DNA from: a bacterium
Lineage (GTDB): Bacteria; UBA6262; WVXT01
DNA: 53,760 nt
Assembly: GCA_011773355.1 (NCBI GenBank)
Contig: WVXT01000002.1
Span: 1,361-55,120, forward strand
Direction of reading: 5' to 3'
The stretch's first letter is position 1. Every line of letters begins with the position of its first letter. Positions 1 through 53,760 of the stretch are shown here, piece by piece. Below the pieces are notes generated by a model. That model saw nothing but the letters and a program-made list of their open reading frames with translations, did not search any database and had not been told where the DNA came from. Position numbers and translations under genes: made by a program.

Positions 1-557
1 TCCGGCTCTACCGCTTTCTTTTTAACAATTTCTCTTTTGATTATTTCGATATCCTCTGCCATCCTGGATATTTCCTGGCTTACTGGTTTTTCTGCTTCTG
101 GCTTTTCCATCCCAGCTATGACCTTAGCCTCTTCCTCTTCGATCCGATTCGTTTCTCTCCTGATCTCCCGGATACACTCTATTGCTTGGCGATTCCTTGG
201 ATTCAAATCTAGAACCTGCACAAGCTTGCTAATGGCAGCTTCGTAATTCTGCTGGTGATAATCCTTAATGGCCTGGTCAAGAAGTTGCTGCTCTTCTCTT
301 TTCTTTAGTTCCTTTCCTATAATATTGACGTATTCCAGCGCTAATCGGTTTTTTGGATTGAACTCCAATGCCAGAAGAAAACTTTTCAGCGCAAGCTCAT
401 ACTCTTCTGTCCCGTAATACTTGAGGCCTTGTTCAAAATAATATTTTTCCCCTCCCATTTGCCAAATTTGTGGATGGGCTGGCTGAACAGCAATTGCGGT
501 AATAAGTGAAACAAATAGTAAGACGCTACCTGTTAATTTCATTACTCTTCCTTTCAT
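1..557 (-). CDS. Exported TPR-repeat protein, 3' end outside window
   Basis: The frame starts at an ATG at 557 behind a good Shine-Dalgarno sequence (AAAGGAG) and runs off the left edge, so about 185 N-terminal residues are visible. Residues 1-30 (MKGRVMKLTGSVLLF...) form a basic start and a hydrophobic stretch, a likely signal peptide. It is followed by helical repeats with the TPR rhythm (YYGTEEYELALKSFLLALEFNP, then a second one around YHQQNYEAAISKLVQVLDLNP), and then a charged Lys/Glu-rich stretch. It lies 109 nt downstream of the double-receiver gene on the same strand and may be the last visible gene of the riboswitch-controlled operon. TPR proteins mediate protein contacts; the partner is unknown. 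An in-frame ATG at 542 is an alternative start. Confidence 0.75.
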   Translation of the reverse strand, partial: MKGRVMKLTGSVLLFVSLITAIAVQPAHPQIWQMGGEKYYFEQGLKYYGTEEYELALKSFLLALEFNPKNRLALEYVNIIGKELKKREEQQLLDQAIKDYHQQNYEAAISKLVQVLDLNPRNRQAIECIREIRRETNRIEEEEAKVIAGMEKPEAEKPVSQEISRMAEDIEIIKREIVKKKAVEP

Positions 558-666
558 TGAGATTCTCCTTTACCATCTATCTTAATCTTACCAGCTATAA
601 CTATACCACAACGTCTCTTTCGCCTGTTGACGAATCTGAAAGGTATTATCCGTGATCTTTTAAGGA

Positions 667-1434
667 TCAACTGTGGAGAGATTCCGTATCTATTAGGGTG
701 GGGTGAGTTTTTTTTTGGTTTTGCACTTCTTTTACGAGTTTAACTAACTTCTCTAAGTCCAGGAAAGGCTTATATAAACAGCTATAAGCTCCCCTGTTCA
801 ATAAATCTCCTACAAGGCTCAGTGAAGAATAGTCGATCATCATTATCACTTCTATACCTGGCTTAATCTTTTTGACTGTCTCCAGCATTTCTATACTAAG
901 TGCCTCTGGCACCCCCACATCCAGAAGCACGACGTCAAAATTATTTCCCCGAACCATCTCAATGGCTTCATCTCCGTTCTCAGCGACTAAAGCCCGACAC
1001 CTTCTTTTTGTTAACATGTCCCTCAAAGCTTCTAAATCCTGTGCCTTATGATCAACTATCAGGACCGAAGGGGCCTCAAGTATGAACTCAATGGTATCCA
1101 CCAGCTTTTGCACGTTGAAAGGTTTTTCCACCACAGCCTCTACTCTTGATTCTCCAATCTCAAACATCTCTTTCTTCTCGCCCGCAGAATTTACTACCAC
1201 TATTGCCATCGACGGGCAGAGTCTCTTCATTGCCTCAAAATCCCACGCGTCACTTTTTCCAGGTATATGCTGGGGCGTAAGCAAGAGATCGAAATTTTTC
1301 CTTTCTAAAAGCGAAATTACTTTATCTTCCTCCTCTACCATAGTCACATTGTAACCTTTACTCTCAAAGATTTCCTTGAGGGGTTCCATAAGATCGATTC
1401 TCCCGTCTACGATAAGGATGTTTGCGTTCTTCAC
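667..1434 (-). CDS. Double receiver-domain protein, first domain degenerate
   Basis: Two response-regulator receiver domains lie in tandem with no output domain (255 aa). Domain 1 (about residues 3-118) keeps the fold and the conserved Lys (K104 in VEKPF), but Pro (P54, in LLLTPQH) stands where the phosphoacceptor Asp is expected, and the acidic pocket reads VDG instead of DD. Domain 2 (about 122-245) keeps the acceptor Asp (D172 in VVLLDVGVP) and Lys (K222 in YKPF), but its pocket reads VDHK. Domain 1 is therefore probably not phosphorylated, while domain 2 may be. The open frame extends to a TTG at 1449 that abuts the upstream stop. I prefer the GTG at 1434, because GAGAGGTGA lies about 5 nt before it. 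It directly follows the PorV-like gene and is likely co-transcribed with it. Confidence 0.75.
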   Translation of the reverse strand: MKNANILIVDGRIDLMEPLKEIFESKGYNVTMVEEEDKVISLLERKNFDLLLTPQHIPGKSDAWDFEAMKRLCPSMAIVVVNSAGEKKEMFEIGESRVEAVVEKPFNVQKLVDTIEFILEAPSVLIVDHKAQDLEALRDMLTKRRCRALVAENGDEAIEMVRGNNFDVVLLDVGVPEALSIEMLETVKKIKPGIEVIMMIDYSSLSLVGDLLNRGAYSCLYKPFLDLEKLVKLVKEVQNQKKTHPTLIDTESLHS

Positions 1435-1449
1435 TCTTTCACCTCTCAA

Positions 1450-2598
1450 TCAGCGCTCCTCAAGAAGGAGACGATTCGCTTCTTTCATCATACTTATCGC
1501 CTGCTTATCTTCAGGATCTAACAATAGAATTTCACTGAACTTTCCAATTGCCCGGATATACTGTTTCTGCTCCAGGTACGCCATCCCCTCTTCGTGAAGG
1601 CTGGCTATTAGAGAAGCAATCTTTGCCTCCTCTTCTTTTTCAATCATAACCTTCTCTTTTTCCGGCTCTACTTCCGGTTTTCCAAAATAGAGACCGATGC
1701 TAAACTGATGCGTATCACCCAAAGTCTTGTGAGGGGTATAAGCGTAATCTAACACTAAATTCTTTCGCTTTAAGCCCAGGCCGAATCTTATTCTATCTTT
1801 TACGTCGGGGTCGAACTTGCCTCCAATTCTCACAGCAATATAGTCTGTAATCCAGGATTCCGCACCCAAACCGGCATAGATAGTCTCATTGTTCAATTTG
1901 TCAAAGTCTAAGGTCAAGGTCAGTGGATTAGTGGGGAACAATCTATAAGCCAGTCCAAACCTGAAATTCAAAGGCAAACTTGCAGATTCTCTAATGAATT
2001 TTATTCTTGTTCCGATATTCTGGATATTGATGGCCACATTCAAATTGTCTACTCCAGTTTTGTAAAGGGCGGCCAGGTCGATGGCAATGGCATTGGCGGC
2101 CTCATCATCCAGTTTCTCCCTTATAAACTTAAAATTCATTCCCCCTGATAACCCTTTGATTAATTTTCTACTATAAGAAAAAGCTAAAGCGAGATCGTAC
2201 GCGCTAATATCACCGGTGGGTACACCTGCGTCGTCGCTACCATCGATATCTCCACCTCCCAAATAGTATATGCTGAAAGCAAGAACTGAGTCGTCAATTG
2301 GATGGCTATAACCAAAAAAGTGATATCCGATATCTTCGAACCATCTGTTATACGTAAACCCGACTTGTGGTTGCTCTAATTGTACAAGCCCGGCTGGATT
2401 CCAGTAAACTGCACTAATATCATCGGCCAAAGCCGCATAAGCCTCACCCATGGCAAGGGGCCGGGCTCCTATTCCTATCTTAAGGAAATCTAATCCCGTA
2501 GTAGAAGCAACGGTTGGATACCTTTGCCCAAGTAAAAACAGTACTAGAATTAGACTCAAAATTATGATTTTTTTCATTGCCCTTTTTCTGTTTTTCAT
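1450..2598 (-). CDS. PorV/UPF0164-type outer-membrane barrel protein with C-terminal TPR helices
   Basis: The 382-aa protein has an N-terminal signal peptide (IIILSLILVLFLLG), then the family hallmark GLDFLKIGIGARPLAMGEAYAALADD-like opening and VYWNPAGL. Alternating beta strands typical of PorV/PorQ (UPF0164) barrels follow up to about residue 310. The last 60 residues (about 320-382) are helical and TPR-like (EEGMAYLEQKQYIRAIGKF). In Bacteroidetes, PorV shuttles type IX secretion cargo at the cell surface; here only the family resemblance is visible. The ATG at 2598 overlaps the stop of the upstream gene (ATGA), which suggests translational coupling. A second ATG 21 nt in, before KKIIIL, is an equally plausible start. 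Its neighbour encodes a possible cargo protein with a type-IX-like tail. Confidence 0.8.
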   Translation of the reverse strand: MKNRKRAMKKIIILSLILVLFLLGQRYPTVASTTGLDFLKIGIGARPLAMGEAYAALADDISAVYWNPAGLVQLEQPQVGFTYNRWFEDIGYHFFGYSHPIDDSVLAFSIYYLGGGDIDGSDDAGVPTGDISAYDLALAFSYSRKLIKGLSGGMNFKFIREKLDDEAANAIAIDLAALYKTGVDNLNVAINIQNIGTRIKFIRESASLPLNFRFGLAYRLFPTNPLTLTLDFDKLNNETIYAGLGAESWITDYIAVRIGGKFDPDVKDRIRFGLGLKRKNLVLDYAYTPHKTLGDTHQFSIGLYFGKPEVEPEKEKVMIEKEEEAKIASLIASLHEEGMAYLEQKQYIRAIGKFSEILLLDPEDKQAISMMKEANRLLLEER

Positions 2599-3536
2599 CT
2601 GATAATTACTACTTTCCCCGTTTTGTTCCCTTTGCTACTCTCAACGCGATAAAGATAGAGGCCACTCGATATTTTATCCCCTCCGCTGTCTTTTACGTTC
2701 CACTTTGCCTCTCCAGCAGCTTCTTCAAGAGTCTCTATTATCCTACCTTCGATATGAAATATTTTTACCGACGCACCTGAGGGAAGGTTAGTAAATGTGA
2801 TTTCAGTGTGACCTTCGCTCGGCTTAAAGGGATTAGGATAAACTTTGATAGCAGGAGAAACCGGCTCTGGCTCAGGACAAATTGCCTCTGTCTCATAAGA
2901 TATTACTAACTTGGGACGGTAAGCTTCCCACTCCGCTTCGCTTGAAAGAAACCAGATTGTGTCAGTATCAACACAATTCTCCTTCAGTAAGAAGCCAAAG
3001 TTAACGTATTCCCCCTTCAACCAATTCTTAATTGTGCGCGTCACGTCCCACGAGACCCACCCATAGTTGATGCCAGTAAGAGATTTTGCACTCTCTATTT
3101 CCCAATCGAAGTCGCCCCCTAAATTTTTCCAATCTCGATTGTCTACACGCCGCTGCCAGGTTACTTCTTTGTCCTTCCAGAAACCGGTGATTCTATGTAC
3201 ATAAATGACTCTCTGCGGAGCGAAATCGTATTCCTCTGCCAAACATAATTGTAATTCCGCCGAGGAAATAATTGCATCAGGAGGTATGGACGATAGATCG
3301 AACCGAAGTACAAGTCGTTTACTATCGTTCAGTCCGACACCCATACTTTCTTTGCTTCCAAAGTTCCTCATCAGGTCCCCAACCCCCTTGGAAATATGGC
3401 TGTCCCGGCTCTTCTCCGGTCCTGGCTGAATTATGTGTTCCTTGGCATACGAGTGGGTAACAATGCAAAATATCGCCAAAACACAGAATACCAATAAGCG
3501 TAGTATCTTCATTCTTTTCCCCATAAAGTTAACCAT
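2595..3536 (-). CDS. Secreted DNRLRE-domain protein with type-IX-like (FlgD-Ig) C-terminal tail
   Basis: After a signal peptide (ILRLLVFCVLAIFCIVTHSYA) comes a DNRLRE-like beta-sandwich (about residues 25-215): RLVLRFDLSSIP, SAELQLCL, VTWQRR and WDVTRTIKNWL are typical of this extracellular family. The last 80 residues look like the sorting/FlgD-Ig module of type IX secretion cargo: VYPNPFKP, SGLYLYRV, GKVVIIR. The protein is probably exported and displayed at the cell surface. The open frame begins upstream at 3629, inside the riboswitch, but that start would lie before the terminator. I prefer the ATG at 3536, which follows AGGGG just after the terminator; ATGs at 3524 and 3512 are alternatives. 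It is the first gene of the cyclic-di-GMP-controlled operon and overlaps the next gene by 4 nt. Confidence 0.8.
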   Translation of the reverse strand: MVNFMGKRMKILRLLVFCVLAIFCIVTHSYAKEHIIQPGPEKSRDSHISKGVGDLMRNFGSKESMGVGLNDSKRLVLRFDLSSIPPDAIISSAELQLCLAEEYDFAPQRVIYVHRITGFWKDKEVTWQRRVDNRDWKNLGGDFDWEIESAKSLTGINYGWVSWDVTRTIKNWLKGEYVNFGFLLKENCVDTDTIWFLSSEAEWEAYRPKLVISYETEAICPEPEPVSPAIKVYPNPFKPSEGHTEITFTNLPSGASVKIFHIEGRIIETLEEAAGEAKWNVKDSGGDKISSGLYLYRVESSKGNKTGKVVIIR

Positions 3537-3545
3537 TTTTCCCCT

Positions 3546-3593
3546 AAAAAAAACCGATTTCATTATCCAGCCCTGCCGGATAGCAAAATCGGT
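3546..3593 (-). terminator. Intrinsic terminator of the riboswitch expression platform
   Basis: On the minus strand ACCGATTT (from 3593) pairs with AAATCGGT (to 3553), extended inward by TATCC/GGATA across a small internal loop, and is followed at once by a run of eight T. It sits between the c-di-GMP aptamer and the start of the DNRLRE gene, so it is the probable ON/OFF switch. Confidence 0.85.
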
Positions 3594-3598
3594 TCCAA

Positions 3599-3694
3599 GA
3601 AACTCTTCGGCAGCTCGGCTGGCATCCAAGCCCCGTGGCTTTGTGTCCCCCGATTTTTCCCCGATTATTCGGGAGTTACCTGTTCGGAGTTTCC
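3599..3694 (-). promoter_or_regulatory. Cyclic-di-GMP-I (GEMM-I) riboswitch aptamer
   Basis: Read on the minus strand, the closing helix P1 is GAAACTC (3693-3687) with GAGTTTC (3605-3599). Inside lie the hallmark GEMM-I pieces in order: CAGGTAACTCC, a P2 helix (CCCGA/TCGGG) with a GAAA-containing loop, the junction GGGACACAAAGCCACGGG, and P3 ending GCCAGCCGAGCTGCCGAAG. The family binds cyclic di-GMP. The order aptamer, terminator, gene indicates transcriptional control of the downstream secreted/outer-membrane operon. P2 is longer than usual. The Vc2 G20 equivalent appears to be G, which suggests c-di-GMP rather than cGAMP, but this needs an alignment. Recognition is from memory of the consensus. 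Confidence 0.85.
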
Positions 3695-3735
3695 AATATG
3701 ATTATTAAAACTTTCTAAAATCGAATCTCCTAATG

Positions 3736-3918
3736 CTAAACCTTCTCCGTGCCGCGGTAAAGAGGATAATCAGAAAAGCCTTTACCGTTTAAATATTCCT
3801 CAATACCGACACAGGTTAAGCAGACATAATATCCGTCCATTTTCTTTACAAAATCTTTGGAAAATTTTCCCGTACATCTTTTGCAATAAAAGAGTTTTCT
3901 TTTCTTATTCTTCTTCAT
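3736..3918 (-). CDS. 60-aa zinc-ribbon-like small protein
   Basis: The small basic protein has two Cys pairs, CKRC (residues 12-15) and CLTC (36-39), spaced as in a single treble-clef or ribbon zinc site. Its N-terminus is Lys-rich (MKKNKKRKLFYCKRC). The open frame extends to 4002, but the ATG at 3918 has AAGGA 6 nt before it, whereas the upstream part carries no plausible ribosome site. It lies between the terminator of the first NarL-type cassette and the riboswitch. It may bind RNA, DNA or protein; I do not recognise a specific family. Confidence 0.65.
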   Translation of the reverse strand: MKKNKKRKLFYCKRCTGKFSKDFVKKMDGYYVCLTCVGIEEYLNGKGFSDYPLYRGTEKV

Positions 3919-4048
3919 TATTTCCTTACCTGAATTCAGAATGATCAATTGGGGCAAGATCCTTACAATTCCCCTATAACTAATTTTATCCGCATTTTTC
4001 ATTTTTACAATGGGTCAAGCGTATAATTCTGTGAGATTTTTTGTCACG

Positions 4049-4076
4049 AAAAAGACCTATTAATAATTAGGTCTTT
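4049..4076 (-). terminator. Intrinsic terminator after response regulator 1
   Basis: On the minus strand AAAGACCTA and TAGGTCTTT form a perfect 9-bp stem with an 8-nt AT-rich loop, followed by TTC. It lies 47 nt past the stop of the 4123-4791 gene. On the plus strand it lacks a T run. Confidence 0.75.
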
Positions 4077-4122
4077 GAGGTAAAACTATGCAATATGACC
4101 AATAATAGTACCGTGGAATGCT

Positions 4123-4791
4123 CTAATTCTTGCTAATGTATTGCCTCTTCAGGCCCTCCACTACGGCCTGGGCGCGGTTTTTTACCCCCAGTTTCCTATA
4201 GATATGGTTAAGTATGTTTTTGACCATCTTTTCACTCACCAAAAGCCTATTTGCGATCTCTTTATTAGTCCTGCCAGAAGCCATTAACTTGAGGATTCTT
4301 ACTTCTTTATTTGTCAACCGGACATCTTTTATCCCGCTCAAAAACTCTGGTTCCCTTAGCCCCTTCAGTAGTCTATGCTCCATAGCGGGTGGTATGGAAA
4401 CTCCTTCTTTAACTACACACCCGATAGTCTTTATTAATTCACCAGAAGGATCGGTCTTTATTACGTAGCCAGAAGCACCTGCCCGAAACGATTCGGTAAT
4501 ATGGGCTATATCATCATACATAGATAGCATAATAACGTGAACCTCTCTGTGTCTCCTCTTAATCTGGCGCGTAATCCTTACTCCATTTGCACCGGGAAGG
4601 CTGATATCCATCAGAATCACATCTGGCTTCATTCTATCTGCTAACCACAGAGCCTCGGCGCCATCATTGGCTTCTCCCGCTATTTCCATACCTTCCTCGC
4701 GTTCTAATATCCTTCGCAAACCTTCCCGGAAGAGTGCGTGGTCATCTGCTATGAGAATTCTGATTATTTCCCTGGAATCAACCCCGTCCAT
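4123..4791 (-). CDS. NarL/FixJ-family response regulator (cassette 1)
   Basis: The N-terminal receiver has an acidic pocket D16-D17, phosphoacceptor D62 (ILMDISLPG) and K112. The C-terminal LuxR/GerE helix-turn-helix spans about residues 158-215 (LTNKEVRILKLMASGRTNKEIA...). The recognition helix reads SEKMVKNIL, where the two sister regulators have SEKTVKNHL and SEKTIKNHL; the usually invariant Thr and His are M189 and I193. The ATG at 4791 follows the kinase stop by one base (TGAGATG), so the pair is translationally coupled. The partner is the PAS kinase just upstream. Phosphorylation should be normal, but DNA recognition may differ from the sisters. Confidence 0.9.
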   Translation of the reverse strand: MDGVDSREIIRILIADDHALFREGLRRILEREEGMEIAGEANDGAEALWLADRMKPDVILMDISLPGANGVRITRQIKRRHREVHVIMLSMYDDIAHITESFRAGASGYVIKTDPSGELIKTIGCVVKEGVSIPPAMEHRLLKGLREPEFLSGIKDVRLTNKEVRILKLMASGRTNKEIANRLLVSEKMVKNILNHIYRKLGVKNRAQAVVEGLKRQYISKN

Positions 4792-4792
4792 C

Positions 4793-5893
4793 TCACTGTC
4801 GAAGCGGAACTTTTACCTTTATTTTCGTCCCCCGTCTCCGTGCGCTTTCCACAGCGAAGCTACCTCCCAAAAGTTTCGCTTGTTCCTCCATACCTACTAG
4901 CCCAAAATTCTTCGTATATTTACCGTGGGTCAAGATTCTTTTCGGGTCGAATCCTTTCCCATCATCTTCTATCATAACTTGGACGTCCCCATTTTTATCA
5001 GTTCTTATTTTCGCAACCACATGTTTTGCCATAGAGTGTTTCCTTACGTTTCTCATCGCCTCTCTAAAAATTCGATAGATGCCCAACTGCGTCGTTGGGG
5101 GTAGCACCTCATCCACTTCCAGCTTTAAATTAAACGTAATCCCCGTCCTTCTGTGAAACTCTTCCAGATACTGTTTAAGGACAGTAGCAAAGCCCATTCT
5201 GCGAAAGCCCGGCAGGCGCAACCTTAACATGGCGTTCTGGGTCATCTTAATACTTCTTTTCAGCACCTTCCTCAATTCCTTTAACTCTCTCTTCAGATTC
5301 TCTGGACTCTTATCCAGGACTTTCTCGCAAGCATCAATCTTTAGAATCGAAGAGACTAGCGCCTGGGCACAAAAATCGTGAATCTCCTCGGCCAGCCGGT
5401 TCCTCTCCTCTGTCACTGCAACTCCTCTATAAAGATCGACCAGTAGATTAGTCCGCTTATTTACTTCTTTTTCTAGCTGCCGCGTACGTTCTTCTAATTT
5501 ATCCTCCAATTCTTTTCTTTCCGTAATGTCGGAGACGACCGCGACGCCTCCATCAAAATTCCCATTCTTGTCAAAAAGAGGAACACCGCCAATAAACAGG
5601 AGTAGCTCCTTTCCTTTTTTGGTTTTCAACCTTACAAAATAATGAGATGCCTTGCCCTTCCTCCTTTCTTGTAACTCGATTTCTACTCTCTTCTTACTTT
5701 TGCCTGCAAAAAACCAGGTAACCCGCCTGCCCACAACTTGGTCTCTACTGTAACCCAAAATCTTACACAACCTATCATTGACAAAAGTTGCAATCATATT
5801 TTTATCATAAATGACTAGCCCTTCATCAACGTTTTCAACTATGATTCTATGTCTCCTCTCCAGGTCTCCTATCTGACTGACTTTTTGTGCCAC
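4793..5893 (-). CDS. Soluble PAS sensor histidine kinase, NarX/DegS type (cassette 1)
   Basis: The 366-aa protein has no membrane segment. A PAS domain (about 13-125, ending DITERKELE) is followed by a coiled coil (128-160), a HisKA_3 dimerisation domain with the phosphorylated His at H172 (RLAEEIHDFCAQ), and an HATPase_c domain (about 265-363) with EAMRNVRKH, DDGKGFD and GLVGMEEQAKLLGGSF. The pattern is that of cytoplasmic NreB/DegS-like kinases; no haem- or FeS-binding Cys cluster is obvious, so the PAS ligand is unknown. Translation starts at a GTG (5893) with AAAGGGAG in front. It is coupled to the regulator 4123-4791. Two paralogous pairs lie upstream in tandem. Confidence 0.9.
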   Translation of the reverse strand: MAQKVSQIGDLERRHRIIVENVDEGLVIYDKNMIATFVNDRLCKILGYSRDQVVGRRVTWFFAGKSKKRVEIELQERRKGKASHYFVRLKTKKGKELLLFIGGVPLFDKNGNFDGGVAVVSDITERKELEDKLEERTRQLEKEVNKRTNLLVDLYRGVAVTEERNRLAEEIHDFCAQALVSSILKIDACEKVLDKSPENLKRELKELRKVLKRSIKMTQNAMLRLRLPGFRRMGFATVLKQYLEEFHRRTGITFNLKLEVDEVLPPTTQLGIYRIFREAMRNVRKHSMAKHVVAKIRTDKNGDVQVMIEDDGKGFDPKRILTHGKYTKNFGLVGMEEQAKLLGGSFAVESARRRGTKIKVKVPLRQ

Positions 5894-5999
5894 TTTTCTC
5901 CCTTTCCTGCAAACATGATATTTTGCAAGGAATAATGGGTGGGTAAAATAATTCTTTTTAATTAGAATTTAATATAATACAATCAATAAATAGGAACGA

Positions 6000-6668
6000 T
6001 TACTCCCCGCTAATGTAATCTCTCTTCAGTCCTTCCACCACTGCGTGGGCGCGGTTCTTTACTCCCAGTTTCTTGAATATGTGGTTAAGATGGTTTTTGA
6101 TCGTCTTTTCACTCACGAAGAGTTTTTTCGCGATTTCTTTATTAGTCTTCCCAAAGGCGACTAACTTCAGGACCTTTACTTCTCTCTTTGTTAGATTGGC
6201 GCCTTTTGTTCCGCTTAAAAAATCTGGTTTCCTTATGCCCTTCAGTAGTTTATGCTCTATAAAGGGGGGCATGCAAACCCCTTCTTTAACCACACAACGG
6301 ATAGTGTTCAGCAATTCATCAGAACCACGAGTTTTTATTACGTACCCGGAAGCGCCTGCCTGGAACGATTCGGTAATATGGGCTATGTCCTCATGCATGG
6401 ATAACATAATAACGTGAACCTTTCCATATCTCTTTTTAACCTGGCGCGTAATCCTTACTCCGTTCGGACCGTGAAAGCTGATATCCATAAGAATCACATC
6501 TGGCTTCACTTTCTCTGCCAACTGCAGAGCCTCGGCGCCGGCATTAGCTTCTCCCACTATTTCCATGTCTTGCTCCAGTTCCAATATCTTTCGCAAACCT
6601 TCCCGGAAAAGTGCGTGGTCGTCTGCTATGATAATTCTAATCGATTTACTCAGGTTAACTTTGCCCAT
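6000..6668 (-). CDS. NarL/FixJ-family response regulator (cassette 2)
   Basis: A receiver domain (IADDHALFREGLRKIL, acceptor Asp in ILMDISFHG, Lys in YVIKT) is followed by a LuxR-type HTH with the canonical recognition helix SEKTIKNHLNHIFKKL. It is very similar to the regulators at 4123 and 8015 across its whole length. The open frame could begin at a TTG at 6677, but the ATG at 6668 is the conventional start. Either way it overlaps the end of the kinase gene (14 nt from the ATG), so the pair is coupled. No clear terminator follows it; the 106 nt before kinase 1 are AT-rich. Confidence 0.9.
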   Translation of the reverse strand: MGKVNLSKSIRIIIADDHALFREGLRKILELEQDMEIVGEANAGAEALQLAEKVKPDVILMDISFHGPNGVRITRQVKKRYGKVHVIMLSMHEDIAHITESFQAGASGYVIKTRGSDELLNTIRCVVKEGVCMPPFIEHKLLKGIRKPDFLSGTKGANLTKREVKVLKLVAFGKTNKEIAKKLFVSEKTIKNHLNHIFKKLGVKNRAHAVVEGLKRDYISGE

Positions 6669-7767
6669 ATCGTCCAAGCGGAACTTTTACCTTTATTTTC
6701 GTTCCCTTGCCCTTTGCACTTTCCACAGCGAAGCTCCCCCCCAAAAGTTTCGCTTCATCCTCCATCCCTATTAGCCCAAAATTATTGTTGGTTTTGTTAT
6801 AAATTAAAACTCTCCCCGCGTCAAATCCTCTCCCATCATCTTTTATAACAAGATGTAGACTTCTATTCTTATCAGTCCTTAATCTCACATTTACATTCTT
6901 TGCCCGAGAATGTCTTTTTATATTGTTCATCGCCTCACGAATAATTCGATAGGCCCCTACCTGTATCTTTGCGGGTAAGCTCTCTTCCAGTTTGGAATTT
7001 AAACTATAGGCAATCCCCGACTTTCTACGGAACTCTTCCAGATACTGCTTCAGCACAGCAATGAAGCTCGTTCTGTGAAATCTGGGAAGCCGTAACTCAA
7101 ATATGACATTTCTTGTCGCTTTAATACTTTTTGCCAGCGTCTTTTTTAGTTTCGACAATTCTTTCTTTGCCTTTCCTGGATTATCCAGCACCAATTTTTC
7201 ACAAAGTTCAATGTTCAAAAGTGAACTGCTTAAGGTCTGAGCTAAACTATCATGAATTTCCTGGGCCAATCTGCTCGTTTCCTCAGCATCCGCAACTCCT
7301 TTATACAGGTTGACCAGTTGTCCGGTCCTTTCTCTTATTTTATTCTCCAGCTCCAATGTATGTTCTTTCAATTTCTCGTCTGCTTTCTTTTTCTCAGTAT
7401 AATCACAGATAATTGACATTACTCCCTCAAGTTTATTGTTTTTGTCCAGAAGAGGAACACTGCAAACGGAGAAAAATACCTCTTTTCCTTCCTTTGTCTT
7501 GGCTGTTAAGACATAATGCGATGATTTACCCTTGACTCTCTTTCGGAACTCGTTCTCTATTATTTCTATACTCATGCCGTCAAAAAAAGAGCGAATATCC
7601 TTGCCCAGAAACTCATCCCTACTGTAACCAGACGTCTGGCACAACTTATCGTTCACATACCTTACCGCCAACTTTTTATCCACAATGCATACCCCTTCGC
7701 CAAAATTTTCAAAAAAGTTTCTATATTTGTCTCCCACGCTTTCCCGCTGATTTACTTTCTCTTCCAT
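6655..7767 (-). CDS. Soluble PAS sensor histidine kinase (cassette 2)
   Basis: The architecture matches cassette 1: PAS (about residues 10-130, ending DYTEKKKADEKL), coiled coil, HisKA_3 with LAQEIHDSLAQTL, and HATPase_c with EAMNNIKRHS, KDDGRGFD and GLIGMEDEAKLLGGSF. No membrane segment is present. The open frame reaches 7824, but the ATG at 7767 has a near-perfect AAGGAG 5 nt upstream and the 19 extra residues have none, so 7767 is taken as the start (370 aa). Its stop lies inside the start of its regulator. It is a paralogue of the kinases at 4793 and 8685. Confidence 0.9.
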   Translation of the reverse strand: MEEKVNQRESVGDKYRNFFENFGEGVCIVDKKLAVRYVNDKLCQTSGYSRDEFLGKDIRSFFDGMSIEIIENEFRKRVKGKSSHYVLTAKTKEGKEVFFSVCSVPLLDKNNKLEGVMSIICDYTEKKKADEKLKEHTLELENKIRERTGQLVNLYKGVADAEETSRLAQEIHDSLAQTLSSSLLNIELCEKLVLDNPGKAKKELSKLKKTLAKSIKATRNVIFELRLPRFHRTSFIAVLKQYLEEFRRKSGIAYSLNSKLEESLPAKIQVGAYRIIREAMNNIKRHSRAKNVNVRLRTDKNRSLHLVIKDDGRGFDAGRVLIYNKTNNNFGLIGMEDEAKLLGGSFAVESAKGKGTKIKVKVPLGRYGQS

Positions 7768-7933
7768 TGCTTCTCCTTTCTTAACCAAGGCTGTAATAGT
7801 TTCTGCCTTGCTTCCAATATTCATGGCATAAATAAAGTCAGTGCTATTTCTACCATAATAATTTCAATAATTCTACTATGGACTTTCTCTTATTACAATA
7901 GGTCAAAGGATTAAATTTATTGAATTTTTTGTC

Positions 7934-7965
7934 AAAAAAAAAGACCCATCCAAAGATGGGTCTTT
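7934..7965 (-). terminator. Strong intrinsic terminator after response regulator 3
   Basis: On the minus strand AAAGACCCATC and GATGGGTCTTT form an 11-bp perfect stem around a 4-nt loop, followed by a run of T. It lies 50 nt past the stop of the 8015-8683 gene and separates cassette 3 from cassette 2. Confidence 0.9.
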
Positions 7966-8014
7966 CGGGTAGGTATACGAAGATTATGAACAAAAGACAA
8001 TAAGAATATCCTAC

Positions 8015-8683
8015 CTAATCCTCGCTAATATAATCCTTCTTTAGCCCTTCCACCACTGCTTGTGCGCGGTTCTTCACCCCCAGTTTCCTATAGATATGGT
8101 TAAGGTGGTTTTTAACCGTCTTTTCACTCACGAAGAGTTTATTCGCAATCTCTTTATTAGTTTTCCCAGAAGCCACTAACTTCAGAACTCTTACCTCTCT
8201 CTTTGTTAAATGGACTTTTCTTGTACCCCTCAAAAAATCCGGCCTTCTTATACCCCTCAGTAGTTTATGCTCTATGGTGGGCGGGATGGAAACCCCCTCC
8301 CTGAATACGGAACGGATAGTCTGTAGCAATTCACCAGGAGGACTGGTCTTTACTACATAGCCAGAAGCGCCCGCCTGAAATGCGTCAGTAATGTGTGCCG
8401 TGTCCTCGTACATAGATAGCATAATAATATATACCTTTCGATATCTCCTCTTAATCTGGCGCGTAATCCTTATCCCGTTGGGACCGGGAAGGCTGATATC
8501 CATGAGAATCATATCGGGCTTCAACCTCCTCACCAATTCGAAGGTTTCCGCACCGTCCTTAGCTTCCCCCACTATTTTGACATCTTCTTCAAATTCCAGT
8601 ATTCTACGCAGACCTTCCCGGAAAAGTGCGTGGTCGTCTGCTATAACAATTTTAATGATTCCCTTAAGGTTAACTTTACCCAT
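8015..8683 (-). CDS. NarL/FixJ-family response regulator (cassette 3)
   Basis: A receiver domain (VIADDHALFREGL, ILMDISLPGPNG, YVVKT) is followed by a LuxR-type HTH with the canonical SEKTVKNHLNHIYRKLGVKN. The open frame extends to a TTG at 8695; the ATG at 8683 is preferred and begins one base after the kinase stop (TAAAATG), the same coupled layout as cassette 1. It ends at a strong terminator. Likely partner: the kinase at 8685-9779. Confidence 0.9.
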   Translation of the reverse strand: MGKVNLKGIIKIVIADDHALFREGLRRILEFEEDVKIVGEAKDGAETFELVRRLKPDMILMDISLPGPNGIRITRQIKRRYRKVYIIMLSMYEDTAHITDAFQAGASGYVVKTSPPGELLQTIRSVFREGVSIPPTIEHKLLRGIRRPDFLRGTRKVHLTKREVRVLKLVASGKTNKEIANKLFVSEKTVKNHLNHIYRKLGVKNRAQAVVEGLKKDYISED

Positions 8684-8684
8684 T

Positions 8685-9779
8685 TTACTTTTCAAGCGGG
8701 ATCTTTACCTCTATCTCCGTTCCTCGTCTTCTTGCCGTTTTGACAGTGAAGCTCCCTCCGAAAATTTCCGCCTGCCCTTCCATTCCTTTTAGTCCAAAAT
8801 GCTTGGGATATTTTTTCTCGTTTAGGGCCCTCTTTAGATTAAATCCTTTCCCGTCGTCTTTTATGATAACGTGAAGATTCCCGGCCTTATCGGTTCTCAC
8901 TCTTGCATGCACGTGTTTTGCCTTGGCGTGTTTCCTTATATTGTTCATTGCTTCACGGATAATTCGATAGGCACCTACCTGTATCTTTGTGGGAAGACTC
9001 ATCTCCAGTTTAATATCTAAGTCGCATACAATCCCCGTCTTTTTGCAAAACTCCTTGAAATACTGTCTCAGAACCGTAACAAAACCGACTCTGTGAAAAT
9101 TCGGGAGTTGCAATCCAAAAATGATATCCCGATTCGACTTAATGCTTGTTGTCAACATCTTTCTCAATTCCACCAGCTCTCCCCTGACCCTTTCCGGGTC
9201 TTTGTCCAAAACTCTCTCACAAAGCTCAATCTTCAAAAGGGCAGTTGCCAGGTCCTGAGAGCAAAAATCGTGAATCTCCCGTGCCAACCTATTCCTTTCT
9301 TCTGTAACTCCCACTCCCCTATACAAATCAACCAGTAATTTGGTTCTCTTAATTATTTCTTTCTCCAGCTCATTGGTGCGTTCTTTTAACTTGTCCTCTA
9401 ATCTTTTTCTCTCTGTAATATCGGAAATAATTGCGATCACTCCATTAAATTTCCCCTTTTCATCAAAACGAGGCACGGCACTAACCGCAAGGAACAATTG
9501 TTCGCCTTTCTTCTTCCTGAACTTCAGAGTATAACGCGAAGGATACCCCTTAACTCTCTTTTTGAACTCTTTTCTTATTTTATCCTTACTATTACCTCTG
9601 AGAAAGCGCGTAACGCTCTTGCCCAAAATTTCATTTTTACTATAACCTGTAATCTGACAAGCCCTGCGATTGACAAAGATGGGCACCATGTTTCTATTAA
9701 GAACGCACAAACCTTCTCCCACATTTTCAACCAAAATCCTATATCCCTTTAATTCTTGTAATTGATACTTCTTATCCAC
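8685..9779 (-). CDS. Soluble PAS sensor histidine kinase (cassette 3)
   Basis: The order is PAS (RILVENVGEGLCVLNRNMVPIF to ISDITERKRLEDKL), coiled coil, HisKA_3 (RLAREIHDFCSQDLAT) and HATPase_c (EAMNNIRKHAKA, KDDGKGFN, GLKGMEGQAEIFGGSF), with no membrane helix. The open frame begins at a TTG at 9803 without a ribosome site. The GTG at 9779 has GGGAG 8 nt upstream and is taken as the start (364 aa). A consensus sigma-70 promoter lies 75-103 nt upstream. With its regulator it forms the first-transcribed of three tandem paralogous cassettes. Confidence 0.88.
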   Translation of the reverse strand: MDKKYQLQELKGYRILVENVGEGLCVLNRNMVPIFVNRRACQITGYSKNEILGKSVTRFLRGNSKDKIRKEFKKRVKGYPSRYTLKFRKKKGEQLFLAVSAVPRFDEKGKFNGVIAIISDITERKRLEDKLKERTNELEKEIIKRTKLLVDLYRGVGVTEERNRLAREIHDFCSQDLATALLKIELCERVLDKDPERVRGELVELRKMLTTSIKSNRDIIFGLQLPNFHRVGFVTVLRQYFKEFCKKTGIVCDLDIKLEMSLPTKIQVGAYRIIREAMNNIRKHAKAKHVHARVRTDKAGNLHVIIKDDGKGFNLKRALNEKKYPKHFGLKGMEGQAEIFGGSFTVKTARRRGTEIEVKIPLEK

Positions 9780-9853
9780 GACTTTTTCTCCCGACAAATC
9801 CAAAATTTTGAAGGAGTGACCACTACATTAATTATTCTTCGTACCCAAAATTT

Positions 9854-9882
9854 ATGTTACCACAAGTAATTAATACTGTCAA
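9854..9882 (-). promoter_or_regulatory. Sigma-70-type promoter for kinase/regulator cassette 3
   Basis: On the minus strand TTGACA (9882-9877), a 17-nt spacer and TAACAT (9859-9854) are spaced like a housekeeping promoter. The start of transcription would fall near 9847, about 68 nt before the GTG of the kinase. Confidence 0.65.
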
Positions 9883-9889
9883 CCAGAAA

Positions 9890-9924
9890 TCGCTGTCTCT
9901 TATTTCTATTCATCGGGACAGCGA
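9890..9924 (-). terminator. Possible terminator after tRNA-Ser
   Basis: TCGCTGTC (9890-9897) and GACAGCGA (9917-9924) are perfect inverted repeats with a 19-nt loop. On the minus strand the stem is followed only by a weak T stretch (TTTCTGG), so terminator function after the tRNA-Ser unit is plausible but not certain. Confidence 0.4.
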
Positions 9925-9932
9925 CCCTTCCC

Positions 9933-9959
9933 GTGAATAATGCGGAAGGGGTGAGATTC
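9933..9959 (-). repeat. Copy of the tRNA-Ser 3' end plus flank
   Basis: These 27 nt match 10071-10097 at 26 of 27 positions. The second copy consists of the last 17 nt of the tRNA-Ser gene (T-arm 3' half, acceptor 3' strand, discriminator) and 10 nt beyond it. The two copies are 138 bp apart and bracket a pyrimidine-rich, hairpin-rich insert. This resembles the footprint of a small element that integrated at a tRNA 3' end. Confidence 0.7.
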
Positions 9960-10080
9960 TCCTCGTCGCTCTCCCTCTCCTCCCTCGCTCCTGCGGCGGC
10001 TCACTCGCTGCCGCTCATCCTTCGCTTATCCTCAGATGACTTCGGCGCTCGTTCGCTTCGAATCTCTCCTGTGAATCATG

Positions 10081-10167
10081 CGGAAGGGGTGAGATTCGAA
10101 CTCACGTTCCGATTACTCGGAAACTGGTTTTCAAGACCAGCGCCATCAACCGCTCGGCCACCCTTCC
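10081..10167 (-). tRNA. tRNA-Ser (anticodon UGA)
   Basis: The acceptor stem GGAAGGG (from 10167) pairs with CCCTTCC, with discriminator G at 10081. The D-arm starts TGGCCGAGCGG, and the anticodon stem CTGGT/ACCAG encloses CTTGAAA, giving anticodon UGA (codon UCA). A long variable arm (TTCCGAGTAATCGGAA) and T-loop GTTCGAATC are present. The long variable arm and G discriminator are tRNA-Ser hallmarks. CCA is not encoded. The 5' end begins only 2 nt after the stop of the preceding small gene and just downstream of serS, so it is probably processed from the serS transcript. Confidence 0.95.
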
Positions 10168-10169
10168 AC

Positions 10170-10490
10170 TTACTCCTTCTTCTCTTCCTCCGACGCTGAA
10201 GGTTTGAATCCTTTTCTTTCCCATCTGTTCTTCTTTTTTTGCCACCCGGTGATTCTCCAGTCTACGTGCCTTATATCAGGCAGGGCCAGTACTTCCCTCT
10301 CCACCTTCCTCAGTTGACTGGAGACTGCTAATTCATTGTGTCCGTCTACTTTACCTCCCGTAAATGAGATCTCTCCTTTGATACAAACTGTATCCTTTAC
10401 CGTATTAATCAAAAGTCTAGGCACGTCAACCCAGTTCCTGCTTAATATTATCTTCACTTTACTATTAACTTTCCATGCGTCTACGCCCAT
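10170..10490 (-). CDS. Small conserved-looking protein, BON-like, unknown function
   Basis: This 106-aa protein starts at ATG 10490, 2 nt after the serS stop. Beta strands (VKIILSRNWVDVPRLLINTVKDTVCIKGEISF) are followed by a helix and strand (QLRKVEREVLALPDIRHVDWRITGW). The pattern, strand with glycine turn then helix then a 'V-x-W' strand, recalls a BON-type fold, but the similarity is weak. The C-terminal 20 residues are Lys/Glu-rich. There is no signal peptide or membrane helix. It sits between serS and tRNA-Ser and is surely co-transcribed with serS. I cannot assign a function. Confidence 0.65.
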   Translation of the reverse strand: MGVDAWKVNSKVKIILSRNWVDVPRLLINTVKDTVCIKGEISFTGGKVDGHNELAVSSQLRKVEREVLALPDIRHVDWRITGWQKKKNRWERKGFKPSASEEEKKE

Positions 10491-10492
10491 CT

Positions 10493-11770
10493 TTAGTCCC
10501 TGTCAATAATCTCCAATCCGTTCATATAGGGCTGGAGAACTTTGGGAACAATTACTGTCCCTTCCTCAGTTTGATTATTCTCCAAAATGGCAGCAAAAGT
10601 TCTGCCAATGGCAAGCCCTGAGCCATTCAATGTATGGACATATTCCAGCGTTCCCTTTTTCTCCTTCTTATACTTAATATTTATTCTCCTCGCCTGAAAA
10701 TCCGTAAAGTTACCGCAAGAGGAGACTTCCCGCCACCTGTTTTCACCAGGCATCCACACTTCCAGGTCGTAAGTCTTGGCTGCTCCAAACCCTAAATCAC
10801 CTGTACACAAAGCCACCACTTTGTAAGGCATTTCCAATAATTCCAGGACCTTCTCAGCATCAGAGACCAGAGTCTCCAATTCCTCATAAGAATCTTCGGG
10901 TTTGGTGAACTTTACCAGTTCCACCTTGTTAAACTGGTGATTCCTGATCAGTCCTTTGGTGTCCTTTCCATAAGAACCGGCCTCTCTACGAAAACATGGC
11001 GTATAAGCCACATAATTTAAAGGCAAGTCTTTCTCCGTTAGAATTTGATTCTTATGCAGATTGGTCAGAGGCACTTCTCCGGTGGGAATCAAATAGAGGT
11101 CATCGTCTTTGCACTTGTAAAGCTCTATGGAAAACTTGGGCAACTGCCCTGTTCCCATCATGCTCTCACCACTTACCATAAAAGGCGGCAATACCTCCTT
11201 ATATCCTTTTTTAATATGTAGATCCAGCATGAAGTTAATCAGTGCCCTTTCCAACCTCGCTCCCTCTCCTCTAAGGAGAGCAAACCTGGTACCGGAAAGC
11301 CTGGAGGCGAGGGGGAAATCGAGGATTCCCAAACTCTCCCCCACCTCCCAATGTTCACGAGGCTCAAAATTGAACTTCTTTTTCCTGGGTTTTCCTTCTC
11401 TCACAACCTTATTATCCTTGGGTGTCTTTCCCACAGGCACAGATTCGTGGGGTAGATTAGGAATCATCAAAAGATGCTTTCTTGTAGTCTCCTGAAGTTC
11501 TTTTAATTTATTGTCTAACTCTCCTATACGCTCAGAAACTCTCTGCATCTCCCCAATCAACTCTTTAGCTTCCTTGCCTTCCCTTTTCAATTTTCCTATC
11601 TCTTCTGAAGCTTTATTCCTTCTATGTTTCAAATCTTCTACATCAACTAAAATTTTCCTCCGCTCACTATCTAACTGCAGAAGTTCATCGAGAGAATTCT
11701 TCTCTCCCCTGTCTTTTAAACCCTTCTTGACTCTTTTCATATTTTCCCTGATAAATTTCAAATCGAGCAT
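10493..11770 (-). CDS. serS: Seryl-tRNA synthetase
   Basis: The 425-aa class II enzyme charges tRNA-Ser with serine. An N-terminal antiparallel coiled coil (about residues 25-100) binds the long variable arm. Motif 2 ([24 protein letters not shown] region, about 250-275) and motif 3 ([17 protein letters not shown], about 387-403) are intact, and length is normal. The ATG at 11770 follows the rtcB stop by one base, with AAAGGA overlapping that stop. It is in the operon gyrA-archease-rtcB-serS, and a tRNA-Ser(UGA) gene lies just beyond the next small gene, so synthetase and substrate tRNA appear to share a transcript. Confidence 0.97.
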
Positions 11771-11771
11771 C

Positions 11772-13226
11772 TTATCCTTTAATCACCCCAATCGGTCTCA
11801 TTTTAGCTACTTTCTTGGAAATGCCTGCATTATGACAGACGTCCACTACTTCATCGACGTCCTTATAGGCTGCGGGCGCTTCCTCTGCCAATGTCTTGTA
11901 TCCCTTTGCCTGAATAACGATTCCTCTTTCTCCTAATTCCCTTTGTAACTCTTCGCCGCGAACCGTGTGCAAGGCTTTTGTTCTGGACATCACTCTCCCC
12001 GCGCCATGGCAGGTGCTTCCCCATGTCTCCTGCATAGCTCTCTGGGTACCTACCAGGACATACGAGTTAGAACCCATTGTCCCGGGAATAATAACCGGCT
12101 GTCCCACATCTTTATAATCTTCAGGCACGTCAGGATGTCCTGCAGGGAAAGCTCTGGTTGCACCCTTTCTATGAATACAGAGCGTCTTCTTCTTTCCCTC
12201 TACCGGGTGCTGTTCAATCTTTCCGATGTTGTGCGCTACATCGTATATGAGCACCATTCCCAGGTCTTTGGGACTCATCTTGAGAACCCTTTCGAAAGTC
12301 TCTCTTGTCCAGTGCATTATGCACTGCCTGTTTGCCCAGGCATAATTGGCTGCACACCTCATTGCTTTCAGATAGTTTTGACCTTCCTCTGACTTTACTG
12401 GCGCGCAGGCTAATTGTCGGTCGGGGAGACTGATGTTATATTTTCTCACAGCATTGCCCATCACTCTCAAGTAATCGTCACAAATCTGATAACCCAGCCC
12501 TCTGGAGCCGGTATGAATCATTACCGTAATCTGCCCGGGAAATATATCAAAAACCCTAGTTACTTCTTCGTCATATATCTCTTCTACAATCTGAATCTCC
12601 AGAAAATGGTTTCCTGCTCCCAACGTGCCCAGTTGCGGCCTTCCTCTTTCCAAAGCTCTATGGCCCACCTTGGTAGCATCAGCACCCTCCATTGAGCCCC
12701 TCTCCTCAGTATGTAGTCCATCTTCGGGAAGCCCATAACCCCTCTTTATTGCCCATTGGCTACCCCTCTCCAGAACTTCCATCACCTCCTGGGATGAGAT
12801 CTTTATTCTTCCCTTAGAACCGACTCCTGAAGGAATGGCCAAAAACAATGCGGAGATTAAATCCTTAAGTCTGGGACGAACTTCCTTTTCCTTCAAATTG
12901 GTCCTGAGAAGCCGAACGCCACAATTGACATCATATCCAATTCCCCCGGGGGAGATTACACCCCCGGCTTCAATATCCACAGCTGCCACTCCGCCAATAG
13001 GAAAACCATAGCCCCAGTGTATGTCGGGCATAGCCATAGATTTGCCCACAATCCCCGGAAGATAGGCTACATTGGCTACCTGAACAGGAGTTCTATCCAT
13101 CTTGATGTGCTGGAGCATCCTTTCATTGGCATATATCAATCCAGGCACCCTCATCCCTTCTCTCTTGGGAATTAGCCACCTGTAGTCATCTATCTTCTTA
13201 AATGTCCCTTTCCACTCTTCTACCAT
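11772..13226 (-). CDS. rtcB: RNA-splicing ligase RtcB
   Basis: The 484-aa enzyme is a GTP- and Mn-dependent ligase joining 2',3'-cyclic-phosphate (or 3'-phosphate) and 5'-OH RNA ends. Metal and GMP ligands are visible: [12 protein letters not shown] with D99 and C102, [31 protein letters not shown], and CHGAGR holding the His that becomes guanylylated in the family. Length is normal. It lies directly downstream of archease, the RtcB activator, and upstream of serS. The pair points to an archease-dependent RtcB used for RNA repair or tRNA processing; no intron-containing tRNA is visible here. Confidence 0.96.
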
Positions 13227-13238
13227 AATCTTGCCTTC

Positions 13239-13664
13239 CTAAATATCGAATATTATCTCTGCCTGCAAAACTCCTTCAGGGAGAGTAGAATTTGAAATTT
13301 TCAACCGGTGGTAGGTAGCAGCCTTAAACTCTGTCTCAATCTTATGTCTGTCAATATCGAATCCTTCTCCGAATATCTTTGCCTTAAGATGCCTGTCATC
13401 TATCTCGGAGACCTCAAATTTGGAAAAGAGCATGGTCTTGGAAGCGGAAAGATAGATTATCTCGTTCAGCCAGGAGACCAAGAGCTCTTCTCTATTCTCT
13501 GCCTCCAGTGAGATATCCTGTGACTCCTTGGGATTTACCTTCTCTAAATCTGTCATCGAACTTGCCATCCCGTAGGCTGCGTTGGTAAATAGCTCACCCA
13601 TATCTTTGCCATACGCTTTAATCCCCATATCTGCGGTATGCTCTATTAATTCAAACCTTTTCAC
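13239..13664 (-). CDS. Archease, RtcB activator
   Basis: The 141-aa protein has the archease signature: [23 protein letters not shown] at the N-terminus with the metal-binding Asp of [21 protein letters not shown] in the middle, and [10 protein letters not shown] near the C-terminus. The family speeds guanylylation and turnover of RtcB. The start is a GTG at 13664 whose GTGA overlaps the gyrA stop, with GAGGAG upstream, so it is translationally coupled to gyrA. The spacer to rtcB is 12 nt. Position between gyrase and its ligase partner is tight and suggests one transcript. Confidence 0.93.
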
Positions 13665-16105
13665 TCTTTCTCCTCGTTCTCTTTGACTACACTGGCAATA
13701 GCCACCAGTCTGTCCCCTTCCTCCAGTCTGATTAGCCTTACGCCTTTGGTACTCCTGCCTATTAGTCGAATACCCTTTACGCGTTGACGGATAAATAGAC
13801 CACGCGAGGTAACTAACACTACATCGTCCCCATCAGTGACACTTTTTATTCCCACTACCTCGCCATTTCTTTGGTTAGTTACTATGTTAATTACGCCCTT
13901 GCCTCCTCGTGCCTGTAGTCTGTATTTCTCTACATGTGTCCTCTTTCCATAACCTTTGGATGTGGCGGTAAGGAGTGTATCGCCTTCTTTCACTATCTCC
14001 ATACCCACTACTTCATCCCCTTTTGCCAGCCTTATGCCTCTTACTCCCTGTGCTGCGCGACCAATAGAACGTATTTCCTCTTCAGCAAAACGGATGGCCT
14101 TCCCTTTTCTGGTGCCCACAATTGCTTCTTCTTTGCCCGTAGTAAGCTTTACATCGATGAGATTATCCTTCTTCCCCAGTTTTATGGCTATAATACCACC
14201 TCTCCTGGGATTCGAATATTCCCTCAAGGAGGTCATCTTTACCACTCCATTGCAAGTTGCCATCAAAAGATGCTTCTCTTCCTCTTTGGCGAAGTCTCTT
14301 ACGGCTACCATTGCCGTAATCGATTCTCCAATAGAAGACAGCCTGACCAGATTTACAATGGCCTTCCCTTTGGCAGTTCGACTCGCCTCGGGAATCTCAT
14401 AGACTTTCAGCCAGTAGACTTTACCCAGATTGGTAAAGAATAGCATGTAGCTGTGAGTGGTGGTGATAAATATGTTCTCTATGAAATCTTCTTCCCTGGT
14501 CACCATGCCTGTAATTCCCCGGCCTCCCCTTCTCTGGGCACGATATGTGGAGACAGGGAGCCTTTTGACATAGCCCGCGTGAGAGATAGTGACCACTACA
14601 TCCTCTTCGGGAATCAGATCCTCTATATCCATTTCTATGGCTTGAGCTTTAATCTCCGTTCTACGTTTTTCTCCATATTTTTCCTTCACACTTATCAATT
14701 CTTTCCTGATAATCTCCAGCACCTTTTGGGGAGTAGCAAGAATCGCTTTGAATTGTTCTATATTCTTAATCAATTCTACATACTCTTCCAATAGCTTATC
14801 CCGTTCTAAGCCTGTTAATTGGTGCAATCTCATATCCAGAATCGCCTGGGCTTGTGCTTTGGTGAATTTGAAATTTTCCATTAAGGACTCTTTCGCCTTA
14901 TCCGCATCTTTCGATTTTTCTATAATACTAATTACTTTATTTATATTTTCCACCGCCTTCTTTAACCCTTCCAGAATGTGCGCTCGCTGTTCAGCCTTCT
15001 CCAATTCAAACTGCGTGCGCCGGGTAACAATCTCCTTTCGGTATTCGAGATAATGGGTGAGCATTTCCTTGAGATTCAGTATTCGGGGGACATTGTTTAC
15101 CAGGGCAAGCATAATTACCCCAAAAGTAGTCTCCATCTGCGTGTGATTGAATAACTGGTTAAGCACAATCTGCGAGTTTGCCTCCCGTTTCAATTCGATA
15201 ACTATGCGCATTCCCTTGCGGTCAGATTCGTCGCGCAGGTTACTGATACTTTCTATCTTCTTATCCCTTACCAGATTGGCTATTGTCTCCAGAAGTTGCG
15301 CTTTATTTACCTGATAGGGGAGCTCGTTGACCACTATGGCTTGCCTGCCACTTCCAATCTCTTCAATATCAACATCGGCTCTCAACTTAATCGAACCCCG
15401 GCCGGTGCGGTAGGCATTCTTTACCCCTTTCTTCCCGAATATTATCCCACCAGTAGGGAAATCGGGCCCTTTGATTACTTTCATTAATTCTGTAATTTCA
15501 ACATCGGGATTTTCTATAACCATTACTATTCCATTAGCGACCTCTTCCAGGTTATGGGGCGGTATATTGGTGGCCATTCCCACAGCAATACCTGAAGAAC
15601 CATTGACCAGAAGGTTGGGAAGCCGGGCAGGCAGAACCACAGGCTCTTGTAAAGACTCATCAAAATTGGGAGCAAAATCGACTGTGTTCTTGTTAATATC
15701 GGTAAGCATTTCTGAAGCAATGTTTGCCAGCCTTACTTCCGTGTAGCGCATCGCAGCCGCTGTATCGCCATCAACGCTGCCGAAATTACCCTGCCCATCA
15801 ATAAGCGGATACCTTAAGGAGAAATCCTGAACCATTCTCACCATAGCATCATATACAGCCATATCTCCGTGGGGATGGTACTTCCCCAGCACTTCACCCA
15901 CCACCCGGGCACTCTTTTTATAAGGCTTATTGGCAGCTAAACCGAGCTCCTGCATGGCGTAGAGAATACGCCGGTGAACTGGTTTCAAACCATCCCTTAC
16001 ATCGGGAAGAGCTCTACCCACAATTACGCTCATCGCATAGTCTATATACGAGTCTTTCATCTCATCTTCTATGGTTCGCGGTCTAATTTTCTCAGAACCT
16101 TCCAT
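13661..16105 (-). CDS. gyrA: DNA gyrase subunit A
   Basis: The 814-aa protein contains the breakage-reunion domain with catalytic Y121 (AAAMRYTE) and a C-terminal beta-pinwheel with the GyrA box QRRGGRG, which marks it as gyrase rather than topoisomerase IV. The quinolone-determining segment reads [10 protein letters not shown]; the usual Ser/Thr/Ala position (E. coli S83) is Met (M82), while the acidic D87 equivalent is kept. ATG at 16105 with AAGGAG upstream. It follows gyrB after a strong terminator-like hairpin, so gyrA may have its own promoter or depend on read-through. It is coupled to archease downstream. Confidence 0.97.
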
Positions 16106-16146
16106 AATCTCTCCTTTAGTCTCTCTTCCTTATCTTTCTTTTAGGT

Positions 16147-16198
16147 AAAAAAAGTTCGGCTTGAGAAAACAGTAACATCTTTAGTGCACAAACCGAAC
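16147..16198 (-). terminator. Intrinsic terminator between gyrB and gyrA
   Basis: On the minus strand GTTCGGTTTG (16198-16189) pairs with CAAGCCGAAC (16163-16154), 10 bp with one G-U, and is followed by seven T. The long loop may hold further structure. It lies 18 nt after the gyrB stop and would uncouple, or attenuate into, gyrA. Confidence 0.8.
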
Positions 16199-16215
16199 CT
16201 CTCTATTTCTTTCCA

Positions 16216-18865
<2,650 letters not shown>

Positions 18866-18910
18866 AAAAAATAGATTTTACCAAGGACAAATTGTCATTT
18901 TTTCCAATTT

Positions 18911-18939
18911 ATTTTACCTTTTTTAGCGCTACTTGTCAA
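18911..18939 (-). promoter_or_regulatory. Promoter of the remB-gyrB operon
   Basis: On the minus strand TTGACA (18939-18934), a 17-nt spacer and TAAAAT (18916-18911) give a near-consensus sigma-70 promoter. Just past the predicted start lies the small palindrome GACAAATTGTC (18886-18896), a possible operator. Confidence 0.8.
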
Positions 18940-18979
18940 GAGAAAATCCCCCTATTCTGCTCTTAGCATGATCAAAAAG

Positions 18980-19018
18980 TGAAAAAAAGAAAACCCTCCA
19001 ACATAATTGTCAGAGGGT
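18980..19018 (-). terminator. Intrinsic terminator after the single-receiver gene
   Basis: On the minus strand ACCCTC (19018-19013) pairs with GAGGGT (18998-18993), followed by TTTCTTTTTTTC. It lies 31 nt past the stop of the 19049-19459 gene and isolates the signalling cluster from remB-gyrB. Confidence 0.75.
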
Positions 19019-19048
19019 CACATAAAATTCTCAACTACGGGCAAAGAG

Positions 19049-19459
19049 TCAGTTCCTCTCGCCTCCAGAAATGGGCGATCTTCCATAGCCCCTTAACACT
19101 GCTTCCACCCTTGCCGTTAACTCATCAGGGTCAAAAGGCTTGGTAATATAATCATCTGCCCCTATATTTAGTCCTGCAATTCTGTCTTTAACTCCACACT
19201 TAATACTCAATATTATGACGGGAATTATACTGGTATGGTCGCCGGTCTTCAAAATCTTGCACGTATCATAACCGTCCATACCGGGAAGTATTATGTCCAG
19301 AATGATCAAGTCCGGCCGCAATTTAGGCACTTCCCCCAGTGCCTGTTCCCCGCTCTCCGCCGCGTAGACCCTATAGTTTTCTGCTTCCAGAATACTCTTA
19401 ACCAAATTTGTAAGGTCTGGATCGTCGTCCACGATTAAGATTTTTGCTTTCACAGTCAT
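19049..19459 (-). CDS. Single-domain response regulator (CheY/Spo0F-like)
   Basis: This is a lone receiver (136 aa): acidic pocket VDDDPD, phosphoacceptor D55 (LIILDIILPG) and Lys in YITKPF, all intact. No output domain follows; the C-terminal tail is short (GRSPISGGERN). The ATG at 19459 lies only 2 nt after GGAG, so the GTG two codons later (19453) may be the real start. It has its own regulatory region with four 11-bp-spaced Pho-box-like repeats before a TATAAT box, and ends at a terminator, so it is likely transcribed separately from the PhoB-like gene upstream. Confidence 0.9.
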   Translation of the reverse strand: MTVKAKILIVDDDPDLTNLVKSILEAENYRVYAAESGEQALGEVPKLRPDLIILDIILPGMDGYDTCKILKTGDHTSIIPVIILSIKCGVKDRIAGLNIGADDYITKPFDPDELTARVEAVLRGYGRSPISGGERN

Positions 19460-19507
19460 TTCTCCACATCATCGGAAATAAATAGATTTTTCCTTTTCCC
19501 GTTATTA

Positions 19508-19561
19508 ATTATATCCTGTTAATGTAAAGTTTAGGTTAAGGACTTGTAAAATTTTTGTAAA
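19508..19561 (-). promoter_or_regulatory. Four tandem Pho-box-like repeats and -10 box
   Basis: On the minus strand the hexamers TTTACA, TTTACA, TTAACC and TTTACA (plus-strand positions 19556-19561, 19545-19550, 19534-19539, 19523-19528) recur at exactly 11 bp. A TATAAT (19513-19508) follows after 9 nt. No good -35 is present. Relative to the expected start (near 19501) the repeats cover about -22 to -60. This is the layout known for Bacillus PhoP-activated promoters: TT(A/T/C)ACA boxes, 11-bp period, -20 to -60. Confidence 0.7.
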
Positions 19562-19627
19562 TTCTGGATGGTTCTCTTTTTGAAATGACTACGGAGGAGA
19601 AAAACAAAGAATAGCAAAATCGGATGG

Positions 19628-20317
19628 TCATTCTTCCTCAATAAATTTATAACCCACGCCTTCAACAGTTTCTATCTTTTTCCCTTCGTCCCCCAGCTTT
19701 TCCCTCAAATGGCGCACATGGACATCCACAGTTCTTGTACCACCGAGATATTCGTATCCCCAGATATTTTCAATGAGAAAAGTTCTGCTAAGCACTTTGC
19801 CCTTTTTCTTCATTAATAGATAGAGCAGATTAAACTCTTTTGGCGTAAGGTCGATTTGTTTATCCAGCACATATACCATATGCTCGGTTGAATCGACCCT
19901 GATATCTCCGGACACCAGAACCTCTCCTGGCTCGCCTGCGTAGAGAGTCCTTCTTAGAACAGCCCTCGTTCTGGCCACCAGTTCAGCTGTGCTAAAAGGC
20001 TTGGTCATATAGTCATCAGCTCCTGCTTCCAAGCCAGCAATCTTGTCCGTCTCAGTCGATTTTACAGTCAACATGATAATGGGGATAGAATTCGTTTTTC
20101 TGTCTCGCTTCAAAATACGGCAAACCTCTATGCCTCCGATACCGGGAAGATTCAAATCTAAAATTATTAGATCGGGCTTAGATTCTCTGACCTTCTGGAT
20201 GGCAAGATCAGCATTGCGCGCCGCAATGACCAAATAATTATTTCGCTCTAGCACATCTCTGACCAGCTCCACAAGGTCCGGTTCATCATCGACCACTAAA
20301 ATCTTCTGTTTTGCCAC
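19628..20317 (-). CDS. OmpR/PhoB-family response regulator
   Basis: A receiver domain (VVDDEPDLVELV, acceptor D54 in LIILDLNLPG, Lys in YMTKPF) is followed by a winged-helix DNA-binding domain (about 130-225: LTPKEFNLLYLLMKKKGKVLSR, TVDVHVRHLREKLG, VEGVGYKF), all intact. The open frame begins at ATG 20332, but GGGAGGA inside that extension sits 6 nt before the GTG at 20317, giving MAKQKILVVDD, so 20317 is preferred (229 aa). Its neighbours are a REC-GGDEF gene and a membrane histidine kinase of PhoR type upstream, and a promoter with Pho-box-like repeats downstream. It is the best candidate to bind those repeats. Confidence 0.92.
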   Translation of the reverse strand: MAKQKILVVDDEPDLVELVRDVLERNNYLVIAARNADLAIQKVRESKPDLIILDLNLPGIGGIEVCRILKRDRKTNSIPIIMLTVKSTETDKIAGLEAGADDYMTKPFSTAELVARTRAVLRRTLYAGEPGEVLVSGDIRVDSTEHMVYVLDKQIDLTPKEFNLLYLLMKKKGKVLSRTFLIENIWGYEYLGGTRTVDVHVRHLREKLGDEGKKIETVEGVGYKFIEEE

Positions 20318-20348
20318 AACCACTCCTCCCATCCGATTATGGTGATTT

Positions 20349-21281
20349 CTATTTTGCTCTCCTGTCTATTATGTAATTGCTGCCCTTAAGAGGCTTTATA
20401 TACTTCTTTAACTCAGCGCCTACTGCGGCAATCTGTCCTTTATGGCTAAATTTCCTTTTCGTATTGGTTACTACACCAATGCTTATGGTCATTATGGGAA
20501 ACTTATTCATGTTCCCCTGTCTGTCTTTACCAGTGATGTATCCCTTGGTCTGGTCTTTCGCGGAATAGAATTTAAGAATCTTTTTATCAAACGATTTAAT
20601 AATAGCAGAACAGATTGAATCAACTTTATCGGGCGTAGTAATGGCGATGAAGTCGTCTCCGCCAATATGCCCGAGAAAATCTTCAGGATTGCCCAGCTCC
20701 TTCGTATGTTCGATAATTATCCTGGCTGTCTGCTGGATTACTTTGTCCCCGAACTGGAAGCTATACCTGTCGTTAAAAGCCTTAAAATTGTCGAGGTCGA
20801 AATAAAGCACTGCGAAAAGTCTGTTGCCGTCGATACGCTCTTCAATCTCTTCAATGATTGCCGTATTGCCGGGAAGACGAGTGAGAGGGTTTGCTTCCAG
20901 GCCTCGCAGCGTGCGTTTGAGCACCATCTTCACCCTGGCCAAGAGAACACCCGGCCGGAAAGGCTTTACTATATAATCATCAGCCCCGATGCCCAATCCC
21001 TTAATTTCATCTTTCTCTGCCCCTTTAACTGTCAACATAATAATGGGAATATTGGACAGCAGGAGATCTTCTCTTATTTGCCGGCAAACCTGATATCCAT
21101 CTACCTTGGGCATAAGAATGTCCAGAAGTATCAAATCGGGAGATTCGGTATAGACCTTTTCCAGTGCCTCCTTGGCATTGTAAGCAGGAATAACCTTATA
21201 TCCTCCCGATTCCAGGATATCCTTGATCAGTTCCACCACATACTTTTCATCATCAACAACTAAGATCTTCCTGCGGGCCAT
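20349..21281 (-). CDS. Response regulator with GGDEF (diguanylate cyclase-like) output
   Basis: The N-terminal receiver is intact (acceptor D54, ILLDILMPK; Lys in YIVKPF). The C-terminal GGDEF domain (about 130-305) has NPLTRLPGN, FDLDNFKAFND and the signature GGDDF (207-211) instead of GG(D/E)EF. The product-inhibition I-site is not complete: the Arg of RxxD is Asn (NPED). It may make cyclic di-GMP without feedback inhibition, or be a low-activity or binding-only variant; Glu-to-Asp keeps the charge. ATG 21281 with GAGGAG upstream. It lies 22 nt after the kinase and is the only GGDEF gene in a window that also holds a c-di-GMP riboswitch and an HD-GYP gene. Confidence 0.9.
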   Translation of the reverse strand: MARRKILVVDDEKYVVELIKDILESGGYKVIPAYNAKEALEKVYTESPDLILLDILMPKVDGYQVCRQIREDLLLSNIPIIMLTVKGAEKDEIKGLGIGADDYIVKPFRPGVLLARVKMVLKRTLRGLEANPLTRLPGNTAIIEEIEERIDGNRLFAVLYFDLDNFKAFNDRYSFQFGDKVIQQTARIIIEHTKELGNPEDFLGHIGGDDFIAITTPDKVDSICSAIIKSFDKKILKFYSAKDQTKGYITGKDRQGNMNKFPIMTISIGVVTNTKRKFSHKGQIAAVGAELKKYIKPLKGSNYIIDRRAK

Positions 21282-21303
21282 ACCGCTCCTCTTTGTCTTC
21301 TAC

Positions 21304-22332
21304 TTATGCCTTGGGCAGGGTGAACATAAACTTGCTACCTTTCCCTAATTCACTTTCCACCCATATCTTTCCGCCTTGTGCCTCCACTAAGCCTTTAGCC
21401 ACAGCTAAACCTAAACCAGGCCCCTTCAATTCTTCCATCACTGTCTCATCTTCCGGAGCCAACCTGCGAAATTTATCGAATATCATTGAAATTTCTGTTT
21501 TTGATATGCCACACCCTGTGTCGCTAAGGGACACCTCAACAAAACCGCCCCTCCCCCTCGCCTGAAAGCCGGTCTCCTTTGCCTCTATAACCACCTTCCC
21601 CTTTCTCCGGTTGAACTTCAGCGCATTACTTAAAAGGTTATCCAGGACCTTTTCCAGCTTTTTTCTATCTCCTAAAACCTGTCCCATTTTTTCTTCTGTT
21701 TTTACTTCGATTTCAATCTTTTTTTCCCTAGCAAGGGATCGAAACTCTCCTGCCTTCTCCTTAAGGATCTCCCCTAACTTCAGAGGCTGCATCTTAATCT
21801 CAAGCTGTCCAGCTTCTATCTTAGCCAGCTCAAGGACATCATTAATCAGCTTGCCCAGCCGGGAAGCATTGTGTTTCATTATGTTTAATGCCTTAATCTG
21901 TTTATCCTTCCCAATTTCAGTATCTATCCCCTCAATGAAAAAATCGATATACCCTTCTATAGCTGTGAGAGGAGATTTGAATTGATGTGAAACACTGGAG
22001 ATAAAATCGCTCTTTAAACGCTCCAGTTCTCCGAATTTCTCACCAATCCAATTCAATTCTGCACCCAATTGGCTTAACTCGTCATTTCTTGGTTCTATCA
22101 CCCTATCAAATTTGCCTGTGGTAATCGATTTTGCTACAGTAGTTAATTTTTCGATCCTTCCCAATATTCGGCTGGCTATAACCAATGCTCCCACGATTCC
22201 TAAAACTATTCCTATTATACCTAAAGGCAAGAGAACCCACTTTTCTAAGAAAAAAACCGCCCCGACTAAAACCCCTATAATCCCGGATAGAAATAGACCA
22301 GAAAAAAGGACGATTTTTGTCTTAATCTTCAC
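21304..22332 (-). CDS. Membrane sensor histidine kinase, PhoR-like
   Basis: Two adjacent membrane helices (about residues 7-28 and 34-53) with almost no periplasmic loop are followed by a HAMP-like linker (54-110), HisKA with H116 ([17 protein letters not shown]) and HATPase_c ([28 protein letters not shown]). The lack of a sensor loop suggests it reads membrane state or a partner protein, as proposed for PhoR. The open frame extends to a TTG at 22377 within the upstream gene; the GTG at 22332 has AGGAG 5 nt upstream and is preferred (342 aa). It overlaps the DciA-like stop by 11 nt and heads the signalling cluster. Confidence 0.9.
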
Positions 22333-22630
22333 TTCTGCTCCTATCCGTTTTACCCAGTCTAAAACGGACTTCCACAATAAATCTTTTACCCATTCTTTTA
22401 TTTACTTTCTCTATTATAGATCTCCTTTTTGCTGACAACTCCTGCATATAAACAGGGTTGTCTACTTCTACCAACAATTTGCCTTCTCGAAAGTTACCAA
22501 TTTGGGCATGCTTTGCCAGTCCGCCCAGCTCTTCTTGCCAGATAGCGAACAACTTCTGGCTCTCTTCGCCCAGATTAAACTTCTGGAGAGCTTCTTTAAC
22601 TATTTCTTTTACTTCCCTCAGATATGTCAC
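22322..22630 (-). CDS. dciA: DciA-like (DUF721) protein
   Basis: The 102-aa protein has the DUF721 pattern: [21 protein letters not shown], then [32 protein letters not shown] and VEVRFRLG. DciA is the ancestral bacterial loader of the replicative helicase DnaB and is often found beside recF and gyrB. The start is a GTG at 22630 with only a weak ribosome site. Here it follows dnaN by about 110 nt, in the place where recF is usually found, and overlaps the kinase gene downstream. Confidence 0.8.
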
Positions 22631-22738
22631 TCTATTTTGTTCTCTTTTTATATGCGAGCTCCCTCTGATTTCATCGGCAAGCGCTTAGCCTTCCTCTTTT
22701 TGGGGATGATTCTATAGCTTATATCTTTTTGTATTATA

Positions 22739-23863
22739 TCATATTCTCATGGGCATTACTATAGAAATATAATCTTCCCCGGTTGTTGGCCTTATTAAGC
22801 ACGGATTGAGAGAATTGGTTAGTTCTAAATAGACTTCCTCGCAGCCGATATTTCTCAATACACTTATCAGAAATTGAGGATTATATGCAATTTCCATCTC
22901 CCCACCAGCATAATCAATCCCCACAACGTCCCGGGCCTCTCCAAGCCCTTCTGTATTGGCGTTAATAACTAGTTTATTCTTCTTCAGCGAATACCTGATT
23001 GAGCTAGACTTTTCCGTAGTCAAAAGGGCAACTCTCCTGGTTGCCTGTAGCAGTTCTTCAGTGTTTATTTTGAGCTTAATCTCACTGCTTCTGGGAATGA
23101 CCTGTTCGTAATTGGGGAAATGGCCTTCAATTAATCTTGAAATCAGAATGGTATCGTCCACCATAAACCCTACTTGGTTCTCCTCAATACTTATTTTCAC
23201 TTTGCTTTCTTTTTCCTCTTCTTCCCTTGTGGCAATTTGCGTCAGAATTCTATTAAGTTCGTTAACCGCCTTTGTGGGAATGATTATTTTAGCTTCCTTT
23301 TTCTTCTCGATTCCTATATCCTTAGAGATATAAGACAATCGCCGGCCATCCGTAGAAACCATTGTAAGCTTTCCCTTTTCTACCCGGAAATATATCCCGC
23401 AAAGAACATACCGCGTCTCATCCTGGGAAACCGAAAAGATGGTCTTCTTAATCATGTCGCTCAACACGTCCCGATCGATAGAGAATTCCCCGTCAGTTTT
23501 GAATTTTGGTAGCACCGGATAATCCTCTTTAGGCAACCCCATCAGATTGAAAATTGCTTGCCCGCTATTAATCTTAACCCGATTCTTTTCGTCAACTCCG
23601 ATGTTAACCTCCTCAGATGGTAATTCTCGCACCACCTCGGAGAGAGTCTTTGCTGGCAGAGTTATCGCCCCCGGCCGGGAAACTTCTACATTTATTGAAC
23701 ATCTTACTCCCACTTCTAAGTCTGTAGCAGTCATATCCATTTTCTTTCCCTTAGCTTCCAATAGAACATTCGCCAGTACAGGGAGAGTACTTTTAGTTCC
23801 TACGACCGTTTGCACCGTTTGTATCCCCGCGAGTAATTCTCCGCGGTTGCAACTAATCTCCAT
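22739..23863 (-). CDS. dnaN: DNA polymerase III sliding clamp (beta subunit)
   Basis: The 374-aa protein has normal length, three clamp-fold repeats, and characteristic segments ALPVLANVLLEA-like (TKSTLPVLANVLLEAKG), TDLEVGV, LPAKTLSEVVRELP and the terminal MPMRI. It encircles DNA and holds polymerase III. ATG 23863 with AGAGGAGGAAG upstream. It lies between the origin region and dciA; the usual next gene recF is missing. Confidence 0.97.
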   Translation of the reverse strand: MEISCNRGELLAGIQTVQTVVGTKSTLPVLANVLLEAKGKKMDMTATDLEVGVRCSINVEVSRPGAITLPAKTLSEVVRELPSEEVNIGVDEKNRVKINSGQAIFNLMGLPKEDYPVLPKFKTDGEFSIDRDVLSDMIKKTIFSVSQDETRYVLCGIYFRVEKGKLTMVSTDGRRLSYISKDIGIEKKKEAKIIIPTKAVNELNRILTQIATREEEEKESKVKISIEENQVGFMVDDTILISRLIEGHFPNYEQVIPRSSEIKLKINTEELLQATRRVALLTTEKSSSIRYSLKKNKLVINANTEGLGEARDVVGIDYAGGEMEIAYNPQFLISVLRNIGCEEVYLELTNSLNPCLIRPTTGEDYISIVMPMRI

Positions 23864-23879
23864 TATCTTCCTCCTCTAA

Positions 23880-24110
23880 ATATTTTTAAAACTAGTAGTA
23901 GATACTAGTATAGGTTGTTAATATGTTAATAAGATTAAAAGAATAAAAAAAATCCAGATGTGAGTTCTGTTTCGAAAAAATTCTTAAAGAAGAATATGAT
24001 GTGAATAACAATTATAAAATTCTAAGATAATCCACAAAAAACAAATTTTTAAAAATTTATTCACCGTACCTTTGGTTTATTCACAATCGATTAACATATT
24101 ATCCAGGGAT
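23880..24110. other. Chromosomal origin core (oriC) between dnaA and dnaN
   Basis: The very AT-rich spacer holds DnaA-box-like 9-mers: TTATTCACA at 24077-24085 (plus) and 24000-24008 (minus), both fitting TTATNCACA; one-mismatch boxes TAATCCACA (24028-24036) and TTATTCACC (24057-24065); and TTATCCAGG (24099-24107). Near the dnaN side a run of trinucleotides, TAGTAGTAGATACTAGTATAG split over 23893-23913, resembles a DnaA-trio unwinding element. Position between dnaA and dnaN, box cluster and strand switch of the flanking genes all support an origin. Confidence 0.85.
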
Positions 24111-24117
24111 TGTCCTT

Positions 24118-25479
24118 TTATGCTCCCGTCTTTATTTCTTGGGTTATTCTATTTATGAGAGCAGTGAAGAAAGGGTCACCGGCAAGTTTCATCTTAATCT
24201 TTTCACAAGCATACATCACGGTTGTGTGGTCCCTGCCACCAAATTCTCCCCCTATCTCCGTCGTGGAGTATTCAGTTAATGTTCTGGCCAGATACATCGC
24301 CACCTGCCTGGGAAAAGCGACGGCATCCGTTCTCCTTTTGCTTTTCATCTCCTTAACATCCAGATGAAAATGTTTACTCACTACGTTTTGAATTAGCTCT
24401 ATGGTTATAGGAACGGCAATTTCCTCTTTGGTAATTATATCCTTTAAGATTTCTTTAGAGCGGTCTACAGTAACTTCACTTCCGGTCAATGAGGAGAATG
24501 CGACAATTCTGATTAGACACCCTTCCAGCTCTCTAATGTTGGACTTTATTTGGCTGGCGAGAAACAGAACTACATCGTCGGGAATAAAGATGTTTTCCGC
24601 CCCTGCTTTTTTTCTCAAGATGGCAATTCTGGTCTCTATATCAGGCGGCTGGATATCGGCAATTACACCCCATTGGAACCGGGAGCGCAGCCTTTCCTCG
24701 ATAGTGGGTATTTCTTTGGGAGTGGAATCAGAGGAAATAACAATCTGTTTGTGAGCTTCATAAAGGGTATTGAAAATATGGAAAAATTCTTCTTGCGTGC
24801 TTTCTTTACCGGCCAGGAATTGGATGTCGTCAATCATCAGAACATCCAGATTGCGATATTTGTTGCGAAATTCTATCATCCTGTCATTTCGGATCGATTC
24901 AATAAGTTCATTGGTAAATCTTTCCGATGTGATGTAGAGTACGGAGAGGCGGGGATTCTTTTTCTTATTATGGTGTCCAATAGCCTGCAATAGATGCGTT
25001 TTCCCCAGCCCCACCCCACCATATATAAATAAGGGGTTATACGCTTTCCCGGGGTCATTGGCTACCGCTTCAGCAGTTGCGTGAGCGAAACGATTAGAAG
25101 GACCAACCACAAAATTCTCAAAGGTGTACTTGGGATTGAATTCCATTGTGGTGAAGGTAGTCTCATCTGCAGCAAGCGAGGTAGGCTCAATTTCCTCCTC
25201 TTTTCTTTCCTTTTCCTGCACCTGAGATTGGGGGTCAATGGTAAAAATTATTTGCGCCGCTGAAGTAGTAGTTGTTTTTAGCAATTCTTCGATTTTCCCT
25301 TTGTGCCTCTCTTGTAAATATTTACAAAAGAACCTATTGGGCACACGAACGTTCAGGAGATTGTCTTCAAAAGATACTGCTCTTGTGGGCTTAAACCAAA
25401 GTTCGTAACTATCTTTAGGCATTTCTTCCTTGAGTTTATTTAGAATTTCGTCCCATAATTGCTCTGCGGACGGTACCAT
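24118..25479 (-). CDS. dnaA: Chromosomal replication initiator DnaA
   Basis: All four domains of this 453-aa protein are present: domain I (1-80, LWDEILNKLKEEM...WFKP), a short charged linker (85-110), and the AAA+ core with Walker A GGVGLGKTH (154-162), Walker B VLMIDDIQF and sensor regions. DNA-binding domain IV carries the signature GGRDHTTVMYACEKI near the C-terminus. It binds DnaA boxes and opens oriC. ATG 25479 with GGGGGA upstream. Transcribed from a consensus promoter about 250 nt upstream, leaving a long leader with DnaA-box-like sites. Confidence 0.98.
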   Translation of the reverse strand: MVPSAEQLWDEILNKLKEEMPKDSYELWFKPTRAVSFEDNLLNVRVPNRFFCKYLQERHKGKIEELLKTTTTSAAQIIFTIDPQSQVQEKERKEEEIEPTSLAADETTFTTMEFNPKYTFENFVVGPSNRFAHATAEAVANDPGKAYNPLFIYGGVGLGKTHLLQAIGHHNKKKNPRLSVLYITSERFTNELIESIRNDRMIEFRNKYRNLDVLMIDDIQFLAGKESTQEEFFHIFNTLYEAHKQIVISSDSTPKEIPTIEERLRSRFQWGVIADIQPPDIETRIAILRKKAGAENIFIPDDVVLFLASQIKSNIRELEGCLIRIVAFSSLTGSEVTVDRSKEILKDIITKEEIAVPITIELIQNVVSKHFHLDVKEMKSKRRTDAVAFPRQVAMYLARTLTEYSTTEIGGEFGGRDHTTVMYACEKIKMKLAGDPFFTALINRITQEIKTGA

Positions 25480-25731
25480 TGTTGTCCCCCTTTTCCACTG
25501 ATTTGAGGAAAGTTACTAACAGGTTGTTCACAGGTGTGCATAATTAGAAAAAAGCAATTCGATTTTTGGTTTGAGATATCTATAATTCAGAATTTATTAA
25601 ATTTCTTTTGGTAAGGGAACTGATACTGCCTGTCATCTATCCAGGGGTTGGGGATAAACGTCAGGTAGTAATGGGGAAAAAGGATAGAGCTTTGATAGCC
25701 CTTGCCTAATGTAGAAAAAAATTTCCAAAAT
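25480..25731. promoter_or_regulatory. dnaA leader with second DnaA-box cluster
   Basis: This non-coding stretch upstream of dnaA holds TTATGCACA on the minus strand (25535-25543, fits TTATNCACA), TTATCCCCA on the minus strand (25649-25657, one mismatch), and weaker TTGTTCACA (25524-25532) and TTTTCCACT (25491-25499). Together with the cluster beyond dnaA it gives boxes on both sides of the gene, as in the bipartite Bacillus origin. It may serve origin function, dnaA autoregulation, or both. No gene was seen in it. Confidence 0.6.
25624..25670 (-). other. Large hairpin in the dnaA leader RNA
   Basis: On the minus strand 19 nt from 25670 pair with 19 nt ending at 25624: 17 of 19 positions pair, two of them G-U, around a 9-nt loop. 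The arms contain TTTATCC and GGATAGA. There is no T run, so it is not a simple terminator. Confidence 0.6.
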
Positions 25732-25760
25732 ATTATATTATTCTTCTCAAACCCTGTCAA
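25732..25760 (-). promoter_or_regulatory. dnaA promoter
   Basis: On the minus strand a perfect TTGACA (25760-25755), a 17-nt spacer and a perfect TATAAT (25737-25732) form a consensus sigma-70 promoter reading into dnaA. It is divergent from the rpmH promoter, 43 bp away. Confidence 0.85.
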
Positions 25761-25803
25761 CATTTTTTTTAACAGAAAATTATTTTACACCTCGAACCAG
25801 TCC

Positions 25804-25832
25804 TTGACAAGAGAAGAAATAAAAGATACAAT
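25804..25832 (+). promoter_or_regulatory. rpmH-rnpA operon promoter
   Basis: TTGACA (25804-25809), a 17-nt spacer and TACAAT (25827-25832) form a near-consensus sigma-70 promoter; transcription would start near 25840, about 22 nt before the rpmH ATG. Confidence 0.85.
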
Positions 25833-25861
25833 TTAAAAAAATTGAGATTGGTGTGAGAATA

Positions 25862-25996
25862 ATGAAAAGGACTTACCAACCGAAAGTTAGAAGAAGGAAA
25901 AGGATTCACGGTTTCAAAAAAAGGATGTCCACAAAAAGTGGCCGGAGAATTTTGCGGGGAAAAAGGAAAAAGAGGAGAAGAAAGTTATCTCCTTGA
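25862..25996 (+). CDS. rpmH: Ribosomal protein bL34
   Basis: The 44-residue protein reads [20 protein letters not shown], continues [10 protein letters not shown] and ends KRRRKLSP, the standard bL34 sequence and length. It is part of the 50S subunit. It opens the rpmH-rnpA-yidD-yidC-khpB-mnmE block and is expressed from the adjacent promoter. Its TGA overlaps the first bases of the longest rnpA frame. Confidence 0.97.
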
Positions 25997-26016
25997 GGGA
26001 AGAAGATTCTTTGGGT

Positions 26017-26427
26017 ATGAAAAAATTCGCCCTGGAGAGAAAGCAAAGAATAAAACGCGAGGCAGAATTTAGAAAAATTATGAAGAAAGGCAAATCCTAC
26101 GCCGATAGGTATTTAGTTATGTATGTTCTGGAGAAGTGTGGAGAGGTAAATCGGCTTGTTTCGTCGTCGAGAAAAGGGACTCAAGGGGCAGAGAGTCGGT
26201 TACCCAGAATGGGGCTTTCCGTAGACAGGCGGATTGGCAAGGCGGTAATTCGCAATCGCATTAAACGCTGGATGCGGGAAGTATTTCGTCTCCAGCAGTG
26301 GCGCCTGAAAAATAAGATGGAGATAATCTTGATTGCCCGCCCTTCGGCTAAGGAGTTAGTCGATTACTTTGAGATGGAAAAAAGAATTCTGAATCTCTGG
26401 GGAAGAGCGAGAATAGTGAGGGATTGA
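26017..26427 (+). CDS. rnpA: Ribonuclease P protein component
   Basis: This basic protein assists the RNase P RNA in trimming tRNA 5' leaders. The signature [10 protein letters not shown] (residues about 85-94) and the N-terminal [26 protein letters not shown] are typical. The open frame begins at a TTG at 25993 inside the rpmH stop; the ATG at 26017 (136 aa) gives the conventional N-terminus, although its ribosome site is weak. It is slightly longer than usual (~115-120 aa) because of an insert around [15 protein letters not shown]. Its stop overlaps the region of the yidD start. Confidence 0.93.
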
Positions 26428-26432
26428 GGAGT

Positions 26433-26642
26433 ATGGTAGTAAATATAGTTGTAATGATGCTCAGATTTTATCAGAAAATTTCATTTCTTTTTCCTAGAGT
26501 GTGCCGTTTCTATCCTACCTGTTCGGAGTATACAATTCAAGCTCTCAAGAAATATGGAATAGTAAAGGGGACATTCCTGGGCATAAACAGACTTTTGAAA
26601 TGTCATCCCTTACATCCTGGAGGCTACGACCCTGTAAAATAA
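26433..26642 (+). CDS. yidD: Membrane protein insertion efficiency factor YidD
   Basis: The 69-aa protein has the YidD signature: [33 protein letters not shown], then [13 protein letters not shown]. It is a small amphipathic protein that assists YidC-dependent insertion. The open frame could start at TTG 26424, overlapping rnpA; the ATG at 26433 directly follows GAGGAG. Located between rnpA and yidC as in most bacteria. Confidence 0.93.
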
Positions 26643-26671
26643 ATTTCATTTTAGTTTAGAAAGGCAATCGC

Positions 26672-28237
26672 ATGGAGAAGAGAACGATAATTGCTGTAGT
26701 GGTTTCCATGATAATTCTTCTGTTTTGGTCAAGATTTTTTCCTACCCGGCGCACTCCTCCCGTGGAGAAAAAAGTCGCTCCTGTTCCGGAAATAGAAGAG
26801 AGAGTGGAAGAGATTGAGCGGGAAGAAAGAGTTTCTCCTCGAGCTCTGCAACTTGAGAAAGAGGCTAAACGAGTAGTAGTAATCACCGACACTTCCAGAA
26901 TTGTCCTCACCACCCAGGGAGCAAGGGTGCTGGAATGGTCTATCAAGGAGAAAGAAAATAAGGTCGACCTCGTTCTGGAGAGCTTTCGTAGTCAGGGGAT
27001 CTTGCCTCTCGATTTGGAGATAGAGGGCTTCCCCGGGCTTTCCCAGGCCCATTTCCAAACAGAGAAGGAGGAACGCGTATTGGAAGAAGGTGAGGAAGGA
27101 GAAGTTCTGTTCAATTATCGATTGGGCGAGGGGCTTCTTCTCTCCAAGATATACAGGTTCTCCTACGAGGGTTATCTTCAGGGTCTGGAAGTGAGAATTC
27201 ATAACCAGTCCCAATTTCCTAAACAGATAGGGAATCTGACTCTGTTATGGCAAGCGGGGTTGGGCACGGACGAAGCTTTACTAAAAGAGAATACGAAAAT
27301 GATGAAAACACAGGGAAAGATTGACGGGATGGTCAGCAAAAAATTGAAACCAAGTATTTATACGGGTAAGATAGACTGGATAGGTGTAACCAACCGATAC
27401 TTCCTTGCTGCATTTATTAACAGGAGGGGAGATTTTTCTACGGGTAGAGTGGAAAGTTTCGATAAGCATACTCCTGTTGTTAGTCTGATTGCTCCCTCCT
27501 CTATTTTACCGCCCGACCAGATTAAGAGTTACAAAATTGACCTATTGGTTGGGCCCAAAGATTTTAGATATTTAAAAAAGTTAAATATTGATCTGGAGCG
27601 CACTCTCGACTTTGGACTTTTCGGGTTCTTAAGCATAATCTTTCTATCTATTTTGAACTTCTTTTACAAAGTGACTTACAACTATGGCTTCTCTATAATT
27701 ATTTTAACTTGTATATTGCAGGTGTTCACATTTCCGTTGACCAGGAAAAGTTTCAAGTCGATGGAGGCAATGAAGAGTCTTCAGCCGAAGATAAATGAAT
27801 TGAAGTTGAAATATAAAAATGATCCCAAAAGACTTAATGTGGAAATGATGAATCTTTATCGTTCCCGGAAAATGAATCCTTTTGGTGGTTGTCTGCCGAT
27901 GATTTTACAGATTCCTATATTCTGGGCACTGTTCACCATGCTTAGAAATGCAGTTGAGCTGCGCCATTCGCCTTTCATATTCTGGATAAAAGACCTATCT
28001 ATGAGGGATCCTATCTATGTTTTACCCATCTTGATGGGAGCTACAATGTTTTTGCAACAGAAGTTGACTGCCACTGGCGACCCTGCCCAGTCTAAAATGA
28101 TGATGTTTATGCCTGTTTTCTTTACGGTTATTTTCCTCAATTTCCCTTCTGGTTTGGTGCTTTACTGGTTAATGAATAATATTCTTACCTTGAGTATGCA
28201 GTTGATTATGAAGAGGAAGTCGAAAGTTAAGGCGTAA
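26672..28237 (+). CDS. yidC: Membrane protein insertase YidC (Gram-negative type)
   Basis: The 521-aa protein has an N-terminal membrane helix (IIAVVVSMIILLFWSRFF), a charged linker (27-65), a large periplasmic P1 domain (about 66-300) and the conserved five-helix insertase core (about 310-515) with NYGFSIIILTCILQVFTFPL, KSMEAMKSLQPKI, NPFGGCLPMILQIPIFWALF and FPSGLVLYWLMNN. The P1 domain is characteristic of diderm bacteria, which supports an outer membrane here. ATG 26672 has AAAGG at 7 nt. Confidence 0.96.
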   Translation: MEKRTIIAVVVSMIILLFWSRFFPTRRTPPVEKKVAPVPEIEERVEEIEREERVSPRALQLEKEAKRVVVITDTSRIVLTTQGARVLEWSIKEKENKVDLVLESFRSQGILPLDLEIEGFPGLSQAHFQTEKEERVLEEGEEGEVLFNYRLGEGLLLSKIYRFSYEGYLQGLEVRIHNQSQFPKQIGNLTLLWQAGLGTDEALLKENTKMMKTQGKIDGMVSKKLKPSIYTGKIDWIGVTNRYFLAAFINRRGDFSTGRVESFDKHTPVVSLIAPSSILPPDQIKSYKIDLLVGPKDFRYLKKLNIDLERTLDFGLFGFLSIIFLSILNFFYKVTYNYGFSIIILTCILQVFTFPLTRKSFKSMEAMKSLQPKINELKLKYKNDPKRLNVEMMNLYRSRKMNPFGGCLPMILQIPIFWALFTMLRNAVELRHSPFIFWIKDLSMRDPIYVLPILMGATMFLQQKLTATGDPAQSKMMMFMPVFFTVIFLNFPSGLVLYWLMNNILTLSMQLIMKRKSKVKA

Positions 28238-28328
28238 ATGTTATCTCTCGCCTAGATCCTCTTTCCACAGGGGAGATGATGTGGAATACAACGAATGAAC
28301 TCTTAAAGTTTTTTATAGGAGATTTTCA

Positions 28329-29021
28329 ATGGAAGAGAAAGAATTTAGTGGGAAGGATGTCGAGGAAGCAATTGAGAAAGGATTAAGAGAGCTTGGCCTT
28401 TCCCGCAACGACGTGGAAGTAAAGATTCTCGATGAAGGCAAGGCGGGATTATTTGGTCTCATGGGGGCAAGCCCGGCCAAAATCAAACTGATAGTCAGAC
28501 CCTTGAAAGGTTTGGCAGCTGAGGAAGAAAGAGAAGCGGTTGGGGAGAAACCTTCCGGTGTCAATCTTGTTTCTGCTCAGAAAAAAGTAAAGGAAGAATT
28601 AGACGAACTCCTAAAATTAATGGGAATGGAAGCAGAAGTGACTACATCCCTGGAAGGCGGGAGAGTAGTGGCAGACATCAAAAGTGAAAATGGGGCAATT
28701 CTAATCGGGAAGAAAGGCCAGACTCTAAATGCTCTGCAGCTAATTGTGAATCTAATTGTGAATAGAGACGAAAAGACAAGAACAAGGGTGATTGTTGATA
28801 GTGAAAGTTATCGCCAGCGTCGGGAGAAAGCATTGGTGAAGATGGCCAGGGAAGTGGCTGATGAAGTGAAGAATAAGGGCAGGCCCCGGGAGTTGGAACC
28901 AATGAATCCCGCTGAGCGCAGAGTAATCCATCTTGCATTGAAGAACGATAAGGAAGTGGAGACTACCTCGAAAGGAGAAGGCAATTTCAGGCGAGTGGTG
29001 GTGTCTCCGAAGAAGAAATAG
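28329..29021 (+). CDS. khpB: RNA-binding protein KhpB/Jag
   Basis: The three domains of Jag/KhpB are visible in 230 aa: Jag-N (about 1-55, FSGKDVEEAIEKGLRELGL...FGLMGASPAKI), a KH-like domain (about 85-165, IGKKGQTLNALQLIVNLIVNR), and R3H (about 170-228, YRQRREKALVKMAREVADEV, NPAERRVIHLAL). It is an RNA-binding regulator, usually partnered with KhpA. ATG 28329 has AGGAG at 7 nt. Located between yidC and mnmE, the standard order. Confidence 0.93.
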   Translation: MEEKEFSGKDVEEAIEKGLRELGLSRNDVEVKILDEGKAGLFGLMGASPAKIKLIVRPLKGLAAEEEREAVGEKPSGVNLVSAQKKVKEELDELLKLMGMEAEVTTSLEGGRVVADIKSENGAILIGKKGQTLNALQLIVNLIVNRDEKTRTRVIVDSESYRQRREKALVKMAREVADEVKNKGRPRELEPMNPAERRVIHLALKNDKEVETTSKGEGNFRRVVVSPKKK

Positions 29022-29035
29022 TAGAGAGGTTCACT

Positions 29036-30517
29036 TTGAAGATTGATACAGAGGATACGATTGCTGCTATCTCCACGCCAATGGGAGAGGGCGGGTTTGG
29101 CATTGTGCGCTTGAGCGGAAGAGAAGCTATTTCCATTGCGACCAGGATGTTCATTCCCAAAAGGGAAAAGAATTTGGCCAGGGCAGACACGTTTAGCATC
29201 CACTATGGACACATCTACGACAAAGAAAAATTGGTAGACGAAGTCCTCCTCAGCGTGATGCGTGCGCCGTATACTTATACCCGGGAAGACGTGGTAGAGA
29301 TTTCTTGCCACGGGGGGATAGTTCCCCTGCGCAAGGTTTTGGAGTTATGTTTAAAGGAAGGTGCCCGGTTAGCAGACCCGGGAGAGTTTACACTGAGAGC
29401 TTTTCTCAATGGCAGAATAGACCTTGTCCAGGCTGAGGCAGTCTGTGATATAATCAGGTCTCAAACTGACGCTGCTCTGGATTGTGCACTCAACCAGCTG
29501 GAAGGACACCTCTCAAAAGCGGTGAACAGAATTCGTGAACAGATAATCGACCTTCTGGCACATATTGAAGCTTCCCTGGACTATTCTGAAGAGGAGATTC
29601 CCCAACTTTCCCGGGAAGAATTAGTGAAAAAGATGGAGAAGCTCTCGCAGGAGTTAAAAGAACTTCTGAAGTCGGCGCAATCGGGAAGAATCTTACGCGA
29701 GGGTTTGCACACAGCCATAGTGGGGAAGCCTAACGTGGGAAAGTCTTCTCTACTGAATGTGCTTATTGAACAGGACAAAGCAATCGTAACTTCTGTTCCG
29801 GGAACGACCAGGGATGTGGTTGAAGATATGGTAAATATCCTCGGCATTCCTATGAAGATTATGGATACTGCGGGAATTAGACATGCCCGAGACGAAATTG
29901 AAATGGCAGGGATAGAACGGACGAGAAGGTCTATTCGACTTGCAGACCTTGTGCTCTTTGTAATCGATTTATCGGTACCATTAAGTGAAGAGGACCGTCG
30001 GATAGCAGAAAACCTGATGGGTAGGAAAACAATACTGGTGGCCAATAAATGTGACCTCCCCCAGGCAGTATCTGAGAGAGAAATAAGAGAACTATGGGCA
30101 TCTTGCCTTAATCTACTCGAGGGAGAAACAGAACCGCTATCAGTTAACCCGGCTAACCCAGCACATAATAGTTTAGGCAATCCCTCTATTTTGATAAGCC
30201 CGCCTTTGATCAAAGTATCAGCGACCAAAAAGATAAGGATAAAAGATTTGCAGGAGCTGATCTATCGTCTATTCATTAAGGGAGAAGTGAAAATTTCTGA
30301 TGCTGTTATGGTTACAAACGTCAGGCATCAGGATGGACTGGTAAAAGCTGAAGAATCTTTGAGGGAAAGCGTAGAAGCTTGCAGACGAGGTGAGTCGGAA
30401 GAATTTATCGCCCTCGATTTACGCCGGGCGCTGGAGGCGCTGGGAGAAATTGTGGGGGAGACTGCCACCGAAGATATTTTAGGTAGAATCTTTTCCAGAT
30501 TCTGCATAGGTAAATAG
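29036..30517 (+). CDS. mnmE: tRNA modification GTPase MnmE
   Basis: With MnmG the protein makes the cmnm5/nm5 modification at U34 of certain tRNAs. N-terminal folate-binding domain (1-120, AAISTPMGEGGFGIVRLSG), helical domain, and G domain with G1 GKPNVGKSS (230-238), G2 TTRD (257-260), G3 DTAG (277-280), G4 NKCD (337-340) and SAT (395-397). The C-terminal FCIGK holds the catalytic Cys. At 493 aa it is about 40 residues longer than usual because of a Pro/Asn/Ser-rich stretch (about 355-390) between NKCD and SAT. It starts with TTG at 29036 behind GAGAGG at 6 nt. Confidence 0.95.
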   Translation: MKIDTEDTIAAISTPMGEGGFGIVRLSGREAISIATRMFIPKREKNLARADTFSIHYGHIYDKEKLVDEVLLSVMRAPYTYTREDVVEISCHGGIVPLRKVLELCLKEGARLADPGEFTLRAFLNGRIDLVQAEAVCDIIRSQTDAALDCALNQLEGHLSKAVNRIREQIIDLLAHIEASLDYSEEEIPQLSREELVKKMEKLSQELKELLKSAQSGRILREGLHTAIVGKPNVGKSSLLNVLIEQDKAIVTSVPGTTRDVVEDMVNILGIPMKIMDTAGIRHARDEIEMAGIERTRRSIRLADLVLFVIDLSVPLSEEDRRIAENLMGRKTILVANKCDLPQAVSEREIRELWASCLNLLEGETEPLSVNPANPAHNSLGNPSILISPPLIKVSATKKIRIKDLQELIYRLFIKGEVKISDAVMVTNVRHQDGLVKAEESLRESVEACRRGESEEFIALDLRRALEALGEIVGETATEDILGRIFSRFCIGK

Positions 30518-30545
30518 AGAAAAAGAAGAAACGGGTCAGAGTAGA

Positions 30546-30971
30546 ATGAAGAAAGTCATTGGGCTCCTTATCGTCCTTCTCATTCTTTTTATTGTCTACG
30601 ATTCATTCATCAAAGATCGCTGGTTGATCAACAGAACCATTAAGGAAGCAACAGAATTGATAGAAGAGAATAAGTTCGAGGAGGCTTTTGATTACGTTTC
30701 CCGGGATTATAAAGATGGATATGGGAACGATTACCATGGTCTAAAGGCTAAAGTAACAGATTTTCTGAAAGGTTTTGGTAATTTCAGAATTGATATTTTG
30801 AGAAAGAGGAAGGAGTTCCAGGGTAAGAGATGCGGTCTCTATCTATTCCTTGTCATTGAGGCTTCCCACCAAGAATTTGGCTACCTCAAAGGCAGAGAAT
30901 TTCTCAAGCTTTCTCTAATAAAAGAGAATGATGGCGTGTGGAGAGTGGTGGAAGGAGAGTCCCTGGATTAG
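30546..30971 (+). CDS. Membrane-anchored NTF2-like protein, unknown function
   Basis: The 141-aa protein has an N-terminal hydrophobic segment (VIGLLIVLLILFIVYDSFI, residues 4-22), an uncleaved anchor or signal. It is followed by a small alpha-beta domain with the rhythm of NTF2-like folds: helix TIKEATELIEENKFEEAFDYVS, then strands ending FLKLSLIKENDGVWRVVEG. No catalytic residues are recognisable. ATG 30546 with a weak site. Between mnmE and a flavodoxin gene, probably one transcript. Confidence 0.65.
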   Translation: MKKVIGLLIVLLILFIVYDSFIKDRWLINRTIKEATELIEENKFEEAFDYVSRDYKDGYGNDYHGLKAKVTDFLKGFGNFRIDILRKRKEFQGKRCGLYLFLVIEASHQEFGYLKGREFLKLSLIKENDGVWRVVEGESLD

Positions 30972-30977
30972 TTCAGA

Positions 30978-31478
30978 ATGAAAAACTTGATTCTTTACTA
31001 TTCCCGGACAGGCAAAACAAGATTTTTGGCGGAGAAACTTCGACAGGAACTGGGAGGAGACCTGGTGGAAATAAGAGACCTAAAAAACAGAAAGGGGCCT
31101 TTCGGTTTTCTCAGAGGGGTGCGAGACGCCCACCTTGGTTCAAAAACAGAAGTGGCTCCTTCAAGTCTTGACCTGAGCAAATATGACCTAATCCTACTGG
31201 GCACACCTGTTTGGTCATATGGTCCCACTCCTGCCATTAACACATTTCTCCAGACTTGTAATCTTATGGGTAAAAAGGTAATTATATTTGTTACTTCCAG
31301 GGGAGTGGGATATCGCCGCGCTATCGATATTTTAAGGAACAAAGTGGAAGAAAGAGGAGGAAAAGTAATAGAAGTGGGTTCGGTTAAAACGTGGCTCAGG
31401 GGAAAGGAATTTATGTTCAGGGCCGGAGTCGAGCTGGCAAGATTGTGGAAAACCGAAATCGGAGTTCTTAAACATTAA
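30978..31478 (+). CDS. Flavodoxin family protein
   Basis: The 166-aa protein opens ILYYSRTGKTRFLAEKL, the FMN-phosphate loop of flavodoxins (T/S-x-T-G-x-T), followed by YDLILLGTPVWSYGPTPAINTFL, the second FMN-binding loop with Trp. It should carry electrons or reduce quinones using FMN; the partner is not evident. ATG at 30978, 6 nt after the previous stop. A terminator follows at 31532. Confidence 0.87.
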   Translation: MKNLILYYSRTGKTRFLAEKLRQELGGDLVEIRDLKNRKGPFGFLRGVRDAHLGSKTEVAPSSLDLSKYDLILLGTPVWSYGPTPAINTFLQTCNLMGKKVIIFVTSRGVGYRRAIDILRNKVEERGGKVIEVGSVKTWLRGKEFMFRAGVELARLWKTEIGVLKH

Positions 31479-31483
31479 CAGAG

Positions 31484-31528
31484 AGTTTGTTCGTCTCTTG
31501 AAGAGATATACTCGGGATTTGGTTGGCT
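31484..31528 (+). repeat. Partial copy of a dispersed structured repeat
   Basis: These 45 nt align with 49852-49895 at 38 positions, with one gap; the core CTCGGGATTTGGTT is identical. The fuller copy between ntpA and ntpB forms a closed multi-hairpin structure. Here only the left half is recognisable, directly before a terminator. Confidence 0.5.
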
Positions 31529-31531
31529 CAG

Positions 31532-31556
31532 TGAGGATTAGACGTCCTCATTTTTT
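31532..31556 (+). terminator. Intrinsic terminator after the flavodoxin gene
   Basis: TGAGGA (31532-31537) pairs with TCCTCA (31545-31550), followed by six T. The stem is short but the T run is clear. It lies 54 nt after the flavodoxin stop. Confidence 0.7.
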
Positions 31557-31689
31557 GGCTAAAATTACCAGAGCTCTTGTCAAACTGTCTCTCAAATGTC
31601 CTGATTAGTCGGGATATTAAAATAAGGAAGGGGGTGGTTATCGATTTCTAGTTAATTGAAGTCGAATCTTCATAAGGAGGAAAGGGGAA

Positions 31690-33000
31690 ATGAAAAGGTT
31701 TTTGCAGGTCTTCTTTAAACTGGAGCAACAGAAGACTAATGTGAAGACTGAAGTGGTGGCAGGAATAGTTACATTTATGACTATGGCCTATATCATTGTG
31801 GTGAATCCTGCCATTCTGGCAGCTGCTGGCATTCCCAGGGGACCCTCTATGGTGGCTACGATACTTGCGGCATGCTTTGGGACATTAATTATGGGCATTT
31901 ATGCAAAAAGGCCGTTTGCCATGGCTCCTTATATGGGAGAAAATGCCTTTATAGCCTTTACTGTGGTTAATGTTCTGGGGTATAGCTGGCAGACGGCGCT
32001 GGGAGCAGTCTTCATTGGCGGAGTGCTGTTCACTATTTTGACCCTTGCAGGACTGAGAAAATGGCTGGCTGAAGCAATTCCGTTAAGCCTCAAATACAGT
32101 TTTGCCGTGGGTATCGGTTTATTCATAACGTTTATCGGACTAAATGAGGCAGGAATAGTCAGTCTGGGAGTCCCGGGAGCCCCGGTAAAGGTGGGTAACC
32201 TTACTAGCCCGGCCGCGTTAGTGGCCATATTTGCCTTTATTCTTATAGGGATTTTGATGGTAAGAAGAGTAAAAGGTTCCATCCTGATCGGGATTTTAGG
32301 GGCTACGTTCCTTGCATTCCTGGTGGGTGTGGCAAAAGTTCCGGAAAGATGGGTTAGTTTACCTCCCAGTCTTGGCCCGCTATTTCTGAAACTGGACATC
32401 CGGGGAGCACTTACCTGGGGGTTCTTTTCTGTAATTCTGACCCTATTTGTATTAGATTTTGTGGATACTATAGGGACTCTTATCGGTTGTTCTGCTCGCG
32501 CGGGATTTCTTGATGAGAGGGGTAATCTGCCACAGATTGAGAAACCGATGCTGGCCGATAGTCTGGCAACTATGTTCGGCGCTTTGGTGGGGACAAGTAC
32601 GACCGGCACGTATATAGAATCTGCTGCCGGGATTGAAGAAGGAGGAAGGACAGGGCTGACTTCTGTGGTAGTGGCAGTTCTATTTCTAATCGCTCTATTC
32701 TTTGCTCCCTTCTTTACAGCAGTGCCTTCCCAGGCGTATGGCCCAGCTCTTATCATTGTGGGCCTTCTCATGCTAAGCCCCGTAACCAAGATTAATTTTG
32801 CCGATTATACAGAAGTCATTCCCGCTTTTGCCGTAGTTGTTTTAATGAGCTTTACCTATAATATAGGGATTGGCATGACCGGGGGTTTCGTTCTCTACCC
32901 ATTTTTCAAAATAGTCTCCGGGAGAGCAAGGGAAGTCCATCCGGGATTGTGGGTCCTGGGAATTTTCTCCTTGCTTTTCTTTATATTTTATCCTTATTGA
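31690..33000 (+). CDS. NCS2-family permease, AzgA (guanine/hypoxanthine) type
   Basis: The 436-aa membrane protein has about 12-14 hydrophobic segments. VVAGIVTFMTMAYIIVVNPAIL, PYMGENAFIAFTVV, LDFVDTIGTLIGCSARAG and GTYIESAAGIEEGGRTGLTSVV are hallmarks of the AzgA branch (PbuG/PbuO, adenine/guanine/hypoxanthine uptake). The exact base cannot be read from sequence. ATG 31690 with AAGGAGG upstream. I looked for a purine riboswitch in the 130 nt upstream and found none. Single-gene unit between two terminators. Confidence 0.88.
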   Translation: MKRFLQVFFKLEQQKTNVKTEVVAGIVTFMTMAYIIVVNPAILAAAGIPRGPSMVATILAACFGTLIMGIYAKRPFAMAPYMGENAFIAFTVVNVLGYSWQTALGAVFIGGVLFTILTLAGLRKWLAEAIPLSLKYSFAVGIGLFITFIGLNEAGIVSLGVPGAPVKVGNLTSPAALVAIFAFILIGILMVRRVKGSILIGILGATFLAFLVGVAKVPERWVSLPPSLGPLFLKLDIRGALTWGFFSVILTLFVLDFVDTIGTLIGCSARAGFLDERGNLPQIEKPMLADSLATMFGALVGTSTTGTYIESAAGIEEGGRTGLTSVVVAVLFLIALFFAPFFTAVPSQAYGPALIIVGLLMLSPVTKINFADYTEVIPAFAVVVLMSFTYNIGIGMTGGFVLYPFFKIVSGRAREVHPGLWVLGIFSLLFFIFYPY

Positions 33001-33030
33001 TGGCAAAAAGGGAAAGAATGGGACGAAAGA

Positions 33031-33060
33031 GGGGTAAGCCCTATCTTTAGCCCCCTTTTT
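33031..33060 (+). terminator. Likely terminator after the permease gene
   Basis: GGGGTAAG (33031-33038) pairs imperfectly with CTTTAGCCCC (33045-33054), followed by CTTTTT. A second, similar GC hairpin with a T run lies at about 33164-33190. Confidence 0.55.
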
Positions 33061-33083
33061 GAGTATTCAAAGGAAGGAGAAAT

Positions 33084-33099
33084 TGTTTCACGTGAAACA
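33084..33099. other. parS site 1
   Basis: TGTTTCACGTGAAACA matches the universal bacterial parS 16-mer exactly; the palindrome extends to 20 bp (33082-33101). It is the ParB loading site for chromosome segregation, about 2 kb before the parAB genes and about 8-9 kb from oriC. Confidence 0.97.
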
Positions 33100-33134
33100 A
33101 TTTAGGGAGCCCTCGTTTCGTATAAGCAAAGTCT

Positions 33135-33191
33135 ATGCGAAAATTGAGGTTTGAAAAAGGAAGCAAAAAGAGGGACCTGTCCCCTTTTTGA
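33135..33191 (+). pseudogene. Duplicated 5' fragment of the patatin gene
   Basis: The bases from the ATG at 33135 repeat the first 18-20 nt of the patatin gene at 33274 (ATGCGAAAATTGAGGTTTG). The frame then diverges and stops after 18 codons. It is part of a 139-bp tandem duplication that also carries parS (33084 and 33223). It is not expected to make a useful peptide. Confidence 0.75.
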
Positions 33192-33222
33192 GGCCCTTTT
33201 GGCCCCCTTTTTGGTAGAAAAT

Positions 33223-33238
33223 TGTTTCACGTGAAACA
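33223..33238. other. parS site 2
   Basis: A second exact TGTTTCACGTGAAACA, 139 bp from the first, just 36 nt before the patatin ATG. ParB spreading from here could affect transcription of the neighbouring gene. Confidence 0.97.
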
Positions 33239-33273
33239 TTTTTGAGCGCTCTCATATTGTATAAGGAAAACCT

Positions 33274-34194
33274 ATGCGAAAATTGAGGTTTGGTTTGGCC
33301 CTGGGGGGCGGAGGAGCAAGGGGGCTGGCGCACATAGGGGTGTTGAAGGTTCTGGAGGGGGAAGGAATATCCGTAGATGTTATTGCTGGCACCAGCTCAG
33401 GAGCCCTGATTGGGGCGCTTTATGCTTGTGGATATAGTGCTTCTTCTATTGAAAAGAAGGTGATAGAATTTCTGGACAGCAAGGAGTACAAACGAGCCAG
33501 GCTCGAATTTTTACAGGATGAGTTAGGAGAAGAAGGCTCAACACGCATTAAGAAGATTGTCTCCTATGCCAAGTGGAAGTTGATTTATAACCTCAGTTTG
33601 GTAAAGCTTGCCCTGGTTAGTGAAAAGAGGATAGAAGCAATAGTGAATAGTCTTCTGCCAGACAGGAATATAGAAGATCTAGAGATTCCTTTTGGTTGTG
33701 TCAGCACTGACCTTACTTCAAATGGAGAGCTCTCTTTTACCCGGGGACCTTTGAGAGAGGCGGTTCGGGCAAGCGTCACCATTCCCGGTCTCTTCCCACC
33801 CTTGAAATGGAGAGGCAGGAGATTGGTCGATGGAGGCGCGGTGAACCTCGTACCAGTAGAGGTTGCTTCTAATTTAGGTGCCGATTTAGTGGTGGGCGTA
33901 GATGTGCAGGGTTCTTTCCCCCGCAATAGCCCGCAGGAGATGAAAACAGGGCTGGACGTTATTCTCAGAACTAGCTATATTTCCGGATTATTTCTTAATA
34001 AATTCCGGTTAACAAAGGCGGATCTGGTGATAAAGCCCGGGGTGGGTAATATTCACTGGGTAAATTTTGACAAGTTACATGATTGTGTAAAGAAAGGGGA
34101 GGAATCTACCAGAGCTAGACTGGCAGAGATTTATAAATTAATTAAGAAAAGAAAAGCGAAAACACTGTGGAAGAGGCTCTGGGAGCCGCGATAA
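33274..34194 (+). CDS. Patatin-like phospholipase (RssA type)
   Basis: The 306-aa protein has the patatin hallmarks: oxyanion loop GGGGARG (residues 11-17), nucleophile elbow GTSSG (about 40-44) and catalytic Asp in DGGA (about 189-192). It is likely a cytoplasmic or membrane-associated lipid acyl hydrolase; no signal peptide is seen. ATG 33274 with AAGG upstream. Its promoter region overlaps parS site 2, and its 5' end is duplicated upstream. It is followed after 4 nt by rsmG. Confidence 0.9.
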   Translation: MRKLRFGLALGGGGARGLAHIGVLKVLEGEGISVDVIAGTSSGALIGALYACGYSASSIEKKVIEFLDSKEYKRARLEFLQDELGEEGSTRIKKIVSYAKWKLIYNLSLVKLALVSEKRIEAIVNSLLPDRNIEDLEIPFGCVSTDLTSNGELSFTRGPLREAVRASVTIPGLFPPLKWRGRRLVDGGAVNLVPVEVASNLGADLVVGVDVQGSFPRNSPQEMKTGLDVILRTSYISGLFLNKFRLTKADLVIKPGVGNIHWVNFDKLHDCVKKGEESTRARLAEIYKLIKKRKAKTLWKRLWEPR

Positions 34195-34198
34195 GCTT

Positions 34199-34939
34199 AT
34201 GGATGGGTTGGCTACCTTGTTTCAGAGAAGAGCTAACCAGGCGGGCTTAGAGCTCGCTGGTGACCAGATAGAAAAGTTCCTCCTATTTTTGCAGGCACTA
34301 AAGGAATGGAATAGAAAGTTTAATCTCACTGCCATAAATGATGAGGAAGAGATTCTGGTTAAACATTTTATAGATTCTCTTTCCTGCTTCCTGGGAGTTC
34401 CATCTAAAAATTATCAAAGGATAAGAAAAATCATAGATGTAGGTTCGGGAGCAGGATTTCCGGGGATACCGCTAAAGATTTATCAGCCGAGATTCGGCTT
34501 GACTTTGCTTGAGGCGACAAGAAAAAAGGTAGAATTCATGGGTTACGTCTCCCGTAAGCTGGGTTTTAAAAGTAGTGTAGAGGTAATTCATGGAAGAGCC
34601 GAAGAATACGGAAGGAATGGGGATTACAGGGAGAAGTATGATTTAGCGGTATCCAGGGCAGTTAGTGACTTAGCTGTTCTCGCTGAATACTGTCTACCCT
34701 TTGTTAAGATTGGAGGGACCTTCATTTCCCAAAAGGGCCGGCAGGTTACAGGTGAAATCCAGAAAGCGGCTAAGGCGATAGAAATTCTGGGCGGAAGAGT
34801 AAACAAGGTCATTCCTTATAAACTAATTCTGAGAGAAAGAGAATTAGAAAGAACTCTGGTAGTTGTGGATAAGGTGGAGAGGACGCCAGACGACTATCCA
34901 CGCAGGCCGGGAGTGGTAGTTAAAAGGCCGATTTCATAA
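34199..34939 (+). CDS. rsmG: 16S rRNA (guanine-527-N7) methyltransferase RsmG
   Basis: The 246-aa SAM-dependent enzyme has motif I IDVGSGAGFPGIPLKI (about 78-93), LLEATRKKVEF, and AVSRAVSDLAVLAEYCLP, all typical of RsmG/GidB. N-terminal helix LKEWNRKFNLTAI is characteristic. ATG 34199. The gene lies directly upstream of parA-parB, the classical gidB-parA-parB order near origins. Confidence 0.95.
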   Translation: MDGLATLFQRRANQAGLELAGDQIEKFLLFLQALKEWNRKFNLTAINDEEEILVKHFIDSLSCFLGVPSKNYQRIRKIIDVGSGAGFPGIPLKIYQPRFGLTLLEATRKKVEFMGYVSRKLGFKSSVEVIHGRAEEYGRNGDYREKYDLAVSRAVSDLAVLAEYCLPFVKIGGTFISQKGRQVTGEIQKAAKAIEILGGRVNKVIPYKLILRERELERTLVVVDKVERTPDDYPRRPGVVVKRPIS

Positions 34940-34999
34940 ATTTTTTGTTATTGTATATTTTTGATTTTTTTGCTAATATTTTGTGAACGATAGCTTTCG

Positions 35000-35112
35000 G
35001 TCATTGCTAGAGCGCCCCGCAAGCTAAGCGTGCGGCACGACCCAAGCCCCGATTCATCGTCCCGATCAAAAGATCGGGATTTTCCCGATTCGCAATCGGG
35101 ACTCACAATGAC
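35000..35112. repeat. Hairpin-rich REP-like intergenic element
   Basis: The 113-bp element is bounded by inverted GTCATTG (35000-35006) and CAATGAC (35106-35112). Inside are three stem-loops: CCGCA/TGCGG (about 35017-35036), TCCCGATC/GATCGGGA (about 35060-35080) and CCCGATT/AATCGGG (about 35084-35100). Such TCATTG...CAATGA elements are common dispersed intergenic repeats in bacteria. It sits between rsmG and parA and may act as a terminator. Confidence 0.6.
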
Positions 35113-35132
35113 ATTGGTAACAGGTGTATCTT

Positions 35133-35924
35133 ATGGCAAAGATTGTGGCAATTGCAAACCAGAAGGGAGGGGTTGGTAAGACCACAACCGCTATTAACCT
35201 CTCCAGTTGCCTGGCGCATTATGGCCAGGAGACACTGCTTATCGATATGGATTCTCAGTCTAATGCTACAAGTGGCCTGGGAATAGAAAAGGAGAAGGTT
35301 AAACATACCATCTATGAGGTGCTTTTGGAAAAATCCCCCGTTGAAAATATTCTCGTCTCCACTGAGATTGACTGGCTCGATTTGATTCCAGCAAATGTAG
35401 ATTTGATTGGAGCAGAAGTGGAACTGGTGGGACTTATCTCCCGGGAGACCAGGCTAAGGAAAGCACTCAATGGATTGAGTAATCTCTACAAGTATATTCT
35501 CCTCGATTGTCCACCCTCTCTGGGACTTCTCACGGTTAACTCACTCACCGCAGCGCACTCGGTAATTATTCCTATCCAGTGTGAATATTATGCTCTGGAA
35601 GGTTTGGGCCAACTAATGAATACATTAAAGCTGGTAAGAGAAAATTTGAATCCCAGATTGGATATCGAAGGGGTTCTTTTAACTATGTTTGATGGCCGAG
35701 TCAATCTCTCTTCCCAGGTAGTTGAGGAAGTAAGTAAGTTCTTTAAACAGGCAGTCTATGAGACAAAAATTCCCAGAAATGTGCGCTTGGCCGAGGCTCC
35801 AGGTTTTGGGAAGCCTGTTATGTTATATAGTAAAGATTCTAAAGGTGCACAGGCATACCTTTCATTGACTCGAGAGTTCCTGAAGAGAAACGGGGTGGAA
35901 ATAAAAGAGGAAGTAGAGAGTTAA
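35133..35924 (+). CDS. parA: Chromosome partitioning ATPase ParA (Soj)
   Basis: The deviant Walker A motif KGGVGKTT lies near the N-terminus (IVAIANQKGGVGKTTTAINL), with DMDSQSNATSGLG and LDCPPSLGLLTVNSL following. It binds DNA non-specifically as ATP dimer and moves ParB-parS complexes. The open frame starts at a GTG at 35124; the ATG at 35133 has AGGTG at 6 nt and gives the usual MAKIVAIANQKGG start (263 aa). 19 nt before parB. Confidence 0.96.
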   Translation: MAKIVAIANQKGGVGKTTTAINLSSCLAHYGQETLLIDMDSQSNATSGLGIEKEKVKHTIYEVLLEKSPVENILVSTEIDWLDLIPANVDLIGAEVELVGLISRETRLRKALNGLSNLYKYILLDCPPSLGLLTVNSLTAAHSVIIPIQCEYYALEGLGQLMNTLKLVRENLNPRLDIEGVLLTMFDGRVNLSSQVVEEVSKFFKQAVYETKIPRNVRLAEAPGFGKPVMLYSKDSKGAQAYLSLTREFLKRNGVEIKEEVES

Positions 35925-35943
35925 GTTTTGGGAGGTAATGGGA

Positions 35944-36825
35944 ATGCGTAAAGCACTGGGCAAGGGTATAGAAGCGTTAATTCCGAAGGTATCCCGGGTA
36001 TCTCCCGTGGAGGTTGTGAGTATTGATATTGATAAGATAAGACCTAATAAATATCAGTCAAGGATGCAATTCGACCAGGAAAAGTTAAGGGAGTTAGCCA
36101 ATTCCATAAAGAGAGAGGGTGTGGTTCAACCAATAATTGTTTCTCCCACAGGAGAAGACTACCAACTGGTGGCCGGAGAGAGGCGCTGGTGTGCAGCCAA
36201 AATGGCGGAGTTGAAAGAGATTCCAGCAGTGGTTAGAAGAGTTACTGATCGGGAGATGTTCGAGATATCTCTAATTGAGAATATCCAAAGAGAGAATTTG
36301 AATCCCATAGAAGAAGCGCAAGCTTTCCAGAGGTTGATGAAGGAGTTTAATCTGACCCAGCAAGAATTAGCCGACCATTTGGGAAAAACCAGGTCAACGG
36401 TTGCCAATATTTTGAGACTTATCAACTTACCTGAAGAGATCAAAGAGTTCGTTTCCAGTAAACTCATATCTGCCGGACATGCCCGGGTGCTACTATCCAT
36501 ACCAGGGGAGAAGAAACGAATAGACCTGGCCCGGAAGATACTCAAGGAGAAGTTGACAGTACGTGAAACAGAAGATATTATAGATAAATTGAGAGTCAAA
36601 CCGGCCCCTGCAAAAAAAGGAATCGCCGGGAAAGAGAAGAGTCCCGAGGTCATTGAACTGGAGGAAGAACTCCAGAGAATTCTGGGAACGAAAGTGAGGA
36701 TTAAGTATACTGGTGCTGGCAGGTTTTCTGCGCAAGCGGGTGGCAAAGTTCAGGGTAAGATAGAAATCGAATACTATTCCCTGGAAGATCTGGAAAGGAT
36801 AGTAGAACTGTTGAAAAGCCGATAA
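35944..36825 (+). CDS. parB: Chromosome partitioning protein ParB (Spo0J)
   Basis: The start MRKALGKGIEALIP is typical of ParB. CTP-binding N-terminal motifs GERRWCAAK and ENIQREN, a central HTH (LTQQELADHLGKTRSTVANILRLINLP) that reads parS, and a C-terminal dimerisation segment are present. In GERRxRA the third Arg is Cys here. The open frame starts at ATG 35938, but the ATG at 35944 is 8 nt from GGAGG and is preferred. Two perfect parS sites lie 2.7 kb upstream. Confidence 0.95.
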   Translation: MRKALGKGIEALIPKVSRVSPVEVVSIDIDKIRPNKYQSRMQFDQEKLRELANSIKREGVVQPIIVSPTGEDYQLVAGERRWCAAKMAELKEIPAVVRRVTDREMFEISLIENIQRENLNPIEEAQAFQRLMKEFNLTQQELADHLGKTRSTVANILRLINLPEEIKEFVSSKLISAGHARVLLSIPGEKKRIDLARKILKEKLTVRETEDIIDKLRVKPAPAKKGIAGKEKSPEVIELEEELQRILGTKVRIKYTGAGRFSAQAGGKVQGKIEIEYYSLEDLERIVELLKSR

Positions 36826-36843
36826 TGTTCTGGGAGGTTGCAA

Positions 36844-37587
36844 ATGGTCGAAGAAGAACCAAAGGGTGATGACAAATCCAAAAAGAAAGAAATAGAATTA
36901 TCTCACCCTGTTGTGGACGAAGTTCTATCCAAGATTTCCGAGATGGAAAAGGAAAGGGAGAAGAAAGAAGAGAAGAAAGAAGAAAAGAAGCAAGAGGAGA
37001 AAGAGACTCTCCAGGAGAAGTTTCTAGAGGAAAGAGAATTCGAAATTCCCCGGAAGGCCAGGGGTTCTTTAAGGAAAAAGATAAATTTTATGGTAAAGAT
37101 CTTTTCTATTCTAATCGTTCTATTCTTTGCTGGCTGGTATCTCGTGGCCAAGAGATTTCCTGTAAAACGTTGGCTTGTGGACCGTTTTTCTATTCTGACC
37201 GATAAGATTATAAAAGAAAAGGATAGTGTGTGGATAAAGAGAAAACTTCCCGGGAGGCGAAAGGGAAGGGAGTTACCCACTGTGAGAATAGAAAGCAGAA
37301 AAGATGTGAACGGGATTCCTTTATACATAGGAGCGAGGGAAGTTAACACCTCTAGCCAGGATAGTGTATCGACCCTTAATTTTACTACCTCTGATTCCAT
37401 GGATGCAGTCGTGCCTTTTTATTTAAAAGAAATGGAGAGTAAAGGATACGGGTTGGTGAAGGCCGATTATTGGCCAGGTGCTGAGATTGGGCAGCTCTTT
37501 TTCTCCAAAGAAGGCAAAGATTACACTGTTAGCTTGGTGGAGAATGAAACAGGTGGCGTTAATGTAGTCATTTCGTATTCAGAATAG
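36844..37587 (+). CDS. Single-pass membrane protein with charged coiled coil, unknown function
   Basis: The first ~80 residues are extremely charged and likely coiled coil (VLSKISEMEKEREKKEEK...). A single membrane helix (about residues 83-103, IFSILIVLFFAGWYLVAK) and a 145-residue C-terminal domain of mixed strands and helices follow (VRIESRKDVNGIPLYIGA, VVPFYLKEMESKGYGLVKADYWPG, VNVVISYSE). The N-terminal side is probably cytoplasmic. The open frame begins at a TTG at 36838; the ATG at 36844 has GGGAGG 6-7 nt upstream. It follows parB by 18 nt. No family recognised. Confidence 0.7.
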   Translation: MVEEEPKGDDKSKKKEIELSHPVVDEVLSKISEMEKEREKKEEKKEEKKQEEKETLQEKFLEEREFEIPRKARGSLRKKINFMVKIFSILIVLFFAGWYLVAKRFPVKRWLVDRFSILTDKIIKEKDSVWIKRKLPGRRKGRELPTVRIESRKDVNGIPLYIGAREVNTSSQDSVSTLNFTTSDSMDAVVPFYLKEMESKGYGLVKADYWPGAEIGQLFFSKEGKDYTVSLVENETGGVNVVISYSE

Positions 37588-37604
37588 AGGTCAAAGGAGG
37601 ACGG

Positions 37605-38216
37605 ATGAGAAGATTAATTTTTTGTTGTTTGGTTCTGTTTTTGGTTCAAATTTTGATTGGAGGATGCGCTGGCCCCAAGAAACCTCCCGTGATAATTGGC
37701 GAGGAAAGAATAGTTGAAAGGAGCCGGGAGTTTAGGCCAGATTGGATAGCGACACCAGTATCTATTGGAGAGGAGATGTTTTCTTTTAGTGGGGGGGTGG
37801 ATGGAGTAGCCGACTTCTCCCTGGCTCTCCGTCGGGCCAGGGGAGAAGTAATCAAGAATATTATCGCCGGGATAGAGAACAGGGTTGGGGCAGAGTTCAG
37901 TGATGCTGTCCGTGAATTGAGTATTAGTGATGCCGAATTAAGCGAGTTTTCCACCGAGACCGTAGGGGTAATTATGGAAATCTATCAGATGCACGGTATA
38001 AAACCAAAAGAAACCTATTACGAAAAAGTAGAAAGGCCGACCGCTGAAGGGGTGGAGTATTTGTATAACTGCTACCAGTTAGTTGACCTCTCCAGGACAG
38101 AGTACATGGAGTGGAGAGATTCAGCCGTGGAGCGTATTAGGGATAGGGCCAAAGCAGAAAACAAAAAGAGATTAGAAGAGATAGCTACCCAAATTCTGAA
38201 GAAGCTTTCTGAATAG
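37605..38216 (+). CDS. LPP20-like lipoprotein
   Basis: Signal peptide with lipobox ILIGGC (Cys21) marks a lipoprotein. The mature part resembles LPP20-type domains: PDWIATPVSIGEEMFSFSGG, a repeated Ala/Arg-rich helix (LALRRARGEVIKNII), and a C-terminal helix rich in Ala, Arg and Lys. ATG 37605 with AAGGAGG upstream. Directly precedes a CsgG-type lipoprotein, a pairing seen in envelope gene clusters. Function unknown. Confidence 0.75.
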   Translation: MRRLIFCCLVLFLVQILIGGCAGPKKPPVIIGEERIVERSREFRPDWIATPVSIGEEMFSFSGGVDGVADFSLALRRARGEVIKNIIAGIENRVGAEFSDAVRELSISDAELSEFSTETVGVIMEIYQMHGIKPKETYYEKVERPTAEGVEYLYNCYQLVDLSRTEYMEWRDSAVERIRDRAKAENKKRLEEIATQILKKLSE

Positions 38217-38260
38217 ATGGTATGGTTTAGACAACCATAGACAGAAGAGGAGGAAGGGAT

Positions 38261-39196
38261 ATGGCGAGAAAGTTTTTGCAGGAAGCTATAATTTTATTGC
38301 TTATTTTCCTTCTGGGATGTGCTCAGACCGGGGTGAGGCCTTATGCGGAAAAGTACAAGGGTCCGAAAAAGAGAATTGCGGTTATCGATTTTGAAGTGAA
38401 GGTCCCGCGTGCTCACAGGAAGATTGGTTCAGGGATGGCGGAGATGCTTACTACCGCCTTATATGAGACTGGAGAGTTCGTTGTTGTGGAAAGAAAGGCC
38501 ATCCGCGATATAATCAAGGAGCAGGACCTCGCAGAAGAAGGAAGAGTGCGAAAAGAGACAGCAGCAAAAATTGGTGAGATATTGGGTGCTCAGGTTCTGG
38601 TAAGGGGAGCAGTTACTGAGTTTGAAGAGAAAGTCAGCCGTGGAGGAGTGGGTGGAGTTCTTCTGAAAAAGAAAGCCGGAGCTGGCCTCACTACGACCAG
38701 TGCTTATGTTGCTTGCGATATCCGTATGTACGATGCAATAACGGGAGTAATTCTGGAAGCCACAACCAAAGAGGCCAAGGCAAGGTCTGTGGGCGTAGTC
38801 CTGGCTGGCGTTCTCAAGACGGGCAACATCCTTGGTGGAGGATTCTCTACCAAGACTCCTTTGGGCAAGGCAACTCGCGGATGTATAGATGAGATTGTAA
38901 ATGCAATTGTGGAGAAAATGGAAACAGTTACCTGGCAAGCCAAGATAGTCAAGGTGAGTGATGGTGAAGTCTATATTAACGTGGGAGGAGATGCCGGGGT
39001 CAGAAAGGGAGAGGTCTTTGAGGTTTACACAATGGGCGAGGAGTTGATCGACCCTGATACAGGAATCAGCCTGGGCGCCGAAGAGACTTACGCAGGGAAG
39101 ATAAAAATAATAAAAATAGAAAAGAAGTACGCTATCGCTACGATTCTGGAAGGCGAAGGGTTCCAGCGAGCTGATGTGGTAAGGGTGCCCCGATAA
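38261..39196 (+). CDS. CsgG-family lipoprotein with C-terminal FlgT-like domain
   Basis: Lipobox FLLGC (Cys20) follows a hydrophobic signal. The CsgG domain (about 35-230) shows KRIAVIDFEVKVPRAHRKIGSGMAEMLTTALYETGEFVVVERKAIRDIIKEQ-type segments and GAQVLVRGAVTEFEEK; the C-terminal part (about 232-310) resembles FlgT_C (AKIVKVSDGEVYINVGGDAGVRKGEVFEVY). CsgG proteins form outer-membrane export pores or periplasmic scaffolds; no curli genes are seen nearby. ATG 38261 with GAGGAGG upstream. A small hairpin (38221-38239) precedes it. Confidence 0.85.
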   Translation: MARKFLQEAIILLLIFLLGCAQTGVRPYAEKYKGPKKRIAVIDFEVKVPRAHRKIGSGMAEMLTTALYETGEFVVVERKAIRDIIKEQDLAEEGRVRKETAAKIGEILGAQVLVRGAVTEFEEKVSRGGVGGVLLKKKAGAGLTTTSAYVACDIRMYDAITGVILEATTKEAKARSVGVVLAGVLKTGNILGGGFSTKTPLGKATRGCIDEIVNAIVEKMETVTWQAKIVKVSDGEVYINVGGDAGVRKGEVFEVYTMGEELIDPDTGISLGAEETYAGKIKIIKIEKKYAIATILEGEGFQRADVVRVPR

Positions 39197-39207
39197 TCAT
39201 AATTCCT

Positions 39208-41049
39208 ATGGACATAACAAACTTATTCAAAACTAGATTGAGTGAAAAGGATTTTGGCAAGATTACCAGGATAAACAATTCCAAACTTCTGCAATTTGTT
39301 GCCAAGTATATAGAACTATGTAATCCTGATACTGTTTTTGTCTGCACTGACTCAGCGGAAGATAGAATATATATCGAACAGGAAGCAATAAGAACTGGCG
39401 AAGAGAAGATGCTGGCGACGCCTGGACATACTGTTCACTTTGATGGATATCATGACCAGGCAAGAGACAAGAAGAACACTAAATTCCTTTTATCCAAGGG
39501 TGGCGATTTAGGTCCAAATTTGAATCTAATCGATAAACAGAAAGGGCTTAAGGAGATTAACGCTATTCTCAAAGATATTATGAGAGGGCATAAGTTATAC
39601 GTGCTTTTCTTCTGTCTGGGTCCTACTGGTTCTGAGTTTTCCATACCTTGTGTCCAGCTTACCGATTCGCCATATGTTGGTCACAGTGAGCAGTTACTCT
39701 ACAGAGGAGGCTATGAAGAATTCGTTAGATTGGGGCCTTCTGACAGGTTCTTTAAGTTCATCCATTCAGAAGGTGAACTGGAAAATAGTGTGAGTAAGAA
39801 TATAGAAAAACGCAGGATATATATTGATACTGAAGAAGACATCGTATATAGTATGAATACCCAATATGGGGGCAACACAATAGGACTAAAAAAGCTGGCT
39901 ATGCGCCTGGGGATAAGTTTGGCATCAAAGGAAGGCTGGTTGACAGAACATATGTTTATTATGGGAGTGCACGGGCCCAATGACAGGGTTACTTACTTTA
40001 CTGGCGCTTTTCCTTCTCTTTGTGGGAAAACGGCTACTGCATTGTTGGAGAATGAGACGGTAGTGGGAGATGACATAGCTTATCTCAGAAATAAAGAGGG
40101 TATGGTTCGCGCAGTCAATGTGGAAAAAGGAATTTTTGGCATAATCCGGGACGTGAATTCGGTAGATGACCCTGTATTATGGGGAGCACTGAACAGTCCG
40201 GGACAGATAATATTCTCCAATGTTCTGGTTACTGAAGAAGGTTACACTTACTGGATTGGTAAGGACGGAAAAGTTCCCCCACGGGGAATTAATTATTCAG
40301 GAGAATGGAGACCGGGTAAAAAAGATGCTAAAGGTCGCGAGATATCGCCATCACATCCCAATGCCCGGTTTACTGTTGAACTGAAGCTTCTTAGGAACAT
40401 GGATGCAGAAATAGACAATCCGAAAGGAGTTACCATAGAAGGAATCGTGTACGGAGGCAGGGACCATGATACGTGGGTGCCTGTGGAAGAATCATTCGAC
40501 TGGGTACATGGTATAATAACCAAAGGCGCGGGTCTGGAATCAGAGACTACCGCGGCAACCTTGGGTAAAGAAGGAGTGAGGATACATAATCCCATGGCCA
40601 ATTTGGATTTTCTTTCCATACCTATTGCCAGGTACGTAGAGGATAATCTGAACTTTGGTAAGAAGTTAAAGAAACCCCCCGCTATCTTTTCCGTGAACTA
40701 TTTTCTTAAAGATGCGCAGGGAAAATTTTTGAATAGCAAGTGTGACAAGAAGGTATGGCTTAAGTGGATGGAGCTACGTGTCCATAAGGAAGTGGAAGCA
40801 GTAGAAACTCCTACTGGTCTAATACCAAAATATCAGGATCTCAAGAGACTTTTCAGGGAGGTTCTTGATAAAGATTACTCTGAAGAAAGTTACAGGGAAC
40901 AGTTCGCTTTGAGGGTAAAGGAAAATTTAGATAAGATTGATAGGTTAATCGATATTTATAAAAGGAAGGTTCCTAATACGCCGGACATAGTATTTAAAGT
41001 ACTGGAGGAACAAAAACAGAGACTGGACAGAGCAAAAAATAAGAAATAG
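39208..41049 (+). CDS. pckG: Phosphoenolpyruvate carboxykinase (GTP)
   Basis: The 613-aa protein is GTP-PEPCK, interconverting oxaloacetate + GTP and PEP + CO2. The P-loop with the active-site Cys is FPSLCGKTATA (Cys272, Lys274, Thr275), and YGGNTIGLKKLAMRLG and EHMFIMGVHGP are family segments. Loop residues after the P-loop (TAT) differ from the usual TNL. No good Shine-Dalgarno is seen before ATG 39208; it lies 11 nt after the CsgG-like stop. It converges on the homocitrate-synthase-like gene. Confidence 0.93.
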   Translation: MDITNLFKTRLSEKDFGKITRINNSKLLQFVAKYIELCNPDTVFVCTDSAEDRIYIEQEAIRTGEEKMLATPGHTVHFDGYHDQARDKKNTKFLLSKGGDLGPNLNLIDKQKGLKEINAILKDIMRGHKLYVLFFCLGPTGSEFSIPCVQLTDSPYVGHSEQLLYRGGYEEFVRLGPSDRFFKFIHSEGELENSVSKNIEKRRIYIDTEEDIVYSMNTQYGGNTIGLKKLAMRLGISLASKEGWLTEHMFIMGVHGPNDRVTYFTGAFPSLCGKTATALLENETVVGDDIAYLRNKEGMVRAVNVEKGIFGIIRDVNSVDDPVLWGALNSPGQIIFSNVLVTEEGYTYWIGKDGKVPPRGINYSGEWRPGKKDAKGREISPSHPNARFTVELKLLRNMDAEIDNPKGVTIEGIVYGGRDHDTWVPVEESFDWVHGIITKGAGLESETTAATLGKEGVRIHNPMANLDFLSIPIARYVEDNLNFGKKLKKPPAIFSVNYFLKDAQGKFLNSKCDKKVWLKWMELRVHKEVEAVETPTGLIPKYQDLKRLFREVLDKDYSEESYREQFALRVKENLDKIDRLIDIYKRKVPNTPDIVFKVLEEQKQRLDRAKNKK

Positions 41050-41073
41050 AAAAATTTGTCCTTCAACAGATCT

Positions 41074-42315
41074 TTATCCCTGGGGCACAACTGTCAATAT
41101 CTTCTTCGCCTGTTCCGGGTATCTGGCTATAAAGCGAAGTTCCCCGTCGGTGAGAGGCTTCTGGGTGTGGACATTGGCGTAACGGACAAGTTCCAGGATT
41201 TTTCTTGCCTCTTTATCGTCCTTAAATTTTACCTCTAACTTTCCGTAGACATTTCTGAATCCCTTAATTCCGCTATATTCGCCAGCAGTAATCTGTCTTC
41301 CCGTCTCTATTATTTCTGGCTCTCCCCGGCCCAGTTCTTCAAAGTCATAAAGTTCGTAATTTCTTCGGTCCTTTAATGCGCCATCAGCATGTATCCCTGA
41401 CTCATGAGCAAAAGCATTTGTGCCCACTGCTGGCTGGTTGATAGGAATGGGAACACCAAAGGCATATGAAGCATATTTGGCAATTTTCCAGGCATGGGAA
41501 AGGTCTACTCTCTCGTCCAAAAGGTATCTATTTTCCAGGCCCCGTGATTTCTTAAGGGCTAAAATTACAGAGATAAGGTCAGCATTTCCACACCTTTCTC
41601 CCATTCCGTTAATAGTGGTATTGATGTAGGCATCTACTCCAGCATCGATGGCAGCTTTGGCCCCGGCGACCGAACAAGCTACTGCCATTCCCAGGTCGTT
41701 ATGGCAGTGTAGTTCTATTGGTAATTCGACTTCTTGTGCCAGGAGTTTGACCCTTTGGTATATACTGAAGGGGTCATCATATCCTAAGGTGTCACAATAG
41801 CGGATACGGCAGGCGCCGTGTTCCTTTGCCGCCTGGGCGAACCTGATTAAATATTCATCGTCAGTGCGCGATGCGTCCTCGGCATTGACGCCAAAAGTTT
41901 CGATTCCCTTTTCTTTAGCCCTATCGCAGGCTTCAGTCATGATTTTAATGATGTCTTCCCTGCCTTTCTTACCTTCGAATTTGCCTCGCACCATCTGCTC
42001 GGAGGTGGAGATGGACAGGTTCAGATGTTTTATTCTGGTTAGTCGAGTAGCATCTTCCACGTCTTTCTTGATTGCTCTAATCCAACCGGAAAGGATTATC
42101 GGTTTGAGCACTCCCATTTCCGCCAATTCCAGATTGGCATTGAGATAGCTGGTCTCGTGGCGAGTTGCAGGAAAGCCAAACTCGCTCTGATAGATGCCCA
42201 TATCATTGAGATAGAGATTGATCATTGTCTTCTCTAACTTGGCCAGACCGAGCATGGCAGTCTGCACGCCGTCTCTATTAGTTACGTCAATAATGTAAAT
42301 CTTATTCTTAGCCAA
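41074..42315 (-). CDS. Homocitrate/isopropylmalate-synthase-family enzyme (HMGL-like)
   Basis: The 413-aa protein is a DRE-TIM acyltransferase: IIDVTNRDGVQTA at the N-terminus (metal-binding Asp), RIRYCDTLGYDDP, ELHCHNDLGMAVA, INGMGERCGNADL and AFAHESGIHADG are all present. The family condenses acetyl-CoA with a 2-oxo acid. Which acid cannot be read here; the opening TNRDGVQ and C-terminal ITAGEYSGIKGFRNVYGKL differ from LeuA and NifV as I know them. No leu or nif genes are adjacent. Starts with TTG at 42315 behind AGAGG at 7 nt. A Re-citrate synthase role is one possibility. Confidence 0.8.
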   Translation of the reverse strand: MAKNKIYIIDVTNRDGVQTAMLGLAKLEKTMINLYLNDMGIYQSEFGFPATRHETSYLNANLELAEMGVLKPIILSGWIRAIKKDVEDATRLTRIKHLNLSISTSEQMVRGKFEGKKGREDIIKIMTEACDRAKEKGIETFGVNAEDASRTDDEYLIRFAQAAKEHGACRIRYCDTLGYDDPFSIYQRVKLLAQEVELPIELHCHNDLGMAVACSVAGAKAAIDAGVDAYINTTINGMGERCGNADLISVILALKKSRGLENRYLLDERVDLSHAWKIAKYASYAFGVPIPINQPAVGTNAFAHESGIHADGALKDRRNYELYDFEELGRGEPEIIETGRQITAGEYSGIKGFRNVYGKLEVKFKDDKEARKILELVRYANVHTQKPLTDGELRFIARYPEQAKKILTVVPQG

Positions 42316-42337
42316 TTGTTTTCCTCTCTTAGATAAA

Positions 42338-42363
42338 ACGCCAGCCTCAAAATAGGATGGCGT
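42338..42363 (-). terminator. Likely terminator after ndk
   Basis: On the minus strand ACGCCA and TGGCGT form a 6-bp stem followed by TTTTATC. It lies 19 nt past the ndk stop and just before the next minus-strand gene. Confidence 0.55.
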
Positions 42364-42381
42364 CTCTACCCAAAACTCAAA

Positions 42382-42903
42382 TTACTTCTTCCATATTCTT
42401 TTATTAACGTTTTTAACAGTTACCTCCTCAACGGGATACAGTTTGTATATTATTTCATCCGGTTCGAACCAGAGCTTTATTTCCCTCTCAGCTTCTGCTT
42501 CATTGGTAGAGGTGTGGATTACATTTTCATAGATGCCACTGGTGGTGATACGTCCGTAAGCACCCCTTATGGAGACAGGATCAGCCTCTTCAGGATTGGT
42601 GGCACCGGCGATCTGTCTGACTTTTTTTATTGCGCCTTCTCCATGGTAGACCATAGCCAGAACTTTTCGCCTTTTGTGGAGTTCTCCCCGGATATATTTG
42701 ATAAGTTCCTCGAAGAACGGCTTCTCCTTCATGTGGCAGTAATGTGCTTCAGCCAACTCCCGGCTGACGCGGACAATCTTAGCTGCTGCAATCTCCAACT
42801 TTGTTTCCGAGAGGCGAGTCAGAATATTACCGGTTAGAGACTTTTTTAAGCCATCGGGCTTTATGAGAACCAAAGTCTGCTGAATCAATCCGGTTTTCTC
42901 CAT
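42382..42903 (-). CDS. ndk: Nucleoside diphosphate kinase
   Basis: The enzyme balances nucleoside triphosphates by a ping-pong mechanism on a His; the active-site His lies in YENVIHTSTN. TLVLIKPDGLKKSLTGNIL opens the fold and SIRGAYGRITTSG precedes the His loop. At 173 aa it is about 25 longer than usual, with inserts and a basic C-terminal tail (VTVKNVNKRIWKK). ATG 42903 with AGAGG upstream. Transcribed divergently from the V-ATPase operon through a shared palindromic promoter region. Confidence 0.92.
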   Translation of the reverse strand: MEKTGLIQQTLVLIKPDGLKKSLTGNILTRLSETKLEIAAAKIVRVSRELAEAHYCHMKEKPFFEELIKYIRGELHKRRKVLAMVYHGEGAIKKVRQIAGATNPEEADPVSIRGAYGRITTSGIYENVIHTSTNEAEAEREIKLWFEPDEIIYKLYPVEEVTVKNVNKRIWKK

Positions 42904-42925
42904 TTTCCTCTATAATTGTACCTGT

Positions 42926-42955
42926 TTTATACTAAAAAATAAGCCAAAATGTCAA
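42926..42955 (-). promoter_or_regulatory. ndk promoter
   Basis: On the minus strand TTGACA (42955-42950), an 18-nt spacer and TATAAA (42931-42926). The -35 box lies within the palindrome at 42951-42968. Confidence 0.65.
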
Positions 42956-42968
42956 GAAATTTCTTGAC
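42951..42968. promoter_or_regulatory. 18-bp perfect palindrome between divergent promoters
   Basis: GTCAAGAAATTTCTTGAC is a perfect inverted repeat. Its two halves each contain a TTGAC core serving as -35 box, one toward ndk and one toward the V-ATPase operon. It could be an operator controlling both, or simply two back-to-back -35 boxes. Confidence 0.6.
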
Positions 42969-42990
42969 TTTGATGATGTTTTATTATAAT
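42964..42990 (+). promoter_or_regulatory. Candidate promoter of the V-type ATPase operon
   Basis: TTGACT (42964-42969) and TATAAT (42985-42990), with a short 15-nt spacer. AT-rich sequence continues with a second TATTAT at 42992. The transcript leader would be about 200 nt. Confidence 0.5.
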
Positions 42991-43025
42991 TTATTATAGA
43001 TATATAGAACTTACCAATTTCATAA

Positions 43026-43101
43026 GCTACCAATTCCCTGTTCTGAACAGGCTGCCTCCATTCTTGGTAGGCGCTCCCATTGATGGGAGCTAAATTTTTT
43101 T
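43026..43101 (+). promoter_or_regulatory. Structured leader with terminator-like hairpin before the V-ATPase operon
   Basis: CTACCAA (43027-43033) pairs with TTGGTAG (43064-43070) and encloses the hairpin CCTGTTC/GAACAGG (43037-43051). Next comes the perfect hairpin GCTCCCAT/ATGGGAGC (43073-43090), followed by TAAA and seven T. The order, structure then terminator-like hairpin then 100 nt to the first gene, suggests attenuation. It matches no riboswitch class I know. Confidence 0.5.
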
Positions 43102-43200
43102 GTCCCGGGCGCAACCTAAAGGTTACGACTACCAAAGAAATTTCATAATTATTGAACAGTCTCTGAAGGATGGGGGCTTTTTAATTTTAGGTCAAATAAA

Positions 43201-43521
43201 ATGGTCAATCTGGCAATTAAGAGAATAAAACAGGTAGAAAAAGATTGTCAAAAGAAGCTGAGCGATGCCCACCTTCAGGCAGAAGCTATAATTCAGAATG
43301 CGTTGAAGAGAAAAATAGAACTAATCGCTCAAGCCAGGAAAGAGACAGAGAAGAGAATGGAAGAGCTGGCCAGGCGAGCGGAAGAGGATGCTCGAAGAGA
43401 GAGCAAGAAAATTGTCGATAGAGAAAAAGAGGAAATAAGAAATCTGGAAGAGAAAATGAAACCCCGCGTTCACAAGTCACTCAGTCGAATACTAAAGGAG
43501 ATAGGAATTCAACTGAAATAG
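43201..43521 (+). CDS. V-type ATPase peripheral-stalk subunit H/G-like
   Basis: The 106-aa, almost entirely helical and highly charged protein (IKRIKQVEKDCQKKLSDAHLQAEAIIQNALKRK...) fits the small stalk subunit (AhaH/NtpF-G type) that pairs with subunit E. First gene of the operon H-I-K-E-C-F-A-B-D. ATG 43201; AGGT lies about 10 nt upstream. Only 1 nt separates it from the next gene. Confidence 0.8.
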   Translation: MVNLAIKRIKQVEKDCQKKLSDAHLQAEAIIQNALKRKIELIAQARKETEKRMEELARRAEEDARRESKKIVDREKEEIRNLEEKMKPRVHKSLSRILKEIGIQLK

Positions 43522-43522
43522 A

Positions 43523-45511
43523 ATGGCAATTTCTGAAATTAGAAAAATCCAGATAATAGGACATAATTCGATACGGGAGAAGGTGCTTGCCCTCCTCCAT
43601 AAGTGGGGAGTTGTGGAGATTAACGACCTCAGGAAAGAACTTACCCAGGACTATTTTAGGGAAAGGAAAGAAGAGTCGGTTGTTGAAGATAGATTGGGAA
43701 AAGTTCGGTACCTCCTCGAGTTTCTGGCTAGCTTCCAGGAGAAATCCGCATTTCTAGAAGGGTTAACTCAAGAAAAGTTAATTCTCCAGCGAGCTGAGTT
43801 AGATAACATTTTAGATACTTTCAAATTGGACGAAGTCTACTCCCAGTGTAAGCACATAGAAGAGGAATTTCGCGAATCGGAAGTGGCAAGGAAAAGACTT
43901 ACCGAGGAGAAGACCGTGTTGATTCCCTGGAGAGATTTATTGTTAAACTTGTCCGACCTCGTGGATACAGAGAAAACTCGAGTAGTTCCGGGAATCGTTC
44001 CTTTGAAAAATTATAAAAAGTTTTCGCAGGAACTGGAGAAGAGTTCATCAGCGAGCTACTGGTGTGAAGTTAAACGAGATAAAACTTCTGTATATATGGT
44101 GCTTATTTTTTTGAAAGAAGAGAATGATATTATCGTCCCTATTCTGAAGAAGTACGAATTTTACGAAACTCTCCTGCCTCAGGTAAACCTTTCCCCTGAG
44201 GAATTCCTTGTCCAGATTGAGAGGGAAATAGAAGAAGCGGAAAACAAGGAAGAGAAACTTAACAGGGAAGTCTCCTCTCTTCTGCGTTACAAGCCCCAGC
44301 TTATGGTTCTTCACGACTACTATTATAATCTGCAGAAGAAAGAAGAAGCGGGAGATTTTTTGGGCCATACAAGTGGCTCTTTTTTCCTTTCTGGATGGAT
44401 TCAGGAGAATCGAGTGGGCCGCGTAAAAAAGACACTAGAAGAGAAATATCCCGAGATAGAAATAACGGTTTCTCCTCCCCGGAAGGGTGAAAAAGTGCCT
44501 GTGGTTCTGGAAAATAGTAGAGCAGTTCAGCCCTTTGAAGTTGTTACCGACCTTTTTGGCCGTCCTGAATATGGAAGTATCGATCCCACTCCTTATCTGG
44601 CGCCGTTCTTTGCGCTCTTCTTCGGTCTCTGTCTTACTGATGCGGGATACGGCATAGTCCTGGTTTTGCTTTCCTGGCTTGGTCTAAAGAAATTGAAGAT
44701 GGGACTGGGAGGGAAACGTTTTTTCCGTTTAATCGGTTACGGCGGGCTGGCTTCTATTTTTTGGGGAGCGATTACTGGTGGTTGGTTTGGGAATATTATA
44801 GACAGATTACCGGAGAGCTTCAATTTCTTGAAAAGTGTTAAGGGAGCAGTCGTCGCTTTCGACCCTGTAGAGAATTCGCTTCTTTTCCTGATATTGGCGG
44901 TAGCTCTGGGATTTATTCAGGTATGGACGGGAGTGACTATAAGATTATTAAGAGAGATAAAGGATAAGGACTGGCATAATACTTTCTTTAGAGAGATGCC
45001 CGCCCTGGGCATACAGGTTTCCCTTCCTCTCCTTATAGGCATCTACCTATTCAAAATTCTGCCTCCCATTCCGGTTCTGGTGATAATCAGCGGGGGGCTA
45101 TTTTCTCTTAGTAGCTTGGCAATATTCTATAATCAGTGGACCACAAACAAGGGAGTGCTGTTTAAACTCTTCTGGTGCTGGTTTGGCTGGTACGGGGTAG
45201 TAACCGGCAATTCGTTGGCTGATGTGCTTTCTTACCTGCGGCTCTTCGCATTAGGTTTGACCACGGGTCTTCTGGCTTCTGCAATTAATGAAATTTTCTC
45301 TCTCGTTTCGGGAATCCCCTATGTCGGGCTTCTACTGGCAATTATTCTCTTTCTCCCGGCACATCTATTTAATTTGGCAATGAATGCATTTGGGGGATAC
45401 GTTCACACTTCCCGGTTACAGTATCTTGAGTTTTTTATGAAGTTTTTTCAAGGCGGAGGGGAAGTATTCAAACCTTTTGCCGAGGAGAGGAGATATACAG
45501 TAATCAGATAG
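43523..45511 (+). CDS. ntpI: V-type ATPase subunit I (a-subunit)
   Basis: The 662-aa protein has a cytoplasmic N-terminal half with long helices (about 1-340) and a membrane C-terminal half with about 7-8 helices (about 350-655). Characteristic segments are YGSIDPTPYLAPFFALFFGLCLTDAGYGI, NSLADVLSYLRLFALGLTTG with the conserved Arg that meets the rotor carboxylate, and HLFNLAMNAFGGYVHTSRLQYLEFF. It forms the ion channel half of the stator. ATG 43523. Confidence 0.95.
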   Translation: MAISEIRKIQIIGHNSIREKVLALLHKWGVVEINDLRKELTQDYFRERKEESVVEDRLGKVRYLLEFLASFQEKSAFLEGLTQEKLILQRAELDNILDTFKLDEVYSQCKHIEEEFRESEVARKRLTEEKTVLIPWRDLLLNLSDLVDTEKTRVVPGIVPLKNYKKFSQELEKSSSASYWCEVKRDKTSVYMVLIFLKEENDIIVPILKKYEFYETLLPQVNLSPEEFLVQIEREIEEAENKEEKLNREVSSLLRYKPQLMVLHDYYYNLQKKEEAGDFLGHTSGSFFLSGWIQENRVGRVKKTLEEKYPEIEITVSPPRKGEKVPVVLENSRAVQPFEVVTDLFGRPEYGSIDPTPYLAPFFALFFGLCLTDAGYGIVLVLLSWLGLKKLKMGLGGKRFFRLIGYGGLASIFWGAITGGWFGNIIDRLPESFNFLKSVKGAVVAFDPVENSLLFLILAVALGFIQVWTGVTIRLLREIKDKDWHNTFFREMPALGIQVSLPLLIGIYLFKILPPIPVLVIISGGLFSLSSLAIFYNQWTTNKGVLFKLFWCWFGWYGVVTGNSLADVLSYLRLFALGLTTGLLASAINEIFSLVSGIPYVGLLLAIILFLPAHLFNLAMNAFGGYVHTSRLQYLEFFMKFFQGGGEVFKPFAEERRYTVIR

Positions 45512-45526
45512 AATCGAATTCTCCAG

Positions 45527-45544
45527 GCCCCGATTCGTCGGGGC
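45527..45544 (+). other. UUCG-capped hairpin before the K-subunit gene
   Basis: GCCCCGA, loop TTCG, TCGGGGC: a perfect 7-bp stem with a tetraloop, ending 16 nt before the ntpK ATG and just ahead of its GGGGG ribosome site. It may shield or stabilise the mRNA so that the multi-copy K subunit is made in excess. Confidence 0.6.
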
Positions 45545-45560
45545 AGTATAGGGGGTAGAG

Positions 45561-46037
45561 ATGGAAGGATTGGTAGTAGCCATTATTGGCGGAGCAATGG
45601 CAGTATTTATGGCTGGTATCGGTTCCAGTATAGGCGTAGGGTTGGCTGGTCAGGCGGCAAACGGTGTCCTATCCGAAAGTCCGGAAAAATTCGGCAGGAT
45701 GTTTTTGCTGGTAGCGCTTGCAGGAACTCAAGGGTTTTATGGTTTCGTGGTTGGATTTTTAGTTATTATCAAATTGGGTCTTCTGGTTGGGGAGATTCCT
45801 ATTATCAGCTTATATCAAGGCCTGCAAATTTTTGGCGCTTGCATGCCCATTGCTTTTTCCGGGCTGATTTCGGCTATTCATCAGGGAAAGGTTTGTGCTG
45901 CTGGAATAGGGGTAGCAGCAAAACAGCCAGGAGCAGAAATGAGAGCACTGATTTATGGAGCTTTGGTAGAAACATACGCACTTTTGGGATTGGTGGCTTC
46001 TTTCTTTCTCCTTACAGGTATTCGCCTGGGAAGTTGA
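45561..46037 (+). CDS. ntpK: V-type ATPase subunit K (rotor c-subunit, sodium-type)
   Basis: The 158-aa protein has four membrane helices formed by a duplicated hairpin. Ion-site residues match Enterococcus hirae NtpK in kind and spacing: L53, T56, Q57 (LAGTQGFYG), Q108 (IHQGK) and E137 (LVETYALLG), corresponding to L61, T64, Q65, Q110, E139. These are the known Na+ ligands there, so a sodium-translocating rotor is inferred. ATG 45561 with GGGGG upstream and a strong hairpin before it. Confidence 0.95.
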   Translation: MEGLVVAIIGGAMAVFMAGIGSSIGVGLAGQAANGVLSESPEKFGRMFLLVALAGTQGFYGFVVGFLVIIKLGLLVGEIPIISLYQGLQIFGACMPIAFSGLISAIHQGKVCAAGIGVAAKQPGAEMRALIYGALVETYALLGLVASFFLLTGIRLGS

Positions 46038-46093
46038 CCACTATTATCAGGTGAACAATAGAAAGCTCCCCAATAATTTTTTGAGGGAATATT

Positions 46094-46690
46094 ATGCCTC
46101 TGGAAAAAATTATTGAAAAGATTATCCAGGATAATGATAAAGAGATAAAAAAGATTATTGACGAAGCAGAGTCCCGAGCTTCCCAAATAGTTGAAGAAGG
46201 AAGACGAGAAGCAGAAAAGGTGGCGCGGGAGCTCACCAGGCAAGGGGAAGAGAATGCCCGGAAAGTGAGTGAAAGAATTGTCACCCTGGCCTCCTTGGAG
46301 TCACGCAAGCGCATCCTGGCAGAGAAACAGAGAATTTTAGGAGAGGTTTACCAGGAGGTAGAAAAGAGAATAAGGAATTTGAACGGCAGAGATTATCGAG
46401 AGTTGGTAAAAAGAATTATGCTGGAGAGTTGCCAGACGGGCGAAGAATTGGTAGTCGTTGGCAAAAATGATAAGAAGAGAATCGACGAGAAGTTGATTAA
46501 CAGTGTAAATGCTGAATTGGTGAAAGTTGGTAAAAAGGGAAAACTAAAGTTATCTTCTGAACCAGCGTTTATTGCTGACGGATTTATTTTGAGATCGGGA
46601 AAGATAGAGATAAGCAACTCCTGGGAGAACATATTGAGGTCTTTACGGGAGAAGACAGAAGACGAAGTTATCAAACTCCTGTTTACATAA
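46094..46690 (+). CDS. ntpE: V-type ATPase subunit E (peripheral stalk)
   Basis: The 198-aa protein has a long N-terminal helix (IIDEAESRASQIVEEGRREAEKV) and a C-terminal alpha-beta head, the standard subunit E pattern; the helix pairs with the H/G subunit. ATG 46094 with GAGGG upstream. Confidence 0.92.
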   Translation: MPLEKIIEKIIQDNDKEIKKIIDEAESRASQIVEEGRREAEKVARELTRQGEENARKVSERIVTLASLESRKRILAEKQRILGEVYQEVEKRIRNLNGRDYRELVKRIMLESCQTGEELVVVGKNDKKRIDEKLINSVNAELVKVGKKGKLKLSSEPAFIADGFILRSGKIEISNSWENILRSLREKTEDEVIKLLFT

Positions 46691-46720
46691 TCGATTTTCT
46701 ACTCTACTGGTGAAGTTCAT

Positions 46721-47734
46721 ATGGATAATCGTTATGCTTATGCGGTGGGAAAGATAAGGGCAAGAGAAGTAAGACTGCTCGATCTTCCCAAGCTGTTAAG
46801 TATTCTCGAAGCGGAAAGTGTTGAACAGGCACTTGAGGGTTTGAGGGACACCGATTACCGGGAGGGGCTGGCATTGGTTAAAGGAGAGGAGGATTTCGAC
46901 TCACATCTCTCTCGCCAGATGCAAAGTGTCTATGGCTTGATTTCCGAGTTGACACGCGATTCCGAGTTAACAGACTTATTCATTTTGCGAAACGACTTCC
47001 ATAATATCAAGGTCGCTTTTAAGGAGAAGTATAGGGCTGTCGTGGAGCAGGAATACTACCTGGCTCCCTCCATAGTTAATCGCGAACAGCTTGTGCAAGC
47101 AGTGGGAACTGGTAATTATGGAAGGGTTCCTCCACTTTTAGCAGGAGCTCTCCAGAAGATAGAGGGAATTTACAGCACTGAAAAGAATATGCAAATAATC
47201 GATATGACTCTCGATGAGATATACTTTTCTCACTGTCTTCAGGTGGCGCGCCAGGCGAAGTGCGAATTTCTGGAGAGACTCTTTTTGATCCAAATTGACT
47301 TGACCAATATTAGAACTTTCTTGAGACTGAAGGAGATGGCTAAGAAGAGGAGCTATCTGGAGAGATGCTTGATTTCTGGAGGGGTCTTAGAGAAAGAACA
47401 CTTCTTAAAATCGTTTGAGGGTTCTACGCAGAGCTTTGTCGATAGTCTGAGATTCAAGGATTATTACCAAATATTAAACAGCGGTATTGAACGCTGGAAC
47501 AAAAGTGGAAGCTTCTCCTTTTTGGAAAAGTTATTTGATGATTACCTGTTGAACTTCGTCAAAAAAGCAAAATATATAAGCTTCGGTATTGAACCTTTAA
47601 TTGGCTATCTGGTGGCTAAGGAGATGGAAGTCAAGAATCTGAGGACAGTCATCGTAGGTAAGTTTAATAGATTGTCTCCGGGAATAATCAAGGAAAGACT
47701 GAGAGAGACTTATATCAGCAGTCGCAGCCATTAG
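46721..47734 (+). CDS. ntpC: V-type ATPase subunit C (d-type, central rotor coupler)
   Basis: The 337-aa helical protein (YAYAVGKIRAREVRLLDLPKL, DLTNIRTFLRLKEMAKK, LIGYLVAKEMEVKNLRTVIVGK) matches the V/A-ATPase C (d) family, which joins the shaft to the K ring. ATG 46721. Confidence 0.93.
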   Translation: MDNRYAYAVGKIRAREVRLLDLPKLLSILEAESVEQALEGLRDTDYREGLALVKGEEDFDSHLSRQMQSVYGLISELTRDSELTDLFILRNDFHNIKVAFKEKYRAVVEQEYYLAPSIVNREQLVQAVGTGNYGRVPPLLAGALQKIEGIYSTEKNMQIIDMTLDEIYFSHCLQVARQAKCEFLERLFLIQIDLTNIRTFLRLKEMAKKRSYLERCLISGGVLEKEHFLKSFEGSTQSFVDSLRFKDYYQILNSGIERWNKSGSFSFLEKLFDDYLLNFVKKAKYISFGIEPLIGYLVAKEMEVKNLRTVIVGKFNRLSPGIIKERLRETYISSRSH

Positions 47735-47755
47735 GTTGCGGCAAGAAGGAAAAAA

Positions 47756-48067
47756 ATGAAGCTGGCAATAATTGGGGAGAGAGATTTCATCTGGGGTTTT
47801 AAAGGAGTCGGTTTCTCTACCTTTCCTGTCGGCGATACTTCCCAGGCAGAAAGAGCCTTGGATGAGATTGGCAAAGGAGATTACTCATTGGTCTACATTA
47901 CGGAGACTTTTGCTAAAGCTCTTCTGGAAAAGATTGATGAAGTTTCCCGAATGGCAAAAGTAGATATTACCATTATTCCCGGGATTGAAGAGAAAAAGTT
48001 GGGTTTGGAGAAGTTAAGAAAGATAGCTATTAGGGCTGTGGGAGCAGATATATTTGGAGAATCATAG
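47756..48067 (+). CDS. ntpF: V-type ATPase subunit F
   Basis: The 103-aa protein has a small alpha-beta fold (KLAIIGERDFIWGFKGVGF, YSLVYITETFA, VDITIIPGIEE) and is part of the central shaft with subunit D. ATG 47756 with AAGG upstream. Confidence 0.93.
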   Translation: MKLAIIGERDFIWGFKGVGFSTFPVGDTSQAERALDEIGKGDYSLVYITETFAKALLEKIDEVSRMAKVDITIIPGIEEKKLGLEKLRKIAIRAVGADIFGES

Positions 48068-48104
48068 GCGTGGGTTGACAGTGATGATTTCCTGGAGATA
48101 AGAT

Positions 48105-49853
48105 ATGGTTAAAGGTAAAATTATAAAAGTATCGGGCCCTCTGGTGGTTGCTGAAGGACTGCCGGGAGTAAAAATGTATGAGGTTATGAGGGTGGGCAGT
48201 CCCGGGTTGATTGGTGAGGTGATTGAGTTGAAGGAGAACAGGGTCTCTATCCAGGTATACGAAGAGACTGCCGGGTTGGGTCCGGGAGAGCCTGTTGTAT
48301 CCACAGGTGGGCCGCTTTCAGTGGAGTTAGCTCCCGGGTTAGTCTCCTCCATTTATGATGGAATTCAAAGGCCTCTGGACAAAATAAGAGAGAAGGCCGG
48401 AAATTACATTGCCAGAGGAGTCCATATCCCTGGAATTGATCGAAAAAAGAGATGGAAGTTTAAACCTCTGGTTAAGAAGGGAGATAAGGTTATTTCCGGT
48501 GATATAATCGGAGAAGTTCAGGAGACTACTCTTATAATACACAAAATAATGGTGCCTCCGGAAGTTGAGGGCGAAGTTGTGGAGATTCTTAAGGGAGAAT
48601 TCAACGTAGAGGAGACCATCGCCCGGGTTCGGCCTCCCCGTTCTCGCTCCACAGTCTCTTTGAGTATGCTTCAGACGTGGCCTGTGCGGCGGGAGAGGCC
48701 CTGTAGAGAGAAACTGCCTCCTGCTATTCCTCTTTACACGGGAACAAGGGTAATAGATACCTTCTTTCCCATTACCATGGGTGGCACTGCCTGTATTCCT
48801 GGCCCGTTCGGAAGCGGGAAGACTGTAGTTCTTCACCAGATCGCTAAGTGGGCAGACGCAGACGTCATTATTTACGTTGGTTGTGGGGAGAGGGGTAACG
48901 AGATGTGTGATGTTTTGATGGAAATGCCCAAATTAAAAGACCCTCGCACAGGGGAACCCTTGATGAAGAGGACTGTGCTGATTGCCAATACTTCCAATAT
49001 GCCGGTAGCCGCCCGGGAGGCGTCTGTTTATACCGGGGCTACAATCGGGGAATATTTTCGTGATATGGGATATAAGGTGGCCATTATGGCAGATTCGACT
49101 TCGCGCTGGGCAGAGGCGATGAGAGAGATGTCGGGAAGGCTGGAGGAGATGCCCGGGGAGGAGGGTTATCCTGCCTATCTGGCTGCCCGGGTAGCCGAGT
49201 TTTATGAGCGCTCCGGCAGAGTTGTCTGTCAAGGCCAGCATCAAAGGGAAGGCTCCCTTTCCATAATCGGTGCTGTTTCTCCCCCTGGCGGTGACCTTTC
49301 CGATCCCGTAGTTCAAGCAACTCTGCGCATGGTAAAGGTTTTCTGGAGTCTGGAAGATAGACTTGCCTATCAGCGCCACTTTCCGGCAATCAATTGGCTG
49401 AACAGTTATTCACTCTATCTGGATAATATTGAGGAATACTTATCTAAAGAAGTGGCTAAAGATTATCTCAAGCTGCGCTCGCAGGCGATGCGCATCCTTC
49501 AGCAGGAAGCATCTCTGGAAGAGCTGGTGAGGTTGGTGGGATTGGAAGCGCTCTCCCCAGAAGATAGATTAATTTTAGAGACGGCAAAGTCGATAAGAGA
49601 AGATTTCCTCCATCAGCATGCCTTCGACCCGCAGGATACTTATACAGGAGTAAAGAAGCAGTACCGAATGCTTAGGATCATAATTAAACTTTTCCATCTC
49701 TCCCAGAAGTTATTGCAGGAGGGCGTGGAGTTTTCCGAACTGGCGAAGCTCAAAGTGAAAGAAAGAATATCCCGGATGAAATTCATCGATGAAAAAGAAG
49801 AGGAAAAATTTGACCTGATAGAAGAAGAGATGGAAAAGGAAATTAAAAGATAG
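48105..49853 (+). CDS. ntpA: V-type ATPase catalytic subunit A
   Basis: The 582-aa catalytic subunit has P-loop GPFGSGKT, followed by [19 protein letters not shown] and [53 protein letters not shown] segments. It hydrolyses or makes ATP. The A-type non-homologous insert is present before the P-loop. ATG 48105 with GGAG upstream. A structured repeat lies between it and ntpB. Confidence 0.97.
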
Positions 49854-49938
49854 TTTGTTCATCGCTTAGGAAATATGCTCGGGATTTGGTTCGCTACACC
49901 AAATCCTCTTGCATCAAGAGCACGCTTCACAAACTATC
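49849..49938. repeat. Cloverleaf-like inverted-repeat element between ntpA and ntpB
   Basis: The outer arms GATAGTTTGT (49849-49858) and ACAAACTATC (49929-49938) are perfect 10-bp inverted repeats. Inside are GATTTGGT/ACCAAATC (49883-49905) and CTCTTG/CAAGAG (49906-49920). The left arm includes the ntpA stop codon, and the element ends 29 nt before the ntpB ATG. The left half recurs at 31484-31528. Confidence 0.65.
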
Positions 49939-49967
49939 TTTTGATCTTAGGTATAGAAAGGATTTTT

Positions 49968-51368
49968 ATGCAGAGAGAGTATCTTACAGTTTCCAGCATT
50001 GCCGGACCTTTGATTCTCGTGGAAGATACGGCGGGAGTTAAATACGACGAAATAGCGGAGATTACTCTTGCCAGCGGAGAGGTAAGAAGGGGAAGAGTGT
50101 TGGAAGTGGACGGAGGCAAGGTTCTCGTTCAGCTCTTCGAGGGCACCACGGGTCTAAATCTTGCGGAGTCCCGGGTGAGGTTTTTGGAGAGAAGGGTAGA
50201 GCTTGCTGTTTCCATCGATATACTGGGAAGAATTTTCGATGGATTGGGACGTCCCATTGACGGAGGACCGGCTATACTTGCCGAGAGTAGAGAGGATATA
50301 AATGGTAGGCCAATCAACCCCGACGCTCGCAACTACCCCTCAGAATTTATTCAAACCGGTATTTGTGCAATAGATGGAATGAATACGCTGGTAAGGGGCC
50401 AGAAACTGCCAATCTTCTCCGGCTCCGGGCTGCCGCACAATGAGCTTGCGGCGCAGATTGCCCGCCAGGCAAAAGTTATTTCTCCAGAAAAAAATACTGA
50501 TGTCGGAGAGAAATTTGCCGTTGTCTTTGGAGCAATGGGGATTACTTTCGAGGAAGCAAATTTTTTCATCACAGATTTCAGGAAGACAGGAGCAATTGAG
50601 CGAGCAGTACTGTTCATCAATCTCGCCGACGACCCGGCGATAGAGAGACTGGCTACTCCCCGGGTGGCTCTGACTGCTGCCGAATATCTGGCTTTTCGCA
50701 AGGATATGCATGTGGTAGTAATCCTAAGCGATATGACTAACTATTGCGACGCTCTTCGAGAAGTATCGGCTGCCAGAAAAGAGGTCCCGGGGCGGAGAGG
50801 CTATCCTGGTTATATGTATACTGACTTGGCGACAATTTACGAGAGAGCGGGAAGGATAAAGGACAAAAAAGGCTCGATTACTTTAATGCCCATTCTAACC
50901 ATGCCCGAAGACGATAAGACCCATCCCATTCCTGATTTGACGGGCTATATTACCGAGGGTCAGATAATCCTCTCCCGAGAACTCCACAGGAAAGGCATTT
51001 CCCCACCGATAGACGTTCTTCCCTCCCTTTCCCGGTTAAAAGAGAAAGGAATTGGAGAAGGAAAAACAAGGGAAGACCATGGAGATGTAACTTCTCAACT
51101 CTTTGCTGCCTATGCGCGGGGCAAGGAGGCAAAGGAACTGGCAATAATCCTGGGGGAAGCTGCTCTCTCAGAAACGGATAAGATATTTTCTCGATTTGCT
51201 GACGAATACGAGAAAAGGTTTGTTACTCAGGGAGAATATGAAGAGAGGAGTTTGGAGGAGACCCTGGATATTGGCTGGGAGCTTCTAAAAATGTTGCCCA
51301 AGGAGGAGCTTAAAAGGGTGAAGGAAGAAGAAATACAAAAGTATATGGAAGGAGTAGAGAGGAAGTAA
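49968..51368 (+). CDS. ntpB: V-type ATPase regulatory subunit B
   Basis: The 466-aa non-catalytic nucleotide-binding subunit has the fold ([84 protein letters not shown]) without a true P-loop. The open frame extends back to 49875 through the inverted-repeat element, but the ATG at 49968 has AAAGGA upstream and gives the usual [15 protein letters not shown] start. Confidence 0.96.
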
Positions 51369-51370
51369 CA

Positions 51371-51991
51371 ATGAGGCTTATTGTCAATCCCACCAGGATG
51401 GAACTTTTAAAATTGAAGAAGAGGTTAATCCTTGCCCGTCGAGGACATAGATTGCTTAAAGATAAACAGGATGAACTGATGCGTAATTTCTTATCTTTGA
51501 TAGAGGAGATTAAAGAACTTCGCCTCTTGGTTGAGAAAGGACTCTTCGACGCCTATGGCTCTTTCCTTATTGCCCGCTCGACTATGGGAAGAGAGTTTTT
51601 GGAGGAAGCATTGATGGCCAGCCAGCTGGAGACTAATCTCGAAGTCACTTACGTTCCTCTTCTAAATCTCAGGGTTCCCAGTTACGAACTCAGGATGAAG
51701 GGCGACTATTTCTCATACGGACTGTTTACTACTTCTATGGAGCTAGACAGTGCATTAAACAGGTACAGGGAATTGATAGCGAAGATGGTGGAACTTGCGG
51801 AAAAGGGAAAAAGGTTAGAGATGCTCTCTTATGAAATTGAACGGACCAGACGCAGAGTCAATGCCCTGGAGCATATATTGATTCCTAATATACTTGAAAC
51901 TATAAGTTATATTAGTATGAAACTGGAGGAACTGGAGAGAAGTAATCTTACCAGATTGATGAAAATCAAGGATATAGTACGAAGACATTAA
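51371..51991 (+). CDS. ntpD: V-type ATPase subunit D (central shaft)
   Basis: The 206-aa coiled-coil protein (VNPTRMELLKLKKRLILARRGHRLLKDKQDELM at the start, RTRRRVNALEHILIPNI near the end) forms the rotating shaft. ATG 51371, 2 nt after ntpB. Last ATPase gene of the operon; the HD-GYP gene follows after 15 nt. Confidence 0.95.
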   Translation: MRLIVNPTRMELLKLKKRLILARRGHRLLKDKQDELMRNFLSLIEEIKELRLLVEKGLFDAYGSFLIARSTMGREFLEEALMASQLETNLEVTYVPLLNLRVPSYELRMKGDYFSYGLFTTSMELDSALNRYRELIAKMVELAEKGKRLEMLSYEIERTRRRVNALEHILIPNILETISYISMKLEELERSNLTRLMKIKDIVRRH

Positions 51992-52006
51992 ACATAGGCG
52001 GAGAGG

Positions 52007-53236
52007 ATGGATTTTTTTCTAACGCTGGCAACAATTCTGTTTTTGGTTGTTGTGATAATCTATCTAGTGGCAAAGTATAGGAAAGAAAGACAGTTACGAA
52101 CCATGTTGAAGGAGGCAGAAGACGAAATAGAAGAACATGTAGAAGATCTAGAAATACTCCTCTCCTTTTTGTTGGGAATTCATGAATTCGGTGTAGCTAC
52201 CAGTGGCATAGTGGAAATAGACCGCCTGGCGAAATTGATTGTCATTAACGCAACACGACTCTTGAGAACGGAAATAGGCTCTTTAATGTTGGTAGACAAG
52301 GAGACAAATATGCTGGAGATTGTAGCAGCAAGAGGTCTACCTGAGGAATTGGTGAAGAACGTCCATATTCCCATTGGAAAAGGTATTGCCGGGAAAGTGG
52401 CTGAGGAGGGAGAGCCGATTCTTTGTGAAAATATAGAAACCGATAAGCGTTTCTCCAAGCAGAGTAACGACAAATATAGCTCTAAGTCTTTTGTTTCCGT
52501 TCCTCTTAAAGTTCAAAACAGGGTAATTGGTGTCTTGAGTATAAACAACAAAGAGTCGAAACAGAAGTTTAATGAAAAAGATTTAAGATTACTAACCATT
52601 TTGGCCGAACAATCAGCAAGGACTATTGAGAATGCAGAGCTTTATAAACATATGCAAGACACGTATCTGGGAACAATTCAGACTCTGGCGCGAGCTATTG
52701 ATGCCAAAGACCCTTATACTAAAGGCCATTCGGATAGAGTAACAAGGTATGCGGTGAAGATTGCCAAAGAGATGAACCTCTCCCAGAGCGCAATTCGGAA
52801 TATTGAATATTCTGCTCTCATTCACGACATTGGAAAAATTGGCATCCAGGAATCAATCCTGACGAAAAAAGGTGGACTCTCGGGGACAGAATACGAGATT
52901 GTCAAAATGCATCCCTTGATTGGGGAAAGCATCATAACCCCTGTTAAGTTCCTAAACGGAGTTGCTCCGTTAATTCTTTATCATCATGAACGTTTTGACG
53001 GCAAGGGATATCTGGAAGGACTAAGAGGTGAAGCGATTCCCTTAGGTGCGAGAATTATTAGTGTGGCTGATGCTTTCGATGCCATGACCTCCGACCGTCC
53101 CTACCGCAAAGCGTTGACTAAAAAAAGAGCCAGAGACGAATTGGAGAAGGAGAGTGGAAAAAGATTCGATCCCCAGGTGATTGAAGCTTTCTTGAGACTA
53201 CTGGACAGAGGGGAACTGGAAAAGGAAGGCCTATAA
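52007..53236 (+). CDS. Membrane-anchored GAF/HD-GYP cyclic-di-GMP phosphodiesterase
   Basis: A short N-terminal membrane helix (about 5-21) and a coiled coil (25-55) are followed by a GAF domain (about 65-210) and HD-GYP (about 222-400). Metal and catalytic motifs are HDIGKIGIQ (273-281), HPLIGES, HHERFDGKGYLEGLRGE, and VADAFDAMTSDRPYR. The signature GYP reads GYL (334-336), with Pro replaced by Leu; the metal ligands are intact, so hydrolysis of cyclic di-GMP is likely. ATG 52007 with GGAGAGG upstream. It follows the V-ATPase operon and precedes nadE. Confidence 0.9.
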   Translation: MDFFLTLATILFLVVVIIYLVAKYRKERQLRTMLKEAEDEIEEHVEDLEILLSFLLGIHEFGVATSGIVEIDRLAKLIVINATRLLRTEIGSLMLVDKETNMLEIVAARGLPEELVKNVHIPIGKGIAGKVAEEGEPILCENIETDKRFSKQSNDKYSSKSFVSVPLKVQNRVIGVLSINNKESKQKFNEKDLRLLTILAEQSARTIENAELYKHMQDTYLGTIQTLARAIDAKDPYTKGHSDRVTRYAVKIAKEMNLSQSAIRNIEYSALIHDIGKIGIQESILTKKGGLSGTEYEIVKMHPLIGESIITPVKFLNGVAPLILYHHERFDGKGYLEGLRGEAIPLGARIISVADAFDAMTSDRPYRKALTKKRARDELEKESGKRFDPQVIEAFLRLLDRGELEKEGL

Positions 53237-53760
53237 GTGGAGAACCTGGCAATTAACTGTAACCGGGTAACGAGAATTTTAGTAGAATTTATTAGAAAGG
53301 GAATAAAGAATAGTGGATTTCAGCGAGCAGTCTTAGGTCTTTCTGGTGGAATCGATTCCACAGTCGTTGCTTACCTGGCGGTGGAGGCACTGGGGGACCC
53401 TCATAATGTGTATGCTTTGATTCTGCCTTATAAATCTTATCAGTCGGAGAGCGTAAAGGATGCCCGGCTAATTGCTAAAAAGCTCAGGATAAATTCACAG
53501 ATAATCAGGATTGAACCTATGATTGAAGAATATTTCAGGAACTTTTCTCGCAGAATAATTCCCTCCCCTGCTGTCCTGGGAGGCGAGGGCGCACAGGTTA
53601 AAGAATTGGAATATTTGAGGAAAGGAAACAAGATGGCGCGGGAGAGGATGTCCATCCTTTATGATTGGGCATTATCGTTGAGGGCTTTGGTACTGGGGAC
53701 GAGTAATAAGACGGAGCTAAACATGGGCTATTTTACCAAATACGGCGATGGAGGAGTCGA
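53237..53760 (+). CDS. nadE: NAD+ synthetase, 3' end outside window
   Basis: The first 174 residues are visible. PP-loop LGLSGGIDSTVVAYLAVEALG is the ATP-pyrophosphatase signature, and RERMSILYDWALSLRALVLGTSNKTELNMGYFTKYGDGG is typical of NadE. It amidates nicotinate adenine dinucleotide to NAD+. No glutaminase domain is seen at the N-terminus, so it is the NH3-dependent type or begins here. Starts with GTG at 53237, directly after the HD-GYP stop, with AAGG about 8 nt upstream. Confidence 0.92.
   Translation, partial: MENLAINCNRVTRILVEFIRKGIKNSGFQRAVLGLSGGIDSTVVAYLAVEALGDPHNVYALILPYKSYQSESVKDARLIAKKLRINSQIIRIEPMIEEYFRNFSRRIIPSPAVLGGEGAQVKELEYLRKGNKMARERMSILYDWALSLRALVLGTSNKTELNMGYFTKYGDGGV

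Follow-up and report, generated by a model that had tools for sequence, protein, structure and literature searches.

The window, that is the whole analysed stretch of 53,760 nucleotides, carries at its low-numbered end a minus-strand operon that begins with a c-di-GMP-I (GEMM-I) riboswitch followed by an intrinsic terminator. The features are as follows.

3606..3690 (-), c-di-GMP-I (GEMM-I) riboswitch aptamer (RF01051, 42.6 bits; G/A/C contact triad)
3687..3694 (-), P1 5' strand GGAAACUC, pairs with 3598-3605
3608..3622 (-), strand A, the P3 3' strand of the aptamer CCAGCCGAGCUGCCG, which could leave the aptamer and pair with A-prime
3598..3605 (-), P1 3' strand GAGUUUCU, pairs with 3687-3694
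3551..3595 (-), intrinsic terminator hairpin (-23.6 kcal/mol as an isolated hairpin)
3586-3594 and 3552-3560 (-), outer arms of the terminator, AACCGATTT and AAATCGGTT, respectively
3567..3578 (-), strand A-prime CGGCAGGGCUGG, part of the terminator and candidate partner of A in an antiterminator
3546..3553 (-), U8 tract of the terminator, read from the sequence
2595..3536 (-), secreted protein with a DNRLRE/CBM96 domain and, at its C-terminus, a type-A sorting domain of T9SS (PF24517, NF033679, TIGR04183)
1450..2598 (-), PorV/PorQ-family outer-membrane barrel with a C-terminal TPR part (NF033709; 6h3i_F)
667..1449 (-), double-receiver response regulator without an output domain (PF00072, two stretches)
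3..557 (-), TPR region forming the N-terminus of a TPR-GAF-GGDEF diguanylate cyclase; the GGDEF domain is outside the window (contig C77 of the window's own genome, G000:C77:248-715)

The original prediction described the first two genes as a DNRLRE/FlgD-Ig-type secreted protein with a type-IX-like tail and a PorV-like barrel. For the first gene, the DNRLRE_dom and Por_Secre_tail (TIGR04183) profiles score 99.8 and 37.7 bits, respectively (cut-offs 34 and 23), so the DNRLRE domain and the tail stand, whereas FlgD_ig stays under its cut-off. The protein carries a signal peptide, and its best starts are 3536, 3524 or 3512; the mechanical TTG start at 3629 is disfavoured, as it sits inside the leader. 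As for the barrel, PorV_fam NF033709 reaches 225.5 bits (cut-off 90) and the solved PorV 6h3i_F is matched with E 3.6e-15, which agrees with the earlier assignment.

The operon is longer than was said then, and extends through the double-receiver protein to a GGDEF cyclase. The GAF-GGDEF part of the latter is found at G000:C77:203-1357, across two N bases, with a GGDEF match in G000 of E 2.7e-47. A frameshift in the cyclase is ruled out, the split of the frame being an NN assembly gap; its orthologues in two genomes of the same genus, G002 and G003, are single intact proteins of 576/577 aa with an intact GGEEF active-site motif and, five residues upstream, RxxD as the inhibition-site motif (TIGR00254 173 bits for the G003 protein). 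Three species (own genome, G002, and G003) have riboswitch, tail protein, PorV, receiver, and cyclase in the same sequence, and in G002 and G003 the operon ends ahead of the ribosomal L10/L12-rpoB genes. At locus L078, the operon strand from riboswitch to cyclase has no terminator-like site.

Directly upstream of the riboswitch operon, at 4123-9803 (-), the window also holds three successive pairs of a PAS/HisKA_3-type kinase and a NarL-type regulator, evidently tandem duplicates (one pair was analysed with Pfam). Just upstream of the leader, a 60-aa protein with two CxxC pairs (3736-3918, -) has no Pfam match. Another, partial GGDEF domain (~20592-20888, -; G000:C77:21952-22248, 54.9 bits) is located in a 316-aa frame and is apparently truncated or degenerate.

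According to the Rfam covariance model, the aptamer is an ordinary RF01051 member: the match at 3690..3606 (-) has 42.6 bits and E 4.7e-5, above the gathering score of 35, and the aptamer claimed originally thus passes the Rfam check proposed along with it. P1 has 8 bp and is intact, P2 is atypical with an enlarged 15-nt loop, and the score is the lowest among the 8 aptamers of the own genome. At the contact positions taken to correspond to G20, A47, and C92 of Vc2, the window aptamer has G, A, and C. The ligand contacts of cGAMP riboswitches, which also served for this numbering, come from PMC6274999, and position 20 is a selectivity factor in GEMM-I (PMC9262584). Since this triad is the canonical one, c-di-GMP, not cGAMP, is the expected ligand of the window aptamer.

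It is highly improbable that the ligand is instead cGAMP, the alternative named in the original prediction, or a different dinucleotide, as for GEMM-Ib or c-di-GMP-I-GGC. RF03167 (c-di-GMP-I-GGC) does score 41.8 bits on the window aptamer, but its gathering score is 59, and the base at the A47 position is A, not G; together with the G/A/C triad this leads us to reject both a cGAMP and a GGC-variant ligand. The cyclase of the operon also speaks against this alternative, having GGEEF and an Asp in NDTYGHPMGD at the position where Hypr cGAMP synthases carry Ser (PMC6456294); its motifs argue for synthesis of c-di-GMP rather than cGAMP.

The RNA block that runs from P1 through the U tract shows 96.0% and 93.3% identity to the orthologous leaders of G002 and G003, respectively (alignment of three species), and the corresponding values between the window and these genomes are 69-70% for the 300 bases upstream of the leader and 74-88% for the coding region. 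The terminator is present directly after the aptamer, as had been claimed (hairpin 3595-3551, U8 tract 3553-3546). In the window group, all of it comes after the aptamer (+10 to +12), and the two have no strand in common. The candidate link between them is the A:A-prime duplex, which has 12 bp and -23.0 kcal/mol by folding and is kept in G002 and G003 via a G-U pair. Complementarity of this degree has a shuffle frequency of 0.02-0.06, and ~1% of unrelated window stretches pair equally well. Folding also has the 5' arm of the terminator held by upstream RNA at 0.63-0.85 in the free leader vs 0.11-0.35 with the aptamer fixed. At equilibrium, the terminator forms whether the aptamer is folded or not, and A:A-prime is not favoured. 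Since the equilibrium terminator appears in either aptamer state, OFF control of the window operon would have to be kinetic. The shuffles and equilibrium folding cut the A:A-prime pairing from strong proof of OFF control to moderate support; kinetic OFF control is thus a hypothesis with moderate support, and coupling of aptamer and terminator in the window leader is likewise no more than moderately supported.

The formation of the terminator in either state, the lowest score of the eight, and the enlarged P2 loop would also suit an aptamer that is decayed or weakly coupled, with the terminator attenuating constitutively and c-di-GMP having little effect there. Several predicted class I switches of Clostridioides difficile are indeed non-functional (PMC6200980). 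For the window, however, we consider this unlikely, because conservation in three species is far higher in the RNA block than on either side of it, and both the triad and P1 are intact.

Regarding terminator/aptamer overlap and folding, the leaders of the genus split into two layouts. In class A, the 5' arm of the terminator is the aptamer's own 3' strand; because aptamer and terminator are then mutually exclusive, the ligand should turn the gene ON. The zero terminator probability of bound class A leaders holds by construction, as it follows from fixing P3. In class B, to which the window leader and those of a SprA-like gene belong, the whole terminator follows the aptamer. Class A is predicted to be ON and class B to be OFF. 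For the SprA leader, modelling strongly supports coupling of aptamer and terminator. The P1 5' strand GUCUUCUCCG pairs there either with a proximal AGAAGAC, which closes the aptamer, or with a distal CGGAGAAGAC inside the terminator, and in each of the four species folding gives a terminator probability of 0.00-0.20 for the free leader and of 1.00 once the aptamer is fixed. Shuffled sequences seldom show the distal match (0 to 41 of 5000), and interspecies changes preserve the pairing.

The window riboswitch could also bind c-di-GMP and be an ON switch, by which the surface protein and the cyclase would rise together in a positive-feedback attachment latch. Surface proteins at high c-di-GMP would suit attachment, and the same genomes have many ON platforms, class A including one PorV group as well as the tail + PorV operons of the sister family. 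Nevertheless, this is quite improbable, given that the window terminator shares no strand with the aptamer, which leaves the ligand no visible way to block it, and that the window has the layout of the OFF switch Cd1 (PMC9262584).

The preferred reading is that the c-di-GMP-I riboswitch of the window probably controls, by termination, the operon of cargo, PorV, receiver, and cyclase, and is OFF at high c-di-GMP; the original prediction had left the direction open. Without ligand, A would pair with the A-prime segment of the terminator while this segment is emerging, which would delay the hairpin and allow RNA polymerase to read through. With c-di-GMP bound, A would be locked in P3, A-prime would fold locally, and the terminator would form. 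Because the last gene of the operon is predicted to make c-di-GMP, closing the operon would amount to negative feedback.

c-di-GMP-I matches number 8 in the own genome (1.33 Mb, 84% complete), 12, 13, and 16 in three genomes of the same genus, and 1 in each of two sister-family genomes; the genus genomes span 1.3-2.0 Mb, and all genomes are fragmented MAGs. A PorV-family gene is first or second after the switch in the groups of the window, C39 (tail + PorV), C55/C82, and C51/C9/C7, and the switch at G003:C65 likewise precedes a PorV-family barrel, next to a beta-helix protein with a tail. Per genome, 2-4 PorV genes follow switches vs 0.17-0.48 expected (p 0.0005-0.03, with gene totals estimated from genome length). 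Each of the single switches of the sister family heads a tail + PorV operon homologous to the C39 group, so the pairing of switch, tail, and PorV is older than the genus. The switch/PorV pairing is no accident of a single locus, as further operons of the genus and those of the sister family repeat it. Ten c-di-GMP-I leaders from unrelated genomes, downstream of which neither PorV, SprA, nor a T9SS tail is found, speak against an association by chance across bacteria. Further targets of the switches are an operon with CsaB, response regulators, and secreted beta-helix and carbohydrate-binding proteins. As for turnover of the ligand, GGDEF matches number 5-8 in each of the six genomes (G000-G005), and no EAL domain is found in these six, though control genomes gave matches; c-di-GMP breakdown must therefore use a non-EAL enzyme.

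Several of these loci have peculiarities of their own. In L013 (G000:C60), the last gene of the switch operon encodes CsaB, an enzyme of S-layer anchoring (TIGR03609, 260 bits), and in L014 (G000:C55, 3391-6974) the switch is followed by a PorV-family barrel and then by a fusion of FliF C-terminal, FliG, and TPR domains. Tandem c-di-GMP-I aptamers, ~160-170 bases apart and each with its own terminator, occur in all four genus genomes (L012 at G000:C58, L046, L058, and L069; the own-genome contig ends within the second aptamer), with HEAT-repeat and spermine-synthase/TPR proteins downstream. L051, L066, L079, and L052, from three species, share an unusual GEMM-I architecture, in which an additional hairpin separates the P2 3' strand from the GCAAA junction. 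In L044 (G001:C24), two homologous secreted proteins of an unknown family, ~2 kb apart, each follow a switch, and the layouts are opposite: the switch at 5992 is of the downstream-terminator type and the one at 8023 of the shared-strand type.

Most knowledge of type IX secretion comes from Bacteroidota. Here, in each of the four genus genomes, the first gene behind one of the switches is SprA/Sov-like (contig C47 in G000). In G000 it matches TIGR04189 with 162 bits over four stretches (E 1e-47), below the equivalog cut-off of 200, and a profile of its homologues finds the solved SprA 6h3i with E 1.7e-18. According to hmmscan, the 1700-aa protein has no Pfam family, and Pfam SprA_N alone is too weak as proof of homology; the homology is settled by TIGR04189 together with the profile search against solved structures. 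No riboswitch is detected by a lax scan upstream of the sister-family SprA gene. Peptidase_C25 (PorU type) is absent in five of the six genomes, all incomplete, and present as one fragment in G000, and TIGR03517 (GldM) has no match in these genomes, nor in the control genomes. Of the T9SS components, a SprA/Sov translocon, a PorV shuttle, and type-A cargo are all found by sequence. Because C25 is represented by the G000 fragment only and no GldM turned up, the system is best called 'type-IX-like' rather than a complete T9SS.

For the system of this little-sampled lineage as a whole, there is about an even chance that c-di-GMP runs type-IX-like secretion by termination, through a SprA switch, PorV/cargo switches of opposite sign, and a cyclase under negative feedback by its own product. 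High c-di-GMP would close SprA and the window PorV/cargo operon with its cyclase, and would open the class A surface genes, another PorV among them, which would swap the sets of surface-export proteins.

Among the closest known counterparts of the window is Cd1, which controls the flgB operon of C. difficile. Both have a class I aptamer that can coexist with the terminator, and the OFF logic of Cd1, with an antiterminator built with the aptamer 3' strand, is that predicted for the window (PMC9262584, PMC6366702). Cd1, however, controls flagella and has no cyclase described in its operon, whereas the window switch precedes T9SS-type export genes and a cyclase. Moreover, the functional class I switches of C. 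difficile are all OFF, and the genus studied here has both layouts in one genome. Class A resembles the pilM GEMM-Ib switch of Geobacter metallireducens, whose terminator includes the aptamer 3' strand and which is ON (PMC9262584); the latter, however, senses cGAMP, whereas the leaders here bear the c-di-GMP triad and the window leader has the other layout. With the T9SS of Bacteroidota (SprA/Sov, PorV, type-A CTD) the genus shares a SprA-like gene, PorV-family barrels, and type-A tails, but it differs in that PorU/C25 (bar the fragment) and GldM were not found, in ~13-30 PorV paralogues per genome, and in the predicted riboswitch control.

In the literature searched, which includes few of the subscription papers, no report of riboswitch control of type IX secretion was found, nor one of c-di-GMP riboswitch control over PorV, SprA, or T9SS cargo, in line with the original remark that no described pairing of GEMM-I with a PorV-type operon was known. 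One Porphyromonas paper states that the genome concerned has no classical c-di-GMP genes (PMC10101095). C. difficile, with 16 c-di-GMP switches of both classes, has been called exceptional (PMC6200980); the genomes analysed here have up to 16 switches of class I in ~2 Mb. The CsaB operon behind a switch links c-di-GMP to a second surface system. Translocon, shuttles, and cargo of the type-IX-like system all stand behind predicted c-di-GMP sensors, and the two layouts in one genome offer a testable case of a swap between sets of surface proteins.
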